Positions 1 to 64,000 of a stretch of 64,000 bases of DNA are shown here, one piece after another (within the stretch, counting starts at the first letter, position 1; each line of letters opens with the position of its first letter). The stretch is from positions 225,374-289,373 of the forward strand of contig NZ_WFLM01000003.1 in NCBI RefSeq assembly GCF_009208775.1, written 5' to 3'. The DNA comes from Silvanigrella paludirubra (GTDB taxonomy: Bacteria > Bdellovibrionota_B > Oligoflexia > Silvanigrellales > Silvanigrellaceae). A model generated the notes under the pieces. The model was not told where the DNA came from. It ran no database searches and worked only from the letters and a program-made list of their open reading frames with translations. The translations under genes and the position numbers were made by a program.

Positions 1-6
1 AAATCT

Positions 7-1200
7 TTAATTCAATATATCGACAGTGAGTTTCGTAATATATCGTCTGTCGATGACATAACCATTGTTAATTGGAACACTTTCGCCATATGTTGCGAAT
101 TCTAGATTAGCAAAAAGAATGTATATTGACATTCCTGCACTAAAAGTCTGCATTCCATAACCAAGTCTTGCAGAGAATGGTGCGTTAGCTCCGGTTTTTT
201 CACCAAAACTAAATTCACATCCTGCACGTAGCTTATTTCGGTCATCCACTCTTGGATCATTAATTCTTTCTTCTTCAATTGAGAGAATGGTGCCAACGTT
301 TTTGCTAATATCTGGACTAATACTTAAGCCCCCTTTAATATTCATTTTTTCAACTTCGTTGCTGGATGATGAGCTAGCAGCTTTATATGTGGTATCTCCA
401 ACATCTAGGAACGAAAAGGCTATTTTGGTGTTTATACTATCATAAAGGGGTAAAATAATTCCTGTATCAAAAGCAAAACCATAAGTATAATTCACATTTT
501 TATCAGAAGCCTTATTAGAAGCGTCTATAGCACCATTTTGATTGGCTTCAATCGTATTCATTTTTGTTGCTCTTTGCATAAATCTTGAGCCTAGTCCTAA
601 TACAATATGCCTAGAAAAGGTATAACTAAATCCCATAACAGGCCCATATTGATCGCGACTAAATAGAGTAAAGGTTCTATCGTAAGTCAATGGACTTGCG
701 CTAGTTGAATATGCACTAGTTTGGATTGAATTCGATTTTGTAGTATAACCATTAACGTAAGAATCAACTAAAATTCCTAATTGAAAACGCCCAATAACTA
801 CATTTGGAAATAAACTTAATCTTGTAAATACAATATTATTAGTATCAGAGTTTGTAACAGCTTTATTAATTATACCAGAAGGATACTCAAAGGAATTAAA
901 ATAATTTCCTAATAAATCTGTTGTATATGCGTTGCTTGAAAATGAAATATTAGGGAAAGAAGCACTTTTTAAAATTGATTTAGATTTTAAATTATTTAAA
1001 CCAATCCCTGCAGGATTTTGGAAGATAGTATTTTCATCGTCTGCAACGGCAACAAATGCGTCTCCCATACCTAGTGGTCTAGCACCTAAATACATTGGAG
1101 TAGGCGGAATTAAAATGGAGCTATCACTATAAACCCTATAATTAATTAATATTATTGATAAAATAACTATTAACTTAATTATTGATAAAAATTTTAGCAA
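7..1200 (-). CDS. Outer-membrane beta-barrel-like protein, exported, function unknown
   Basis: About 397 residues. The N-terminus has a hydrophobic stretch (about residues 5-20) ending near YRVYS, which looks like a signal peptide. Just after it comes a short conserved-looking segment with LGARPLGMGDAFVAVADD and then NPAGIG. This pattern is typical of the PorV/UPF0164 and FadL/OmpP1-like outer-membrane barrel families. The rest is rich in alternating Ser/Thr/Asn/aromatic residues, as in beta strands. I chose the TTG at 1200 because GGAG lies 6 bases before it; a GTG four codons upstream (1212) is possible but sits on the ribosome site. It is divergent from the lytic transglycosylase-like gene with almost no gap. 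Substrate is unknown. The barrel call is inferred from pattern, not from a search. Confidence 0.6.
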   Translation of the reverse strand: MLKFLSIIKLIVILSIILINYRVYSDSSILIPPTPMYLGARPLGMGDAFVAVADDENTIFQNPAGIGLNNLKSKSILKSASFPNISFSSNAYTTDLLGNYFNSFEYPSGIINKAVTNSDTNNIVFTRLSLFPNVVIGRFQLGILVDSYVNGYTTKSNSIQTSAYSTSASPLTYDRTFTLFSRDQYGPVMGFSYTFSRHIVLGLGSRFMQRATKMNTIEANQNGAIDASNKASDKNVNYTYGFAFDTGIILPLYDSINTKIAFSFLDVGDTTYKAASSSSSNEVEKMNIKGGLSISPDISKNVGTILSIEEERINDPRVDDRNKLRAGCEFSFGEKTGANAPFSARLGYGMQTFSAGMSIYILFANLEFATYGESVPINNGYVIDRRYITKLTVDILN

Positions 1201-1226
1201 CTTTATCTCCACATTTATAAAATAAT

Positions 1227-1871
1227 TTGTTATATGTACTCGGTGTTTTTTTCTATGTTTTTAGAGTACTTAGTAATACTGAGGGGTTTGTGGTTCCTAA
1301 TATAGATTTTTTGGCTTCTATTCCTGAGGGCCAAGCTATCCAGTACGTTTCAAAAAAGAGAGATATACCTTGTCACGTGCTATTTTTAGCTGCAGCAGGT
1401 AAGGCATCTTCGAATAAACTTCCTGCAGACGAGCGTTTGCTTATGATGAATTTTGCAAAAGCAGCTTGTGACACTCAAAATCCCGATATTTTATGGCAAA
1501 TAGCTCATGTTGAATCTATGTTTAAAATAAGAATAGTAAATATAGAAGGAAAACAGGTTCTTACTGGTAATGATGCTAAAAAGTTTTTATTAAAAGGGTT
1601 ACCAAAAAATAAAAATGTTGATATTGGCCCCTTGCAAATTAATTGGAAAGCTAACGGATCAAAATGGGAATATGAGCCCATAAAATATTTAAACGGCGAA
1701 TTTTCTGTTGATTTTTTATCCAATAAAATTTTAAAAACATATGTTAAAACTTGTGGTGATAAATGGATAAACTGTTACCATTCCTATAATAAAGATAGAG
1801 GTTTGGGATACAGAAATAAAATAGAATTATCAGGAAGAAAATTAAGAAACATCCTTGTTACTTATTTATAA
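1227..1871 (+). CDS. Lytic transglycosylase-like (SLT fold) protein
   Basis: A 214-residue protein with the layout of a small soluble lytic transglycosylase, which cleaves peptidoglycan glycan strands in the periplasm. Seen: a candidate catalytic Glu in IAHVESMFKIR (about residue 97), a VDIGPLQINW block (about 132-141) matching the 'GxxGLMQIN' motif of SLT domains, and a late CYHSYNKD block where the family has an aromatic-Tyr motif. Two of the usual Gly/Met positions are changed, so activity is not certain. The reading frame opens at a TTG without a clear ribosome site, giving a hydrophobic N-terminus that could be a signal peptide. A GTG at 1290 is an alternative start. The gene begins 26 bases from the divergent outer-membrane gene, so its promoter must overlap that gene or its leader. 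Confidence 0.6.
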   Translation: MLYVLGVFFYVFRVLSNTEGFVVPNIDFLASIPEGQAIQYVSKKRDIPCHVLFLAAAGKASSNKLPADERLLMMNFAKAACDTQNPDILWQIAHVESMFKIRIVNIEGKQVLTGNDAKKFLLKGLPKNKNVDIGPLQINWKANGSKWEYEPIKYLNGEFSVDFLSNKILKTYVKTCGDKWINCYHSYNKDRGLGYRNKIELSGRKLRNILVTYL

Positions 1872-1877
1872 TCACTT

Positions 1878-4058
1878 TTATAAAATATTTAATATTTCTT
1901 CTTTAGATAAAGTAAACTTTTCACCTTTAATTTGGTTTAATTGTTCTTGTGAAGCATTATCCAAAATTTGTGAAGCGGTTTGAATTTTATCAATTAAGGA
2001 TTTTTTAATATATTCATCAACGGTTTCTAAGCCAACTAAATGGATTACTAAACATTTTTCTGAATTTTGGCCAATACGGTGGAAACGAGCTTGTGACTGA
2101 ACGTAACTTCCTCCATCAAAATTTAAATCCATATATATCATTGTATCTGCTTTCATTTTTCCATCTCTAGGCAATAGAGTTAAACCTTCTTTAGCAGATT
2201 GTGGTGTGGCAATAAATAAACGACATTCAGGATTATTTTGAAATTGTTCTACACTATTAGCTCTATCTTGAATATTCATTTCACCAGTATGAGCAACTGC
2301 GCCATAACTTTCAGCATATGTCTCTGCTAAATAATTTACGTTTCCTACAAAGTGGCTCCATAAAATTACTTTTTTTGTTTCATCAGAAAATATATCTGTT
2401 AAAATATCTTCAAGTTCTGTTAATTTAGCATTAGGACCATTATAATTAGGATCAATAAGCATTGGATTTGAACAAATCTGAGATAAGCGAAGCAATCTTA
2501 CTACAATATTATTTGCTTGCATTGAATACTCTTCAGGACTCATATTTTCTATTTCACTTCTAACAGAGTCTCTCATTTTAGCATATATTGTTTTTTGTTC
2601 TGCTTTAAGTTCAATGCTATAATCTTTATAAATTATAGGAGGTAAATCTAAGACTTCATTTTTTAAACGACGTAAACTTGTTGCTTGAATTCTTTTTCTA
2701 AGTTCTTCACCGTTTCTAACCCCGATAAATTTTTCTACTTTAACTTTTCTTCTACCTTGGTTAATTTCAAGAATATCTATATAGCAAAATGTATTTTTAA
2801 ATGCAGGAAAACTCGTTCCAAAAGTATTTCCATTATCCATAACAAAATATTGAGCAAAAAGGTCAATTGGTCTATTTGCAATTGGTGTACCTGTTGCAAT
2901 AACACAACGCTTAGCTCCGTTTCGAATAAATTTTGCACTAATTGTTGTTTGAGCCATTAGGTTTTTAATTCTTTGGCTTTCATCAAAAACAATCATGCCA
3001 TCCCCATTTTGGATCCAATTGGCTAATGCTTCTTTTTCTAATCTAATACCTTCATAGTGGATAATAAATATAGGGGAATCACTTTGTATTAATTTAGCTC
3101 TTTGTGCAGGTGAACCCTCTATAACTGTAAAAGGTGTAGATGTTGCTAAAGATAACTCTTCTTGCCAAGTTCTTACTAGAGATTTTGGAGCAACAATTAA
3201 ACAACGATCAATAGATTTATTTTGTAAAAGCATTGCAACAGAGGAAGCAATTTGAAAACTTTTACCACATCCCATTTCATCTAATAACGCACATGCAGAG
3301 TTTTGTAATAAAAATTCAATACCCGTAATTTGGTGTGAATAAGGTTTTCGTTTAAATGGAAATAAAGCTAATTGTTCTCTTGTTTTGTTTAGTATTTTTA
3401 GTTGATCTTCTGATATTTTTTGTTCTTTTGAGGTAGAGCCAATCATCGCTTCACTACCAATGCTTGTTTGAACTTCTGTATTTAAATCAAACTCTTCAAA
3501 CCAGCTTTCACGTAATATTAATTTACCTAATTTGTTTGGAGCAATATTTGCATAATATTTTCCTTTTACAAACTCGGTTAATTCTTTATATGCTTCATCT
3601 GTTATTTTAAAGCCTTTACCAATAATATCGAAAAGATCATCAAATGCCCCGATAAATACTTTCCATGCTCTATTATCAGGATCCCATTGTCTTTCATTTC
3701 GATCAAGGCCTTTAATTCTATCAATTGTGTTTTGATTATAATTAAATGTAACTTTAAAATTACCTTCTTCTAAATCAATTATTGTATTTGTATTTAAGTA
3801 ACGGCCTTCTTCATAAATTTTAGAAATATTTTTTAGTATTCGATCTAAATGTTTTGTTTGAAGAGGAGGTGCAAGGTGAATTTTTATTTTTTTTAAGTTT
3901 AATGTGCCAATTATTTCTTGTTTTTCAAATTTAGGTTGTTCAACTATGACAGGTTTAATTTCATTTTTTTTATCATCGATGATTCCAAATGTAAGACGAA
4001 TCGGCCCTTTAGGGGGTTTTGGACGATATGTATTCTTATTATTCCCTTTAAATCCCAT
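1878..4058 (-). CDS. SNF2-family DNA helicase/translocase with HARP-like N-terminus
   Basis: A 726-residue superfamily 2 ATPase. Motifs in order: Walker A as DEMGCGKS (about 257), DESQ box in place of DEAH/DEGH (about 357), ATGTPI (motif III), LWSHF (motif IV), and QARFHRIGQ (motif VI, about 655). The last is a hallmark of SWI2/SNF2 enzymes. Around residues 90-125 there is a WDPDNRAWKV segment resembling the HARP/SMARCAL1 and related 'W-D-P-x-x-x-x-W' repeat found ahead of SNF2 domains in proteins that remodel or anneal DNA. I set the start at 4058 because GGAG lies 9 bases upstream; the frame runs 16 codons further without one. It converges on the transglycosylase-like gene. Role in repair or restart is inferred from family only; no methylase or nuclease partner is next to it. 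Confidence 0.85.
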   Translation of the reverse strand: MGFKGNNKNTYRPKPPKGPIRLTFGIIDDKKNEIKPVIVEQPKFEKQEIIGTLNLKKIKIHLAPPLQTKHLDRILKNISKIYEEGRYLNTNTIIDLEEGNFKVTFNYNQNTIDRIKGLDRNERQWDPDNRAWKVFIGAFDDLFDIIGKGFKITDEAYKELTEFVKGKYYANIAPNKLGKLILRESWFEEFDLNTEVQTSIGSEAMIGSTSKEQKISEDQLKILNKTREQLALFPFKRKPYSHQITGIEFLLQNSACALLDEMGCGKSFQIASSVAMLLQNKSIDRCLIVAPKSLVRTWQEELSLATSTPFTVIEGSPAQRAKLIQSDSPIFIIHYEGIRLEKEALANWIQNGDGMIVFDESQRIKNLMAQTTISAKFIRNGAKRCVIATGTPIANRPIDLFAQYFVMDNGNTFGTSFPAFKNTFCYIDILEINQGRRKVKVEKFIGVRNGEELRKRIQATSLRRLKNEVLDLPPIIYKDYSIELKAEQKTIYAKMRDSVRSEIENMSPEEYSMQANNIVVRLLRLSQICSNPMLIDPNYNGPNAKLTELEDILTDIFSDETKKVILWSHFVGNVNYLAETYAESYGAVAHTGEMNIQDRANSVEQFQNNPECRLFIATPQSAKEGLTLLPRDGKMKADTMIYMDLNFDGGSYVQSQARFHRIGQNSEKCLVIHLVGLETVDEYIKKSLIDKIQTASQILDNASQEQLNQIKGEKFTLSKEEILNIL

Positions 4059-4275
4059 ACTTTCATTCTCCAAAACTAATGTTGCAATAGGCCAAACTAA
4101 ATGCAAATATTTATTTCAAACTCAATGTACGCTATTTATGAAAGAGTATAAAACTCTTTTTTAATGCTAGTAGACATTGTTAACAGCTTTCTTTAAATTA
4201 CAAATTAGCACATGCCAATAAAAATATTGCTGTGCCTATTTGTAAAAGGGCATCTTGTCCCTTGGAGACTTAGTT

Positions 4276-4899
4276 ATGGATAAAATTGTTTGTGTTGGCA
4301 AGAATTACATGGAACATGCAAAAGAGTTAGGTGATGCCATTCCAGAAAAACCAGTACTTTTTATTAAACCCAAAAGTATTTTAAGGGCTGCAATCGATCA
4401 TGAAGAGCTTTCCTTGGTTATTCCTCAAGTGTCTAGTTCATTGCACTATGAAGCTGAAATTGTTTTACGTCTTGATAAAGGTGGATATCAATTAGATTTA
4501 AAAGAAGCAGAAAAAGCCATTGGAGCTGTTTCAATTGGACTAGATATGACACTAAGAGAACTTCAAGCAAAACAAAAAAAAGAAGGACATCCTTGGACAA
4601 CTAGCAAAGTATTTGTAGACAGTGCTGTAGTTGGCCCATGGTTAAGAGTATCTGAATTTCCAAATTATTTAGAAGAAAAATTTACATTTTCTCTTGATGA
4701 TAAAGTCAAACAGGAAAGTTTTGGAAAAAATATGACAATGTCACCTATCGAATGTGTTTCTTACATTAGTAAGTTTTTTCCGCTTGTTGCTGGAGATCTT
4801 ATATTTACTGGAACACCAGCTGGGGTAGGGCCCGTGACTTCAGGACAAAGAGGGGTTCTTAGTTTTGGATCTATTCGTTATTCTGTTCTTTGGTCGTAA
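4276..4899 (+). CDS. Fumarylacetoacetate hydrolase family protein (FAHD1/YcgM-like)
   Basis: 207 residues, the usual size for the single-domain FAH enzymes that hydrolyse acylpyruvates or decarboxylate oxaloacetate, with a bound Mg2+. Seen: start region VCVGKNYMEHAKELG (substrate loop), FIKPKS, LHYEAEIVL with the two metal-ligand Glu residues (about 59 and 61), GLDMTLRELQ carrying the third acidic ligand, and TGTPAGVGPV near the C-terminus. The ATG at 4276 has GGAG 8 bases before it, so the seven upstream codons of open frame are not used. Stand-alone gene with a 211-base AT-rich gap after it. The exact substrate cannot be told from sequence. Confidence 0.85.
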   Translation: MDKIVCVGKNYMEHAKELGDAIPEKPVLFIKPKSILRAAIDHEELSLVIPQVSSSLHYEAEIVLRLDKGGYQLDLKEAEKAIGAVSIGLDMTLRELQAKQKKEGHPWTTSKVFVDSAVVGPWLRVSEFPNYLEEKFTFSLDDKVKQESFGKNMTMSPIECVSYISKFFPLVAGDLIFTGTPAGVGPVTSGQRGVLSFGSIRYSVLWS

Positions 4900-5110
4900 T
4901 AGCTGTGATTAAATAAAAATTCTACTTTAAATAAATAGAAAATGTTAAAATAAATAAAATATAATTAATAATTTTTAAAGATTACCAAATATTTTTAATA
5001 AATTATTAATATATAAAATTGACTAAAAAAAATTATTTAATTAAAATTTTTTAGATACTATTGTATTGAATTATAATTTTATCAAATTTTAGAGATATTG
5101 AGGATGAATT

Positions 5111-5353
5111 ATGATTAAAAAGTTTTTATCTTTATCTATTTTATTGTTTTCTAGCTTACCCGTTAGTGCAAAAATAAATAAATATTTTTCAAATAATATA
5201 GAAATTTTAAATTCTGAAATATCTAATTCAAAAAATTTTTTAGAATGCTCAAAGGCATGTTTAACAGATAAAAAAAATATTGAAGATATTTTAGGAATTC
5301 AAAATTATGATGAAATTTATGAAAATGAAATGATTTTTAAAGAATTATTTTGA
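5111..5353 (+). CDS. Small secreted protein of unknown function
   Basis: 80 residues. The first 20 form a clear Sec signal peptide (Lys-Lys, hydrophobic core, cleavage likely after VSA). The mature part is about 60 residues, acidic and Asn-rich, with two cysteines (ECSKAC) that could form a disulphide. GAGG precedes the ATG by about 7 bases. I do not recognise a family. Its last 9 bases overlap the end of the convergent hydrolase gene. Confidence 0.6.
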   Translation: MIKKFLSLSILLFSSLPVSAKINKYFSNNIEILNSEISNSKNFLECSKACLTDKKNIEDILGIQNYDEIYENEMIFKELF

Positions 5354-6262
5354 ATCATAAAAAGATTTAGGAAATAATTCTACATAAGATAATATATTAT
5401 CATTTAAATTTTTTTCGCATTTATCTTTCGATTCTGTTAAATGAAAACATAAATAATTTAATAATTTTTTTCTGTAAATATCGTCTTTTATTACCATTGC
5501 AGAACAATGCCCTTTTTCATTTAATTCCCAAAACTCTTTAGGATTTTCAGCTTCTTTAAACAAAGAAGAACCTGATTCAAAGGGAACAACTGGATCTTCT
5601 GTGCTATGAATAAATAATGTAGGAATTTTAACTTGTTTTATATAGTCAATGGGACTTAAATTATCTGAAACTAGAAAACTAAGAGGCCATTGCAAAGGCC
5701 AGGTAAGCCAAATACTAGATAATTTTTGTCTCGAGATTATTCTATATGAACCAAATGTACTATCTAAAATAATTGCTTGCACTTGCTGAATTGGGTTTTC
5801 AACATAAGCGGGAACCGCAACTGCTCCTCCTAGGCTTTGAGCAAAAATAAATATGTCTTTTGTTCTTGAATTATCTTTTAACCAATTTAATACAGATTTA
5901 CTATCTATAAATAAACCATCTCGGGTTGGCTTTCCTGTTGATTTACCGTATCCACGATAATCAAATGAAATAATATCATAACCATAGCTTGCTAACCAAG
6001 ATAGATACATGAAATGAGTAGTTATATTTTCAGCATTTCCATGAAAATGTAAAATAGTTGCATACGGGTCTTTATTTTTTGAATAAATAAACCATCCATT
6101 TAAATTCTCATTATCTTCTGTTTTAATAGATATTTCATCATATTTTAAGTTTAATTTGTCTGGTGTTACCCTTACTTCAGAATCAGGATAATAGAAAAGG
6201 TGATTACAACCCGAAACTAAATTAATAACAATAAATAAATAAAAATAAATACTTTTAGTCAA
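5345..6262 (-). CDS. Alpha/beta hydrolase lipoprotein (BEM46/YfhR-like)
   Basis: 305 residues. An N-terminal lipobox (LVSGC, Cys about 19) marks it as a lipoprotein. The hydrolase core has HFHGNAENI (oxyanion-hole strand), FDYRGYGKSTG, the nucleophile elbow AQSLGGA (Ser about 141), an Asp in HSTEDPVVP (about 221) and the catalytic His in KGHCSAM (about 251), so the Ser-Asp-His triad is complete. This arrangement is typical of BEM46/YfhR-type serine hydrolases, whose substrates are mostly unknown. It begins with TTG, with AAGGAG 8 bases upstream. Convergent with the small secreted protein gene. Confidence 0.85.
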   Translation of the reverse strand: MTKSIYFYLFIVINLVSGCNHLFYYPDSEVRVTPDKLNLKYDEISIKTEDNENLNGWFIYSKNKDPYATILHFHGNAENITTHFMYLSWLASYGYDIISFDYRGYGKSTGKPTRDGLFIDSKSVLNWLKDNSRTKDIFIFAQSLGGAVAVPAYVENPIQQVQAIILDSTFGSYRIISRQKLSSIWLTWPLQWPLSFLVSDNLSPIDYIKQVKIPTLFIHSTEDPVVPFESGSSLFKEAENPKEFWELNEKGHCSAMVIKDDIYRKKLLNYLCFHLTESKDKCEKNLNDNILSYVELFPKSFYDSK

Positions 6263-6376
6263 TTTTCAGACTCCTTAATGATCGAGTTAAACAGATTTAT
6301 TATTGACTAATATATAAATCCTTAATAAACATATATATAAACAATTATTCGTAACATTGTAAGGAGCCTTATCAAG

Positions 6377-6508
6377 ATGTTTTGGAAAAAATATTTGCCT
6401 TTTGGTATTAAAGTTTTTTCTGCTTCTTTTTATGTTATTGAAAAAAAAATTTTTGGTAACCAAGTGTTAAGATTTTTTTCAAAAATTCTTTTCAGAATTT
6501 TATCATAA
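6377..6508 (+). CDS. Small 43-residue basic ORF coupled to the DUF4105 gene
   Basis: ATG at 6377 with a strong ribosome site (AAGGAG, 10 bases before). The product is a 43-residue Phe/Lys-rich peptide (starts MFWKKYLPFG) with 8 Lys/Arg and many aromatic residues. Its stop (TAA) shares one base with the ATG of the next gene (TAATG), the classic layout for translational coupling. It could be a real membrane-binding small protein or a leader peptide that opens the start of the downstream gene. No similarity recognised. Confidence 0.5.
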   Translation: MFWKKYLPFGIKVFSASFYVIEKKIFGNQVLRFFSKILFRILS

Positions 6509-8439
6509 TGATCATAAAAAATATTATAAATTATTTTTTATATATTATTTTATTTTTTAATTGTATTTTTCAGTCTAAAAAACTCTATGGTGAGTCCTTA
6601 AGCTATATAGATAATTTAATTTTTGAGGCTCAATCTAAAAAACTTTGGGACAAAAGAGCTTGGATAAAGTTATTGCTTATACCTGATCATTTTTTTTATA
6701 ATAATAAACGAAGTTTAATAAGTGATAAGTCTTATTTTTTAGCCCTAGATGGAAAATATAATCCTGAAAATGAACTTATTTCAACTCTTAAAGCATTTAA
6801 TGAGCCTTTAGTTATTAATAGTTCTATGCATCCTCAGTGTAAATATGCTGCTCGTTTTTACTGGCTTGTTAAAGAACTTAAAATTGATCCTAGTAAAATG
6901 ACATTTCAGTCATGTCCAGAATATAATAAATTTATTAATTATTTAAATTATGAAGATGTTTCACTTGTTTTTTCTAATTATGTTGCAGATGGTCCTGGAA
7001 CTTTATTTGGACATACTTTCTTAAGGCTTCATAGAAATTCCTATTCAAATGGTGATTCTGTTCTTCAGGATGATATTGTAAATTTTTCAGCTTTTGTTCC
7101 TCAAGAAAAAGAATTTTTATATCCAATTAAAGGTTTAGCTGGTGGATATAAAGGAAGATTTTCTCTTGTTCCTTATTATCAAAAAATACAAGAATATAAT
7201 AATTATGAAAGTAGAGATTTATGGGAATACAGATTAAATTTATCGAAAGATGAAATACGTTTACTTGAAAGGGTGTTATGGGAAGTTGGTTGGTTCTATA
7301 TTGATTATTATTACTTAGATCATAATTGTGCTTATATTATGCTTTCTATACTTGAAGCTGTTAAACCTGATTTAGAATTAACTGGTAAGCTTTGGTTGTA
7401 TGCCATTCCTTCTGATACAATTCGAATAGTAAATCGTGTTCCAAAATTCATAAAAAGTATTCATTATAGACCATCTGTTTTGTCACGTTACAAAGAAAGA
7501 ATGTCTGTTTTAAATCAAAATGAAACAAAGATTGTAAGTAATATAATTTCTAATGATGAAACAGTACTAATTAAATCATTATCAAATGAATGTGATAAAT
7601 ATTGTAAAGCACGAACAATTGATTCTGCTCTTGAATATATAGACTATAAAGAAAAACTTGTCGGTTCAAATAATCCTATTGAGTTTCAAAATTTAAGAAA
7701 TCAATTGCTAATTGCAAGATCGCAAGATGGGGTTAAATCAGATCCCTTATTATATTCACCAAAATCAAATGCCCCTCATTTAGGACATGATTCTGGTCTT
7801 GTTTCTTTAAATCTTGGTTCCTCAATTAATGGAGATATTTATTCAGATTTAAGATGGCGACCCGCATTACATGATATCGAAGCAAATGAACAAGGCTATA
7901 GCAATGGATTGGGCGTAGGTTTTTTAGATACAATTCTTCGAGTAGATTATAAAAATAAACAGATTAATTTAAAAAATTTTCATTTATTAGAAATTACATC
8001 TTTGCCAGAACAAGTTCCAAATATTCAATTTCTCGCCTGGCATTTTGATATTGGATATGAATATGGATTTGGATTTGGAGATGCTTCAACTCAAGGAAGA
8101 GAATATTTAAAAATGGGTTTTGGTTCAGCACTTTTTGGTTTTGAAAATAAAGCTTTATTGTTTGCTATTATTCAAGGAGATTTTGGATATTCTTCTGATT
8201 TTGGTGCGCATATAGGCCCAACGCTTTCTATTGGTGGTCTTGCAAAACTTTCACCATATTTTAAATTAATTTTACAATCCGATTTTTCTAAAAGATATAA
8301 CTATGAAAGAAATATTGATTCTATGGAACATTCTTTAATTTTAAATTATTATATTGCTCAGAATTTTGAAACTCAAATAGGGTATGTAAATAAAAATGGA
8401 ACAAATGAAATTTCATTAGGATTACGGATTTATTATTAA
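6508..8439 (+). CDS. DUF4105 (Lnb N-terminal periplasmic) domain envelope protein
   Basis: 643 residues. After a signal peptide/TM segment (about 5-27) comes a DUF4105/Lnb-type domain. Its mark is the GPGTLFGHTFLRLH block (about 161-174) followed about 100 residues later by LDHNCAYIMLSILE (Cys about 272). The spaced His and Cys suggest a permuted papain/NlpC-like fold, but that is inference. The C-terminal third (about 430-643) has alternating hydrophobic strands ending in a Tyr (LRIYY), like an outer-membrane barrel. The start has no ribosome site of its own because it overlaps the stop of the 43-codon ORF. Often multi-copy in Bdellovibrio-like bacteria; function unknown. Confidence 0.75.
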   Translation: MIIKNIINYFLYIILFFNCIFQSKKLYGESLSYIDNLIFEAQSKKLWDKRAWIKLLLIPDHFFYNNKRSLISDKSYFLALDGKYNPENELISTLKAFNEPLVINSSMHPQCKYAARFYWLVKELKIDPSKMTFQSCPEYNKFINYLNYEDVSLVFSNYVADGPGTLFGHTFLRLHRNSYSNGDSVLQDDIVNFSAFVPQEKEFLYPIKGLAGGYKGRFSLVPYYQKIQEYNNYESRDLWEYRLNLSKDEIRLLERVLWEVGWFYIDYYYLDHNCAYIMLSILEAVKPDLELTGKLWLYAIPSDTIRIVNRVPKFIKSIHYRPSVLSRYKERMSVLNQNETKIVSNIISNDETVLIKSLSNECDKYCKARTIDSALEYIDYKEKLVGSNNPIEFQNLRNQLLIARSQDGVKSDPLLYSPKSNAPHLGHDSGLVSLNLGSSINGDIYSDLRWRPALHDIEANEQGYSNGLGVGFLDTILRVDYKNKQINLKNFHLLEITSLPEQVPNIQFLAWHFDIGYEYGFGFGDASTQGREYLKMGFGSALFGFENKALLFAIIQGDFGYSSDFGAHIGPTLSIGGLAKLSPYFKLILQSDFSKRYNYERNIDSMEHSLILNYYIAQNFETQIGYVNKNGTNEISLGLRIYY

Positions 8440-8447
8440 ATTTAAAA

Positions 8448-9053
8448 TTAATCTTTTAAATTATTTAAAGCTCTAACACCCATGTTTTTATCCCAAGTAA
8501 CTTCTTTTATGTTTACAAGTTTTTGGACCCAGCGAGAAAGAACAAATAAAAGGTCTGAAAGTCTGTTTATATAAGGAATAATTTGAGGATTGATTTCTTT
8601 TTCTTTTGATAACGAAACAATTAATCGTTCCGATCTTCTGCAAATGGTTCTTGCTAAATGCAAATATGAATTTAATAAAGTTCCACCGGGTAAAACAAAT
8701 TCATGAAGAGGTTCTAATAAATTCTGACATAGATCGATTATTTTTTCTAACTGTTTAATATCAAATTCATTAATTACAATCATCTTTTCCCAGCGAGAAG
8801 ATAAAGGTGTTGCTAAATCTGCACCTAAATTAAATAAGTCATTTTGAATTGCAAAGAGCCAGGTATCAAGAAGTTTTTGTTCTTTACTGGGAATATTAAG
8901 TATATTTTGTCTACAAATTCCAATAATACTATTTAGTTCATCAACAGTTCCATAGGATTCTATCCTTAAATCATCTTTAGATATTCTGCTACCGTCTGCT
9001 AACCCTGTAGTCCCTTTATCTCCTGTTTTCGTATATACTTTAACAATTCTCAT
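8448..9053 (-). CDS. Cob(I)yrinic acid a,c-diamide adenosyltransferase, PduO type
   Basis: 201 residues, typical for PduO/MMAB-type ATP:cob(I)alamin adenosyltransferase, which makes adenosylcobalamin in the cytoplasm. Seen: YTKTGDKGTTGL (residues 7-18, ATP-binding), YGTVDELNSIIG (about 34-45), LPGGT, and the ARTICRRSERL block (about 136-146) with the Arg residues that contact ATP and the intersubunit salt bridge. AAGGA lies about 9 bases before the ATG. It is the last gene of the nucleoside-transport operon, only 38 bases behind the second permease, an odd pairing with no other cobalamin gene nearby and no cobalamin riboswitch in the gap. Confidence 0.9.
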   Translation of the reverse strand: MRIVKVYTKTGDKGTTGLADGSRISKDDLRIESYGTVDELNSIIGICRQNILNIPSKEQKLLDTWLFAIQNDLFNLGADLATPLSSRWEKMIVINEFDIKQLEKIIDLCQNLLEPLHEFVLPGGTLLNSYLHLARTICRRSERLIVSLSKEKEINPQIIPYINRLSDLLFVLSRWVQKLVNIKEVTWDKNMGVRALNNLKD

Positions 9054-9091
9054 AAAATATATCCTTGTTTTAATAAAACGATTTATAAAAA

Positions 9092-10018
9092 TTATCTGTT
9101 TCTTAAATAAGGCTGACCTAAGGCTTTCGGTGGTCTACTTTTTCCAACAAAACCAGCAACAATAATTATTGTGAGTAAATAAGGAATAATTTGAATAAAT
9201 TGTGGTGAAACAACAAAATTCCATATTTGAGATAAAATAGGAATATCAAAGTTAGGTTTTGGAATTTGTATTCCTTGTAAGGTAATTCCAAGAGCATCAA
9301 AAAAGCCAAAAGCAAGACAAGCAAGAGCAACGGCTATTGGTCGCCATCCGCCAACAATTAATGCAGCTAACGCCATATAACCACGTCCTGCGGTCATGTT
9401 TCTTGTATAACTACTTGATAGACAAATTGATAAAGTTGCACCACCTAAACCTGCTAAAAATCCAGAAAGTAACACACCGCTCCATCTTGTATTGATTACA
9501 TCAATTCCAGAAGTTTGAAGTGCATCGGGGTGCTCTCCAGCAAATTTATGCCAAAGTCCATATGGAGAGTATTTAAACCAAAGCCAAACTAGAGCCATTA
9601 TTATCCAAACAGCAATAATTGGTTCATGGATAAATCGGTGATTCATTGCAATTTCTGGCGTTGAACCTGTGTTTTGAAATAAAATTTGTGAAGCAAATGG
9701 CACACAACCTGCAGCTAAAATTGTAATAGCTGTTCCAGTTACAATCTGATTTGATTTGAAATTAATAACAAATAAACCATAAATTGCAGCCATTACCATT
9801 CCAGCAATTCCACCGGCAAGAAATCCTAATAAAGGAGAATGCGTTAATGTAGTTACAGCTGCAGCGGTAAATGCACCTGCAAGCATTTTACCTTCTAAGG
9901 CAATATTAATAATTCCACTTCGCTCACTAAATAAACCACCAAGAGCAGCAAATATAAGTGGAGCAGACATACGAATGGTAGCGCCGCTAATTGAAGATAA
10001 GAGGTTGATCCATTCCAT
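9092..10018 (-). CDS. Nucleoside ABC transporter permease (NupQ/YufQ-like)
   Basis: 308 residues, nearly all hydrophobic, with about 8-9 membrane segments. Seen: the N-terminal IRMSAPLIFAALGGLFSERSG and INIALEGKM block and a GGWRPIAVALAC segment, which are standard in the second permease of BMP-type nucleoside importers (Bacillus NupQ, formerly YufQ; BPD_transp_2 family). It sits in the inner membrane and should pair with the NupP-like permease encoded directly upstream (two bases between the genes). Supplied with substrate by the BMP binding proteins of the same operon. Confidence 0.9.
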   Translation of the reverse strand: MEWINLLSSISGATIRMSAPLIFAALGGLFSERSGIINIALEGKMLAGAFTAAAVTTLTHSPLLGFLAGGIAGMVMAAIYGLFVINFKSNQIVTGTAITILAAGCVPFASQILFQNTGSTPEIAMNHRFIHEPIIAVWIIMALVWLWFKYSPYGLWHKFAGEHPDALQTSGIDVINTRWSGVLLSGFLAGLGGATLSICLSSSYTRNMTAGRGYMALAALIVGGWRPIAVALACLAFGFFDALGITLQGIQIPKPNFDIPILSQIWNFVVSPQFIQIIPYLLTIIIVAGFVGKSRPPKALGQPYLRNR

Positions 10019-10020
10019 AA

Positions 10021-11046
10021 CTATTTAGCCTTTTTTTTTGATAATATTTTTTCCCAGAGTCCATCAGCTGAAACCGCGAGAATAATTAATGCTTGAAGAA
10101 CAAGTGCAAGATCAGAAGTTACATTGTGTGTAAAAATTTCTAAATCACTAGCACCTTTTTGAAGAGCTCCAAAAAGAAGTCCAGAGAAAATAATTGCTAA
10201 TGGATTTCCTCTTGCTAAAAATGCAACTGCAATACCTGTAAAACCGTATCCTGGAGAAAAATCAAGTTTAAAGCACTCTGAACGTCCTAATATTTCTCCA
10301 ACACCAACAAGACCTGCAAGAGCACCAGCTATAAACATAGTTAAAATTTGTGTTCTAGAAATGCTTATTCCTGCAGTTGAAGATGCAGATTCATTTTCAC
10401 CCACACTTCTAATTTCATATCCCAAAGGAGTTCTATATAAAAATACCCATGATAAAATGGCAACAATAACAGATAAAAATATGGCAGAAGTTACAGGAGC
10501 TCCTTGGAAAAAGTGATAAGCTTCAATGACATAATTTTTAGAAATAGGAACTGTTTGTGGATTTTGAGTATTTGGATCTTTTAATAAATAAACTGTAACA
10601 TAACTAGCAATTCCTGCTGCAATAAAATTGAGCATAATTGTTATAATTACTTCGTGAGCTCCTCGTTTTGCTTTAAGGTAACCCGCAATTCCACCCCAAA
10701 GTCCACCAGCAAAAGCAGCACAAAGTCCTGCAAAAATAGCAGCAAAAATTGTTGGAACATTTGGAAACAAAGCACCAACAGATGCGGCAGCTAAAGCACC
10801 CATTGTAAGTTGACCTTCAGCACCAATATTAAACATTTTGGCTTTAAAAGCCATTGCTACAGATAAACCAGTTAAAATTAATGGCATGCTGTATGTTAAA
10901 GTCATTCCAAAATCATATGGAGTTCCAAAACCTGATTTAGCAAATATAACAAAAACATTTATAGGATTTTCGCCAGCTATACAGGTAACTAATAAACCTA
11001 AAATTAAAGCAATAATTGTTGCTATTATGGGACGGAGAATTTTCAT
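10021..11046 (-). CDS. Nucleoside ABC transporter permease (NupP/YufP-like)
   Basis: 341 residues with about 9-10 membrane segments; BPD_transp_2 family. Seen: SMPLILTGLSVAMAFKAKMF followed by NIGAEGQLTMGAL (about 73-85), the GRSECFKLDFSPGYGFTGIA block (about 257-276) and a GALQKG segment. These are hallmarks of the first permease of BMP-type nucleoside uptake systems. Start ATG shares one base with the stop of the ATPase gene (TAATG), so the two are translationally coupled. Confidence 0.9.
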   Translation of the reverse strand: MKILRPIIATIIALILGLLVTCIAGENPINVFVIFAKSGFGTPYDFGMTLTYSMPLILTGLSVAMAFKAKMFNIGAEGQLTMGALAAASVGALFPNVPTIFAAIFAGLCAAFAGGLWGGIAGYLKAKRGAHEVIITIMLNFIAAGIASYVTVYLLKDPNTQNPQTVPISKNYVIEAYHFFQGAPVTSAIFLSVIVAILSWVFLYRTPLGYEIRSVGENESASSTAGISISRTQILTMFIAGALAGLVGVGEILGRSECFKLDFSPGYGFTGIAVAFLARGNPLAIIFSGLLFGALQKGASDLEIFTHNVTSDLALVLQALIILAVSADGLWEKILSKKKAK

Positions 11047-12674
11047 TATGAATTTCTCCCATTTTCTTTAGATAATCCACCACACATAGCCAATCCTAAT
11101 AAATGTTCATCAGCTTCATTTCTCTTAAATTCAGCAACAATACTTCCGCCGTACATAACTAAAATTCTATCTGATAAAGTTATAATTTCGTCTAACTCAG
11201 ATGAAACAAGTAAAACTCCAACACCCTTGTCTCTTTCTAAAACAATTTGTTGATGAATATATTCAATTGCACCAATATCAACTCCACGAGTAGGGTTTGC
11301 GGCAACAATGAATTCAGGCTCTTTTCCAAATTCTCTTGCAATAATTATTTTTTGTTGATTTCCGCCAGAGAATCCAGAAGCATTTAATTTAGAGTTTTTT
11401 GGTCTAACATCATATTTTTCCATTTCACTTTTTACAGTTTTTTGGATTTCTTTAATTTTTTGTAATATTCCAAATCGGAATTTTTTCTCCCAATGTCTTC
11501 CCAAAATATAATTTTCTTCGGCAGACATATTTAAAAGCAAACCATTTTTGTGACGATCTTCTGGAATAAAGCCTACAATTAAGTCTTGCATTTGTGAGCT
11601 TTTTTTATAGGTAACATCTCTTCCTAGTAAATGTATTTTGCCTGAAGCAAAATTATTTGCTGATGGTTTCTTGCCAAAATATATTTGAGGATGGAAAATT
11701 AAATCGAGAAGTTCAGATTGTCCATTTCCTTCAACTCCAGCTATTCCAACAATTTCTCCGCCTTTAATATTAATAGAAATATTATTTAGTAAATTTCTTT
11801 TAGAATCTTTGGTTAAATAATCCTTTAAAGTAACATTTGATAATTCAAGAACAGTATTTTTAATGTTTTTTCCACAAGGAATATCAGGTCTTAAATTTAC
11901 ATTTCTTCCGACCATCATAGAAGCAATTTTTTCTTCAGTGGCTTCTGAGGTTTTAATTTCACCAACAACTTTTCCAGTTCGAAATACAACAATATTATCT
12001 GTTAAATTTAATACTTCTCTTAATTTATGGGTAACTATGATTATAGTTTTACCTTCATTTTTTAATTTTTTTAAATTTTCAAATAGTTCATCAACTTCTA
12101 ATGGAGTTAATACTGCTGTTGGTTCATCAAGAATTAAAATATCAGCATTTCTATAAAGTAGCTTTAATATTTCAATTCGTTGTTGCATACCAACTGGTAG
12201 TTTTGAAATTTTTACATTTAAAGGAACATTTAATCCATATTTTTTAGCAAGATCTTCAATTTCTTTTTTAGCTTTTTTTCTATCAATAATATTAAAAGGA
12301 ATTGGTATAAAAGGGAGTTTTAAAGTATGTTCTTCATCACCTAAGATGATATTATCAAGACCTGTAGCTGTTTCTGCCAACATAAAGTGCTGATGAACCA
12401 TTCCAATTCCATTTTTAATGGCGTCTTTTGGAGAAACCCAATGCTGAGGTTTGCCATTTACTAAAATTTCACCGCTATCTTCTTTATATAATCCAAATAA
12501 AATTTTCATAGCAGTTGATTTGCCGGCACCATTTTCACCAACAAGAGCTTGAATTGTACCTTTTTCCACGGAAAAAGTAATTTGATTATTAGCAATAACA
12601 TTTCCAAATGATTTTGTTACATTTCGAAATTCTATGGCGGGTGATTGTTCCTTTAATTGATTTATTGTTTTCAT
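11046..12674 (-). CDS. Nucleoside ABC transporter ATPase, two NBDs (NupO/YufO-like)
   Basis: 542 residues with two fused nucleotide-binding domains, as in the sugar/nucleoside importers. NBD1: Walker A GENGAGKS (46-53), Q-loop region HQHFML, signature LPVGMQQRIEIL, Walker B ILILDEPTAVL. NBD2: a degenerate Walker A GVEGNGQSELL, signature SGGNQQKIIIARE, and a Walker B-like block with AANPTRGVD where the Asp-Glu pair is replaced. Loss of catalytic residues in NBD2 is normal for this subfamily. Powers the two permeases encoded next. Confidence 0.92.
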   Translation of the reverse strand: MKTINQLKEQSPAIEFRNVTKSFGNVIANNQITFSVEKGTIQALVGENGAGKSTAMKILFGLYKEDSGEILVNGKPQHWVSPKDAIKNGIGMVHQHFMLAETATGLDNIILGDEEHTLKLPFIPIPFNIIDRKKAKKEIEDLAKKYGLNVPLNVKISKLPVGMQQRIEILKLLYRNADILILDEPTAVLTPLEVDELFENLKKLKNEGKTIIIVTHKLREVLNLTDNIVVFRTGKVVGEIKTSEATEEKIASMMVGRNVNLRPDIPCGKNIKNTVLELSNVTLKDYLTKDSKRNLLNNISINIKGGEIVGIAGVEGNGQSELLDLIFHPQIYFGKKPSANNFASGKIHLLGRDVTYKKSSQMQDLIVGFIPEDRHKNGLLLNMSAEENYILGRHWEKKFRFGILQKIKEIQKTVKSEMEKYDVRPKNSKLNASGFSGGNQQKIIIAREFGKEPEFIVAANPTRGVDIGAIEYIHQQIVLERDKGVGVLLVSSELDEIITLSDRILVMYGGSIVAEFKRNEADEHLLGLAMCGGLSKENGRNS

Positions 12675-12722
12675 TTTCTACTTATCTTGATTGGGTTAAA
12701 AATAAAAAGAGAAATTTATGAT

Positions 12723-13769
12723 TCAATTTTTACTGGTTTTATAAAAATCTGGAACAATAATTTTATTATCATTTATTTCTTTTTTAATTCGATTTATTTC
12801 TTTTATTTCTGAGTCTTTAAATAATTTTTTATTAAAATTATCATATGACCAATCAATACCGCCATCTGCAAATCCATATTTAATAACTCCGGTTGTGAAT
12901 TTATTATCCACAAAATCTTGAATAGCAGTAAATACTTTTAAATTTACTTTCTTTTCCATGCTTGTTAATACATGTCCTGGAGCAATATAATTTTGATTTG
13001 AGTCAACTCCAATAATAAATTTATTAGAAAATTTTCTATTGGCTTCTTCAACTGCATCAAATGCGCCTTGAGATGAAGCACCTGCAGCAACAAAAATAAC
13101 ATCTATACCTTGTGTGTACATTGAAAGCGCAATTTCTTTTGCTTTTGTCGGATTATTCCATGCGGCAGAAGTTATGCCAACAAAAGTTTCAGTTACTTTA
13201 ATTTTAGGATTTATATATTTAGCACCAGCTTCAAAACCTAATCCAAAGCGTTTAATTAATGGAATTTCCATTCCACCTATAAACCCAACATTACCACTTT
13301 TAGATTTCATGGCAGCAATAGCGCCGACAAGAAAACTTCCTTCGTGTTCTTGAAAAGAAATAGATCTAATATTTGGCTCATCAATTGTTGAGTCAACTAA
13401 AGCGTATTTTTGATTTGGATATTTTTTTGCAACTTTCCCAACAGAGTCTGCATTATTAAATCCAACAGCTATGACAAGTCCACATTCACCATTAGAAAAA
13501 GAGCGGATGAAATTTTGAGATTGAGCATCATTAGTAACAGTGACATACTTACTTTCTTTAGATATTTTTAATTCTTTTTGGGCTCTAATAAAGCCATCGT
13601 AAGCAGATTGATTAAATGATTTATCATCTTTGCCGCCTTTATCTAATACAAGACAAATTTTAGGTAATTCTGTTTTTGTAGAAGCATTGGAATTTAAAGA
13701 TAAAATATTTAAAATACCAAATGTTGGTAAAAGAAAAAAACTTTTTTTAAATATTCTTATGGACTTCAT
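12723..13769 (-). CDS. BMP-family nucleoside-binding protein, copy 3
   Basis: 348 residues with a Sec signal peptide (hydrophobic 9-25, cleavage near NSNAS) but no lipobox Cys, so a soluble periplasmic binding protein. Core motifs: CLVLDKGGKDDKSFNQSAYDG (ligand loop near the N-terminus), SFQEHEGSFLVGAIAA, GFIGGMEIPLI, and GVDSNQNYIAPG, the last being a nucleoside-binding motif of the BMP/PnrA/TmpC family. One base after the stop of copy 2. It should deliver nucleosides to the ABC components encoded downstream. Differences from the other two copies in the ligand region may change specificity. Confidence 0.9.
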   Translation of the reverse strand: MKSIRIFKKSFFLLPTFGILNILSLNSNASTKTELPKICLVLDKGGKDDKSFNQSAYDGFIRAQKELKISKESKYVTVTNDAQSQNFIRSFSNGECGLVIAVGFNNADSVGKVAKKYPNQKYALVDSTIDEPNIRSISFQEHEGSFLVGAIAAMKSKSGNVGFIGGMEIPLIKRFGLGFEAGAKYINPKIKVTETFVGITSAAWNNPTKAKEIALSMYTQGIDVIFVAAGASSQGAFDAVEEANRKFSNKFIIGVDSNQNYIAPGHVLTSMEKKVNLKVFTAIQDFVDNKFTTGVIKYGFADGGIDWSYDNFNKKLFKDSEIKEINRIKKEINDNKIIVPDFYKTSKN

Positions 13770-13770
13770 C

Positions 13771-14775
13771 TCAGTTTTTCGCCTCTTTACTTAATGTTTG
13801 AATTTTATTTAATGCAATTTCATTTTTAATATGATTGATTTTTATAATTTCAGTTTCAGTAAATAAATCTTTATTATATTTATCTAATGCCCAGTTAATT
13901 CCACCATTAGATATTTCATATGTGTAAAGACCCGTTGTAAATTTATTATCAATTATATTTTGAATTGTATCCAGAACCGATTTTTCTATATCTTTTGTCA
14001 TGCTTGTTAATATCATGCCAGGTTTAATCCAATTTTGATTTGAATCACATCCAATGGCATATTTTTTTGTATCTTTTTTATTTGCTTTTTCAGCTGCATT
14101 AAAAACACCAAGCCCTGAACCTCCTGCTGCGTGAAAAATAATATCAGCTCCCTGATCAAATTGGCTTAGAGCAATTTCTTGAGCTTTTGTGGGGTTATTC
14201 CAAGCTTCAACGGATATACCAACGTATCCAATTAAAACATTGATTTTGGGGTTAACATATTTTGCACCGGCAGTATATGCGGTCTCAAATTTTTGAATTA
14301 ATGGAATATTCATTCCACCAATAATACCAATAGATCCTGTTTTAGATTTAATGGCCGCAATTGCACCCATTAAAAAAGCTCCTTGTTCATCTTTAAAAAC
14401 AATGGAGCGTACATTTTTTTTACTTACATTTGAGTCTATAACTACAAACTTCTGTTCTGGAAATTGAGGCGAAATAAGTTTGATAGTATCGGCATTATTT
14501 ATGCCAACAGCAAAAATAATAGAGCATTTTCCTTTAACAAAAGATCTTACTGTTTGATTTAAATGATTTTCATCCTTTGCTTCTATTATTTTACTCTCTT
14601 TAGAAATTGGTAAACTTTTAAGTGCTTTTTGAAATCCGTTATAAGCTTCTTGATTAAAAGAATGATCATCTTTACCGGCCTTATCAAGAACCATACAAAT
14701 TTTTGGTTCTGTATTTGAAAAGGCAGATAAAGGTAATAAAGATAAAAAATAGAATGAAGAAAGAAAATTTTTCAT
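13771..14775 (-). CDS. BMP-family nucleoside-binding protein, copy 2
   Basis: 334 residues with a signal peptide (cleavage near SAFS) and no lipobox. Same layout as its neighbours: CMVLDKAGKDDHSFNQEAY, VFKDEQGAFLMGAIAA, GIIGGMNIPLI, and GCDSNQNWIKPG. It is the most divergent of the three at conserved positions (VDKGG becomes LDKAG; SFQEH becomes VFKDE; GVD becomes GCD), so its ligand preference may differ. Coupled to copy 3 by one base. Confidence 0.9.
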   Translation of the reverse strand: MKNFLSSFYFLSLLPLSAFSNTEPKICMVLDKAGKDDHSFNQEAYNGFQKALKSLPISKESKIIEAKDENHLNQTVRSFVKGKCSIIFAVGINNADTIKLISPQFPEQKFVVIDSNVSKKNVRSIVFKDEQGAFLMGAIAAIKSKTGSIGIIGGMNIPLIQKFETAYTAGAKYVNPKINVLIGYVGISVEAWNNPTKAQEIALSQFDQGADIIFHAAGGSGLGVFNAAEKANKKDTKKYAIGCDSNQNWIKPGMILTSMTKDIEKSVLDTIQNIIDNKFTTGLYTYEISNGGINWALDKYNKDLFTETEIIKINHIKNEIALNKIQTLSKEAKN

Positions 14776-14805
14776 AAAAGCAATATCCTTAATTAGAAGG
14801 AAAGT

Positions 14806-15873
14806 TTATTTTTTTTCCTGTTCATAATAATCTGGGACCGTAATTTTGCCGTTTATTATCTTTTCTTTAATACTGTTTATTTCTTTAATTTGCGAACTAG
14901 AATAGAATTTTTTGTTGTATTGATCATAAGCCCAATCTACACCACCGTCTTTAAGACCGAATGCTGTATGCCCCGATGTAAATTTGTTTTCAACAAAATC
15001 TTTAATTGTAAAAAACACTGCGTTATCAACTCTTTTAACCATGCTTGTGATGATAATGTCAGGTTTAATCCAATTTTGGTTGGAATCCACACCAATAGCG
15101 TAATGTTGTTTTTTATGGTTTGTTTTTTTATTCATTTGTTCAGCAGAATCAAATACGCCTTGTCCAGAATTAGCAGCAACCTGAAATATAACATCAGTTC
15201 CTTCGTTATACTGAGCTAAAGCAAGTTCTTTTGCTTTTGTTGGATTATTCCAAGCATCAGGGGTAATTCCAACGTAAGATGTCGATATTTTTATTTTTGG
15301 ATTGATGTATTTTGCGCCGGCAGTATAGCCTGTTTCAAACCTGTGAATGAGTGGAATATCCATGCCGCCTATAAATCCAACTTTTCCAGAAGTTGATTTC
15401 ATGGCTGCAATAGCGCCAACTAGGAAAGATCCATCATGTTCTTGGAAAGTAATGGAACGGATATTTTTCGCTTTATTTTTTTCTTCTAGATTGGTGTCAA
15501 CAACTAAGAATTTTTTATTTGGGTATTTTAAAGCAAGTTCAGGGACTGAGTCGGAAGGATTAAATCCAATAGCAATAATTAAATCGCAATTCATAGAAGT
15601 CGCAAAATTTCTAAAAAAGGTAGGAATTTGAGCATCATTTCTTGGCTCAACAAATTTACTATCTTTACTGATTGCAAGTTCTTTTAAAGATTTATTAAAG
15701 CCATTGACAGCAGATTCATTGAAAGAGTGGTCATCTTTTCCACCTTTATCAAGAACCATACATATTTTAGGAGGAGCTTGCTTTATGGAGTTTGCTAAGG
15801 AAGTAAGAGAATAAGTGCTTAAAAGTGTTATAATTATCATTCTTGCTTTTTTGATCATGCGGGTAGAGGGCAC
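14806..15873 (-). CDS. BMP-family nucleoside-binding protein, copy 1
   Basis: 355 residues, first gene of the operon. Signal peptide (hydrophobic about 11-26, cleavage near SLANS), no lipobox. Core motifs: CMVLDKGGKDDHSFNES, SITFQEHDGSFLVGAIAA, GFIGGMDIPLIH, and GVDSNQNWIKP. I kept the GTG start at 15873 because AAAGGA sits 6 bases before it; an ATG five codons later is an alternative with a worse site. Promoter must lie in the roughly 190-base gap to the tRNA promoter on the other strand. Confidence 0.9.
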   Translation of the reverse strand: MPSTRMIKKARMIIITLLSTYSLTSLANSIKQAPPKICMVLDKGGKDDHSFNESAVNGFNKSLKELAISKDSKFVEPRNDAQIPTFFRNFATSMNCDLIIAIGFNPSDSVPELALKYPNKKFLVVDTNLEEKNKAKNIRSITFQEHDGSFLVGAIAAMKSTSGKVGFIGGMDIPLIHRFETGYTAGAKYINPKIKISTSYVGITPDAWNNPTKAKELALAQYNEGTDVIFQVAANSGQGVFDSAEQMNKKTNHKKQHYAIGVDSNQNWIKPDIIITSMVKRVDNAVFFTIKDFVENKFTSGHTAFGLKDGGVDWAYDQYNKKFYSSSQIKEINSIKEKIINGKITVPDYYEQEKK

Positions 15874-16059
15874 GTGGATTCCTTTCGGAGAAAAGTTTCT
15901 TGGTAAAATGAATTACTTAGCCATATAGGCAAGAATCTGAAAAGGCATAACACAAAAGAATCAAATGTTTCTAGGACTTTTTTTGAATCTATAATGCAAT
16001 AAAGTAATAGGAGTTTTTATTCTAATAACCTGAGTACAAGAAAAAAGTGAGATTGCATG

Positions 16060-16088
16060 TTGACTAATGTGAGTTGATTTTGTACACC
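16060..16088 (+). promoter_or_regulatory. Predicted sigma-70-type promoter of the tRNA-tadA unit
   Basis: TTGACT at 16060-16065, a 17-base spacer, then TACACC at 16083-16088. Start would be near 16094, about 45 bases before tRNA-Arg, in a leader with a small hairpin (TCGAG/CTCGA). The -35 box is good, the -10 box is weak. Confidence 0.4.
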
Positions 16089-16138
16089 ACAGAACACTCT
16101 GGCAATCGAGGATTTATTCTCGAAGGTTAGAATGCATA

Positions 16139-16215
16139 GCGCGGTTAGCTCAGCTGGATAGAGCACCAGACTACGAATCTGGCGGTCAGGCGTTCGAATC
16201 GCTTACCGCGCGCCA
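16139..16215 (+). tRNA. tRNA-Arg (anticodon ACG)
   Basis: 77 bases including an encoded CCA. Acceptor stem GCGCGGT/ACCGCGC, D-loop with AGCTCAGCTGGAT, anticodon stem CCAGA/TCTGG around loop CTACGAA giving anticodon ACG (16173-16175), T-arm with GTTCGAATC, discriminator G. A34 in this tRNA is the bacterial target of the tRNA adenosine deaminase TadA, whose gene follows at 16340. It reads CGN arginine codons as inosine-34. Confidence 0.95.
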
Positions 16216-16232
16216 TTTATATTTTTCCCTTG

Positions 16233-16323
16233 GGAGCGATGGGTGAGTTGGCTTAAACCACGCCCTTGCTAAGGGCGCGAAGGGGAGACTCTTCCGAGGG
16301 TTCGAATCCCTCTCGCTCCGCCA
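16233..16323 (+). tRNA. tRNA-Ser (anticodon GCT)
   Basis: 91 bases including encoded CCA, with the long variable arm of a class II tRNA. Acceptor stem GGAGCGA/TCGCTCC, anticodon stem CGCCC/GGGCG around loop TTGCTAA giving anticodon GCT (16268-16270), which reads AGC/AGU serine codons. T-arm GGGTTCGAATCCC. It lies 17 bases after tRNA-Arg, and its 3' end is 16 bases before the first possible tadA start, so the three are probably one transcript. Confidence 0.95.
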
Positions 16324-16339
16324 CCTTTTTAAAACAGGT

Positions 16340-16834
16340 GTGTTATTGTCTACTGAAGCAATCCAACCTAAAAACAAAAATCTTGATATCTTGTACATGA
16401 ATAAATGCATTGAATTGGCAAATTTGGCAGCTGCTAAAGGTGAAGTTCCAGTGGGTGCTATTATTGTTGATTCTCAAGATCAAATTATCTCAGAATCTTA
16501 CAATTTACGTGAAACAGGAAAAATGGCCACAGCCCATGCAGAGCTTCTTGCTATTGAGCAAGCATGCAAAAAACTTTCACGTTGGAGACTTCAAGATTGT
16601 ACTTTGTACGTGACATTAGAGCCTTGTTTTATGTGTGCTGGCGCTATCATTTTGGCAAGAATTCCAAGAGTCGTTTTTGCTACCCAAGATCCAAAAGCAG
16701 GTGCTGTAGGAAGTTTAACAAATATACTAAATGATGATCGATTAAATCATAAATGTGAAATTGTTTCAGGTATATGCGCAGAAGAATCCTCTAATATTTT
16801 AAAATCTTTTTTTAAAAACCGCAGAAAAAAATAA
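16340..16834 (+). CDS. tadA: tRNA-specific adenosine deaminase TadA
   Basis: 164 residues. A zinc-dependent deaminase that converts A34 of tRNA-Arg(ACG) to inosine. Seen: GEVPVGAIIV near the N-terminus, the HAE motif with zinc-binding His and catalytic Glu in TAHAELLAI (about 66-68), and the PCFMCAGAI zinc-binding block (about 95-103). A shorter ATG start at 16397 would begin right at the conserved MNKCIELA helix, but neither start has a good ribosome site. The GTG at 16340 is just 16 bases behind tRNA-Ser, leaving no room for a separate promoter; the unit looks co-transcribed with the tRNAs, including the enzyme's own substrate. Confidence 0.93.
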   Translation: MLLSTEAIQPKNKNLDILYMNKCIELANLAAAKGEVPVGAIIVDSQDQIISESYNLRETGKMATAHAELLAIEQACKKLSRWRLQDCTLYVTLEPCFMCAGAIILARIPRVVFATQDPKAGAVGSLTNILNDDRLNHKCEIVSGICAEESSNILKSFFKNRRKK

Positions 16835-16942
16835 ATCCTCTTTTAGGCTATTGTATAAAACTCAGAGTCTCTGTATTTTGCATTTTTATGATCTGTCATT
16901 TGAGATCTAAATTTATTTATATTTATTTTGGAGAATTCATTT

Positions 16943-17761
16943 GTGTCGCATCAAAATTTATCTAAAGAAAAATATACAATTGGAATTGTTTTAGCGGCTG
17001 GAGTGGGCAAAAGAATGAACTCTAAGATTCCTAAAGTAGCCCATATTTTATTAGGTAAGCCGCTTGTGATTTGGGCGATAGAATCTCTTATTCAAGCTGG
17101 TGTATCAAAAATTGTTATAGTTATTTCACCAACCCAAACCATGGTTGAAGAAATCATTTCTAATTATAAATTTTCTGAAGAAACTCAAATTCATTTTGCT
17201 TATCAAGATGTGCCACTTGGTACTGGGCATGCGGCTCGCTGTGGAGTTGATTCCGTTACAAAATACTTTGACAAAGAAGTGAGTCAAAATTTAAATTCAT
17301 TAAATATACTTATTGCTTATGGTGATACTCCTGCTGTTAAGGGATCTACATTTATAGAATTTTTAAAGTACCATTCTGAAAATAAGAATGCTTTTTCTAT
17401 TCTTGTATTTAAAGCAAAAAATCCTTTTGGATACGGAAGAATTATCACGGATAAAAATGGTGAATTTCTTGCTATTTGTGAGGAAAAAGATTGTAGTGAA
17501 GATCAGAAAAAAATTGATTTATGCAATTCAGGTTTTTTGTGTGCAAATTATTTAGAAATGCAAAAAATGTTTCCTTTGTTGAAAAATGAAAATGCAGCAA
17601 AAGAATATTATTTAACTGATTTACCAATTTTATCTAAAAATTCAGGCAAAAAAGTTGGCTATTTAATTGGAAAAGATGAATTAGAGTTTCTTGGAATAAA
17701 TTCTCAGGAACAGTTAGCAGAAATGGAAATAAAATTTAAAGAAAAATTTTCAAATAAATAA
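16943..17761 (+). CDS. One-domain GlmU-like nucleotidyltransferase (UDP-GlcNAc pyrophosphorylase)
   Basis: 272 residues. Matches only the N-terminal pyrophosphorylase half of GlmU (full length about 450). Seen: LAAGVGKRM with the trailing PKVAH Lys (about 17-31), YGDTPAVKG, PFGYGRII, CNSGFLCAN and EYYLTDLPIL, the substrate and metal sites for UTP plus GlcNAc-1-P. The left-handed beta-helix acetyltransferase domain is absent and the gene stops cleanly. Start is the GTG at 16943, with GGAG 9 bases before; five codons of open frame upstream are not used. Followed by glmS at 28 bases, so the pair supplies UDP-GlcNAc. The missing acetyltransferase must be encoded elsewhere. Confidence 0.85.
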   Translation: MSHQNLSKEKYTIGIVLAAGVGKRMNSKIPKVAHILLGKPLVIWAIESLIQAGVSKIVIVISPTQTMVEEIISNYKFSEETQIHFAYQDVPLGTGHAARCGVDSVTKYFDKEVSQNLNSLNILIAYGDTPAVKGSTFIEFLKYHSENKNAFSILVFKAKNPFGYGRIITDKNGEFLAICEEKDCSEDQKKIDLCNSGFLCANYLEMQKMFPLLKNENAAKEYYLTDLPILSKNSGKKVGYLIGKDELEFLGINSQEQLAEMEIKFKEKFSNK

Positions 17762-17789
17762 AAAATAAAATTATGGAACGAGGTATTAT

Positions 17790-19640
17790 ATGTGTGGAGT
17801 TATAGGCTATATTGGTGAAAGAGCAACACCTGAATTTTTTTATAATGGCCTCAAAAGACTAGAATATAGAGGATACGACTCTGCAGGTATTGCAATGATG
17901 AATTCTGATGGAGTTTTTATTCAAAGAGCAGAAGGCAAACTGGTTAATTTACAAAAAAAATTAGAATTGTTACCTAAATCAACTAAAATTGGAATTGGTC
18001 ATACACGTTGGGCTACACATGGAAAACCAACAGAATTAAATGCTCATCCTCACCGCTCTGAAAATATGATTTTATTGCATAATGGAATTATTGAAAATTA
18101 TAAACCGTTAAAAGAATTTTTGTTGAATAAAGGTTATAAATTTCATAGCGAGACTGATACTGAAGTAGCTGCTCATTTATTAAATTATGAATTTAAACAA
18201 AATCTAAATATACAAAACCCTCTTGAAAGAATGAAAAAATCAATTTTTTCTTTAGTATCTCAAATTAGAGGTGCCTTTGCATTTGGTATTTTATGTACCG
18301 ATGTTCCAGATACTTTATTTGTCGTAAAATATGGTTCTCCAGTTGTTTTAGGTATTGGAGAAAATGAAAATTATATGGCTTCTGGAATTACAGCATTAGT
18401 AGATCATACTCGCCAAATTATTATTATGGAAGATAAAGAAATCGCTTATCTTACTTCAAAAGATATCTCCATAGTAGATTTTGAAGGAAAACCTGTAAAA
18501 CGAGATCCTATTTCTATTTCATGGTCAACAAGCATGCTAGATAAAAATGGTTTTGATCATTATATGCTAAAAGAAATTCATGAACAACCACAAGCTGTAG
18601 CACAAACTATTAATGGTAGATATGATCTTGATACAGGTAAAATAAATTTAAAAGCTTACGGTATAAACCATATTAATTTAAAAGAAATAAATCGAATTCA
18701 AATTATAGCTTGTGGAACAAGTTATTATGCAGGATGTTTAGCACGTTACTTTATTGAAAAATTTACAGGAATTCCTGTAGAAACAGAATTAGCAAGTGAA
18801 TCTCGTTATAGATCACCAACAGTAAACTCACATACATTGAGTATTGCAGTATCTCAGAGTGGAGAAACAATTGACACTCTTCAGGCAATAAAATTTGCAA
18901 AAGAAAATAAAGCAAAGACTCTAGCTATTATTAATGCACCTGGAAGCAGTATAGCCCATGTTTGTGATGATCAAAGTCTTATTTATGCAGGACCCGAAGT
19001 TGGAGTTGCTAGTACAAAAGCATTTTCAGCTCAATTAGCGTCATTAATTCTTTTAGGATTAGCTATTGCTCAAGAACAAAAGAAATTAAATACCCATAAA
19101 ATTTCTGAATATATAGATGAATTAATTAAGGTACCAAGTTTTCTTGAAAAAGTATTAATGTTATCAAATGGAATAAAAGAAATTTCAATTAAATATTATA
19201 ATCTTAATAGTTTATTATTTATTGGGCGAGGACATCAATGGCCAGTTGCATTAGAAGGGGCTTTAAAATTAAAAGAACTTTCTTATATACATGCAGAAGG
19301 CTATGCAGCTGGAGAGTTAAAACATGGTCCAATCGCATTAATTGATGAAGATATGAGTGTAGTTTGTTTAGCTCCAAAAGATTCATATTATGAAAAAACA
19401 ATAAGTAATATAGAAGAAATTAGAGCTCGTGGTGGAAAAATTCTTTCCGTTGGAACGGAAGGGGATAAAGAACTTCAAAATATTTCAGACGACTTTATTG
19501 CAATACCTGAATGTTCTGAAATTATTTTACCTTTTTTAACAGCAGTGCCTATGCATTTGTTAGCTTATTGGGTCGCAGTAAGAAAAGGAACTGATGTAGA
19601 TCAACCAAGAAATTTAGCAAAAAGTGTTACTGTAGAATAA
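17790..19640 (+). CDS. glmS: Glutamine-fructose-6-phosphate aminotransferase
   Basis: 616 residues, the normal length of GlmS, which makes glucosamine-6-phosphate from fructose-6-phosphate and glutamine. Catalytic Cys2 follows Met (MCGVIGYIG), as in all N-terminal-nucleophile glutaminases. RWATHGKPTELNAHPH (about 74-89) forms the glutamine site. The C-terminal isomerase half has two SIS domains with SQSGETIDT (about 355-363), IACGTSYYA, and ELKHGPIAL. Linked to the upstream GlmU-like gene. The short gap shows no glmS ribozyme. Confidence 0.97.
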   Translation: MCGVIGYIGERATPEFFYNGLKRLEYRGYDSAGIAMMNSDGVFIQRAEGKLVNLQKKLELLPKSTKIGIGHTRWATHGKPTELNAHPHRSENMILLHNGIIENYKPLKEFLLNKGYKFHSETDTEVAAHLLNYEFKQNLNIQNPLERMKKSIFSLVSQIRGAFAFGILCTDVPDTLFVVKYGSPVVLGIGENENYMASGITALVDHTRQIIIMEDKEIAYLTSKDISIVDFEGKPVKRDPISISWSTSMLDKNGFDHYMLKEIHEQPQAVAQTINGRYDLDTGKINLKAYGINHINLKEINRIQIIACGTSYYAGCLARYFIEKFTGIPVETELASESRYRSPTVNSHTLSIAVSQSGETIDTLQAIKFAKENKAKTLAIINAPGSSIAHVCDDQSLIYAGPEVGVASTKAFSAQLASLILLGLAIAQEQKKLNTHKISEYIDELIKVPSFLEKVLMLSNGIKEISIKYYNLNSLLFIGRGHQWPVALEGALKLKELSYIHAEGYAAGELKHGPIALIDEDMSVVCLAPKDSYYEKTISNIEEIRARGGKILSVGTEGDKELQNISDDFIAIPECSEIILPFLTAVPMHLLAYWVAVRKGTDVDQPRNLAKSVTVE

Positions 19641-19654
19641 TAACAAAGTATATC

Positions 19655-20050
19655 TAATTATTTATTATGATATCTAAATTCTTGTGTTTTCCCGCCGTAT
19701 CCATAGCATGCAGCACGAACATCTTGAATATAAATATAACTTTCCTCATGTAAATTGCCTAATATTTTTTCAAATCCTGCAAAAGCTTCTTTAATATATT
19801 ACATTTTTTCGTCTTTTGTATTTGTTTCATCAGTTATTTTTATGTCAAAATAAAATGAATTTTTGTTTTGATTGCTTAGTAAACTACCACCTACAAACCA
19901 ATTATCATGGTCAATATATTCTATAATAATTGCTGTAATATCTGATTTTTTCTTTAAAATTTTTGTAGTAATATCAATTAAAAAATGATTAATATCTTTG
20001 TTTAATTTTTTAGTTTTTTTTCCACTTACTTTTACATTGAGTATTGGCAT
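19655..20050 (-). pseudogene. Tautomerase-family gene interrupted by an in-frame TAA
   Basis: From the ATG at 20050 (AGGAG 5 bases upstream) 83 codons read MPILNVKVSG, with the Pro-1 of 4-oxalocrotonate-type tautomerases, through NSFYFDIKIT to NTKDEK, then a TAA at 19799-19801. The same frame continues past that stop for 47 more codons with the expected second half: YIKEAFAGFEKILG, LHEESYIYIQDVRAACYG, YGGKTQ. The usual family length (about 130) is restored by reading through. A CAA-to-TAA change would explain it. It could be a dead gene, a sequencing error or a stop that is sometimes read through. The upstream open frame to 20224 has no start site and is not part of it. Confidence 0.7.
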
Positions 20051-20217
20051 TGATTCTCCTGCAATAGATTTTAATAATATTTGTTTGATAGTAATATATT
20101 TTTTATTCATTATAATGTAAATAGAATATTGTAATATGAGTAGTAGTATTTTTTTACATTTTTTAATATAATTTGAAAAATGGCTTTTAATTTTAAATAA
20201 ATTTATGGGATTATAAA

Positions 20218-20682
20218 ATGGCAATTAAATATAAAGAAGTAATATTACCAGAAAGAAAAAAAATTGTTTTAATTGCTCATGACAACAAAAAAAAAGAATT
20301 ATTAGATTGGGCTGTATTACACAGTGATAAACTAGCCGATCATGAGCTTTATGCTACAGGTACAACAGGTAAACTATTAGAAAGAGAAACTGGTTTTAAA
20401 GTTACTTGTTTTGAAAGTGGACCATTAGGTGGAGATATGCAGGCAGGTGCTCATATTGCTGAAGGAAAATTAGATCTCGTTCTTTTTTTCTGGGATCCTT
20501 TAGCTGCTCAGCCTCATGACCCCGATGTTAGAGCTTTATTAAGAGTTGCTGTTGTCTGGAATGTTCCTTTAGCATGTAATCGATCCTCAGCTGATTTCTT
20601 AATTAGTTCACCATATTTTTCATGCGAATATAAAAAACAAATAACTGATTTTAGTGTTTATAAAGGAAGAAAAACAGAGTAA
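20218..20682 (+). CDS. mgsA: Methylglyoxal synthase
   Basis: 154 residues, the usual size of MgsA, which turns dihydroxyacetone phosphate into methylglyoxal, relieving phosphate starvation of glycolysis. Seen: IVLIAHDNKKKELL, the phosphate-binding ATGTTG loop, SGPLGGDMQ with the catalytic Asp, and FFWDPLAAQPHDPDV, all characteristic. Divergent from the tautomerase remnant and convergent with the S41 peptidase, with eight bases between stops. Confidence 0.96.
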   Translation: MAIKYKEVILPERKKIVLIAHDNKKKELLDWAVLHSDKLADHELYATGTTGKLLERETGFKVTCFESGPLGGDMQAGAHIAEGKLDLVLFFWDPLAAQPHDPDVRALLRVAVVWNVPLACNRSSADFLISSPYFSCEYKKQITDFSVYKGRKTE

Positions 20683-20690
20683 AATAAAAT

Positions 20691-22658
20691 TTACCTATTT
20701 AAATAGAATTTTTTAGGATTTTTATAATTACTCATATCATCCATTATTTTATTAAATATATTTTCATCATTATTTAAAACATCATAACTTGTAGGTTTGT
20801 AAATATAATCTGATATAACACCATTTCCTTCAATATATTGTTCTGTTTTACTGTTATTTACTCTTTTAATTTTATTCCAAGCAAATCGAATTTCACTGCC
20901 TTTTGGAAGAGGTTTTCCATTTGGTATAATAGATGATTTTGTACCTCTTTCATCAATAACAACAGGAATTAAAAAATCTTTCCATTCTATTACGTTTGCT
21001 CCTCCTCCTCCAGTGTGTTTAGTTTCTCCAAATATTCTTGCAATTTTATAATCTTTAAAAAGTGATGTAAAAACATCACAAGCAGAATAACAATTGCTAT
21101 TTGTTAATACGGCTATAGGTTTATCTGTAAATATAGGTTTTAATATATCTGTATTCTCTTTTGTGTAATTTGGAGGGAGGGCGTCATTTTCATCTCCATC
21201 AAATCTATCAGCTGCTTCAAGTAAAACTTCTCTATTATTAACTAAATTTTTTGTAAATTTATCATTTATTAATTTTTCCATTTCATTAACAGTATCTAAA
21301 AATGGTGCAGATAATTCATCTTTAGTTCCTTTTCTAGAAAAATAACGAGACATTTCTAAATTATAAAAGGTGTCACTGTTTGTTTGAGAAACAAGAGGCC
21401 TTACATCCATATTTTTTACAAATTGATTAGTAAATAAATTAGCAATGAGTTGAGGAAAACTACCATATCCCCCTCCATTTGCTCTTACATCAAATATGAT
21501 TCCAGAAATTTTATCTTTATTTTCTAGGACAAAACTTCGAATTATATTTACTTCATTAATTATTTTTTCTCTTGCAACTAAATAGTCATTTAAATCATAA
21601 TCCCCACTTGGAAGAAACATGTTTAATCTTATAATTCCAAATTTTTTATCTCCTCTTTCAGCGATTCTTGTTGTAATATTTGCACTAGAGGCTGTGTTTG
21701 ATGATTGATAAAAGTTTTCAATGGATTCTTCTTGGTTTGTTTTATTTAATTTATAAAATAAAGAATTATTCATTATATTATTAAAATTATTAAATTTTTC
21801 TTTAGTTGATTTATTTGTGTTACAAATATCTGCAGCAGATTTATAGCTTTGCCATGGAAAAGAATATTCTTTAATCGAACCATCCGAAGATTTTTTAACT
21901 TTTATAGTAAATTTTCCTTCAGGTGTTTTTAAATAAGCACCATTTCTTGAAAAGAAATTTTGAACTGATCGGGTTTTATAAGCATCTTCATTAGCACCGC
22001 GAGTATATTTACCTAATTCATTTATAGCAATTTTTACTGGCATTTCATCAGTGGTAAGACCTTCAATTCCAATATTTGATATAGACAAAATTTCATCATT
22101 TAATTGAAGATCATTATAATTTAAATTATCATTTGGGTCATCAAAATTAGGAATAGCTGCTAATTTTTTTGAAATGATTAATTTTTCGTTTTTTCCATTT
22201 ATATCATAAGATAAATCTACTTTTAATGGAAATCCTCCAATAACACATCTTGCTGGTAAGGGATATTTAAAACCAGTATGAAGATCTCGTATATTCATAA
22301 ATATAGACATTGTATTTCTAAGCAATTCATTAGAGCTCATATTTATATTTAATTTATTTGCTTCTCTTAGAGCATCGTAATGATAATCAGTTATTTTTTG
22401 AAGCCTATTTACATAAAAATCATTAAAAACTGTTTTTACAGAAGAAATGAGATTTTCTTTTTCTTCTTGTGTTAATTCTGGTAATTCCCATTTTAGTTTA
22501 TTATTATTTTTATTTTTAGAATAAGAGGATTTATTTTCAGAATTCAAAATATTATTTTCTGAACTAATATTTCCTTTTCCGCATGAAGAAAATAATATAA
22601 AAGAGCATAAAATTGTTGTTGAATATTTTAGTATTGGAATAGATTTTTTTAAATTCAT
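20691..22658 (-). CDS. S41-family (C-terminal processing type) peptidase, lipoprotein
   Basis: 655 residues. An N-terminal hydrophobic stretch ends in a lipobox (LFSSC, Cys about 26), followed by a Ser/Asn-rich linker. The S41 core has FDVRANGGGYGSFPQ (tail-binding region), NSNCYSACDVF (candidate nucleophile Ser about 523 near the usual 'TxSAxE' site), and FGETKHTGGGG (the catalytic Lys region). Acts in the envelope on protein substrates; specificity is unknown. The middle (about 130-300) does not show a clear PDZ sequence. The family call is from catalytic-site pattern and 'NGGG' context. Confidence 0.8.
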   Translation of the reverse strand: MNLKKSIPILKYSTTILCSFILFSSCGKGNISSENNILNSENKSSYSKNKNNNKLKWELPELTQEEKENLISSVKTVFNDFYVNRLQKITDYHYDALREANKLNINMSSNELLRNTMSIFMNIRDLHTGFKYPLPARCVIGGFPLKVDLSYDINGKNEKLIISKKLAAIPNFDDPNDNLNYNDLQLNDEILSISNIGIEGLTTDEMPVKIAINELGKYTRGANEDAYKTRSVQNFFSRNGAYLKTPEGKFTIKVKKSSDGSIKEYSFPWQSYKSAADICNTNKSTKEKFNNFNNIMNNSLFYKLNKTNQEESIENFYQSSNTASSANITTRIAERGDKKFGIIRLNMFLPSGDYDLNDYLVAREKIINEVNIIRSFVLENKDKISGIIFDVRANGGGYGSFPQLIANLFTNQFVKNMDVRPLVSQTNSDTFYNLEMSRYFSRKGTKDELSAPFLDTVNEMEKLINDKFTKNLVNNREVLLEAADRFDGDENDALPPNYTKENTDILKPIFTDKPIAVLTNSNCYSACDVFTSLFKDYKIARIFGETKHTGGGGANVIEWKDFLIPVVIDERGTKSSIIPNGKPLPKGSEIRFAWNKIKRVNNSKTEQYIEGNGVISDYIYKPTSYDVLNNDENIFNKIMDDMSNYKNPKKFYLNR

Positions 22659-22810
22659 GAAATCTCCATTTATTAATTAATTGTTATTTTATATTTCTAA
22701 CATTATAAAAATAATTTTAGTGAATGAAAAAATGTATAATTTATTATTTTTAAAGTCAATTTATTTATTTAAAATTAAATTTTGCTATGTTATAATTAGT
22801 TTAATAGAAT

Positions 22811-23575
22811 TTACTTATTTTTATAATAACCGTATTTTTTTTGTATATTTATAATTTTTTCATTATTTTTTACTTTATTAAAAGAATCTTTCAACTGTTT
22901 TATTAAATTTTCATTCGTATCTTTACTAAAAGCTAAATATAGTTGCGTTTCTTTTATTGTAAATATTGGATAGAATTTAGTATTTAATAATTTAGCATTA
23001 TATAAACCTACTAATAGACCTGTAGCCCATAAATCAATTCGACCTTTTTCAAGTTTTGTGGGGTTATATTTTTCTTCATTAGATATATCCAGATTTTCAT
23101 TTGCCTTAAATCCATTTTGCAATAAATAATTCGCTAATGCACTTTGGTTATAAACTCCAATTTGATATTTTTTCGCACCTTCTAAATCTTTTATATTAAT
23201 TTTTGAATCTTTTTTTGAAAAAAAGACCCAATCATTTTTTATTAGTGGACCAATCCAATAAAATGATTTTTCTCTATCAGGTGTTCTTGCTAATGAATAA
23301 AGGCCAATATTTTTACTTTTAAGAGCTGTATCATAAGCCCTAGCCCAGGGCATAATTTCTATTTTATATTTAATTTTTGCATTATTAAAAATTTCCTCAA
23401 CAATTTCAGTAGAGATTCCCGTGATTTTTTTATTTGAATCTTCAAAATTATTAGGAGGTTTTTCTTCAGTTAATATTGTTATTGTCTCTTTTGCATAACA
23501 AATATTTTGAAAAAATATAAAATTGATAATAAAAATTATTGAATATTCTCTTAAAAATAAATATTTTAAATTCAT
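22811..23575 (-). CDS. Extracellular solute-binding protein family 3 (amino-acid type)
   Basis: 254 residues with a signal peptide (hydrophobic 11-28, ends YAKE). The mature part has an SBP_bac_3 layout: ITILTEEKPPNNF, ITGISTEIVEEIF, IMPWARAY, SLARTPDREKSF and IGVYNQSALANYLL. The family delivers polar amino acids to ABC transporters in the periplasm, but no permease or ATPase gene is next to it, so it may be an orphan sensor or serve a distant transporter. It reads out of the prkA gene, 22 bases behind it. Confidence 0.85.
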   Translation of the reverse strand: MNLKYLFLREYSIIFIINFIFFQNICYAKETITILTEEKPPNNFEDSNKKITGISTEIVEEIFNNAKIKYKIEIMPWARAYDTALKSKNIGLYSLARTPDREKSFYWIGPLIKNDWVFFSKKDSKINIKDLEGAKKYQIGVYNQSALANYLLQNGFKANENLDISNEEKYNPTKLEKGRIDLWATGLLVGLYNAKLLNTKFYPIFTIKETQLYLAFSKDTNENLIKQLKDSFNKVKNNEKIINIQKKYGYYKNK

Positions 23576-23597
23576 TATAAACTCTTTTAATAAAAAA

Positions 23598-25865
23598 TTA
23601 TGAGTGTTTAAAGTTATTTTTTAAAGAATTAATAAATATTAAACTTTCCCAAGCATTTTTTCTTGTATAATGATAAATTTTTTCCAAATTTTCAAAAGTA
23701 TTTTCACATAATTGGTAAACTTCTTTTGGTAAATTATTATAATCCTCACTACCAAGCATCATCATAGAAGTTTTAATTTTTTTAATTTCTTCTTCTTTGC
23801 TTTCATAAATTCTTCTAGCAATTATTGATAACTCTGCTTCAAATACTTTAGCAAAATTAAGTTCATCATTAGGTCTTTCAACTCTCCAAGAAGCAAGTTT
23901 AGCAACAAGTCTTTCTCTGATATCTCTTTTATTGCCAGTTGCACCCATTAAGGTTTCCATTTCATCCATTGTGCTTTCATTTGCTTCTTCATTTCTGCCA
24001 GTTATATCGTTTTGTATTTTCTCTTTTTTAATAAATGCAGAAACATTTCTCATGTACCTTTGTAATGCTTTTATATATTGTTCTTCATCATATAAATTTA
24101 AGGCAGATAAAAATTCTTTATGAAACTGTGATGAATATTGAGTCTTTATATACTTAATAAATTCTCTATAATCATGGTATCCACCACGAGGTTCAAATTG
24201 AAGATAGTCATAAATTGTTCTATCACGAGTTAGTTTTTCAATTTCATCAAATAAAGCGATTGCAGATAATGAATCATGTCTTTCATTTTGTGCAGCAAAA
24301 TAAAGTAACATTTTCATTTCTCTTGGACTTGCTCCAAACCTTCCTTCATAAGCTACAGAACTTTGGCTTTCTTTTAAAATTTCTTCTACATTCTTTTTTA
24401 ATAAACCTTTTTCAATTTCAGTAAAGGTATTTGATGGTTCATTTCCATCATAAAGAGCTTGTTTGTCATATGGGTCAAGTCTTGCAATTAAATTTCTTAA
24501 ACTAGGATCATAATAATCAGGATCTGGTTGACGCAAGCGTGTTAATACTGCCCATTTAGCCAATAAGATAAGCGAATGTGGGCCAATTTTTTTTGTTTTT
24601 TCAATTATTTTAATGTCTTCTTCATATATTTTTTGTTCTAGTTTTGCTGATAATAAATATGGAACTCTAACTAATTCGAATCTTCCTTTAAATGATGGCC
24701 AATCAGGAGAGTTTTTAAAAGCATCAAGATGTTTTTCATTCGTACTTGCCATCATAATTAAATCAAGATCAGCAATTCCACTTGGTAAATTAATATTCAT
24801 TTTTTCAATAGTTGTTAATAAATATTTAAATGCTTCAAGAGGACGTTTTAATAAATCAGCAAATTCTATAAATCCTCTGTTGGCATCTATCAGTTCTCCC
24901 TGTGGTTCAAAAATACGAATATTTTGAAGGGCAGGGGGAATGTTTTGAATATTTCTTTCCATAGTTATTTGTCTATCTTGTGCGTCTATTGCCATTTGAG
25001 GTTCTACCGAAGCAATTCCTACACGATATCTACTGCTATAGAAAAATCTTTCTACTTGAACATGACGAAGAACTTTTTCAAGATCGCCTTTATAAGCAAC
25101 TAAAAGTGAATCAAAAATTTTCTTACTTTTAGCACCTAAAGCACCTTCTTCTAGATACATTGGGATATCATCATTATACATAACATTAGAAGTTATTTTT
25201 TTGTAAAACTCAACACGCTCTTTTTTGGGTAAAATAAAAATAGGATTTTCTTTCATTTCACTAACTATTTTACACATTATTTCATCATCTTCTAAATGAG
25301 CAAATGATTTGCTTCCATTTCGAGTTGGAGCTTCATCACCAAAACCAATATGTTTATTAAAATTGTCTCCTAATCCTTCATAGCCAATTTTATCTGAAGG
25401 AAAAATCCAATTAAATTTATAAACAACTCCATGTTCTGTTTTTGAATATTCTTCAAGAGCACTAGCTAAAGACTCAGCAGTTGAAGATTTACTTGAACCA
25501 TTTGGACCATGTAATAAAATAAGTTTGTCTACTTTACCTTGTCTAACAAATTGTTCTAGCACCCTATATATACTTTCATGAGCTTCTTCTTGACCCGTAA
25601 TTGCAGGTTTATTTTTTCCACGAATTCTTTCAAAAAGTTTAAAATGTCTCTTTGTAATATTATAGCTATGTTTAACTTCACTAACTCCAAAATATTTGAA
25701 CATATCTAGCATATATTCTGCAGAGTTTCTTATGAGTTTTCTTGGGTCTTTACTAAAAATATCTAAAAATTCATCGTATGACAAAATATATTTTTGCTCT
25801 TTGAATTCACGTTTCACACTTTCTGAAACACTATTAAGCAGATCCTTGGATTGCAATTGTGCCAT
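23598..25865 (-). CDS. prkA: PrkA-type serine protein kinase (AAA+)
   Basis: 755 residues; clearly the PrkA/YeaG family but longer than E. coli YeaG (644). Seen: Walker A GPNGSSKSSTAES (about 120), IFPSDKIGYEGLGDNF, ERFFYSSRYRVGI (about 260), the PPALQNIRIF-to-LLKRPLEAFKYLL segment (AAA), and a C-terminal PrkA block with MKMLLYFAAQNE and RTIYDYLQFEP. GGAG lies 9 bases before the start. In most bacteria prkA is followed by yeaH and spoVR; here an SBP follows instead. Divergent from phoH. The kinase function of the family is known; targets in this organism are unknown. Confidence 0.92.
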   Translation of the reverse strand: MAQLQSKDLLNSVSESVKREFKEQKYILSYDEFLDIFSKDPRKLIRNSAEYMLDMFKYFGVSEVKHSYNITKRHFKLFERIRGKNKPAITGQEEAHESIYRVLEQFVRQGKVDKLILLHGPNGSSKSSTAESLASALEEYSKTEHGVVYKFNWIFPSDKIGYEGLGDNFNKHIGFGDEAPTRNGSKSFAHLEDDEIMCKIVSEMKENPIFILPKKERVEFYKKITSNVMYNDDIPMYLEEGALGAKSKKIFDSLLVAYKGDLEKVLRHVQVERFFYSSRYRVGIASVEPQMAIDAQDRQITMERNIQNIPPALQNIRIFEPQGELIDANRGFIEFADLLKRPLEAFKYLLTTIEKMNINLPSGIADLDLIMMASTNEKHLDAFKNSPDWPSFKGRFELVRVPYLLSAKLEQKIYEEDIKIIEKTKKIGPHSLILLAKWAVLTRLRQPDPDYYDPSLRNLIARLDPYDKQALYDGNEPSNTFTEIEKGLLKKNVEEILKESQSSVAYEGRFGASPREMKMLLYFAAQNERHDSLSAIALFDEIEKLTRDRTIYDYLQFEPRGGYHDYREFIKYIKTQYSSQFHKEFLSALNLYDEEQYIKALQRYMRNVSAFIKKEKIQNDITGRNEEANESTMDEMETLMGATGNKRDIRERLVAKLASWRVERPNDELNFAKVFEAELSIIARRIYESKEEEIKKIKTSMMMLGSEDYNNLPKEVYQLCENTFENLEKIYHYTRKNAWESLIFINSLKNNFKHS

Positions 25866-26013
25866 TTCTTTTTTCTCCTACTTTCGTACTAAAAAAAAAT
25901 GCCTGTATCTGTTAACCTCAAACCATTCTCATGGAATGATAGAGTAAGAATTGATTTCTTGTAAGAGCGCGATCCCTCTTTGGATCGAATTATTTGTCGA
26001 AAGGGGTATAGGG

Positions 26014-27345
26014 TTGAAAAAGAAATTTGTAATAGACACAAATGTGTTGTTATCCAATCCAAGTGCCATTTTCTCTTTTGAAGATAATGATGTGTATATT
26101 CCAATTTCCGTAATTGAAGAATTAGACACATTTAAGAAGGGCCTTAGTGAAACAGGAAGAAACGCACGTCATTTTTCAAGAATTTTGGATGATTTACGTG
26201 AAAGAGGATCTTTAAGTAACGGAATCCCCCTTTTTAATGACAAAAGAGACAGTGGGAAAGTTTATGTTGTTTTAGAATCTGATATGGCCTTATTACCTGC
26301 ACACTTTGAAAGGAAACCAGATAATTTAATACTTAGCGTAGCTCTTATACTAAAGAAACAGGTTGGCAATATGCCTGTTATCTTAATTACAAAAGATTCA
26401 AACTTGCGTATTAAAGCAGATGCTTTAGGAGTAAGTGTATCTGATTTTGAAGCAGATAAAGTAAATATCGAAGAACTTTATACAGGCATAGTTGAATTTG
26501 AAGTAGAATCTGAAATTCTTAAAAAATATTTATCATCAGGTTCTGTTTCTTTAGAAGAATATGACTTGATGCCTAATCAATATGTTATTTTAAGAGATTC
26601 AAAAGATCCTCTTCAGTTTGTTTACGGAAAATATGATCATGTAACTGGAAATTTAAAGAATTTAAACTTAGGGGGCAAAGATTTTGTTTGGGGTATTTAT
26701 CCAAGAAATCTTGAACAAAGTTTTGCTTTAGATTTATTGCTTGATGATGATGTAAAGCTTGTTACATTGGTTGGAACAGCAGGTACTGGTAAAACTTTAT
26801 TAGCCATTGCAGCAGGATTAGAAAAAACTACAGATGAATCTAAATATCAAAAACTTCTTGTGAGTAGGCCAATTTTTCCATTAGGGAGAGATGTTGGTTA
26901 TTTACCTGGTACTTTAGAAGAAAAACTGAATCCTTGGATGCAGCCTATTTTTGATAACTTAGAATTGTTACTTGGTGGAGTTTCTCAAGGAAGACAAAAG
27001 CGTTTGTCTCAAAGTTATCATGAACTGATCAATCAAGGTATTTTGGAGGTCGAACCTCTAACCTATATAAGAGGACGTTCTATTCCTAATCAATTTTTCA
27101 TTGTTGATGAAGCACAAAATTTAACACCACATGAAATTAAAACAATATTAACTCGTGCAGGTGAAAATACAAAAATTATTTTAACAGGTGATCCTTATCA
27201 AATAGATAATCCCTATGTTGATGCCGCATCAAATGGACTTACATATGTTGTGGAAAGAATGAAACAAGAAGCTATTGCTGGACATGTTTCTTTAGTTAAA
27301 GGAGAACGCTCCGCTCTTGCTACTATAGCGGCAACGTTACTTTAA
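26014..27345 (+). CDS. PhoH-like ATPase with N-terminal PIN domain (PhoH2 type)
   Basis: 443 residues. The first 130 or so form a PIN-type RNase domain with VIDTNVLL (catalytic Asp), PISVIEELDTFK and ITKDSNLRIKADALG. The C-terminal part is a PhoH ATPase with GTAGTGKTLLAIA (about 254-266) and FFIVDEAQNL (about 363-372). PIN-PhoH fusions act as RNA helicase-nuclease proteins. I chose TTG at 26014 as start because AAGGGG lies 7 bases before; 21 codons of open frame upstream are not needed for the PIN domain. A hairpin lies in the leader (CGATCC/GGATCG, 25970-25987). Confidence 0.92.
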   Translation: MKKKFVIDTNVLLSNPSAIFSFEDNDVYIPISVIEELDTFKKGLSETGRNARHFSRILDDLRERGSLSNGIPLFNDKRDSGKVYVVLESDMALLPAHFERKPDNLILSVALILKKQVGNMPVILITKDSNLRIKADALGVSVSDFEADKVNIEELYTGIVEFEVESEILKKYLSSGSVSLEEYDLMPNQYVILRDSKDPLQFVYGKYDHVTGNLKNLNLGGKDFVWGIYPRNLEQSFALDLLLDDDVKLVTLVGTAGTGKTLLAIAAGLEKTTDESKYQKLLVSRPIFPLGRDVGYLPGTLEEKLNPWMQPIFDNLELLLGGVSQGRQKRLSQSYHELINQGILEVEPLTYIRGRSIPNQFFIVDEAQNLTPHEIKTILTRAGENTKIILTGDPYQIDNPYVDAASNGLTYVVERMKQEAIAGHVSLVKGERSALATIAATLL

Positions 27346-27451
27346 ATACATTTGGTTTTTAGTTTATGAAAAATTTAATAGAAAGCTCTGAAAAGACGAT
27401 TCGGACTAAGTTTTTTTACATTCCTAGTTATATATAAAATGTATATTAGCT

Positions 27452-27484
27452 TCATCCAAATTCTTTTCCATTAGATTTGGATGA
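27452..27484. repeat. 10-bp inverted repeat around the GNAT start
   Basis: TCATCCAAAT (27452-27461) and ATTTGGATGA (27475-27484) are perfect inverted repeats with a 13-base loop. The right arm overlaps the TTG start at 27477. It could form an RNA hairpin that hides this start or be an operator if the ATG at 27531 is used. No T tract follows, so not a terminator. Confidence 0.6.
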
Positions 27485-27968
27485 TATTTTAAGGGCATTT
27501 GGATTTATCAAGGAAGCTAATGAAGTAGGAATGGTATTTGATTTAAATTATAGCAATTGTGATGGGTTTTTGGGAGATGTAAATAAAGTAACAGACAGAT
27601 ATGATGTCATTAACTTTATAGAAGTTCTTGAAAATTATGACCCTATTATTCGGGATTATTATTTGAATTTAGCAAATCATTTGGGGTTTTCTGATCTAAA
27701 ACCTTATCACCTATTTTATATTAAAGCTGGAAATAGATCGGTATGCATTGCATCTTTGTTTTTTCATAATGAAATGTGCGGAATTTTTGATGTTCTTACT
27801 CATGATGAATTTAGAAAGCAAGGTTATGCCTCTATTATGATGCATTTTTTATTAAATTATGCAAAAAATATATCTTTAACTGCGTCTTCTAAAGAAGCGG
27901 TAAGTATTTATAAAAATTTAGGGTTTCAAGAGTTAGGAAATTATCATTGCTATGAATATAAAAAGTGA
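27477..27968 (+). CDS. GNAT-family N-acetyltransferase
   Basis: 163 residues. C-terminal GNAT signature: IFDVLTHDEFRKQGYASIMM has the acetyl-CoA loop (R-x-x-G-Y/x-A), and NISLTASSKEAVSIYKNLGF carries the usual 'AxxLYxxxGF' end. The N-terminal 80 residues are not typical. Two start choices: TTG at 27477 (no ribosome site, lies inside a 10-bp inverted repeat) or ATG at 27531. Substrate unknown. Confidence 0.75.
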   Translation: MDDILRAFGFIKEANEVGMVFDLNYSNCDGFLGDVNKVTDRYDVINFIEVLENYDPIIRDYYLNLANHLGFSDLKPYHLFYIKAGNRSVCIASLFFHNEMCGIFDVLTHDEFRKQGYASIMMHFLLNYAKNISLTASSKEAVSIYKNLGFQELGNYHCYEYKK

Positions 27969-28066
27969 TTCTGATTTTTGTATATATTTACTATTTATGG
28001 ATAGCTTTTCTTATCGCAGGATCACTTTTGTTATTAAAAAATGGGTTTAATCAAATAAAATGTTAA
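27965..28066 (+). CDS. Tiny 33-residue membrane protein ORF overlapping the GNAT stop
   Basis: The GTG at 27965 overlaps the GNAT stop as GTGA, suggesting translational coupling. It encodes 33 residues, of which the first 24 are almost purely hydrophobic (starts MILIFVYIYYLWIAF), one membrane span, with a short tail ending NGFNQIKC. There is no ribosome site of its own. It ends 16 bases before the convergent parB stop. Unknown function; could be a chance ORF. Confidence 0.3.
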   Translation: MILIFVYIYYLWIAFLIAGSLLLLKNGFNQIKC

Positions 28067-28082
28067 TTTTGGTAATTCGTTT

Positions 28083-28985
28083 TCATTTTGGTGGAGTTAT
28101 AATATTACCGAGAATTAATTCCGAAATTCTTTCTAAGTCATCTAAAGTATAATAACTAATTTCAATTTTCCCTTTGTTTGTATCCCCTGTTATCTTAACT
28201 TTTGTCCCTAAGTGCCCTTTATATTGATCACAAATGTAACGGAGATCGGGAGATATGGAATCGATAAGAGTTTTTTGATTCTTTTCCGATTTAAAAGATT
28301 TAATGAGATCTTCCGTTTGTCTTACCGATAATTTTTTCTTTACAATGATGGAATGCACTTTTAATTGCATTTTTTCATTGTCAAATGAGCATAGTGCTCT
28401 AGCATGTCCTGCTGAAATGACTCGTTTATTTAAATCAGCTAAAATTTTCTCTGGAAGTGATAAAAGTCGGATCGTATTTGCTATTGTTGCCCTGTTTTTT
28501 CCAATGCGTGATGCTAATGTTTCTTGAGAGTAATTGTGTTCTTCAATAAGCTGCTTATACGATTGAGCTTCTTCAACAGCAGATAAAGATTCTCTTTGAA
28601 TATTTTCAATTAAAGCTAGTTCAAGCCTAGAATGATCATGTAGTTCTCGAACAATGCAAGGAACCTTATCTAATCCAGCTATTTTTGCTGCTCTCCATCT
28701 TCTTTCACCGGCGATAATTGTAATATGTTCTTTGTTATCTGTAGATACAATTATAGGTTGTAGAATTCCATAGGTGCGTATGCTCTGAGCTAAATCTTCT
28801 AAACTATCTTGATCAAAATTATGTCTTGGCTGATTTTCAAGTGGCTCCAGATTATCAATGGAAATATATTCAATAATTTGGTTTTGATAATAATTTTTGG
28901 ATTGATCAGAAAACTTTTGATTTAGTGTAAAAGATTTTTGTTTTTCAAAGTTCTGTGGTTCATTAATCGTTGAAATAGAGCTCAT
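28083..28985 (-). CDS. parB: Chromosome-partitioning protein ParB
   Basis: 300 residues. CTP-binding Noc/ParB N-domain with EPLENQPRHNFDQDSLEDLA (box near 40-60), GILQPIIV and the GERRWRAAKIAGL motif, then a HTH (ETLASRIGKNRATIANTIRL) and C-terminal dimerisation region. Start at 28985, with AGGAG 6 bases before. ParB loads on parS, spreads as a CTP-clamp and is pulled by ParA. Two parS sites lie upstream (29093 and 29312). No parA is in the window, unlike most bacteria, where it directly precedes parB. Confidence 0.93.
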   Translation of the reverse strand: MSSISTINEPQNFEKQKSFTLNQKFSDQSKNYYQNQIIEYISIDNLEPLENQPRHNFDQDSLEDLAQSIRTYGILQPIIVSTDNKEHITIIAGERRWRAAKIAGLDKVPCIVRELHDHSRLELALIENIQRESLSAVEEAQSYKQLIEEHNYSQETLASRIGKNRATIANTIRLLSLPEKILADLNKRVISAGHARALCSFDNEKMQLKVHSIIVKKKLSVRQTEDLIKSFKSEKNQKTLIDSISPDLRYICDQYKGHLGTKVKITGDTNKGKIEISYYTLDDLERISELILGNIITPPK

Positions 28986-29092
28986 TTTTTCTCCTAAGAA
29001 CAAATATGAATACTAATTCTAGTCTTTAAATTATATCAAGCGATTTAGAAAAAACTTAATATACCTAGTGTTTTCAAAAGTTTAAAACCAAT

Positions 29093-29108
29093 TGTTTCAC
29101 GTGAAACA
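29093..29108. promoter_or_regulatory. parS centromere site 1
   Basis: TGTTTCACGTGAAACA, a perfect 16-base palindrome that matches the consensus ParB site TGTTNCACGTGAAACA exactly. About 108 bases upstream of the parB start. Confidence 0.95.
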
Positions 29109-29311
29109 TTTTTGATAAATATATTTTCTCATATTTAAGAAGCTTGATGTAAATTTTGTTTGTAGGAAAATTAAACCCACTGTTTGAAACCTTGGCATAT
29201 TTCATTTTAGAAATAGCATTATGAAAATTCGGTTTAAAGGGTTTATTAATTAATTCAATTAAAAAGCAAAATATTTTAAAATTAACTAGTATTATTAAAT
29301 AAATGAATGAT

Positions 29312-29327
29312 TGTTTCACGTGAAACA
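29312..29327. promoter_or_regulatory. parS centromere site 2
   Basis: TGTTTCACGTGAAACA, identical to site 1, and inside a 20-base palindrome (29310-29329). 219 bases from site 1. Two copies in one gap suggest a ParB loading hub near the replication origin side of the chromosome. Confidence 0.95.
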
Positions 29328-29591
29328 ATTTTGTTTTAAAAAATATGCATACTCTTTAGAGAGCTTTTTTTTTCATACGACCAATGTCTTAGATCTAATA
29401 CAGAGATGTAAATATGTTAATCATATTAGGTTTTTCAAAAAGGATTTCTTTTTCAAGAATTAGAAATTCATAACTCTAAAATATTTATTAAAAATTTAAT
29501 TATGAATGAATCTGAATTAAAAACATAGAATGGGAGCATTGGGATTCACTATATCAAAATAGGAATATGTATTTTCATTTAGGAGATTCTA

Positions 29592-30416
29592 ATGCATTCA
29601 CCTCGTTCAAAGTTAATATCTATTTTAATTAGAAAAAAGTTATATGAAGAAATAGGACACATAATTTCTATAACGAGGCAAGGTTTTGATGTTCATGTTA
29701 AAACAGACTTTATTGAAATTCAGGAGCTACTAATTGATCTTCTAGAAAATGAGATCAATTCAAATTTAATTGATATAAATTTAGTTAGAGATCCAAAAAT
29801 TCTAAATAGTGATAAAGTATCAAATTCTAATATTACTTCTTTAAAACCAACTATTTTAATACATACTGAATGTTTAAGTAGTGGATATGGATTTGTTAAA
29901 TATAAAGTACCATCTCCTGATTCCTTATTGAGTTCTACATCCTCAGCGATTGAAAATATATTGGATTATTTTGGATTATCCATTTTTTTAGATGCTTTTG
30001 ATTCCGATCTACTTTCAAAATTGAAACAAATAGCTAAGACATTAGGTTTAGCTATATTAATTGATGCCGTAGTTCAAACTGCATATTATGGAGGCTTTCA
30101 TGGAGATAAAAATAGGTCACTTCAGTATCTAGATAGCATTCAATTAAATAATGATGAAATTTATAGCAAAATTAGTGTTCCTATAGAAAAATGTGCAGAA
30201 ACATTTTTTTCTTACGTTATGCTTCAAGGCGAGGACGCTCATACATTTTTAAAGTCAAGTTTGAGTTACTATGCTGTAAAACTTCAAGGCTTCTCAATGA
30301 CTAGGGCAAGTCAGGTTTTGCAAATTTCTAGAACAACCCTTCAAGAACATCTTAAACTAGCGGATCAACTTGGGGTATCTAATTTTTTTGAAGGATATAG
30401 ACAAAAAACAATTTAA
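29592..30416 (+). CDS. Unknown protein with C-terminal Fis-like helix-turn-helix
   Basis: 274 residues, AGGAG 6 bases upstream. No recognised catalytic domain. The middle is hydrophobic-helical (about 110-190). The last 45 residues read GFSMTRASQVLQISRTTLQE and on, resembling the HTH_8/Fis C-terminal DNA-binding helix pair (MTRASQVLQISRTTLQEHLK). It lies between the parS sites and the ATP synthase operon. It may be a regulator of the atp genes or of segregation; this is inference. Confidence 0.55.
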   Translation: MHSPRSKLISILIRKKLYEEIGHIISITRQGFDVHVKTDFIEIQELLIDLLENEINSNLIDINLVRDPKILNSDKVSNSNITSLKPTILIHTECLSSGYGFVKYKVPSPDSLLSSTSSAIENILDYFGLSIFLDAFDSDLLSKLKQIAKTLGLAILIDAVVQTAYYGGFHGDKNRSLQYLDSIQLNNDEIYSKISVPIEKCAETFFSYVMLQGEDAHTFLKSSLSYYAVKLQGFSMTRASQVLQISRTTLQEHLKLADQLGVSNFFEGYRQKTI

Positions 30417-30440
30417 TACTAAAATTAATTGCAAATTATG

Positions 30441-30540
30441 TGAGCGAGGGCTTGCAGAATCTCAAAGTTCACAGTAATAACAAGGCCAGATACAGGAACG
30501 AGCGGGTGCTGCTTGGGTCGCCGAACCTAAACAACACCGT
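30441..30540 (+). other. GC-rich island ahead of the ATP synthase operon
   Basis: By my count 52 of 100 bases are G/C (60% over 30481-30530), against about 18% in the next 40 bases. In AT-rich genomes such islands often mark structured RNA (the tRNAs in this window stand out the same way). A 62-codon frame crosses it without a ribosome site; its codons are unlike those of neighbouring genes. I could not match it to a known RNA. Contains the hairpin described separately. Confidence 0.4.
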
Positions 30541-30549
30541 TTTTGTTTT
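30505..30549 (+). terminator. Hairpin with T-rich tail: terminator or attenuator
   Basis: Arms 30505-30518 (GGTGCTGCTTGGGT) and 30525-30538 (ACCTAAACAACACC), loop CGCCGA, pair over 14 positions with two C-A mismatches and one G-T pair, followed by TTTTT, G, TTTT. Either ends the HTH-gene transcript or attenuates the atp operon. Confidence 0.5.
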
Positions 30550-30612
30550 AGATATTTTATTTTCTTTAGATTATTCAGTGCTTCGCGCTGAATTTGCGCT
30601 GAGGTGGAGTAA

Positions 30613-31620
30613 ATGGCAGGCTCACTAGATATATATCCGTTTCATGACACTGAAGGTGCCATAAGGTTTGGTATTCAGATTGGAATTTTTTTGGTTGGTG
30701 TTATTATTGCTCAAAAACTTATCATTGGACCTGCAATAAAACTTCATATTGAACGTAAACGCAGAACAATAGGTGCTACAGAAGCGTCAAGACTAGAAAA
30801 TGATAGAGCTAAAAAACTTGAAATGGAATATTTAGCTCAATTAAAAAAAGGTGCTGAAGAAGCTAAAAGCTTAAGAGCGCAAGAAATTTCTGCTGCTCAA
30901 AAAGCAGCAAACAAATTAATTTCTGAAAATCAAAAAAAGGCTGATGCCTACTTAAATGAAGTTCGTGATCATCTTTCATCTGAAATAAATCAAGCTAAAT
31001 CTAATCTTCCTAGCCAAGTTAAAGATCTTGTTTCAACAATTTATAAAAAAATTGGCGTTGCATTACTCCTTGCTATTATTGGATATAAAGGTTTTATTGA
31101 ATCTTCTCCTGCATTAGCCGCATCAGGAACCGGTGAAACATCTTTTTGGTATAGTGTTTTTTGGCCCTATTTCCAGTTTGTAATTTATATTGGTGCTCTT
31201 GTTCTTTTTGCGCGCAAGCCAATTGCTGCAATGCTTGATAAAAATAGAAATGAGTTAAGAGCTCGTCTATCTGAAGCAAAAGAAGCAAGTATTTTGGCAG
31301 AACGTAAAGTTAAAGAATATGAAGCTCAAATTGCCTCATTAGAAAAAGAAATTGCAGAATTAAAAGAGCAGAGTCTTTTTGATGCAAAAATTGAGCGAGA
31401 TAAAATTATGTCAGATGCTGCCAAAGTTTCTGAATCTATTTTAAAAGATGCAGAGCGTGCTGCAAAAGAACTTATAACTCGTAGCAAAGAAGAAATTCGT
31501 CAAGAATTATTTAATTTGGCTCTTCATGAAGTTGAAAAATCTCTTACTCCTGAACAGTTGCATACACTTGATTCAAAACTCAAGTCAGAGACGATTGACG
31601 GAATAAAAACGCTCAATTGA
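30613..31620 (+). CDS. atpF: ATP synthase fused b'-b stator subunits
   Basis: 335 residues, twice the normal length of an F0 b subunit. Residues 1-140: N-terminal membrane span (IGIFLVGVIIAQKLI) with charged coiled coil (GATEASRLENDRAKKLEMEY), the b' type. Residues 141-175: KKIGVALLLAIIGYKG followed by SSPALAASG, just like a signal peptide with an ALA-A cleavage site. Residues 175-335: second span (FQFVIYIGALVLFARKP) and a long coiled coil with ending HEVEKSLT, the b type. In related bacteria b' and b are separate genes and b carries such a signal. The chain would cross the membrane three times unless cleaved after ALA. GAGG lies 8 bases before ATG. Confidence 0.85.
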   Translation: MAGSLDIYPFHDTEGAIRFGIQIGIFLVGVIIAQKLIIGPAIKLHIERKRRTIGATEASRLENDRAKKLEMEYLAQLKKGAEEAKSLRAQEISAAQKAANKLISENQKKADAYLNEVRDHLSSEINQAKSNLPSQVKDLVSTIYKKIGVALLLAIIGYKGFIESSPALAASGTGETSFWYSVFWPYFQFVIYIGALVLFARKPIAAMLDKNRNELRARLSEAKEASILAERKVKEYEAQIASLEKEIAELKEQSLFDAKIERDKIMSDAAKVSESILKDAERAAKELITRSKEEIRQELFNLALHEVEKSLTPEQLHTLDSKLKSETIDGIKTLN

Positions 31621-31665
31621 ATATAAATTTTTTCAATTCTGCTTTTATGTGGAGTATTACTGTTT

Positions 31666-32232
31666 ATGAATAAATTTTCTGGTCCTCTCGCAAGACGTTA
31701 TGGGACTGCACTGTTTGAATGTGCAATTGAAGCATCTCAAAAAGGTGATCCTAGTTTGTTTGAAAGCTATGTTGAAGCTTCTAGAACTTTGATGACTATT
31801 TTTAATAAAAAAATGACTTCATTTTTTATTAATCCGACTTTATCAATTGAAGAAAAAAAACAACTTCTTGATACAGTTCTTAATAAAATATTTGTCAATA
31901 AAAAAATTCCTTCAGAGTTATCTGATTTTTTAAAATTAATGTTAGAAAATCACCGCTTCTCTGAATTACAAATGGTTTTAAAAAACTTTTTAATTAGAGC
32001 AGATGAATATGCAGGAGTAGCAAGAGCTACAATTATTTCTGCAAGTAAGTTAAATGAAAATGGAGAATCCGAATTTTCTTCCGTTCTTCATAATGTTTTA
32101 AATAAAAAAATAATCCTCGAATCGAAGGTAGATGAATCCCTACGTTCTGGTTTTATTATAAAAGTTGGAAATACAAACGTGGATGCGAGTCTGCGTTCTC
32201 GTCTTTTGAATCTTAAAGAGTCTTTGAGTTAG
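31666..32232 (+). CDS. atpH: ATP synthase F1 delta subunit
   Basis: 188 residues, the normal size of the stator delta (OSCP) subunit, which links F1 to the b stalk. Seen: [14 protein letters not shown] near the N-terminus, an all-helical N-domain, and the C-terminal [26 protein letters not shown], in which [11 protein letters not shown] is the typical 'l.gG.iikigd.viDgSvrgrL' motif. Follows the fused b'-b gene by 45 bases. Confidence 0.93.
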
Positions 32233-32243
32233 GAGTTGAATTC

Positions 32244-33770
32244 ATGGAGCATATCCGGGTTGATGAAATAAGCCAATTATTAAAACAAAAAATTCAGGCT
32301 TTTGGACAAAAGGCAGAAGTATCTGAAACAGGCACAGTTGTGTCTATTGCAGATGGCATGGCTCGAATTTACGGCCTTGAAAAAGCAATGATCAGTGAAC
32401 TTATCACGTTTGAAAACGGGGTTAAAGGTATTGTACTTAACCTTGAAGAAGATAACGTTGGTGTTGCTGTATTTTCTGGGGCAGAAACTGTTCGTGAAGG
32501 TATGCAAGTTCGCCGGACTGGAAACGTAAATAGTATTCCAGTAGGTCCACAGTTATTAGGCAGAGTTGTAAATGCTTTAGGTGAGCCTATTGATGGCCTA
32601 GGTGAATTAAACTCAAATGAAATTTCTCCTGTTGAAGTAAAAGCACCCGGTATTATGGCACGTAAAAGTGTTCATGAACCAATGCAAACTGGAATTAAGT
32701 CAATTGACTCTATGATTCCAATTGGGCGCGGACAACGTGAGCTTATTATTGGTGACCGCCAAACAGGAAAAACAGCAATTGCTATCGATACAATCATTAA
32801 CCAAAAAGGTAATGGTGTTAAATGTATCTATGTTGCAATTGGACAAAAATATTCAACAATTGCACAGGTTGTTGAAAAACTTCGCCGCGCAGGAGCTCTT
32901 GAGTATACAACAATTGTTGTTGCTGGTGCCTCCGAGGCTGCAACTCTACAATTTATGGCTCCTTATACGGGCTGTACAATTGGTGAATACTTCCGTGATC
33001 GTGGTGAACACGCGGTTGTATTTTATGATGATTTAACAAAACACGCTCAAGCTTATCGTGAGCTTTCTTTATTACTTCGTAGACCTCCAGGTCGTGAAGC
33101 ATATCCTGGTGACGTATTTTATCTACACAGCCGTTTATTAGAGCGTGCATGTAAATTAAATGATGAATTAGGTGCAGGAAGTTTAACAGCTTTTCCTATT
33201 ATTGAGACTCAAGCTAATGATATCTCAGCATATATTCCTACAAACGTAATTTCTATTACAGACGGTCAAATCTTCTTAGAAGCTGACTTATTTAATGCTG
33301 GTATGCGTCCTGCTGTAAATGCTGGTCTATCCGTATCTCGTGTGGGTGGAGCTGCTCAAACTGGCGCAATGAAACAAGTTGCAGGTAATCTTCGTCTTGA
33401 ATTAGCTCAATATCGTGAGTTGGCTGCATTTGCTCAATTTGGTTCCGATCTTGACGCCGCAACGCGTAAGCAAATTAACCGTGGTCAAAGATTAACTGAA
33501 TTGCTTAAGCAAGCTCAATACTCTCCATTGCCTATGGAAAAACAAGTTCTTACTATTTTTTCAGCTATTAATGGCTATTTAGATAACATTGAAGTGCGTT
33601 TCGTAGGTGCTTTTGAGCGTCAAATGCTCAATTATTTTGAAGCTACTCATAAGAAAATTTTAGATGAAATTGCTACAGGTAAGAAAATGAGCAACGAGTT
33701 GCAAGCGGAAATTAAAAAAGCCCTTGACGATTTCGCAAAGAGGTTTGAACCAAATGCCAGCAAGTCTTAA
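32244..33770 (+). CDS. atpA: ATP synthase F1 alpha subunit
   Basis: 508 residues. The non-catalytic nucleotide subunit of F1. Seen: GDRQTGKT P-loop (about 169-176), [40 protein letters not shown], and [15 protein letters not shown], all family standards. AGGAG lies 6 bases before the ATG. Its end overlaps the atpG start by 17 bases. Confidence 0.98.
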
Positions 33771-34692
33771 GGATCTTCGCAGTAAAATAAAAAGTGTAAA
33801 AGGCACTCAACAAATTACGAAAGCAATGAAGTTGGTTTCTGCTGCGAAGTTTGGCCGTGCGCAGCACAATGTGGTTAATTCTAGACCATACGCCCATTCC
33901 TTAGCACAACTTACTTCAAAAATTGCTGGTGTAGTTAGCGGCGGATGTAATCATCCGCTTATGAATGAGTCTTCTTCTAAAGTAGCTGCCGTTCTTGTGA
34001 TCTCTTCTGAAAGAGGTTTATGTGGTGGCTATAATGCTAACGTAACAAAACATGCAATCAAAACAATTTCAGAACTCGAATCAGAGGGCTATAAAGTTGT
34101 AACGATTTGTATTGGAAAAAAAGCATTACAAACTTTAAGTAGAAGACGTAAGTTATTAACGAAAACAAAAGAGGAAGCATTATTTGTTTCTGAAAACGAT
34201 TATTGCAATGATCCTTCTGTTTTAGTTTCAGAAAATGGGCTTATTTCAATTACAGCTCATTTTGACAAACCAACAAATGCAAACGCGACACGTTTATCAG
34301 ATGCTTTTGGTAAGCTTTATTCAGATGGTAAAATTGGAAAATTTGTTGTTGTCTATAATAAATTCCAGTCTGCTATGTCACAAACTCCAACGTCTGATGT
34401 TGTTTTGCCACTTCATATTGGTACTACTTCAATTGAAGCAGAGCCTATTTTTGAGCCAGAAGTTGATGAGCTCATTTCATTTGTGATTCCAAGATATATG
34501 GCATCAAGAATTTTTCAAACACTTCTTGAAGCTGTTGCAAGTGAACATGGTGCACGTATGACTGCAATGGATAATGCTACAAGAAATGCTAAGGAAATGG
34601 AGCGTAAACTCCAAATTACTTATCAAAGGGCTCGTCAGGCGGCAATTACTAAGGAACTTATTGAAATTATAAGCGGTGCTGAAGCACTATAA
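33754..34692 (+). CDS. atpG: ATP synthase F1 gamma subunit
   Basis: 312 residues, the rotor shaft of F1. Start chosen at 33754 (GAGG about 10 bases upstream, and [20 protein letters not shown] is the normal N-terminal helix), which overlaps the end of atpA by 17 bases. C-terminal helix [20 protein letters not shown] is typical of gamma. Confidence 0.97.
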
Positions 34693-34697
34693 TTTAA

Positions 34698-36131
<1,434 letters not shown>

Positions 36132-36150
36132 TTTGGGGTATTAAAATATT

Positions 36151-36603
36151 ATGGTCGAAGCAAAAGGCAATATGAGAGTTGTAATTTTAACTCCTTACAA
36201 GCGTCTTCTTGATCTGTCTGGCGTTACCGAATTGTATTTACCTATTGAAAACGGGATAATCGGGGTATTACCTGGTCACGCTCCAATGGTTTCTGCAGTA
36301 GGAACAGGGGTTGTTGTTTATACTCAAAATAACGTCTCAGGTTTTTTTAAAGTTGCTGGAGGTGTTGCTGAAATTACTGGCGCTTCTGTAACTTTATTGG
36401 TTGATGTCGGTGAAGATGCATCACAAATTGATGTTGAAAGAGCAAAATCTTCTCTTGAAAGAGCTGAAAATCGTTTGATTGCAAAAGCATCTGAGCATAT
36501 AGATATTAAAAGAGCTGAAGCCTCAAAATTAAGAGCTATAGCAAGATTAGAAGCAGCGGAATTGCATATGGGCAAAAACTCTCAAGACAAAAAATCATTA
36601 TAA
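36151..36603 (+). CDS. atpC: ATP synthase F1 epsilon subunit
   Basis: 150 residues, with the N-terminal beta barrel (LTPYKRLLDLSGVTELYLP, GIIGVLPGHAPMVSAVGTG) and a C-terminal helical hairpin (RAKSSLERAENRL and on) of the inhibitory epsilon subunit. Last gene of the operon; genes for subunits a and c are not here, so the F0 part is encoded elsewhere, as in many delta-type proteobacteria. Confidence 0.95.
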   Translation: MVEAKGNMRVVILTPYKRLLDLSGVTELYLPIENGIIGVLPGHAPMVSAVGTGVVVYTQNNVSGFFKVAGGVAEITGASVTLLVDVGEDASQIDVERAKSSLERAENRLIAKASEHIDIKRAEASKLRAIARLEAAELHMGKNSQDKKSL

Positions 36604-36691
36604 AATTAAGAATTTTATAATTTAAGTAATTTTTTTGATTGTTGCAGTCGTTCATAGTAAATTTTAATCTGTTTATTGTGCTAGGATTAAT

Positions 36692-36720
36692 GGAAGGGTT
36701 TTTTAGCTCTTCCTTTTTTA
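36692..36720 (+). terminator. Rho-independent terminator of the atp operon
   Basis: GGAAGGG (36692-36698) pairs with CTCTTCC (36707-36713, one G-T pair), 8-base loop, then six Ts. Lies 88 bases after atpC. Confidence 0.8.
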
Positions 36721-36741
36721 TTCTTTGATCTTAAAGATGGT

Positions 36742-38208
36742 GTGCAAAAGATGACTTCTCAGCTGACTTTGTTAGAAGAAGCTAACTTTAAGGATAATTC
36801 AGATATTGTTTGGCTTGCTATCGATTCAAGGTCTGCACAGTCAGGTGTTGTTTCAGGTATTTCAAGATTTGTTATAGGTTTGACTAGAGCTCTAGCTGCA
36901 GAGTTAGATAATAGAAAAATAGTTTTTACAAAAAATAAAAAAAGATTAAAAATCCTAATTGTTTCTAAGTCAGAGCCAGCTCAATGGGTTCTTGAATTGG
37001 TACATAAATATCCAAATATTGTTTCGTTTTGGAGTGGTGGCCCCGGCGCTCTACAAAAGTCTTATGATAAACCAATATGGCTATGGCCAACTTTTGCATT
37101 AAAAAGAATTCAAAAGCTCACAAACAACCAAGTTATTTGGTTTGCTCCCGCTAATTTTGATAGACCATTGTTTGTTTCTAGAAATAATATGTCATCAAGA
37201 GTAATTCAGGTTGTTCATGACAGTATTCCATTTATGCCCGTTAAAGGTGTTGGCTTTATATTTAAAAGACAGTTTCGCTTTTTAGTAAAAAGAGCTTTAT
37301 CTCGCTTGCCTTTTGTTACAACGGTTTCAACTCATTCAGCTAAAATACTGCAAGGTTTAGTTAAAAAAAGAACAGCTCCACTATATGTTATTGGTGATGC
37401 AGTCGATCTGCATTTTGGAAGTAAATCGAGAATAACTGATAATAATCTTCTTTTTTCCTTACGTAAAAAATTTTTGGATGAAGTTACATTTGAAAAAGAT
37501 TCTGAAAAATTCACGTTATTTATTGAAAAAATAATACAAGGCAATTGGGTATTAGGTGTAGGAAGAAATCAAAAATATAAGTGCTGGGATATAGCTTCTC
37601 AAGCAGTAATGAAAGTCGCAACAGATTCATCATTAAATGTTTGGTTTATTCGAATAGGAGCTGATCAAAAGGAAATATCAGGATATTTAAAAAAATGTGT
37701 TCCTAAAGAAATAGGAAAAATTAAATTTTTTGAAAATTTAAAAACAATTATTTTTCCTATTTTGTCTGATTTCGAATTAGCTGAATTATACAGATTGTCG
37801 TCGCTTCTTGTTCATCCTTCTGTTGCAGAAGGATTTGGTCTTCCTCCATTAGAAGCTGCTCTAAGTGGAACTCCGGTTATTTATAGAACATCTACCGCTG
37901 TAGATCAGCATTTTTCCCCTGGCATGCTTCCAAGTAATTTTTGGTGTGGGTTAGATAATGGTTATTTAGCTATTTGGGCAAAACAAATTGAAAAAATGCT
38001 TATAGATAATAAGGATTCTGAATTTTATATAAACTTGAATAAAGCAAAATCCACACGAGAATTTATTGTAGAGAAAGCTCAAGGTAAAAGTTTTGAATGG
38101 AATGAGTCAGCAATTTCTCTATTAGATTGGCTTTTAAGTGATGCAGGTATAATAAATAAATTCAATAAAAAAGCTCTTAATGCTGCATTCAGTGAAGTAA
38201 AAAAATAG
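36742..38208 (+). CDS. Glycosyltransferase family 4-like protein
   Basis: 488 residues with a two-lobed GT-B arrangement. The C-terminal lobe holds LLVHPSVAEGFGLPPLEAA (about 355-373), with the E-x7-E motif (EGFGLPPLE), the mark of GT4 retaining transferases; the N-terminal lobe has a Ser/Gly-rich start (SRSAQSGVVSGISRFVIGL) instead of a clear G-G loop. It likely builds surface polysaccharide or LPS; acceptor unknown. Start at a GTG (36742) or the ATG three codons later. Followed by an unknown gene at 8 bases. Confidence 0.8.
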   Translation: MQKMTSQLTLLEEANFKDNSDIVWLAIDSRSAQSGVVSGISRFVIGLTRALAAELDNRKIVFTKNKKRLKILIVSKSEPAQWVLELVHKYPNIVSFWSGGPGALQKSYDKPIWLWPTFALKRIQKLTNNQVIWFAPANFDRPLFVSRNNMSSRVIQVVHDSIPFMPVKGVGFIFKRQFRFLVKRALSRLPFVTTVSTHSAKILQGLVKKRTAPLYVIGDAVDLHFGSKSRITDNNLLFSLRKKFLDEVTFEKDSEKFTLFIEKIIQGNWVLGVGRNQKYKCWDIASQAVMKVATDSSLNVWFIRIGADQKEISGYLKKCVPKEIGKIKFFENLKTIIFPILSDFELAELYRLSSLLVHPSVAEGFGLPPLEAALSGTPVIYRTSTAVDQHFSPGMLPSNFWCGLDNGYLAIWAKQIEKMLIDNKDSEFYINLNKAKSTREFIVEKAQGKSFEWNESAISLLDWLLSDAGIINKFNKKALNAAFSEVKK

Positions 38209-38216
38209 GGGATACC

Positions 38217-39161
38217 ATGAAGATTGGGGTTTTATTTTGGGGCTTTAAAGATTTAAATTTAGCCGCAGAATGCGCTAATTTACTTAAAAAAGATCATGGA
38301 ATAAAAGAGTTTTACATTCAAATATCTCCTCAAGAAAAAACAATTTCATTATTAGATATTTTTCCAGAAGAAATAATACGCTCAGATTTTGATGATTTAA
38401 ATTTTTTTTATAAGTGGTTATCTCGAAATCATAAAAAAAATATAATAATAGTTATGGATTTTTGGACTCTTTTATCTAAGAAAAATTTTAGTTCTAATTT
38501 AGAAGTATTAAAAAAAATATTTGATGAACCTTTTCATTTTTTAATATGCTGCCCTAAAATTTATCATGACCCAATTCTAGATATAAATCAGAAAAAATTA
38601 ATTAATATTGTTGATAAAACTTTTGATTATTTTAAAAATGTACAGTCTTTATATGAAATTTCTTTAAATAGTTCAGCTTCTTTGACAATGCTTTCTTATC
38701 CACCAAATATTGATTTTTTAAATTCAATGTGTGGACAAGATTTTTTTATTGTAAAGAAATTTAATATTTTTAGAATTATTCCTTCAATACTAAATGATTT
38801 TCCATCTGTTTTTATAAGTAAAACTCTTTTATTAAATGAAATTAAGAAAAAAATCATTGATTTTTCAGAATTATTTCAATCTGTAAAAAGTAAAAAAGAG
38901 GGAGAGTTATTATTTAAAAATATATTGAAAGGTGATGTATTAAATAGTCACTACAGATATGAAAACAGCAAAAAGAAAAAATATAATGGTTTTTTAATAT
39001 TATCATCAATAGAAAGATTTTATAATCTTAGCTCAAAAGAAGATACTAAATTTTTACTTTGGTTAGTTTATTTAGCTATAATGGATCACGAGGTTTTAAA
39101 TAGAATTGAAGAAGAAAATGAAAAATCTTCTTCAATATTATTTTCAAGCATTCCTGTGTGA
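38217..39161 (+). CDS. Unknown protein, linked to the glycosyltransferase
   Basis: 314 residues, ribosome site GGGG 5 bases before ATG. No recognised family. The start ([20 protein letters not shown]) resembles the N-terminal strand and helix of a glycosyltransferase or Rossmann fold. Its last 18 bases overlap the end of the convergent ftsZ. Likely part of the same short operon as the upstream glycosyltransferase. Confidence 0.5.
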
Positions 39162-40892
39162 ATCATCTTTTCTGCGCATAAATGCTGGCGTTTCAAAATC
39201 AGAATCATCAATTTCAATATCAGATAATTCTTTAGCAAGTTTTAAAGCTGTTTCAGCAGCATCTTCTTGATTGTGATCTTCGTTTTTAATAGCAGAAGAA
39301 GCACCCATTACTTTTGGATCATTTGCTTTATTTGAATTTTGTTGCTGATTTGCCATATCAAAAGTCCATTTTGTTAGTTCTTCTAAATCGGAAGTTGGCT
39401 CATTTTTGGAGTTTTGTGGCTGATTAGGCCAAGCAGAGGGAGCTTGGTTTTCATGAGATTTAATTGGATTATGATGTTGGTTGTTTAATGTGTTTCTATG
39501 ATCAACTTGAGGGTTTGATCTAAATAAATTTCCAGAATTTAAATTATTGTGAGAGTTATTTAAATCTTGGTTTGGATTATTTGATCTAGGGCTTTGTTGA
39601 TTTGGAATTCCTTGATTGTAATTTTGTTGAACATCTCTTCCAAATTGTTGTGGTCTAGCAAAATGATTTGGTTGATTATTTGGTTGAGCAAACTGATTTT
39701 GCTGATGAATTTGTTGATTAGACATTTGATTTGGATTTCTAACGTCATAAGGATTTACGGCAGGAATATTTTGCGCAAAACCTGTTTGTGAACGTTGTGA
39801 ATTCATTCCTGCAAATGCCTGCTGTGGTATTTGTTGTTGTGGTTGATTTGTTACGTTAGGTGGAATGAATTGACCTTGTTGCTGAATATTTGAAAATCCG
39901 TGAGCTGTTTCTGGAAAAGAAACGCGCGCTTGATCAAATCCTGTAGCAATTACTGTCACTCGAATGGTTTCACCCATAGTTTCATCAATTACGGCACCAA
40001 ATATAATATTAGCTTCTTCATGCGCTGCTTCTTGAATTAGAGTAGAAGCTTCACTAATTTCATGAAGTGTCATGGAACTTGTTCCCGTAATATTAATTAG
40101 AATTCCAGTTGCGCCTTCAATATCTATATCTTCAAGTAATGGAGAATTAATAGCAGAACGAGCGGCTTCAGCGGCTCTATTAGGGCCAGTAGCAGTACCT
40201 ATACCCATAAGTGCCATACCCATTTCAGACATAATTGTTTTTACATCTGCAAAGTCCACATTTACGCGTCCAGGAATGTTAATAATATCTGAAATGCCTT
40301 TAACTGCATTTAATAAAACTTCATCTGCGAGTTTAAATCCTTCAAGCATGGACATTTCTGGTGGAGCAATGCTTAAAAGTCTTTGGTTTGGAATAGTAAT
40401 TAGGGTATCTACAGACTGTCTTAAGGATTGAATACCATGTTCAGATTGTTGTTTTCTTCTTTTACCTTCAAATGTAAAAGGCTTTGTTACAACACCTACT
40501 GTTAACGCACCTAATTCTCGTGCAACTTGTGCAATAATAGGAGCTGCACCGGTTCCAGTACCACCGCCCATACCACCAGTTACGAAAACCATATCGGCGC
40601 CACTTAAAACTTCTTGTAAAATTGCTTTGTCTTCAAGAGCTGCATTTCTGCCCATTTCTGGATTTGCACCAGCTCCAAGACCTTTCGTCAATTCACGTCC
40701 AAGTTGGATTTTAATGGGAGCAAGATTTGATTGAAGCGCTTGAACATCAGTATTTGCTGCAATAAATTCAACACCACTGAGTCCAGATTCAATCATTGTA
40801 TTCAGAGCGTTTCCTCCGCCTCCACCCACACCAATCACTTTAATGATTGCGTTTGAAGAGTATTTATTATTTTTATCCGCTCTTTCACTCAT
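39144..40892 (-). CDS. ftsZ: Cell division GTPase FtsZ with long N/Q-rich linker
   Basis: 582 residues; the tubulin-like GTPase that forms the Z-ring. Seen: [23 protein letters not shown] (T4 GTP loop), and [16 protein letters not shown] in the GTPase domain (to about 320). From about 328 to 565 is a linker rich in Gln, Asn and Pro (many QQ, NQ, NN runs), about 235 residues, compared with about 50 in E. coli. Then the C-terminal motif TPAFMRRK, which matches the FtsA/ZipA-binding peptide (typical IPAFLRR). GGAGG lies 9 bases before the start. Last gene of the dcw cluster. Confidence 0.98.
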
Positions 40893-40934
40893 TTTTAAAA
40901 TCCTCCGTGTTTCTTATCATTTTAGTATTAATAA

Positions 40935-42239
40935 TTATCTAGAAGCAAATGGTTCTTTCAGTTTATGCCATATTTTTGTTGCGAAAGATCCAATTCTTTT
41001 AGATTCTTCTGTTTGGAATGCTGAGTTTTCACCATGAATTGTTGCAAAAAGAGTTGATAATGTACCAACACTAGAAGCCCAAATTGGTGATTTAAGTCCT
41101 TCAGTTGCACCAGTAATATTTATTGGCATTCCAACACGCGCATGCAAAGAAAAAATTTCTTCAGTAGCTAAAGCCATACCACTTAGAAGTGCACCGCCTC
41201 CGGATAAAACAATTCCTTTTGAAGTTTTGGTAATTAGTTTTGATCTTCTTAAATCAGTATAAATTGTGTTTAAAATTTCTCTTACTCGTGGTTCAATTAT
41301 TTGATTAATTTCTTTTCTAGTTACGTAGCGAGAAGTATTTCCATCAATACTACAAATTTCAATTTTTTCATTTGCATCTTTTGTAGAAAATTCAATTGCT
41401 TTTCCTAATTCTTTTTTAACTCTTTCCGCTTCGGCTTGTGTTGTTCTTAAACCAATAGAAAGATCTTTTGTAATGTGGTGTGATCCAATTGGATATTCTT
41501 TAGAATATACTGGAATATTTCCTAAATACACTGCAGCATGTGTTAAATGAGCACCAATTGATAATGAAATACACCCAAATTCTTTTTCATCTTTTGTTAA
41601 AACACCCTCTGCGGCAGCCAATGGTTCAAATGCAAAACTTTGAACTCTTATGCCTGCATTGTTGCATGCTCTTACAATATTATGAAGGTCAGCTTGAGGA
41701 TAAAAAACGCGGTGGTGCATTATTGATAAAGACGTTCCTTGCATACCAATTGGGTTTTGAATACCGTGTTTTCCATCTACGGAATAAGAACTAGGTATCA
41801 TATGAATAAAATCATAACCCATTGGAGGTTTTTGATTTCGAACCGCGGTTGAAACTCGTTCGAGATCTGATGCTCTAATTTCTTCACCTTTGATTGAGCA
41901 GGTTTCAACGTGATTATCGAATTGAGCTGCCGTTCCTGCAATACATGCGCGTATGGAATCAATTTCAACACCAGATTGGCGTTCAACTTCATCAATTGTT
42001 TCAAGAATGGAAGCGGTTACAGCGTCAATACTTGAAACAACTCCTTTTTTAATAGAGCCATTATTATTTATTCTTGCAGCCCCTAAAATTTGAATTCGGG
42101 ATGAATCTTTGTCATTTTGAAAATGATCATCTTGCTGAGCTAATGGAGGTTTATTTTCATAGCTTGCCGCAATTAGGCTTGTATGAGTTGAGCCTAGCGA
42201 AAGGGAAATACAAATATTTTTATTTAGAGATGTTTTCAT
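40935..42239 (-). CDS. ftsA: Cell division protein FtsA
   Basis: 434 residues, actin-like membrane anchor for FtsZ. Seen: SLSLGSTHTSLIAA (phosphate 1), SIGAHLTHAAVYLG, SGGGALLSGMALATEEI (adenosine binding). C-terminal amphipathic helix IWHKLKEPFASR fits the membrane-targeting tail. 107 bases from ftsQ, and 42 from ftsZ. Confidence 0.95.
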   Translation of the reverse strand: MKTSLNKNICISLSLGSTHTSLIAASYENKPPLAQQDDHFQNDKDSSRIQILGAARINNNGSIKKGVVSSIDAVTASILETIDEVERQSGVEIDSIRACIAGTAAQFDNHVETCSIKGEEIRASDLERVSTAVRNQKPPMGYDFIHMIPSSYSVDGKHGIQNPIGMQGTSLSIMHHRVFYPQADLHNIVRACNNAGIRVQSFAFEPLAAAEGVLTKDEKEFGCISLSIGAHLTHAAVYLGNIPVYSKEYPIGSHHITKDLSIGLRTTQAEAERVKKELGKAIEFSTKDANEKIEICSIDGNTSRYVTRKEINQIIEPRVREILNTIYTDLRRSKLITKTSKGIVLSGGGALLSGMALATEEIFSLHARVGMPINITGATEGLKSPIWASSVGTLSTLFATIHGENSAFQTEESKRIGSFATKIWHKLKEPFASR

Positions 42240-42257
42240 GTCAATTTAACTTTGCAT

Positions 42258-42281
42258 GCAAAATGTTTAAAAAGCATTTTG
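42258..42281. repeat. Inverted repeat in the ftsQ-ftsA gap
   Basis: CAAAATG (42259-42265) and CATTTTG (42275-42281) are exact inverted repeats with a 9-base loop, next to the palindrome TTTGCATGCAAA (42251-42262). It lies upstream of ftsA on the reverse strand. It may be a processing or regulatory element; no T tract is present. Confidence 0.5.
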
Positions 42282-42346
42282 TGAACGCGCTCTCTTTAAA
42301 CTTACACAATCAAAAAATAAAAGTCATTAGCAAGATTTAAAAATCC

Positions 42347-43465
42347 CTATTGAGATAATTTTGAAGTAGCGCCTTGAATCTTAAAGCTTGCCTTATCTGT
42401 AAAGTCAAGATCAACCTTATTTGGTAAAATATTTTTATTACCTAATTCTTTTAGAATTATTTTCAGTCTTTCTAATTTATCTTTAATATTATTTTCACCA
42501 ACTAGGGCAATTAAATAATCACTATCTTGCTTTTCTAAAGTTGAATTATTTTGTGAATCTGTTTTGGGTTTTTCTGTGTTTTTATCTGGAATTTTATTAT
42601 TTAATAAAGAATTGTTTCGATTTATTTTAAGTGTAAAACCTGTATTTGAGTCCCAAGATATTTTTGATAGAGAGTATCCCTTTCCAAGCTTCAGCATTTC
42701 AGAATTAATGAACTTTGTTTGGGTCAAAAGCCATATAAAATTTACAGGTGTATTGGTCTCATTTAAATTATTATTATCTAATTTTTTATTTTTTTTAATT
42801 TTAATGTTTGTATTTTTTGATTTCCAATTGATTTTTAATTCGGGAGCATCCAATTTAAGCAATGAGGTATACTCATTTGGAAGAGGATTTTTTGCTATAA
42901 TTTTCATATTATTGCTAATTACATAACGTTCTCCATTTTTTGCTTCAATGAGCAAAATTGGAATTTGCATTATTGCATTAATTTGTAATTTTCCATCTAA
43001 ACCTAAACGAATCCAATACTGATCAATTAAGTCTGTAGAGGATAATATGGAATTTATTTTAGCAATAAAATCGGAACGCTTTTCTTTATTTTGTCTAGAT
43101 TTTTCAATTTCTTTACTTATTTCAATATAAAGTTCATTTGTGATCGCTTTATTATCAGTCTCAATTTGAACTTGTGTAGGCAATATTTTTTCACTATAAA
43201 TATCTACAAAATAAACGCCTGATTTAATACAAATGATAGAAATAGTGAGAAGAGAAAGAATATAAGTAAATTTGGGTTTGCTTTTAAAAAAATGATATAC
43301 TACCTGAATTATTTTTTTCATAGAAATATATAAATGAAGTAAAACAATTATATACCATTTTGTAGATGCCGTTTTTTTTGTTTTTTTTGTCCCTTTGCGG
43401 CTCCTTAAGTCTAGCTTTTGGGAGGCTAGCAAATTTACTTTTCTTTGCTTCTTACTTACATTCAA
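42347..43465 (-). CDS. ftsQ: FtsQ/DivIB-like cell division protein
   Basis: 372 residues. Basic cytoplasmic N-terminus (Lys/Arg-rich, about 1-40), two hydrophobic stretches (about 38-50 and 67-90, the second the membrane anchor), a POTRA-like region, then the beta-type domain with LGLDGKLQINAIMQIPILLI and KVDLDFTDKASFKI near the end, like the VDLRF end of FtsQ. It lies between murC and ftsA, the normal place for ftsQ. Starts at TTG with GGAG 10 bases upstream, overlapping murC by 14 bases. It is longer than E. coli FtsQ (276), with a Ser/Asn-rich insertion around 290-315. Confidence 0.8.
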   Translation of the reverse strand: MNVSKKQRKVNLLASQKLDLRSRKGTKKTKKTASTKWYIIVLLHLYISMKKIIQVVYHFFKSKPKFTYILSLLTISIICIKSGVYFVDIYSEKILPTQVQIETDNKAITNELYIEISKEIEKSRQNKEKRSDFIAKINSILSSTDLIDQYWIRLGLDGKLQINAIMQIPILLIEAKNGERYVISNNMKIIAKNPLPNEYTSLLKLDAPELKINWKSKNTNIKIKKNKKLDNNNLNETNTPVNFIWLLTQTKFINSEMLKLGKGYSLSKISWDSNTGFTLKINRNNSLLNNKIPDKNTEKPKTDSQNNSTLEKQDSDYLIALVGENNIKDKLERLKIILKELGNKNILPNKVDLDFTDKASFKIQGATSKLSQ

Positions 43466-44861
43466 GTTTTAATTTCTCCAATAGCATATTTCCTGCTTGT
43501 CTTACGTCCCCGGCGCCTAAGGTTAAAACAACTGCGCCTTTATTTAGATCTATTGATTTTATTATATTATGGGCCTTAATAACAGCATCATTTAGATTTT
43601 CTGATATATGAGTAGAATTAGATGCATTATTGAAGCTATTTAATTTTATTTGATGAGCAATAGTTGAAGTATTTATTCCCGAAATCTCTTGTTCACCAGC
43701 AGAATAAATTGGCGTAATAACAACATTATCGGCGTCTTGAAAACATTTTGCAAACTCATCCATTTGGTGTTTCATTCTAGAATAACGATGAGGCTGAAAA
43801 ATAGCAATGATTTCTCTTTCGGGGAAACTTTCTTTTGTTCCTTTTAATACAGTTTCAATTTTTTTCGGGTTATGTGCGTAGTCATCAACAATTAATATTT
43901 TATTTACTTCACCTAAAATGGTATAACGATGTTGAACACCCTCAAATTTTGAGATAGATGCACATATTTTTTCAATATCAAGTTCAAGAAGTGAAGCAAC
44001 AGCAAATGTAGCAAGAGAATTTGAAAGATTGTAAGAACCAGGCATTTTTAATTTAACTTTTGAATATGTTTTTCCATAAATTCGTGGAGTATAGGTGGTT
44101 GTCATTCCATCTGTTACTTTATCTGAAATAGTGATATCAGCATCTTGTCTTAATCCATATGTAACAAGTTTTCTTCTTATTTTTGGCAAAATAAGTTGTA
44201 CAATAGGATCGTCAATGCAAGCACAAACAGCACCATAAAAAGGAACTTTATCTAAAAAAGTCTCGAAAGCTTTAACAATATCTTCGAGGTTATCATAGTG
44301 ATCAAGATGATCTCTATCTATGTTTGTTATAATTGCAATTGTTGGTGTTAACCTTACAAAACTACCATCACTTTCATCAGCTTCAGCTACAAAAAGATCG
44401 CCCTTTCCAAGTTTTGCATTACTTTCAAATGAATTTATTTTTCCACCTATAACGACCGTAGGATCAAGTCCTACATCATTTAATGCAGAAGCTAAGATAC
44501 TTGTTGTTGTTGTTTTTCCATGAGTACCAGCAACAATGACTCCATATTTCATTCGCATCAATTCACTTAGCATTTCGCTTCTATGAATGATTGGAATTCT
44601 ACTGTTTTGAGCTTCAATTATTTCTGGATTATGTTTATTTATTGCACTACTAACAACGAGAACTTGGGTGTTTTTTATATTTTCAGAATTGTGTCCAATA
44701 AATATTTTTGCACCTAGTTTTTCTAGTTTATCTGTAATTTGAGATTTTTTTATATCACTTCCTGAAATATGATAACCTGAATTTAGTAGGACTTCAGCTA
44801 TGCCTGACATTCCGCTTCCACCAATTCCTACAAAATGAATTCTTTTAATTGCATTAAACAT
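43452..44861 (-). CDS. murC: UDP-N-acetylmuramate--L-alanine ligase
   Basis: 469 residues. Seen: HFVGIGGSGMSGIAEVLLN (UDP-binding), AGTHGKTTTTS P-loop (about 110-120), DEADESDGSF-type acidic block (VAEADESDGS), DRDHLDHY, DDYAHNP and FQPHRYSRM, all Mur-ligase standards. Adds L-Ala to UDP-MurNAc. The usual neighbours murG, murB and ddl are absent; ftsW lies upstream and ftsQ downstream. Confidence 0.97.
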   Translation of the reverse strand: MFNAIKRIHFVGIGGSGMSGIAEVLLNSGYHISGSDIKKSQITDKLEKLGAKIFIGHNSENIKNTQVLVVSSAINKHNPEIIEAQNSRIPIIHRSEMLSELMRMKYGVIVAGTHGKTTTTSILASALNDVGLDPTVVIGGKINSFESNAKLGKGDLFVAEADESDGSFVRLTPTIAIITNIDRDHLDHYDNLEDIVKAFETFLDKVPFYGAVCACIDDPIVQLILPKIRRKLVTYGLRQDADITISDKVTDGMTTTYTPRIYGKTYSKVKLKMPGSYNLSNSLATFAVASLLELDIEKICASISKFEGVQHRYTILGEVNKILIVDDYAHNPKKIETVLKGTKESFPEREIIAIFQPHRYSRMKHQMDEFAKCFQDADNVVITPIYSAGEQEISGINTSTIAHQIKLNSFNNASNSTHISENLNDAVIKAHNIIKSIDLNKGAVVLTLGAGDVRQAGNMLLEKLKLECK

Positions 44862-44879
44862 ATTTTCTATACCTTAAAT

Positions 44880-46085
44880 TTAATTATTATTTTGAGTGTA
44901 TATTCTTCTAGAAATCTGAGATAAAAGGCCAATAATAAAAAAGTTAGCAACTAAAGCAGTTCCTCCATTGGAAATAAATGGAAGTGGTAAACCTTTATTT
45001 GGAAGAGCACCAGCAACAACGCCCATGTTAATTATTGTAGTTGTTACCAACATGGCAAATGCGCCAGTAGCTAAGAGTCTATCTCTATGCGAACTTCCAT
45101 AAATAACTAAACGAAGAATAGCATAATATAAAACTGAGTATAATATAGTTAAGACAAGTATTCCTATAAAACCCATTTCTTCAGTAATCACTGCTAAAAT
45201 AAAATCGGTGTGAGCTTCGGGTAAGAAAAATAATTTTTGTTGACTTTCACCTATTCCTCTCCCAAACAAACCACCATTAGCAACAGCAACAAAGCTTTGA
45301 ATTACTTGGAAGCCAGAACCAAGCGGGTCTTTAAAAGGGTCTAAAAAAGTCATAATTCGTGATATTCGGTAAGGTTCAATTAAAATTGCTGTTGTTAATC
45401 CTGATATAATAACTCCAAAAATACCTGCAAAATATCTTTTAGGTAAACCGTTCATAAATAAAATTGCGACAGCTCCTGAAATAACAACAACAGTAGATCC
45501 AAAATCTTTTTGTGAAATGATAGCAATAGGGGCTAAAAATAAAGTTAAAAATTCTATAATATTTGATAATCTTTTGGGTTCATTTTTTATAATTTCACCT
45601 GACTTTGAAGTTAAAATCCAAGTCATAAACATAATAGTAAAGATTTTAAGAAATTCAGATGGCTGAATTGCAGGAAGCGGGCCAATTGATATCCACCTTG
45701 AAGCGCCTGAAACCGTCTTACCAATATGAGGAACATGTGTTGCAAAAGTTAAAATAACAAAAGCAAAAAATAAATATTTAATATATTTATAAAAATTATC
45801 AAAAGAGATTTTTGCTCCAATTATTGCAGCAATAATAGCCGGAATTAAGTATATTGTCTGTCTTTTTGCATAATAAAATTCTGTGCCAAAGTGCTGTGAA
45901 GAATATACAGAAGAAGAACTATAAACAAATAAAATTCCAAAACCTGTTAAAGCAATTACGGGAACCCATAAAACATTCCCGCCATATGTAATCCAAGTAC
46001 TTGGCTTAGGAGTATCAAGAATAGTTTCTAGATTTTCATCATTTAATTTGTTTTTATCAATTATTTCTTTTTCTGATAATTTCAC
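44880..46085 (-). CDS. ftsW: Septal peptidoglycan polymerase FtsW (SEDS)
   Basis: 401 residues with about 10 membrane segments. Seen: FGTEFYYAKRQ, ASRWISIGPLPAIQPSEFLK (catalytic-loop region), GEIIKNE, DFGSTVVV, EPYRISRIMTFLDPFKDPLGSGFQ, and LPEAHTDFILAVITEEMGFIG, signature pieces of FtsW/RodA. It starts with GTG, AAAGGA about 9 bases before, five bases beyond the murD stop. Glycan polymerase partner of FtsI encoded upstream in the same cluster. Confidence 0.97.
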   Translation of the reverse strand: MKLSEKEIIDKNKLNDENLETILDTPKPSTWITYGGNVLWVPVIALTGFGILFVYSSSSVYSSQHFGTEFYYAKRQTIYLIPAIIAAIIGAKISFDNFYKYIKYLFFAFVILTFATHVPHIGKTVSGASRWISIGPLPAIQPSEFLKIFTIMFMTWILTSKSGEIIKNEPKRLSNIIEFLTLFLAPIAIISQKDFGSTVVVISGAVAILFMNGLPKRYFAGIFGVIISGLTTAILIEPYRISRIMTFLDPFKDPLGSGFQVIQSFVAVANGGLFGRGIGESQQKLFFLPEAHTDFILAVITEEMGFIGILVLTILYSVLYYAILRLVIYGSSHRDRLLATGAFAMLVTTTIINMGVVAGALPNKGLPLPFISNGGTALVANFFIIGLLSQISRRIYTQNNN

Positions 46086-46087
46086 TT

Positions 46088-47665
46088 TTAGTTATCCTTT
46101 AAATGAGATAAAGCCCATTCGCGAAATACATCGCCACGGTGTTCAAAATTTTTGAATTCATCAAAACTACTACAAGCTGGAGACAATAAAATAATTTCAT
46201 TATCTGTTGCGTCATTTAGTGCTAAGTTGGCTGCAGCTAACATATTTGGAGATGATTCGGCAATTTTATTATTATAATTTTTTAAGTGTTCTTGAATTAT
46301 ACTTGAGGCTTTTCCAAATGGATAAATTTTTATTAAATTATTATTGATTAGTTCACCTATTGGTGAATAATCATCTCCTTTTGGTTCACCGCCAATTAAT
46401 AATCGAATAGGGTTTTGAAAAGAATGTAAAGCAACTAAAGTGCTTTCTACGTTAGTAGCTTTTGAGTCATTTATAATTAGGATGTTTTTAGTTTTTAAAT
46501 TATTATCTAAATATAAATTCCATTTTAAAGATATTTTTTCGAGTCTATGCGGTAAATGCTTATATAATGATGAATTTTCTTCCCATTGTTTAAGAATATG
46601 AATATCAGGAACACCTAAATAGTTTGCTATTATGCTGGCGCATAATATATTCATCATGTTGTGTTTTCCTGGTAAGCAGGGATTTTCAATTATCCAATTT
46701 TTAGTTGAGTTTTTTAGATTTAAATTGATATTAATTGAGCCATTATCGTTATATTTTGCATAGGCATATTCAAACTGACTACGCAACATAACTTCATCAA
46801 AATTTAAATCTTTCAGTTCTTGATAAATTGCATTTGGTAATGTTTTTCCATTCTCAATTTTTTCATATATGAAGTCGGTATATTTTTTCTCATTGACTTT
46901 ATTTTCAATAGTATTTTTTATTTCATCTATTAAAATAATTCTCGATTTTGGTAAACTTAATCCTAATTTTATAACATGATTCATTATGTTTTTATCAATA
47001 ATAGTTATCCCAAGATCATCTGTAAGTAATACAAGTCTCCATTTTGCTTTTAAATATTCATCCATGTTTTCGTAGCGACCTAAATGATCATTTTGTAAAT
47101 TTAATAATGATGTACACATTGGTCTTATAGAATAAGTTGTTTCTAGTTGATAGCTACTAAATTCAATAGAAAATAAATTTGTATTTGGATGTTCTAATAA
47201 AGTTTGTGAAACTGAGATACCAATATTGCCACATGCTTTAGAATGGTATTTTGTATTGGAGAATAATTGCGATAAATAATTTACTGTTGTGCTTTTTCCA
47301 TTTGTACCAGTAATTCCAACTGAAATTGATTTAGAATTCATAAACCAAGATGCAAATTCAATTTCGCTGACGATCGGAATAGAATTCTTTTTACAAAATA
47401 TTGAAATATCTTTATTTAAAGGAATACCGGGAGATAAAATTAAAATATCGCATTGAGATTTTAATTTTTCAAAAGAATGGCCATTTTCTTCGTATGGTAT
47501 TTTTAAATTATCTAACTCAATTTTTAAATTATCAGATATTTTATTTTCTTCGGTAATAAAAACATGTGCGCCATTTTTTTTTAATATTTTGGCAGCTGAA
47601 ATTCCACTTTTTGCTGCTCCTGCAATAAAAAAATGAATTTCTTTAATATTTTGGCCTAAATTCAT
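46088..47665 (-). CDS. murD: UDP-N-acetylmuramoylalanine--D-glutamate ligase
   Basis: 525 residues, longer than the usual 440. Seen: GITGTNGKST P-loop (about 117-126), NLQNDHLGRY (in place of NISPDHLD-R), PLEKISLKWN-like HRLEKI segment and NDSKATN, the substrate block. Extra length lies in a loop region of Asn/Lys-rich sequence around 215-300. Between mraY and ftsW. Confidence 0.93.
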   Translation of the reverse strand: MNLGQNIKEIHFFIAGAAKSGISAAKILKKNGAHVFITEENKISDNLKIELDNLKIPYEENGHSFEKLKSQCDILILSPGIPLNKDISIFCKKNSIPIVSEIEFASWFMNSKSISVGITGTNGKSTTVNYLSQLFSNTKYHSKACGNIGISVSQTLLEHPNTNLFSIEFSSYQLETTYSIRPMCTSLLNLQNDHLGRYENMDEYLKAKWRLVLLTDDLGITIIDKNIMNHVIKLGLSLPKSRIILIDEIKNTIENKVNEKKYTDFIYEKIENGKTLPNAIYQELKDLNFDEVMLRSQFEYAYAKYNDNGSININLNLKNSTKNWIIENPCLPGKHNMMNILCASIIANYLGVPDIHILKQWEENSSLYKHLPHRLEKISLKWNLYLDNNLKTKNILIINDSKATNVESTLVALHSFQNPIRLLIGGEPKGDDYSPIGELINNNLIKIYPFGKASSIIQEHLKNYNNKIAESSPNMLAAANLALNDATDNEIILLSPACSSFDEFKNFEHRGDVFREWALSHLKDN

Positions 47666-47678
47666 ATTATATTACCTA

Positions 47679-48794
47679 TTATCTTAATTTAAGAGTTAAT
47701 ATACTTAAAAGAGCAAGTATAAAACTTATAATCCAAATTCTTACTGTTATCTTTTGTTCTGGCCATCCTTTTTTTTGATAATGGTGATGAACAGGCGCCA
47801 TTCTAAAAACTCTTTTGCCTCTTGTTTTAAATGAAGCAACTTGAATAATCACACTTAATGCTTCAGCAACAAAAATACCACCCATTAAAACAAGTAAAAT
47901 TTCATGACCAGTAATAATAGCAACTGTTCCAAGAATTCCACCTAAAGCAAGAGCACCAGAATCACCCATAAAAATTTGTGCTGGAAATGTATTGTACCAA
48001 AGGAATCCTATTGATGCTCCAATGAGTGCGGAAAGAAATACACTTATTTCTCCAGATCCTGGGATGGAATGATATAAAAGATATTTGGATACAATTACGT
48101 TTCCAGTTACATAACTTAAAATTGTTAGAGTTAATGCACATGTAATTACCGGACCAATCGCTAGGCCGTCTAATCCATCTGTTAAGTTAACAGCATTACT
48201 TGAACCTACTATTACTAATATTGCAAAAGGGGCGTAAAAAATACCCAAATTTATAATAAGATTTTTAAAGAAAGGAATATTTACCGAAGTAGGATTTAAT
48301 GTATATGCATTTGGATTTAGAACATGAAATGATGACCACAAATGCCAAATAACAGCTAAAGTTCCAAAAAATAAAAGACCTAACATTTTCTTTTTGCTTG
48401 ATAAACCATCTGTATTTTTTTTAGATATTTTTAAATAATCATCCAAAAATCCAATAAATCCATAGCCAACAGTTATAATTAATAAGGTAAAAAAATGTCT
48501 ATTTGTAACATCCATCCATAAAATGACACTGAATAAAGTTGCAAATATTATTACAACTCCACCCATTGTTGGAGTCCCTTTTTTTAGCATTTGTTCTTCT
48601 AATCCAAGTTCTCGTATGGGTTGTCCTGCTTTTAAAGATCTTAATAATCGAATTGCTTTAGGATATAATATCATTGAAACAATGATACTAGTTATTAAAG
48701 CTAATATTGCGCGGCTAGATAAGTAAGAGAATGCTTTTAAACCAGAAAGCTTAGGGTTGATCATTATGAGTTTCATGATAAGTAAATAAAGCAT
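47679..48794 (-). CDS. mraY: Phospho-N-acetylmuramoyl-pentapeptide transferase
   Basis: 371 residues, about 10 membrane segments. Seen: GTPTMGG, FLDDYLKISKKNTDGLSSKKK, NLTDGLDGLA, and the cytoplasmic FMGDSGALALGG motif, then MAPVHHHYQKKGWPEQKI, the HHH active-site motif. Makes lipid I from UDP-MurNAc-pentapeptide and undecaprenyl phosphate. Starts at 48794 with AAGGAG about 11 bases before. Confidence 0.98.
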   Translation of the reverse strand: MLYLLIMKLIMINPKLSGLKAFSYLSSRAILALITSIIVSMILYPKAIRLLRSLKAGQPIRELGLEEQMLKKGTPTMGGVVIIFATLFSVILWMDVTNRHFFTLLIITVGYGFIGFLDDYLKISKKNTDGLSSKKKMLGLLFFGTLAVIWHLWSSFHVLNPNAYTLNPTSVNIPFFKNLIINLGIFYAPFAILVIVGSSNAVNLTDGLDGLAIGPVITCALTLTILSYVTGNVIVSKYLLYHSIPGSGEISVFLSALIGASIGFLWYNTFPAQIFMGDSGALALGGILGTVAIITGHEILLVLMGGIFVAEALSVIIQVASFKTRGKRVFRMAPVHHHYQKKGWPEQKITVRIWIISFILALLSILTLKLR

Positions 48795-48799
48795 TCTTT

Positions 48800-50488
48800 T
48801 TAATTCTCCTTACTTAATATGGATAAAGCAATTTGTGAATCAGAAAATGGGTATTTTGTTTCACCAATAATTTGATAATCCTCATGACCTTTTCCTGCAA
48901 CAAGAATGAGATCAAATTGTTCAGCAGATTGGATTGCAAACTCAATTGCTTTTTTGCGGTCGCTCTCTCTAAAGCAATTATAATTGGAATTGATACCAGT
49001 AAAAATATCGTCAATAATTTTGCCAGGATCTTCTTTTCTTGGATTATCAGAAGTAACAATAACTTTATCTGATAAGGTTGAAGCAATTTTACCCATGATA
49101 GGTCTTTTTGTTTTATCTCTGTCACCACCACAGCCAAATACTGTTATTAGTTTTCCTCTTCCTTCTAATGAAAGTATGTTTTTACAAACTAATATCGCTT
49201 TTTCCAAAGCATCTGGTGAATGAGCATAATCAACAAGAACTGTCGGAAATTTATTATCAATTTCAGTTTTATGTTTTATAATTTCTAGTCTTCCTGGGAT
49301 GTTTTTTATATTTGCAAGTTTTTTTGAAATTTCACTAATTTTAAAGCCATCGTTAATCATAGCAGCTATTGAACACATGATATTGTCAAATTGAAAATTT
49401 CCTATAATAGGAGCGCTAAAATATTCCGATTCTATAATTTTATGACAATCTTTAAGAATTAAAGTTCCAGAAATTCCTTTTAAAGATGATTTTTGATCTG
49501 TAATAGATAAATATAATAACGATTTATACAAATTCTTAAATGTAGAAAAAAAAGATTTTGAAATATTTTCGTTTCCAACACCAATTAATGTTCTTTTATT
49601 TCTAGCTGCATGTTTAGCAAAAAACTCCCAATCAAAATTATTAGTACAAATAATAGCACAACCGCTTTCGTTTAAATATTCATCAAATAATTTTAATTTA
49701 GCATTCCTATAGTTTTCCATTGTTCCGTGATAGTCTAAATGATCTTGAGTTAAATTTGTAAAAATAGCGGTATTTACTTTCCAGTTGCCTAATCTTTTTT
49801 CAAGCAATCCATGTGAAGTTGCTTCCATAACTATTTTATCAATATTATTTTTTTTGCATAAATTTATTATACTCAATAAAGCTGGATAGTCAGGAGTTGT
49901 AACATGTGAAGATTCCATGCTATACTCGCCAATTTGTAATCCTAATGTGCCTATGCGTAAGCAACTTTTTGCTGTTAAAAGTTCAAAAATTTGAGAACAT
50001 AATTGAACCACAGAAGTTTTTCCGTTTGTTCCTGTTACAGCTATTGTATTAAAATGTTCATTATTTATTTGATAACATTTTTCAAATAATAAATTAATTG
50101 ATTTTTCTGTATTTTTTACTTTAATAAAATAAGGATTATTTATGATTTTTAACAACAAATCTTCAGAATAATTGTTTTTTTTTGCTAAATCTAATACATT
50201 TTCTTCATTTCCAATAAAATAGTTCTTAGAACTCAATATTTTTTCTATTAAGCTATGGCCATCAAATTTTTTTCCAACTCTAGCTATATATATAAATGAT
50301 TCTTCTTTTAATAAATCTTCATTAACTTTAAATTTTTTAAGTTCATTAGAGTTTATAATTATATCTAGAGGTGATTCTAACTTATTATTAATGGCAATAT
50401 CATTTACTAATAAATCCTCATTTTTTAAAACATAAATTGCATTTTCTAAAGTACATCTAGGTATTTCTATTTTATAATTAAAAGACAT
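48800..50488 (-). CDS. murE: UDP-MurNAc-tripeptide synthetase MurE (meso-DAP type)
   Basis: 562 residues, slightly longer than E. coli MurE (495). Seen: TGTNGKTSVV P-loop (about 151-160), HVTTPDYPALLS, NLTQDHLDYHGTM, GCGGDRDKTKRP and TSDNPRKEDP (about 478-487); the DNPR motif indicates meso-diaminopimelate as the added residue, as in Gram-negatives. The N-terminal UDP domain is divergent with Asn-rich stretches. Coupled to mraY by 5 bases. Confidence 0.96.
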   Translation of the reverse strand: MSFNYKIEIPRCTLENAIYVLKNEDLLVNDIAINNKLESPLDIIINSNELKKFKVNEDLLKEESFIYIARVGKKFDGHSLIEKILSSKNYFIGNEENVLDLAKKNNYSEDLLLKIINNPYFIKVKNTEKSINLLFEKCYQINNEHFNTIAVTGTNGKTSVVQLCSQIFELLTAKSCLRIGTLGLQIGEYSMESSHVTTPDYPALLSIINLCKKNNIDKIVMEATSHGLLEKRLGNWKVNTAIFTNLTQDHLDYHGTMENYRNAKLKLFDEYLNESGCAIICTNNFDWEFFAKHAARNKRTLIGVGNENISKSFFSTFKNLYKSLLYLSITDQKSSLKGISGTLILKDCHKIIESEYFSAPIIGNFQFDNIMCSIAAMINDGFKISEISKKLANIKNIPGRLEIIKHKTEIDNKFPTVLVDYAHSPDALEKAILVCKNILSLEGRGKLITVFGCGGDRDKTKRPIMGKIASTLSDKVIVTSDNPRKEDPGKIIDDIFTGINSNYNCFRESDRKKAIEFAIQSAEQFDLILVAGKGHEDYQIIGETKYPFSDSQIALSILSKEN

Positions 50489-50494
50489 TTTAAA

Positions 50495-52381
50495 TCATTG
50501 TTCCTTTTTTGTATCTGTTTCGTTATGATTGTTTGTCATAGCTGCGCTTTGTGGTTTATTATTATTAATTATATTAGGCTTATTTCTTTTTAAATATGCA
50601 TTTTCATATGGTTTGACATCAAAAATTCCTTGAGAATTTAAATATTGAACTGTTTTTTTCCCAATTTCCGCAAAAACAGGGCCAGCAAGAGGCCCCCCAT
50701 AAGCAGGTCTAATTCCAGCTTCATCAATAACAACTACAATAGCTAATTTTGGATCGTCAGAAGGAATGACTCCCTCAAAAACAGCAGTTCTGCCAGAATA
50801 AGAGTGTTCTTTTGATGACCAAATTTGAGCTGTTCCTGTTTTTCCAGAAACAAGAACACCTGGAATTCGAGCAGGAGATCCTGTTCCTCCTTCTTCTTCA
50901 ACAACGGATTCCATCATTTTAGAAATGAGTAAGCTTGTCTTTTGGGAAATATATTTTAAAGGAGGGCCTACAAAATTTTTTTGTCTTTTTTCGTCAACTG
51001 CAATTAAATTAACTCCATGATCAATGCCGCCACCAACAATAATGGATAATCCATGCACTAACTGCAAAGGAGAAATTGCAAAACCTTGGCCAAAAGCCAT
51101 ATTTGCAAAATTCATTTCTCTCCAAGTATTTAATGCTTTTATTCTACCAGACCATTCGCCAGGAAGTCCTGTGCCAGGTTGTCTTCCAAAACCAATTTTC
51201 ATTAATGAGTCATAAAAGTTTTCACGACCTATTTTTTGTACAACTTTATAAGCACCTATATTGCTACTTACTTTTAATATTTCTTCAGGAGTAATCCATC
51301 CATGTTCATGAGTGTCATGAATGATACCACCTGGTAATGACATTTGGCCATTTTCTGCATAAACTTTTGTTTCAGGCGTAATGACTTGAAGATCAAGTGC
51401 TTTAGAAATCCACATTGGTTTAACAACTGAGCCAAGTTCAATTGCATCCATTACAGGGCGTAAGCGTCTAGATGCGGGGTCATTTTCAGGTGGGTTATTT
51501 AAGTCATATGATGGATAACTTGCCATTGATAATATTTCACCCGTTTTAACATCCATAACGATAGCGCTACCGCCTTTTGCTTTTGCTTTAAGAACTCCAT
51601 CTTTAAGAGCATTTTGAGTGAATTCTTGAATGGATAAATCTATTGATAGAGTTAAATTTGGGGCTTTTTGATCTGGTTTAGAGGCATCATTTGGTGTAAC
51701 CATAACAAGTCTGCCTCTTGCATCTTTCATTACTTCTGATTTAATTGGTTTGATATTTAGTCTTGAATTATATATTTTTTCAATGCCTTCAAGTCCGTTA
51801 CCTTCAGAACCAACAAATCCAATTAATTGTGCCGCTAGATCTTTTTCTGGATAAACTCTTTTAGGTTCATCAACAACGCCAATAAATTCTTGCCATTTTT
51901 TTAGATTTCCAATTTTAATAAACTCGCTTTGATTCATTTGTCTTTTGAGCCAAATAAAATTTCTTTTATCATCTTTATAAGAAATTAATGTATCTAATGG
52001 AAAATGAATTTGTTCGGAAACTTTTTTTAAAGTGCTAATTTCTTCAGGCATTTTGTGTGTTAAAAGATAAATACTTGGTCTAGATATGCTAACAGCTAAA
52101 ACTCTTCCATTTCTATCTGTAATTGTAGCTCTTGGTTGTGCTAAAGTTAAATTAGTTTCAAATTGTCTTGTTCCAGTTGCTATTAATTTTGTTCTTAGTG
52201 GAGTAGGAAAAAAAGTTATCCATGCATATCTTACAAGAATAATACTTAAAAAAATGCAATAAATGATTCCCATTGTTTGGGCTCGAAACTTATAATTAGG
52301 TAATTTTTTGTTTTGTTTTGGGTCAAAATAATTTTTAAATTTAACTAATAAATTAACTTGTAAATTTATTTTATTTCCCAC
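50495..52381 (-). CDS. ftsI: Septal peptidoglycan transpeptidase FtsI (PBP3)
   Basis: 628 residues. One N-terminal membrane span (about 34-55), a pedestal domain, and the transpeptidase domain with SVVK (Ser about 317), SSN (about 371) and KTGT (about 511), the three catalytic motifs of PBPs. Also GSEGNGLEGIEK. C-terminal about 35 residues after YLNSQG are Asn/Lys-rich and may be disordered. Starts with GTG just 17 bases after ftsL. Confidence 0.97.
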   Translation of the reverse strand: MGNKINLQVNLLVKFKNYFDPKQNKKLPNYKFRAQTMGIIYCIFLSIILVRYAWITFFPTPLRTKLIATGTRQFETNLTLAQPRATITDRNGRVLAVSISRPSIYLLTHKMPEEISTLKKVSEQIHFPLDTLISYKDDKRNFIWLKRQMNQSEFIKIGNLKKWQEFIGVVDEPKRVYPEKDLAAQLIGFVGSEGNGLEGIEKIYNSRLNIKPIKSEVMKDARGRLVMVTPNDASKPDQKAPNLTLSIDLSIQEFTQNALKDGVLKAKAKGGSAIVMDVKTGEILSMASYPSYDLNNPPENDPASRRLRPVMDAIELGSVVKPMWISKALDLQVITPETKVYAENGQMSLPGGIIHDTHEHGWITPEEILKVSSNIGAYKVVQKIGRENFYDSLMKIGFGRQPGTGLPGEWSGRIKALNTWREMNFANMAFGQGFAISPLQLVHGLSIIVGGGIDHGVNLIAVDEKRQKNFVGPPLKYISQKTSLLISKMMESVVEEEGGTGSPARIPGVLVSGKTGTAQIWSSKEHSYSGRTAVFEGVIPSDDPKLAIVVVIDEAGIRPAYGGPLAGPVFAEIGKKTVQYLNSQGIFDVKPYENAYLKRNKPNIINNNKPQSAAMTNNHNETDTKKEQ

Positions 52382-52398
52382 TTTTGTTACCTTTTTAT

Positions 52399-52701
52399 TT
52401 AATGTAACCCTTTTTCTGCTCTTAATACACGTTTTGGATCTGGTAAAACATACTTATTAAGCTTGCCTGAAGGATCTTTTTGGGCAAGCAAATTGTCTCT
52501 AACATTTCTTTCTGTTGCAGCTAATTCAGATTGCAGCTCTACTTGTCTTTGTCTAAGTATTTTTTCCTTAGACTTTAAAGCAGCAATTTCATAACCAACA
52601 GAATAAGTTTTAGATCTCATTGTAATAACTATTATACCAACAATAATCGTTAAAAAAATAATTGCAATGATTGCATCAAATCCTTTTAAAAATTTTAGCA
52701 T
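52399..52701 (-). CDS. ftsL: FtsL-like divisome protein
   Basis: 100 residues: one membrane span (IAIIFLTIIVGIIVITM, about 12-28) followed by a coiled coil (about 35-75), the FtsL layout. Start at 52701, with GGGGG just upstream; translation starts one base past the rsmH stop. No sequence motif proves FtsL, but size, topology and place between rsmH and ftsI are right. Confidence 0.8.
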   Translation of the reverse strand: MLKFLKGFDAIIAIIFLTIIVGIIVITMRSKTYSVGYEIAALKSKEKILRQRQVELQSELAATERNVRDNLLAQKDPSGKLNKYVLPDPKRVLRAEKGLH

Positions 52702-52702
52702 G

Positions 52703-53776
52703 TTAGCCCCCTGTTTCTCTTGAGAACTCAAAACAACGAAGTCTTGCGGATCGAGAGCGATTGTTCATTTGGCATTCCTCATCGGAGGCGGTTATGCCTC
52801 CACGCGGTATTTCTTTGCCAAAACCTTTATTATGATTTTCTTCTAAATGAAGTTGAAGATGCAAGGGGATATTAAATTCTTTTTTTTCATTTTGTTTTTC
52901 GTGTGCTTTCTTTCCTTTTTGCCAATTTCTCATAGCATGTTTGATTAGTCTGTCTTCCAGGGAATGAAATGAGATAAAGCCTACTTTTCCATGAGTATGA
53001 ATAAGCTCAGGGATTTCTTGAAGAAGATAATTTATAGATTCTAATTCTTTGTTTACTTCAATCCTTAATGCTTGGAATGCTCTCGTGGCTGGGTGTACTC
53101 TGCTATTTGGATAGGCAAGTACTCTTTTTATATATTCAGCAAGCTGAATTGTACTATGAAGAGGTATTTTCTCAATTTTTCTATCCTGCACAATTGCTTT
53201 AGCAAGTTTTCTTGATTTAGGTTCTTCGCCATATTCAAAAAAGATACGAGTTAATTCTAATTCGGAATATTCTTCTAAAATGTTTTTAGCGGTTAAATTA
53301 TCATTGGGATTCATGCGCATATCAATAGGGCCATCATGAATTAAAGAAAAACCTCTTTTGCCAATATCTAGTTGTGGAGAACTAACACCAAAATCGGCAT
53401 ACAAGCCGTGAATTTTTTCACCAGGAAATTTTGTTTGCCAAATTTGTGCCAAATTTTTAAAATTTTCATTTTCGAAATGTAAATGAATATTTTTATACTT
53501 CAATTGAACATCTTTAAATTTTTTTTCAGTAAAGTTTAGTGCATTTATATCTTGATCAAAGCCAATAAAATTCAGTTCAAAATTATTAAATATAGGATCA
53601 TTAACGAATAAATGAATTAAATATTCAGCATGACCACCACCACCCAAAGTAGCATCTACAATATTTAATTTATATGTTTTATTTGTTTTTAATAAATTCA
53701 AAAGTTTTTCAGAAGGAAAAATATTTTGTATCGTTTCTTTCTTTAATACTGTTATATGATTAAATTCATTATTCAT
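52703..53776 (-). CDS. rsmH: 16S rRNA (cytosine-N4)-methyltransferase RsmH (MraW)
   Basis: 357 residues. Seen: HITVLKKETI at the start, VDATLGGGGHAEYL (SAM motif I), GFDQDINAL, LYADFGVSSPQLD and FSLIHDGPIDMRM, and FISFHSLEDRLIKH, all strong RsmH blocks. Methylates C1402 of 16S rRNA. Start at 53776 (AGAGGA 5 bases before). First gene of the dcw cluster; mraZ is not upstream. Confidence 0.97.
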   Translation of the reverse strand: MNNEFNHITVLKKETIQNIFPSEKLLNLLKTNKTYKLNIVDATLGGGGHAEYLIHLFVNDPIFNNFELNFIGFDQDINALNFTEKKFKDVQLKYKNIHLHFENENFKNLAQIWQTKFPGEKIHGLYADFGVSSPQLDIGKRGFSLIHDGPIDMRMNPNDNLTAKNILEEYSELELTRIFFEYGEEPKSRKLAKAIVQDRKIEKIPLHSTIQLAEYIKRVLAYPNSRVHPATRAFQALRIEVNKELESINYLLQEIPELIHTHGKVGFISFHSLEDRLIKHAMRNWQKGKKAHEKQNEKKEFNIPLHLQLHLEENHNKGFGKEIPRGGITASDEECQMNNRSRSARLRCFEFSRETGG

Positions 53777-53936
53777 TGATGTCCTCTTTGGCTTTAAAAC
53801 GAAGTATTTGTGTTTGTTTTTTAACATAAGTCAAAAACGTGGCACAATCATATGTGCCTAAAGCATTCAACTTCACTTTATCAAGTCCGATAATGGACTT
53901 GTAAAAGAAATTTACTGTTTGAGGATGAAATTTGCC

Positions 53937-54806
53937 ATGAAGAAAAATATTATGCAAAATATGGCGTCTATTTATAAAAAATTTAAATTTGTTCTATTAT
54001 GCTCATTCTTCTCATTATCCTTATTTGGATGTATGACGAGCTCTAAAAACGATGAAGACCAGTTGAATCAAGCTCAAAATCAAAAAGTTGAAGAACTTGT
54101 AAATAAGGAATCAGCTGACTTTGTAGAAGGTCTTGTTCCTCCAAGTAATCAAAATATTTTATTGCCTTATTATGTTCAAGCTGGTGATAACTTAGGTAAA
54201 ATATCCAAAAAAATATATGGTGATCTTAAAAGCTGGAAGAAAATTGCTGAAATAAATAAAATAGTAGATGCAAATAAAATTTATGCAGGAGATGTTATTT
54301 ACTATCAATTAGATGATAAAACAAAAATGTTTGCAGAAAAATATGAAAATGCTCCAAGAGCAAAAATTATAGTTAAAAAAGGTGATACACTTTCTCATAT
54401 TTCAAAGGCTGTTTTTGGTAGGTCTAAAGACTGGCGTGTATTATGGAAGGAAAACCCTCAAATAGCTAATCCTGATAGAATTAAAGAAGGAACGGCAGTT
54501 TATTTTAGACCTAAAGCACTAACTGCTGACGCTGGTGGATATAATATTATAAACAAAGAATCAGAATCTCAGCCTGTTAAAAATATAAATTTAAATGAGG
54601 ATACAAAAATTTCTAACGAAGAACCTATTAAACAAGATTTAAATGCTATAAATGATCAAAATAATACGGAACAAAAAGCAATTGATGTAAAACAAGATGC
54701 ATCAAAAAATGAATTAACAGAAGAAGAAAAAAATGCAATAAGAAAATCTTCTGAAAGTAATTTTGTAAATCCAGATGATATTCCTAAAAATCCGAAAGAT
54801 GATTGA
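53937..54806 (+). CDS. LysM-domain lipoprotein
   Basis: About 289 residues. N-terminal lipobox LSLFGC (Cys near 32), then two LysM domains: VQAGDNLGKISKKIYGD... (about 80-130) and VKKGDTLSHISKAVFGRSKD... (about 146-195), which bind peptidoglycan or chitin. The tail is Asn/Glu-rich and disordered. ATG at 53937 has GAGG about 12 bases before; a TTG at 53919 and other ATGs at 53925-53961 are possible. It is divergent from rsmH and ends before a large palindrome. Confidence 0.85.
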   Translation: MKKNIMQNMASIYKKFKFVLLCSFFSLSLFGCMTSSKNDEDQLNQAQNQKVEELVNKESADFVEGLVPPSNQNILLPYYVQAGDNLGKISKKIYGDLKSWKKIAEINKIVDANKIYAGDVIYYQLDDKTKMFAEKYENAPRAKIIVKKGDTLSHISKAVFGRSKDWRVLWKENPQIANPDRIKEGTAVYFRPKALTADAGGYNIINKESESQPVKNINLNEDTKISNEEPIKQDLNAINDQNNTEQKAIDVKQDASKNELTEEEKNAIRKSSESNFVNPDDIPKNPKDD

Positions 54807-54872
54807 TAAAAATTGAATTACATAATGCTCTATTTTATTAGATTCTATATCTTTAAAATTTATAAAATATAT

Positions 54873-54918
54873 ATTAAAATTAAAAATATCCATTGAAATG
54901 GATATTTTTAATTTTAAT
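54873..54918. terminator. 46-bp near-perfect palindrome between LysM gene and TspO-like gene
   Basis: Arms of 22 bases (54873-54894 and 54897-54918) are perfect inverted complements with only GA in the centre. The right arm contains a TTTTT stretch and is T-rich, so it can act as a terminator for the LysM gene. It lies 27 bases before the tspO-like start. Few other structures of this length and perfection occur in the window. Confidence 0.6.
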
Positions 54919-54945
54919 TACTTAAAGAAAGAGTAAATATTTATT

Positions 54946-55422
54946 ATGAAATTATTTAAAATTCAAGGAAATAAAAAAGGTCTAATAAAGCTTTTTATTT
55001 CAACTGCTTTAATAGTTATTTTTGTTAATAGTATTATATTTATATTTAATTTTAGAAACTCAAACACTAATTTAGGAATTGTTAGAAGTCCGTTCTTACC
55101 CGCTCCCTATATCATAGGAACAGTTTGGCTGTTTTTAATTTTATGCATGTCTTTTTCTCAATGGATCTTAATAAAAAAGAATACTCATAAAAATAAATTA
55201 TTTTTAATTCCAATTTTATTTATTATTTGTATTTTATATCCATTTTATACACAAAAATTTAATAATGAATCTATATCGCTTATTGCAAATTTAGTTGTTA
55301 TCTCTTATTCTTCTTTCATAAGTGGTAAAATATATAATATATCTAAAATCTCGTCTTTTTTAATATTTTTAACAGCAATTTGGGTTGCATTTGCAACTTA
55401 TGCAACAAATTTAAAATTTTAA
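54946..55422 (+). CDS. TspO/MBR-family tryptophan-rich membrane protein
   Basis: 158 residues with five membrane segments. Seen: SPFLPAPYIIGTVWLFLI, the family 'P-F-x-P-P-x-x-x-x-x-x-x-W' block, and the C-terminal WVAFATYATNLKF, near the usual end 'WxxFAxYLN'. TspO proteins bind tetrapyrroles and act in stress or redox sensing. No cobalamin or haem gene is adjacent. A and P replaced at some usual positions, so function may have drifted. Confidence 0.7.
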   Translation: MKLFKIQGNKKGLIKLFISTALIVIFVNSIIFIFNFRNSNTNLGIVRSPFLPAPYIIGTVWLFLILCMSFSQWILIKKNTHKNKLFLIPILFIICILYPFYTQKFNNESISLIANLVVISYSSFISGKIYNISKISSFLIFLTAIWVAFATYATNLKF

Positions 55423-55440
55423 AACAATCTTTTTTCAAAT

Positions 55441-55959
55441 TTATTTTTGTTTCATAGAATTTATTACAGGTTTTGAAATTAAATGATAATCAGCCAAAGC
55501 TTTTAATTCATCATTTTCATACATTGGCTCTGCTTTTGCGGAGGGGTTTATAATATGAAAATGAGTAATATGCTCATGTTCAAATTGTTTTCTTATATAT
55601 TGATATTCATCTACAAATCTTACATCATCAATAACAGCGATATCAAGTTTTAAACTGTCTCTATTATATTTTAATAAGTCTACAATTTGTTGAGCCCAAT
55701 ATAAATTGTTAACAGATTTTTTTTCATTACCTTTGTCATCAAGCATTTGATGAATTGTTTTTCCATTTTCTTTAAGAATAGTATTGTCTTTAAAGGAAGG
55801 TGATTTATTATACCAGTCATAATTTGGATATTCAATTGCAAGCTCTTTTCGTATTGTATTTGCTATTGAAAATATTTGCTGTTTATTACTTGCAATTTTT
55901 TTAGCTAAATAAGTTTTACCAGCACCATGTCCATCGCCAGAAATAAAAATGATTCTCAT
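55441..55959 (-). CDS. P-loop kinase, dNMP-kinase-like, copy 2
   Basis: 172 residues. Walker A GDGHGAGKTY (8-17), then IANTIRKEL and a DDVRFVDEYQYIRK block (about 112-125) similar to the 'DxRFxxE' LID/NMP-binding region of T4-type deoxynucleoside monophosphate kinases. Nearly the same start as copy 1 (MRIIFISGDGHGAGKTY). Likely phosphorylates a nucleotide or sugar-nucleotide; the substrate is not known. Last gene of the amgK-murU operon. Confidence 0.6.
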   Translation of the reverse strand: MRIIFISGDGHGAGKTYLAKKIASNKQQIFSIANTIRKELAIEYPNYDWYNKSPSFKDNTILKENGKTIHQMLDDKGNEKKSVNNLYWAQQIVDLLKYNRDSLKLDIAVIDDVRFVDEYQYIRKQFEHEHITHFHIINPSAKAEPMYENDELKALADYHLISKPVINSMKQK

Positions 55960-56000
55960 AGTTTCTCCATAAATTTAAAAAGTCTTGCTTTAATGAAATA

Positions 56001-56534
56001 TCACTCTTTTTTTTCTAATTTAAGATTTCTCACATTGAGAATTCTTTTAGATATTATTTGGAAATCAGATATTTCTTTTAATTTTTCATTTTCATAATTA
56101 GGTTCAGGTTTTGCATGTGGATTAATAATATGAATATGAGTAATTTGATCATTTTGTAAGTATCTTTTAATAAATTCAAACTCATCTAAATATCTAAGAT
56201 CGTCAATAATAGCAATTTTAAGGTCTAAAAATTCTTTATTATACAAAATAATTTCAACTAATTGTTTAGCCCAATATATATTATTTTTTTTCTTCTTTTC
56301 GTTACCTTTATTTATAAGCATTTGATGTATAGATAAATTTGTTTCTTTAACATTTGTATAAATTTTATATCTCGGGTCTTTATTGTACCAATCATAATTA
56401 GGGTATTCAGCTGCAAGTTCTTTTCTGATCATGTTAGCAATCGAAAATATTTGGCTTTTATCACTAGCTATCTTGTTTGCAAAATAGGTTTTACCCGCTC
56501 CATGTCCATCTCCTGAAATAAAAATGATTCTCAT
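56001..56534 (-). CDS. P-loop kinase, dNMP-kinase-like, copy 1
   Basis: 177 residues. Starts at 56534 (GGAG 5 bases before). Walker A GDGHGAGKTY, then FSIANMIRKEL, DDLRYLDEFEFI and HIHIINPHAKPEPNYENE. Closely related to copy 2 along the whole length, so a tandem duplication; the middle (KDPRYKIYTNVKETN vs KSPSFKDNTILKENG) differs most. Follows murU with about 25 bases between. Function in cell-wall recycling or nucleotide salvage is only inferred from position. Confidence 0.6.
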   Translation of the reverse strand: MRIIFISGDGHGAGKTYFANKIASDKSQIFSIANMIRKELAAEYPNYDWYNKDPRYKIYTNVKETNLSIHQMLINKGNEKKKKNNIYWAKQLVEIILYNKEFLDLKIAIIDDLRYLDEFEFIKRYLQNDQITHIHIINPHAKPEPNYENEKLKEISDFQIISKRILNVRNLKLEKKE

Positions 56535-56560
56535 TGATTCTCCACAAAAATTCATTTCAT

Positions 56561-57565
56561 TTAAAATATTATATAGAAATTTTCAGAATCATTATTTATT
56601 TCTTTTAAAGCTAATATTTTATTATCTTTAATTCTATCTCTAAAACCAATAAGTATTTTTTTACTATTTATTTTATGATTATTTATTTCATCATTTCTGG
56701 ATTCTATATATTTTTTTAAAGAATCTGGTTTTATAAAACAATAGTTAATTACATTTCCATTGTAAATATCAATACTATGATCTTTCTTTAATTTCTTTTC
56801 AAAAAACTCAATACATTCAAGGTATGTTTGTGGGGTTCCAATATCAAACCAATAACTTTCTTTAGGGTATGAATAATTTAAAATATTTTTACCAAGTAAA
56901 AATATTTTTTTGTAATATATTTCTATACTGGATTTTTTTTCAACTTCTACAATATTTAAAAGATCTTTAGAAATGATTTGATGAGTAGTAAAAACTTTTG
57001 CTATAGCATTTTCATTTGGTTTAAAATTGCTACCAAATCCTAAGACATAATTATTATTATGGGAAACCCATGTGGCATCTTTTCTTATATTATCCGTGTC
57101 ATGAGTGCACATTAATGCCCAATCATCTGAATTTTTATTTTTCCATTTATTTATCATATTTTCTAGGGGAAAATCAGCTGCGATATCTCCAGAGACAACA
57201 ATAGCATCTTTGCCAATATTGTCATTTTCATTTTTTGTTATTTCATGGTAAATACGAGCAATACCGCCACCTGTTTCTAAAATATCTTCTTCATGCCAAA
57301 AAATAATTTGGTTTGGATCGTATCCAAAATACTTAGCAGCTTCAATTATTTCTTGTTGCACTTCTTTTGCTAAATAATGAGTATTACAATGAACTTTTTT
57401 AAATCCAGCTTTTAAAAATATTTCAATACTTAAAAAAGCAACTGGTTTATTAATTATTGGACAAACAACTTTTGGAATAAAATTTGTTAAAGGTTTGAGT
57501 CTTGTGCCAAATCCAGCGCATAATACTATTGGTATAAAACTATCGAGATCGTTTTTATCTAACAT
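56561..57565 (-). CDS. murU: MurU-like nucleotidyltransferase (MurNAc-1-P uridylyltransferase)
   Basis: 334 residues, a nucleotidyltransferase: VLCAGFGTRLKPLTNFIPKV (nucleotide loop, about 14-33), VVCPIINKPVAF, EEDILETGGGIA (MurU-like), VVSGDIAADF, and YWFDIGTPQTYLE (metal and sugar site). MurU makes UDP-MurNAc from MurNAc-alpha-1-P, bypassing de novo synthesis. The adjacent kinase gene is of the AmgK type, the known partner. C-terminal 70 residues are extra to typical MurU (about 225). Call is strong for family, moderate for substrate. Confidence 0.8.
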   Translation of the reverse strand: MLDKNDLDSFIPIVLCAGFGTRLKPLTNFIPKVVCPIINKPVAFLSIEIFLKAGFKKVHCNTHYLAKEVQQEIIEAAKYFGYDPNQIIFWHEEDILETGGGIARIYHEITKNENDNIGKDAIVVSGDIAADFPLENMINKWKNKNSDDWALMCTHDTDNIRKDATWVSHNNNYVLGFGSNFKPNENAIAKVFTTHQIISKDLLNIVEVEKKSSIEIYYKKIFLLGKNILNYSYPKESYWFDIGTPQTYLECIEFFEKKLKKDHSIDIYNGNVINYCFIKPDSLKKYIESRNDEINNHKINSKKILIGFRDRIKDNKILALKEINNDSENFYIIF

Positions 57566-57577
57566 TTAATTTCCAAA

Positions 57578-58723
57578 TTAAAAATAATTTTTTATTTTTT
57601 CTTCTAATTTAATAGATAATTCACCTTTATATAAATTATTAATTAAACTATATAATTGAGGCATCATAATTTTTAAATCTGTTTCTTCATGAATTTGAGC
57701 TTCTGGAGAAGATAATATTTCAAGCGTATGTTTTACATATTTTAAATAGTTTGGTTTTCCTTTTTTAGTTGCAAGATAACCAAAACTTCCAATTGCTTTT
57801 ATATTACGTTGAAGTCCCATAAGAAGTAATTCTAAATTAAAACTTGTTCTTGAAATTGGCTTTAAATTATTTAATTCTCTTTCATTATTCATATTATCTA
57901 AATAATATGAAAAAAGATTTTTTCTAGTTTCCCAAGTTATATTAACATAACTATCACGGACTAAACTAACAACATCGTATGAATGTGGGCCCATACGAGC
58001 ATCTTGAAAATCTATCCAATATATTTTTTCATTTTTTAGCATAATATTTCTTACGTGATAGTCCCTATGACACAAAACTCGTTCACATGCATCTAGTTTT
58101 TTTGCAAGTAAATTTAAATCGTCATATAGTCCTTTATAATCAGGATTATCTTCTGTGACATTTAAATTCATAAATCCATTTAAAAAATGAGTTACAAAAA
58201 AATTAAGTTCAAAAAATAATTTTTCAAAATCAAAAAAACGATTTATTGCAGGATGGTCAATCTTTCTTTTAGGATATTGAGCTTTAATAAGGAGTAACAA
58301 TGATTCTTTATAATAGTTAATTGACTTTAGACATTTTGGATTATTTATATCTAATATAGGTTCTATTAAAGTAGAATTTAAAAATGTATCCCCAAGATCT
58401 TCAGTCCAAATGCAAGCATTTGTTTCATCAATTTCAATTATTTTTGGAATAGGAAGTTCCATTTGAGAAAGTGCTGTATGCATTCCAATCCAACTTATTG
58501 GGTCGCCTCCATACCCTCCTTCCCATTTTGGAAATTGCATGCATATGGCACCAATGGGATCATTTATTAATCTAAAAAACTTTCTATCACTTGCATCCCC
58601 AGCAATTAATACCAAAACTGGTTCTTTTTCTGTTATGGATTGCTCGGAATTTAATATTTTAAAGTCTTGTATTCTAAGCATAAGTTGTTCCGATTCCAAT
58701 TGAATAGAAAGAATTCCTGTCAT
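57578..58723 (-). CDS. amgK: AmgK-like anomeric MurNAc/GlcNAc kinase
   Basis: 381 residues of the aminoglycoside phosphotransferase (APH) fold. Seen: LIAGDASDRKFFRL near the start (like 'GDAS.R.Y.R' in AmgK), IWTEDLGD, VLCHRDYHVRNIML (catalytic Asp) and IYWIDFQDARMGPHSYDVVSL (metal Asp), with kinase-type ending. AmgK phosphorylates MurNAc or GlcNAc at C1, giving the MurU substrate. AAGGA 7 bases before ATG. First gene of a four-gene operon. Confidence 0.82.
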   Translation of the reverse strand: MTGILSIQLESEQLMLRIQDFKILNSEQSITEKEPVLVLIAGDASDRKFFRLINDPIGAICMQFPKWEGGYGGDPISWIGMHTALSQMELPIPKIIEIDETNACIWTEDLGDTFLNSTLIEPILDINNPKCLKSINYYKESLLLLIKAQYPKRKIDHPAINRFFDFEKLFFELNFFVTHFLNGFMNLNVTEDNPDYKGLYDDLNLLAKKLDACERVLCHRDYHVRNIMLKNEKIYWIDFQDARMGPHSYDVVSLVRDSYVNITWETRKNLFSYYLDNMNNERELNNLKPISRTSFNLELLLMGLQRNIKAIGSFGYLATKKGKPNYLKYVKHTLEILSSPEAQIHEETDLKIMMPQLYSLINNLYKGELSIKLEEKIKNYF

Positions 58724-58846
58724 TTTGTTTCCTTAAACAAGAACTGAGATGTATACAAAAGAAGCCATTTGCTTTAGCAAGTGATCTCTATAGATAATTG
58801 TGGTATATATGCATGTATTTCGTCAACCCTTCGGAAAGGTTTCGTT

Positions 58847-61333
58847 GTGGCGTTTATTTCTGTACGTGGTGCTCAAGAACATAATTTAAAAAATATTGAT
58901 GTTGATATCCCTAAAAACTCACTAGTTACTTTTACAGGTGTAAGTGGTTCAGGCAAAAGCAGTTTGGTTTTTGACACTATTTATTCTGAAGCTTTTAGAC
59001 GCTTTGTTGATTCCAGTCAAACCCCAATTTATGTTATGGGAGGCTCTAGTTGGTCTAAAATGTCACGACCACGCTTTCGATCCATTACAGGGCTACCGCC
59101 TGCGCTAGGTCTTTCCCAAAAACAAGGTGTAGCTGGAAAGCTTTCTACCGTTGGAACAATTTCTGGTGTTTCCGATTTATTCAGAGTTTATTTTGCTGCG
59201 TTTGGTGATATTTTTTGTCATAAATGCGATATTCCATTAAAATCAATTTCTTTTTCTGATTTATCTAAAAAAATATTTGAAGATTTTAATGCAAAAAAAA
59301 TAATGATAATTGCTCCTATATGTGAAAAAAGAAAGGGAGCATTTATAGATGAAATTGAAAAATTTAAAGAATTAGGATTTTCTAAACTTCGAGTTAATGG
59401 AGATATTTTTGATCTTCAAGATGAAAATATAAAAATAAAAATTGATCCTAAAAAATTAAATACAATAGATGTTATAATTGATTATGTTTCTATTTTAATT
59501 GAAAAAAAACAAAGAATTGAAAGAGCATTATTTCAGGCTCTCGAATATGGAAAAGGTATAGTTAAAATAGAATATCTTTCTAAAGAATTTAAATTTAATA
59601 CAAAATCTAACTGCCCCCAGTGTGGAGAAAGTGCTCCTAAGTTAGATCCTCGTTACTTTAGTCATTCCTCGTTAGGTAAGTGTATTAAATGCGAGGGAGA
59701 AGGTTCTTTTAAAAAAGGATATCCAGCAGATTTATTTCCTTGCAAACAATGTCATGGTGGAAGATTAGATCCCTCAACTCCTATTGTAAGGGTTAAAGGA
59801 AAAACATTTATTGAGACTCATTTATATAATATCAAAGAGCTTTATCAATTTATAATTTCTGATTTTAAAGAGCATGTTCAAAATGATAAATCAAAAATAA
59901 AAGTTTATTCTGAAATCTCTCGCGCTCTTTTAAGTATGAATCGTTTGGGTTTAGGACATTTAATTTTAAATCGATCTGGAGCTAGCTTGTCACCGGGTGA
60001 TCTCCAAAGACTTAGACTTTCAACAATGATTTCAAATAAATTAACAGGTGTTTTGTATATTATTGATGAGCCATGTCAAGGATTAACGAAACAAGAAGTC
60101 AAGCAACTAGCTTCCGTTCTTCAAGAAATTGTAAAAGATGGCGCAACTGTAATTTCGGTTGAACATCACCCCGTTTTTCTTTCTTTTTGTGAGATCTTAT
60201 TTTTAATGGGCCCGGGCGCAGGTGTGCATGGTGGACAAGTTGTTGCCAAAGCCACTGCCCTGGAGGATTTGGATGTATTTCTTGAGAATCCGCAAACGAA
60301 ATTAAATAAAACCAAGTTTGCGCCTCAATCGTTATTGTTGGAGAAAGCGCCAAAGCTACCCAAGGCGAATTCAAAAAAGAAAAGTCCTGAGTCTTTTTCA
60401 ACTAAAACCTCCGTTTTATCAAAGTCTTCTATGTTGTTTTCGGACTTTCAAGTAAGAAACTTGATTGGCAAAACAATACAGATAAATCATGGTGTTATAA
60501 CGATAATTCGGGGGGCTTCGGGGGTAGGGAAGTCTTCATTTATTGAATTGTGCTTGCTACCTGCATTATATTCACTAGGAGGAAAAAATCCTGATGCAGA
60601 AGATGAAATTGAAATTCCATTTAAAGAATTTTGTAAATTTAATGTAACAAATGATTTTGAAGTGAATGTTGTTGGTTACGTTAAACCTGGGAGTGTAACA
60701 AGAAGTTCTAGAAGAAGTGTTGCCTCTGCTCTTGATGTGATTAAGCCATTAAGAGAATTATTTACAAAATTACCTACAAGCCAAGTGATGGGTTTAACGG
60801 AAAGTCATTTTTCTTGGAATTCAAAATTAGGACGTTGTGATCATTGTGAAGGAAAAGGATATATTGAACTTCCTCAAAGATACTCAGAACCTGTTCGTGT
60901 GGAATGTGAAGTTTGTATCGGTGCTAAATTAAATTCAAGAAGTTTGTTACCTAGATTTAAAGGATATAATTTAGCAGATGTAATGAATTTTACTTTAGAA
61001 CAGTCATTAGATATTTTTGAAAATCATAAAATAATTGCAAATCGAATTATACGAGCATGTCAATTTGGATTAGGATATATTCAGCTTGGGCAAGGAATGG
61101 ATTCACTAAGTGGTGGAGAATTACAACGATTAAATTTAACCATTGAATTAAAACGCTCAAACCTTGATGGTGCTTGGTTTATTTTGACACATCCAAGCAC
61201 TGGATTGCATGGCCCAGATATTTCGATATTAGGTGAACTTATGAAAGTGATGACTGAGCGTGGAGCTACTTTTATTTTAATAGAAAACCGTGAAGAGTTT
61301 TTGCCTTTTGCAGATAAAGTGATTGAATTTTAA
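58847..61333 (+). CDS. UvrA-like ABC ATPase lacking insertion domain and second catalytic site
   Basis: 828 residues (UvrA is about 940). NBD1: GVSGSGKSS (about 30), signature LSPGD (usual LSGGE, about 381), Walker B LYIIDEPCQGL (about 404). NBD2: GASGVGKSS (about 555), LSGGELQRL (about 754), but Walker B reads FILTHPSTGL, replacing Asp-Glu with Thr-His, and the H-loop reads IEN instead of IEH. Zinc sites CPQCG, GKCIKC, PCKQC and GRCDHC, VECEVC are kept. The insertion domain between the CIKCEGEG and PCKQC pairs, about 110 residues in UvrA, is down to about 14. A UvrB-binding-like region is present. Starts at GTG 58847 after AAAGG. Repair or other role unknown. Confidence 0.85.
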   Translation: MAFISVRGAQEHNLKNIDVDIPKNSLVTFTGVSGSGKSSLVFDTIYSEAFRRFVDSSQTPIYVMGGSSWSKMSRPRFRSITGLPPALGLSQKQGVAGKLSTVGTISGVSDLFRVYFAAFGDIFCHKCDIPLKSISFSDLSKKIFEDFNAKKIMIIAPICEKRKGAFIDEIEKFKELGFSKLRVNGDIFDLQDENIKIKIDPKKLNTIDVIIDYVSILIEKKQRIERALFQALEYGKGIVKIEYLSKEFKFNTKSNCPQCGESAPKLDPRYFSHSSLGKCIKCEGEGSFKKGYPADLFPCKQCHGGRLDPSTPIVRVKGKTFIETHLYNIKELYQFIISDFKEHVQNDKSKIKVYSEISRALLSMNRLGLGHLILNRSGASLSPGDLQRLRLSTMISNKLTGVLYIIDEPCQGLTKQEVKQLASVLQEIVKDGATVISVEHHPVFLSFCEILFLMGPGAGVHGGQVVAKATALEDLDVFLENPQTKLNKTKFAPQSLLLEKAPKLPKANSKKKSPESFSTKTSVLSKSSMLFSDFQVRNLIGKTIQINHGVITIIRGASGVGKSSFIELCLLPALYSLGGKNPDAEDEIEIPFKEFCKFNVTNDFEVNVVGYVKPGSVTRSSRRSVASALDVIKPLRELFTKLPTSQVMGLTESHFSWNSKLGRCDHCEGKGYIELPQRYSEPVRVECEVCIGAKLNSRSLLPRFKGYNLADVMNFTLEQSLDIFENHKIIANRIIRACQFGLGYIQLGQGMDSLSGGELQRLNLTIELKRSNLDGAWFILTHPSTGLHGPDISILGELMKVMTERGATFILIENREEFLPFADKVIEF

Positions 61334-61349
61334 GTGATTTAAAAATAAT

Positions 61350-62519
61350 TTATTCCATATTCGCAAAGTTAATTTCTTCTGATGGTGCTACTTTTTCACA
61401 AAAATTAGAATTTTTACTTTTTTTAGATATTAATAAATTATATGTTTTATCATGATATAAATTTTTAAATATTTTTCTAATTATAAATGCATGAAATTTG
61501 TGTAACTCAGATCTATTTGCAGAATATGCAATAGCTGTTTCGAGACAAGGGGAATAAATAAATCCTGATGTAAATCCTGGAATTAAGCCTGGAGTAAAAT
61601 AAATAATCCCAAAGGGAGAATTCATTCTAAAAACTCCATTTAAATAAGCAGTCTCTTCTATATTTAATGTTATTTTGCCAGTTTTTGTATTAACCCATTT
61701 TTTATTATTTTGAATTAATTCATTGACTATTTTTACAGAAGAAATAACAACTTCTTGTGGTGTTGAAAAAACAGCACCTGCAGAACTCAGCCAAGAAACA
61801 TTAATATTAGAAAATTTTTCATTTTTTTCGTTTCCAAACATTAAATTATTTATTGACTTTTCTTTTTCAAAAAATGAGTTTTTCATATTATTTTCATTAA
61901 AATAATTTTTAAATACAGATTTTAAATTATTTTTCATTTCAATTTCAATTATTTCCCCTAATAAAAGATAATTAGTATTTGAGTATTGCCAATTATTTTT
62001 TGTAATTTCCATATATTTTATAAAACCTATTAGTTCATTAAAACTAAAAATTTTAGAAAAATTTTTTCTTCTTTCGCTCCAAAGTAATGGATTATTAGAA
62101 TAATTTGGAATTAATGAATTATTGTTAAGCAATTGAAACACTGTTTTGTTTTCTAAATCACTTCTTATTTTGACCCATTTGCTTATTTTATCGTTTAGAT
62201 GAATTGAATTTTTATAAACTAATTTATCTATTATGTCCGCAGTATATATTTTTGAAATACTAGCTACAGGAAAAAGTGTATCTTGATCAATAAACTCATT
62301 ATTAAAATTTTTACCATAAAAAAAATTTGTTATTTCTTCATTAAAAGACTTATTGAATACTGATATTGAAAAGGTATCAACTTTATAATTCATTTGAATT
62401 TCTTTTTTCATGCTCCATATATCATTATTAAAATTTTCTTTTATTTTGATAAAATCATTTTTACAATATGCTTTTTCTTCAAGAATTAAAAATATTATAG
62501 TTAAGAAAATAAATTTCAT
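61350..62519 (-). CDS. Beta-lactamase-fold serine hydrolase, exported
   Basis: 389 residues. A signal peptide (hydrophobic 3-17, cleavage near AYC) is followed by the beta-lactamase/transpeptidase-like fold: SxxK as VASISK (about 85-90), YSN motif in WQYSNTNYLLLG (about 177-179), and a late HTN-like region not clearly seen. Family members include class C beta-lactamases, EstB esterases and penicillin-binding-type proteins; substrate cannot be told. Convergent with the UvrA-like gene. Confidence 0.8.
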   Translation of the reverse strand: MKFIFLTIIFLILEEKAYCKNDFIKIKENFNNDIWSMKKEIQMNYKVDTFSISVFNKSFNEEITNFFYGKNFNNEFIDQDTLFPVASISKIYTADIIDKLVYKNSIHLNDKISKWVKIRSDLENKTVFQLLNNNSLIPNYSNNPLLWSERRKNFSKIFSFNELIGFIKYMEITKNNWQYSNTNYLLLGEIIEIEMKNNLKSVFKNYFNENNMKNSFFEKEKSINNLMFGNEKNEKFSNINVSWLSSAGAVFSTPQEVVISSVKIVNELIQNNKKWVNTKTGKITLNIEETAYLNGVFRMNSPFGIIYFTPGLIPGFTSGFIYSPCLETAIAYSANRSELHKFHAFIIRKIFKNLYHDKTYNLLISKKSKNSNFCEKVAPSEEINFANME

Positions 62520-62551
62520 TTAATCCTCTAAAATATAAGGAGTTTAAAATA

Positions 62552-62574
62552 AAATATCTATTTTTTAGATATTT
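62552..62574. repeat. AT-only hairpin upstream of the serine hydrolase
   Basis: AAATATCTA (62552-62560) and TAGATATTT (62566-62574) form a perfect 9-bp stem around five Ts. It lies in the 217-base gap ahead of both flanking genes (divergent). It may be an operator; no other feature is obvious in the gap. Confidence 0.4.
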
Positions 62575-62736
62575 TTAGATTTCTAAGTATTTATATGATC
62601 ATTATTCTAAAATAGGAATAATTTTCCTTGAAAAAATTTTCATCAATCAATTTTTCTCCAAATATGAATTCAACTCATAAAAATAAAGACCGAACTAATT
62701 TTATGAATTTAAAATATTCCACTCTAAGGAGTAAAT

Positions 62737-63843
62737 ATGCTAAAGGGAAATTCAAATTTAACTATTACGAAGTTAGAAAATGAATCCAATTCATTTTGGA
62801 GAGAAATAAACCCTTCAGCAAAGTCATGTTCAAGCCTCATTAAGCTTTTAGAAATATATGCTGCTCAAGAAGATTGGGAACAAATTATCAATTTGTCTTC
62901 TAGGGCTGTTTTACATTTAAGTAAATTTTATGATAGAGCAGATTTTTACCATATATGGATATGTGCATTAAAAGAGACATTTGATACGGGTGCTCTTATA
63001 TCACTAGGTAAGCATCTTTTAAAAATGAGGCATTTTCATAACGTTTTTTTGTCATTAGCTCTAATTTCTTTTAATTATGCTTCTTGTGATAAAACTTGTA
63101 ATAGAATATTTAATTATTTAAATAAAAATAAAGGTGTTGAAAATAGGTTTGCTTTTGAAGGCTGTGGGCTTTATTTATCAAGACTAAAAAACTCAGATTT
63201 AAAAAAGAAAGGTTTGTCATTATTAAAAAAAGTATGTTTAGAAAAGAAGGCGAGCTATTTTACATGGAGAAATTATTTAAGAACCTTATCTGAAAATAAT
63301 TTATTAGACGATATGAGCAAGGCTTATAATATGATTCATGATAGATTTCCTTTTGCTCAAGAGCCTTATTTGGTCGCTTCTCTAATTGCAATGGATACAA
63401 AAGATTGGAATGAAGCTATCCGTGTTCTTGGTCAACTTTTAAAAGATAATCCAAATAATACAAATGCAATTTTGGCAATGGCAAATTGTTATTATGAATT
63501 AAATGATTATTTAAATGCAATTAGTTTATTAACTCTTAATAGCAATTTATTTTTAGATAATGATTATGATTTTCATTTTATAATGGGAATAGCAATTAAA
63601 AAGATAGTTGAAAAAGAATTTGACTCTAATTTGCAAAATATTTCGCTAAATCATTTAGAAAAATGTTACTTTATAGCTAAGTCATTAGAATTTCCGTTAA
63701 ATCCAATTCAAGTTCAAATAACACATTTAAAATCATTAAATAATGAAGGTATTGAAAAAGAATCGGAAATAAATATTTTAAAAATTCATAATGAAAATCA
63801 AATTGAGTCTGATATCGTTTTTGTTGAAAGAAAAGCCAGTTAA
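62737..63843 (+). CDS. TPR-repeat protein of unknown function
   Basis: 368 residues, AAGGAG 5 bases before ATG. No signal peptide. Helical repeats of the tetratricopeptide type, clearest at about 195-265: VASLIAMDTKDWNEAIRVLG, LLKDNPNNTNAILAMANCYY and ELNDYLNAISLL (pattern W/Y-x-x-A/G and N-P). Such proteins bind partners rather than catalyse. Cytoplasmic by prediction. Confidence 0.7.
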   Translation: MLKGNSNLTITKLENESNSFWREINPSAKSCSSLIKLLEIYAAQEDWEQIINLSSRAVLHLSKFYDRADFYHIWICALKETFDTGALISLGKHLLKMRHFHNVFLSLALISFNYASCDKTCNRIFNYLNKNKGVENRFAFEGCGLYLSRLKNSDLKKKGLSLLKKVCLEKKASYFTWRNYLRTLSENNLLDDMSKAYNMIHDRFPFAQEPYLVASLIAMDTKDWNEAIRVLGQLLKDNPNNTNAILAMANCYYELNDYLNAISLLTLNSNLFLDNDYDFHFIMGIAIKKIVEKEFDSNLQNISLNHLEKCYFIAKSLEFPLNPIQVQITHLKSLNNEGIEKESEINILKIHNENQIESDIVFVERKAS

Positions 63844-63875
63844 TAAAAATAAATTTTATAAATGTTCTTTATATT

Positions 63876-64000
63876 TTATTTGGAAAATAGAATAGGTCTT
63901 ACATTTGCTTTTAATTTTGTTTTTTCTGTTTTCAAATACTCAGCTAGTCTCTCGTTAAATTTAATATCCTGTAGTTTTGATTTCCAACTATTAAAGTTTT
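63876..64000 (-). CDS. 3' end of an unknown gene, cut by the window edge
   Basis: The last 40 codons of a reverse-strand gene, ending in TAA at 63876-63878. Readable residues end with FNERLAEYLKTEK and RPILFSK. The frame is open to the window edge, so the gene continues outside. Convergent with the TPR gene, 32 bases away. No family can be named from the fragment. Confidence 0.5.
   Translation of the reverse strand, partial: NFNSWKSKLQDIKFNERLAEYLKTEKTKLKANVRPILFSK

Follow-up and report, generated by a model that had tools for sequence, protein, structure and literature searches.

In ATP synthases whose peripheral stalk contains both b' and b, the two are usually separate chains. In Silvanigrella paludirubra (order Silvanigrellales, class Oligoflexia, phylum Bdellovibrionota_B), the 64,000-nucleotide stretch of DNA analysed here, referred to as a whole as the window, raises the question of whether both subunits are encoded by one gene and, if so, how such a chain could give rise to a working stalk.

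A single gene for b' and b

Positions 30613 to 31620 of the window (plus strand) hold a single open frame of 335 aa (ATG at 30613, TGA at 31618-31620; no internal stops), which encodes in tandem a full-length b' followed by a full-length b. The b' half comprises residues 1-146 (30613-31050) and the b half residues 170-335 (31120-31617; transmembrane segment at about 183-202, then a long helix), while residues 147-169 (31051-31119) form a joining segment. In each half, a transmembrane helix is followed by a long stalk helix, according to hydrophobicity and AlphaFold2 models (helices 13-139 and 191-310). A profile search of the organism's own genome assigned the b half to PF00430 (ATP-synt_B) with 40 bits, above the cut-off of 28, and matched the b' half with 23.7 bits (E = 1e-4), below that cut-off; across the order, PF00430 was matched by 14/14 fused proteins. 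The original prediction of a stop-free frame with two complete b-type subunits was thus borne out. No second PF00430 gene was detected by the profile search in this 3.93 Mb, 98% complete genome, and since both matches lie within the fusion frame, neither b nor b' can be recognised as a separate gene in this cell.

As expected of the ATP synthase b/b' family, the genes for delta and alpha adjoin the fusion. Downstream lies atpHAGDC (delta, alpha, gamma, beta, epsilon), starting with atpH (31666-32232, plus strand), which encodes the stalk's partner atop F1 and adjoins the fusion in nearly all relatives, and continuing with atpA (32244-33770, plus strand), the next gene of the operon. Subunit a is encoded outside the window (G000:C4:197821-198432, minus strand), on the strand opposite to the F1/b'b operon and about 58 kb away from it; the ATP synthase operon is therefore split. 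Upstream of the fusion are a ParB gene (minus strand) and, directly adjacent, the gene for a 274-aa protein (29592-30416, plus strand) whose C-terminus shows a weak Fis-type helix-turn-helix. At 29093-29108 and 29312-29327, next to parB, lie two perfect parS sites (TGTTTCACGTGAAACA). The 84-aa ORF that contains both is spurious, its MFHVKQ repeats being simply the translated sites; parS sites next to parB suggest that the ATP synthase operon is close to the chromosome origin.

Distribution and origin of the fusion

A search of the order recovered the fusion as one uninterrupted frame in all genomes (15/15; 6 genera, 2 families), including single-contig assemblies, with identities to the window protein ranging from 75% down to 28% (Spirobacillus cienkowskii, 73%; Fluviispira multicolorata, 65%; one Silvanigrellales MAG, 33%). 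A sequencing or assembly error joining two genes, recognised from the outset as something that would undo the fusion, is excluded by this recurrence for all practical purposes, and the fusion stands. Outside the order, 43 further genomes of the class were searched, and none of the approximately 40 with matches carried it; b' and b were tandem separate frames wherever both could be resolved, and a few genomes yielded one only. An apparent 324-aa fused frame in one genome of the class (G018) was rejected, as a TAA separates its two genes. The phylum-level search consisted of the same 58 genomes as that of the class, and the distribution result covers this phylum.

Delta and alpha follow in nearly all fused and unfused loci, with parB nearby in most, and this shared context indicates that the two kinds of locus are orthologous. 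As the fused b halves form a clade in the tree (support 0.964), one fusion event at the base of the order would be the simplest history. All loci examined in the order have the 274-aa protein directly upstream of the fusion (26-57% identity in relatives), and no match to it was found where b' and b are unfused in the class; it is possibly an order-specific regulator of roughly the same age as the fusion.

The joining segment and the fate of the chain

In a joint alignment across the class, the C-termini of unfused b' coincide with the start of the fusion's hydrophobic run, the last ~70 residues being gapless, and the N-termini of unfused b lie shortly before a conserved PY-x-N motif (WPYFQF in the fusions), directly past the joining segment. 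Because unfused b' ends before this segment and unfused b starts after it, the fusion amounts to both subunits in complete form with 23-25 added residues between them. Counted from the PY motif to the C-terminus, b is 151 residues long in the window protein; the median for unfused b is 154. The window join consists of KK, the hydrophobic run IGVALLLAIIGY (residues 147-158, or to 163 if taken at its longest) and then ESSPALA/ASG, where the slash marks the predicted signal peptidase I site ALA/A, between residues 169 and 170 (31111-31122); the A-x-A itself occupies residues 167-169 (31111-31119). On these alignments, the hydrophobic, signal-peptide-like segment is specific to the order. Its reported succession of basic residues, hydrophobic core and signal peptidase I-like site was confirmed, and the segment is conserved across the order. 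The accompanying claim that related bacteria have such a signal peptide at the N-terminus of b failed, however, unfused b of the same class and phylum having none. Inheritance of the segment from a b signal peptide of close relatives was likewise rejected, given that unfused b in this class begins immediately ahead of the PY-x-N segment.

We then asked whether the added residues look like a cleavable signal peptide. Basic residues (KK, K, R) precede the segment, so that an internal n-region, a hydrophobic run and an A-x-A site are all present. The apolar run is 12-18 residues long in 13/14 fused proteins and poorly conserved in sequence among relatives, and the joining segment is mostly less hydrophobic than both true transmembrane helices of the order's fused proteins. 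An A-x-A occurs within the 11 residues examined in 10 of the 14 fused proteins, compared with 7.4% of control windows taken elsewhere in the same proteins, and in 6 of 9 representatives (binomial p ~1e-5); a relaxed small-x-small motif is found in 13/14, with G/S variants in four relatives. On a crude site-scoring matrix built from 19 signal peptides of E. coli, on which the true ones score 13-25, the window's own site scores ~0, relatives reach up to 13, and two fall below 0. The window protein also has a long polar stretch of ~8-11 residues between the hydrophobic run and the site. We regard the sequence evidence for a working cleavage site as good for the order, but only moderate for the window protein.

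The dimensions of the stalk bear on the same question. In known enzymes the stalk links membrane subunit a to delta at the top of F1 (PMC4593670, PMC6131620), and the two b membrane helices flank subunit a on opposite sides (PMC6377231). In alignments to solved b subunits, where profile positions serve as residue numbers and are accurate within a few residues, residues 14-144 of the fusion's b' match Bacillus PS3 b 11-141 and residues 17-142 match E. coli b 10-135 (of 156), both at the same length and without gaps; in the chloroplast b' chain (129 residues), 6-127 match 21-142 of the fusion, and its last residue corresponds to residue 144. AlphaFold2 (14 sequences) predicts a single continuous helix over residues 13-139, with high confidence mid-helix, and a joint (143-190) with pLDDT <50. 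Some 100 helical residues of b' would thus stand above the membrane (~150 Angstrom at 1.5 per residue), with ~7 residues left to the next membrane segment. The end of b' cannot then be both atop F1 and in the membrane, which means that the chain must be cut or else b' must fold back; cutting appears the more likely, and a normal stalk could hardly be formed by a chain left uncut.

Of the two readings offered by the original prediction, cleaved and uncleaved, the first is favoured by the conserved A-x-A and by this geometry. Specifically, we propose, with a probability of roughly two in three, that the fusion is a stator polyprotein cut by signal peptidase I, from which b' is freed by a second cut, and that b' and b then pair as a normal stalk. 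We infer the membrane topology, both cuts and their order. The b' part would enter the membrane so that its N-terminus lies outside and its long helix is cytoplasmic; the joining hydrophobic segment would act as an internal signal peptide, returning the chain across the membrane, so that the transmembrane helix of b would also insert with its N-terminus outside. Signal peptidase I would cut behind the A-x-A (ALA/A in the window protein), releasing a b of ordinary length (calculated 166 residues, 18.95 kDa) from a b' with its remnant (18.5 kDa). As signal peptidase I alone leaves the C-terminus of b' tethered, a second cut is needed, a requirement that the original prediction overlooked. This step would remove the C-terminal remnant of b' through an S2P/RseP-type, an SppA-type or a cytoplasmic protease, and b' trimmed to residue 146 would have a calculated mass of 16.2 kDa. 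The freed b' and b would pair 1:1 in a normal b'b stalk reaching delta atop F1.

The genome encodes candidate proteases for both steps, namely four signal peptidase I, one M50/S2P and two SppA-type (S49) enzymes. The four signal peptidase I genes (PF10502) lie on contigs C6, C3, C9 and C1 of the assembly (G000); E. coli has a single lepB. RseP clears signal peptides from the E. coli membrane (PMC8144685), and in Paracoccus denitrificans the N-terminal residues 1-17 of b are removed (PMC4593670). Whether two successive membrane cuts, by signal peptidase I outside and then by an intramembrane or cytoplasmic protease, make stator assembly depend on signal-peptide processing throughout the order is, in our judgement, evenly balanced.

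If the chain instead stayed uncut, the b' helix, a joining transmembrane helix and the b helix would cross the membrane three times in one polypeptide with a fixed 1:1 ratio, and the joining segment of several relatives is indeed hydrophobic enough to cross the membrane fully or almost fully, while the cleavage site of the window protein is weak. Yet the C-terminus of b', expected near the top of F1, lies only ~7 residues from the next membrane segment, b' would have to fold back as a hairpin, and the A-x-A has been kept where it would have no obvious use; this arrangement fits a conventional stalk poorly, and we consider it unlikely. Another protease, cytoplasmic or membrane-bound, might be the main cutter, for instance at the disordered joint (140-146), the segment then staying on b as an uncleaved signal anchor. 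If only the b' end were cut, the C-terminus of b' would be released, as the geometry demands, and the low signal peptidase score of the window protein would fit, but this reading leaves the conservation of the A-x-A unexplained and gives b an extra membrane helix that unfused b does not have, and we give it a small chance. An internal translation start yielding a second product beside the full-length chain is very improbable, for although in-frame ATG, GTG or TTG codons occur close to the join in some relatives, their positions are not conserved, and no such codon occurs in the window gene between residue 124 and the transmembrane segment of b, which makes a separate start of b at a usual codon impossible.

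Known systems and significance of the fusion

Both halves resemble F-type b/b' subunits (PF00430; chloroplast and cyanobacterial, Paracoccus) in being full-length, in each having a single transmembrane helix and a long stalk helix, and in being encoded beside delta and alpha; here, in contrast, they form one chain, with an extra signal-peptide-like segment as the joint. A bioenergetic polyprotein with an internal signal peptide has a precedent in Bradyrhizobium FbcH (cytochrome b/c1), a membrane polyprotein whose internal signal peptide is cut by signal peptidase and whose second product is a periplasmic-facing cytochrome. FbcH belongs to another complex, whereas the second product of the fusion is a cytoplasmic stalk helix and the first also needs release at its C-terminus. 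Natural fusion of peripheral-stalk subunits is itself known from the delta-b proteins of Actinobacteria, such as Gordonia and Mycobacterium (PMC5709465). Their partner is delta, however, and not b'. The delta-b fusion is not known to require re-insertion of a second membrane anchor by means of an internal signal peptide. The searchable literature on ATP synthase evolution and the peripheral stalk yielded descriptions of delta-b fusions only and none of a b'-b fusion, and the genome paper of S. cienkowskii makes no mention of ATP synthase.

With a signal peptide built into a conserved fusion, b' and b would be locked at a 1:1 ratio, and assembly of the stalk would be coupled to membrane proteolysis. 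The fusion also provides a natural test of whether the stalk helices need to be separate chains. Should the chain stay whole, the accepted reach of b' to the top of F1 would fail in these bacteria, so that both outcomes, cut or uncut, are informative.

Follow-up and report, generated by a model that had tools for sequence, protein, structure and literature searches.

A UvrA-like protein of Silvanigrella paludirubra with no insertion domain and a degenerate distal ATP site: a candidate subunit of a split UvrA

UvrA of nucleotide excision repair (NER) is commonly regarded as a symmetric homodimer. There is disagreement over the stoichiometry of the sensor, with UvrA2B2 and UvrA2B1 both given in the available part of PMC7835731. 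The ATP sites are composite: as laid out in the excerpted sections of PMC6486640, the proximal site is formed by ATP-binding domain I (the Walker motifs of NBD1) and signature II, and the distal site by ATP-binding domain II (the Walker motifs of NBD2) and signature I. According to excerpts of PMC7835731, PMC6486640 and PMC3025350, the proximal site of the standard UvrA governs the interaction with UvrB and DNA, and the distal site serves, together with the insertion domain (ID), damage discrimination.

Standard (class I) UvrA, for example PDB 2r6f, 3uwx and 3pih, has the insertion domain and catalytic residues at both ATP sites; the protein described here lacks the former and has a degenerate distal site. 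UvrA2, or class II UvrA (D. radiodurans UvrA2, 2vf7; Ecm16, 7sh1), is likewise a UvrA paralog of reduced size, but it keeps the insertion domain and drops the UvrB-binding domain, which is the reverse of our protein. For Ecm16, the excerpt of PMC10192343 describes a protein without the UvrB domain whose DNA binding depends on the insertion domain. The likeness is closer to the C half of the double UvrAs (NCBIfam NF001885/PRK00635 type), where the UvrB-binding domain is kept and the insertion domain is reduced. However, the C half is always fused in one chain with a UvrA module that has the insertion domain (ID+), whereas our protein is encoded by a stand-alone gene, and the distal ATP site, degenerate in our protein, is intact in the C halves examined save for single substitutions. 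No description of a split arrangement of ID+ and insertion-domain-free (ID-) UvrAs was found in the open-licence PMC literature.

The window analysed is a stretch of 64,000 nucleotides from the genome of S. paludirubra. The initial annotation had placed a uvrA paralog at 58847-61333 of the + strand, and these coordinates proved correct for an ORF with a GTG start. A second in-frame GTG is located 66 bases upstream of 58847, and the N-termini of relatives line up with 58847. The nearest named relative is Spirobacillus cienkowskii (L039), a member of the order Silvanigrellales, and its protein is identical to that of L013 from the genus of our strain. Below, the ID- rows of this order are referred to as clade A (n = 14, including L039 with the same sequence as L013), and the ID- rows of the same class as clade B (n = 19, the truncated L037 being left out). 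The features of the gene are as follows.

58847..61333, +, uvrA-like gene, 828 aa, GTG start, with GGAAAGG upstream at 58833-58839 (seen in the sequence)
58937..58963, +, NBD1 Walker A GVSGSGKSS (proximal site), intact; K and S in 14/14 clade-A rows
59216..59227, +, zinc module 1 pair CHKC (motif in the alignment)
59255..59575, +, UvrB-binding domain, Pfam UvrA_inter, residues 137-243 (1.3e-21, 77 bits, cut-off 23.3)
59612..59692, +, zinc module 2, CPQC ... CIKC (motif in the alignment)
59705..59740, +, 12-residue stump at the position of the insertion domain (alignment; no match to UvrA_DNA-bind, PF17755, in the Pfam search)
59741..59752, +, closing CKQC pair after the missing insertion domain (motif in the alignment)
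59987..60001, +, NBD1 signature LSPGD (distal site), degenerate; Gly to Pro in 14/14 and Glu to Asp in 13/14 clade-A rows
60065..60070, +, NBD1 Walker B Asp-Glu (DEP; proximal site), intact (alignment, clade-A counts)
60164..60166, +, NBD1 H-loop His (proximal site), intact (alignment, clade-A counts)
60512..60538, +, NBD2 Walker A GASGVGKSS (distal site), kept here; Ser replaced by Gly or Ala in 6/14 clade-A rows
60836..60916, +, zinc module 3 (CDHC ... CEVC) in signature domain II (motif in the alignment)
61106..61120, +, NBD2 signature LSGGE (proximal site), intact; 14/14 in clade A
61187..61192, +, Thr781-His782 in place of the NBD2 Walker B Asp-Glu (distal site); Asp lost in 14/14 and Glu to His in 14/14 clade-A rows
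61286..61288, +, Asn814 in place of the NBD2 H-loop His (distal site); His to Asn in 14/14 clade-A rows

In profile searches, the window protein matched TIGR00630 (2.4e-168, 562.1 bits), NF001503 (552.2 bits) and the double-UvrA family NF001885 (344.7 bits), each time below the family cut-off (729.8, 1147 and 3054, respectively). The alignment with solved UvrAs covers most of the protein, the insertion domain excepted, and the two NBDs, the zinc modules and the overall UvrA fold are all present. Structural prediction, which the initial annotation had named as a check, returned the UvrA fold: the AlphaFold model, based on 33 aligned rows (pLDDT 84.3, pTM 0.80), has chain A of 3uwx, a UvrA-UvrB complex, as its top PDB match, with a TM score of 0.73 by query length. 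The insertion domain, usually of about 120 residues, had been described as shortened to about 14 residues between CxxC pairs; its loss was upheld, and the length of the remainder is 12 residues. The UvrB-binding-like sequence and the zinc motifs do survive, as had been claimed, with the UvrA_inter match listed above and all CxxC pairs complete. An HMM of the UvrB-binding domain, which was built from 15 standard rows, gave the window protein 62.3 bits. The opposite pattern to UvrA2, also pointed out beforehand, was confirmed, since only 0-2 residues of the UvrB-binding domain remain in 9/9 rows of UvrA2-type proteins. The window protein as a UvrA2 or resistance ATPase was rejected because of this reversal, in which the UvrB-binding domain is present and the insertion domain is missing.

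Given the composite nature of the sites, LSPGD, Thr-His and Asn all affect the distal site and leave the proximal one intact. The motif readings of the initial annotation, namely Walker A and LSGGE kept in NBD2, Thr-His at its Walker B, Asn at its H-loop and LSPGD in NBD1, agree with the alignment, and the Thr-His and Asn changes recur in clade A together with Gly to Pro in signature I. Its phrase "dead second ATPase site" was apt for the lost catalytic residues of NBD2, but what is lost is the distal composite site, including the signature of NBD1. Since the same changes recur in 14/14 clade-A rows, the losses are not a matter of chance. The proximal residues of clade A (Lys/Ser of Walker A1, Asp/Glu of Walker B1, His of H-loop 1 and SGGE of signature II) are intact in 14/14 rows. 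In clade B, the proximal residues are unchanged in 19/19 rows, and the distal ones deviate in signature I (7/19), in Walker A2, to Asn (3/19), in the Walker B2 Asp (2/19) and in the H-loop (3/19). The counts in both clades thus indicate that the distal site is relaxed in the ID- family as a whole, and fully so in the order of the window. Judging by these residues, distal ATP hydrolysis is presumably lost in the window protein. CFTR and TAP are asymmetric ABC proteins with one degenerate site. They resemble the window protein in that one composite site is catalytic and the other is degenerate in its Walker and signature parts; they are membrane transporters, whereas here the site pair sits in a DNA-repair subunit.

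The loss of catalytic residues could also suggest that the gene is a decaying, functionless duplicate, which we regard as extremely improbable. The frame is open, the losses are identical across the order, and the position of the gene is conserved in 11 loci of the order and in L039. Neither frameshifts nor neutral dN/dS were seen as signs of decay. The dN/dS of NBD2 was 0.049, 0.060 and 0.086 in three close pairs (0.05-0.09 when rounded), dS being near saturation in several pairs, and 0.19 in one more distant pair. NBD2 is under purifying selection despite the lost catalytic residues, and gene decay was rejected on this basis.

The genome contains one other UvrA gene, L038 (G000:C4:47798-50599, 940-aa frame), so the window gene is not its only uvrA. 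L038 lies on the same contig, about 175 kb before the start of the window, and the two genes are not adjacent. It has the insertion domain (UvrA_DNA-bind, 51.2 bits) and keeps all ATP motifs, and its UvrA_inter score of 16.7 bits is below the cut-off of 23.3. Its length and insertion domain suggested a canonical uvrA, which was dropped after the trees, the identity and the AU test: L038 is placed in a separate clade of ID+ partners with support of 99/96 in the mixture-model tree, is 32% identical to the standard UvrA found in G009, a member of the family, and a grouping of the partners from outside the order with the standard UvrA was rejected (p-AU 0.000316, 34-row AU test). The ATP-site residues are intact in 23/23 partner rows. 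No standard uvrA was found in the genome in a search at E 1e-60 with at least 60% identity to L121 as the definition. Thus, the window gene is UvrA-like, as had been annotated, but the implied picture of a supplementary copy next to a canonical uvrA was not supported: the second gene to be searched for turned out to be a diverged ID+ type with a degenerate UvrB-binding domain. The uvrB (1026 bits), uvrC (466 bits) and mfd (966 bits) genes are present in the genome, all above family cut-offs.

In our estimation, it is rather probable that the window gene and L038 each encode one of the two subunits of a split, asymmetric UvrA of NER. Recognition of DNA damage would fall to the L038-type subunit, which has the insertion domain and both ATP sites. 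The window subunit has the zinc modules, the better-kept of the two UvrB-binding domains and, of the ATP sites, only the proximal one; it would dock and load UvrB, in line with the role of the proximal site in the standard UvrA. We infer the physical heterodimer, the division of labour and NER by the pair from sequence comparison.

Both types depart from the standard UvrB-binding domain in a complementary manner. With the above HMM, clade A scored 48.9-74.9 bits (14 rows), clade B 38.6-93.3 bits (19 rows; L037, excluded, scored -2.6) and the partners 4.9-60.5 bits (n = 23), with 4.9-22.4 bits in ten partners from the order of the window, vs 148-203 bits in standard UvrA. The halves of double UvrAs scored 7.2-35.9 bits (N) and 35.6-71.7 bits (C). 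The comparison within genomes covered 42 of the 46 two-type genomes, those with both genes full enough, and the ID- member outscored its partner in 42/42 full-length pairs, the narrowest gap being 2.3 bits in G022. The Gly of the K[KR]G turn is kept in clade A (14/14), clade B (19/19) and C halves (12/13), and is found in 0/23 partners and 0/12 N halves. The Arg of the "DR" motif has the opposite distribution: it is kept in 22/23 partners and 12/12 N halves, and in only 2/14 rows of clade A, 0/19 of clade B and 1/13 C halves, being lost in the window protein as well. This Arg is presumably Gst R206, or E. coli R216, a residue of the surface contacting UvrB, with the numbering offset checked against K37 only. 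By the opposite patterns of Gly and Arg, neither subunit retains the whole standard UvrB-binding surface. The ID- subunit would be the UvrB-loading one on the grounds of overall conservation, and the DR-Arg pattern runs counter to this.

The presence of every ATP motif in L038 and the DR-motif Arg in its relatives would also suit a homodimer of the L038 type carrying out NER, with the window protein as a damage-blind UvrA that serves Mfd-dependent transcription-coupled repair or moderates UvrB loading. We consider this unlikely, though it deserves attention. The mfd gene is present, and the available part of PMC3025350 reports that in E. coli UvrA without the insertion domain, global repair is hit harder than transcription-coupled repair. 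However, the UvrB domain of the ID+ type is degenerate, as seen from the scores of the ten members of the order against those of standard UvrA.

The distribution of both types was assessed in a sample of 56 genomes, where absence means not found among the matches listed or at E 1e-60. Among the matches listed, the ID- type occurred in 53/56 genomes, the ID+ partner in 49/56 and both in 46/56, and 33 of the 46 two-type genomes had no standard UvrA. For genomes at least 90% complete (n = 39), the respective numbers among the matches listed were 38 (ID-), 34 (partner), 33 (both) and 24 (both, no standard UvrA). Standard UvrA was detected at E 1e-60 in 15/56 genomes and in 1/15 members of the order of the window. 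The partner alone was seen in three genomes (G035, G040 and G041, among the matches listed), which favours a homodimer of the L038 type. The ID- type with no recognised partner was seen in seven (G020, G027, G032, G043, G046, G048 and G055, among the matches listed); some of the single-type genomes are rated 90% complete or better, and this incomplete pairing counts against the split UvrA.

The latter seven genomes fit the idea that the window protein is a homodimeric, ID-free main damage sensor, its specificity having moved to zinc module 3 or to UvrB, and in vitro activity has been reported for Gst UvrA lacking the insertion domain (as cited in the available part of PMC3025350). We find this improbable, because the distal site is lost and a partner is found in all 15 members of the order, as a fragment in G001.

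A further split pair outside these clades was found in one Bdellovibrionales genome: L040 has no insertion domain and a UvrB domain of 96.5 bits, and L216 has an insertion domain of 102 residues and a UvrB domain of 16.6 bits. Several other UvrA-like genes were noted. L269 and L270 (904 and 814 aa, in G027 and G032, which also carry an ID- UvrA) are of ambiguous type, with no clear insertion domain and no standard UvrB domain. Two distinct clade-B ID- UvrAs, L026 and L243, occur within G042, and the UvrA2-like ORF L145 (849-aa frame) is the fourth UvrA of G054.

Two types joined in a single chain are a classic hint of interaction between their separate versions. The double UvrAs of about 1,760-2,060 aa, seen in Betaproteobacteria, a Chlamydiia, a Verrucomicrobiia and a Thermosulfurimonas record, have an insertion domain of 102-113 residues in the N halves (12/12 rows) and 6-41 residues at its position in the C halves (13/13 rows). 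The same ID+/ID- pairing within one chain speaks against separate roles for L038 and the window protein and is consistent with a split UvrA. In the Chlamydiia and Thermosulfurimonas records, no UvrA other than the double UvrA was found. The Verrucomicrobiia record and six beta- and gammaproteobacterial genomes (G063, G064, G065, G067, G068 and G069) have a standard UvrA as well; the double-UvrA match is broken into two segments in G065 and G068. For G070, the matches listed included no standard UvrA. A second kind of double UvrA (L080, L091 and L110) has an insertion domain of 130 residues in both halves and has mostly lost the UvrB-binding domain. In a Planctomycetota record (G060), a 2016-aa frame (L213 and L224) contains two UvrAs, both with the insertion domain, and the ID- UvrA L045 is carried beside it.

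Phylogenetic analysis was based on a 68-row tree (68 of 124 rows) and a 34-row tree (34 of the 68). The input omitted L002-L004, L014, L027, L085, L106, L154, the shorter ORF of L096 and the repeat loci L159-L178; L102 was excluded for having too few Walker motifs, only the C part of L048 was entered, and a named subset represented the double UvrAs. The partners and N halves formed one side of a branch in both trees, with support of 97/87 (68 rows) and 94/89 (34 rows). In the 34-row tree, from which clade A was left out, clade B lay with the C halves and L041 on one side of a branch (89/97), and clades A and B, C halves and L041 grouped in just 24% of bootstraps of the 68-row tree. FastTree, run without a mixture model, kept the ID+ partners apart from the N halves, whereas the mixture-model trees joined them; our conclusions rest on the latter, at the supports stated.

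The two types also covary in evolutionary rate. Mirror trees of the ID- type and the partner in 41 of the 42 genomes with full-length pairs gave r 0.988, the partial correlation given UvrB being 0.955, a level reached by 0/2000 permutations. The partial r was 0.582 within the order alone and 0.887 in the remaining genomes. The order-to-rest distance was about 2x the within-rest distance for both types (4.25 vs 2.12 and 4.87 vs 2.20) and 1.5x for UvrB (1.68 vs 1.13). In the control with standard UvrA (12 genomes), the correlations were 0.943 for ID-/partner and -0.291 for ID-/standard, and without G009 they became 0.918 and 0.772, so that a clear separation depends on G009. Such covariation argues against separate roles of the two types, but it may be taken as supportive and not as proof because label permutation leaves the shared ancestry in.

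The window gene is flanked by a divergent kinase-like gene and a TPR-like one (named from reading of the translations) in 11 loci of the order (L159-L169) and in L039, and this neighbourhood was shared by 0/9 of the clade-B loci L170-L178. Its stability across the order, with no biosynthetic cluster apparent among the listed ORFs beside the gene (reading of translations), bears on a role outside NER, as a drug-resistance or other DNA-binding ABC ATPase comparable to the class II UvrA Ecm16. Although UvrA relatives acting in self-resistance are known (available part of PMC10192343) and one ATP site of the window protein is degenerate, we hold such a role to be quite improbable: Ecm16, as described in that part, is the reverse of the window protein in its domains, and the ID- type is near-universal in the class sample, at the count among the matches listed given above.

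Two further observations concern the same window. At 48800-57565, murE-, ftsI- and mraW-like cell-wall genes lie beside a nucleotidyltransferase-like gene (reading of translations), an arrangement retained across the loci of the order. On the - strand at 55441-56555, two paralogous P-loop ORFs (172 and 184 aa) lie in tandem and begin almost identically; L159 and L160 each have one ORF that matches both of them at 59-62%.

There are, in our view, about equal grounds for accepting and for doubting a wider proposal. It states that in Silvanigrellales and much of the class sampled an obligate ID+/ID- heterodimer replaced the homodimeric UvrA, that the knock-out of the distal site was fixed in the order, and that the same pair is fused as the double UvrA in other phyla, where it is the only UvrA found in two records. 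If the split UvrA is real, a sensor that has a single insertion domain, two UvrB domains that are not equal, and three rather than four working ATP sites would make the roles of these parts separable without artificial mixed dimers, and the insertion-less halves of double UvrAs would be explained. Annotations of a "second uvrA" may therefore conceal half of the main repair sensor.
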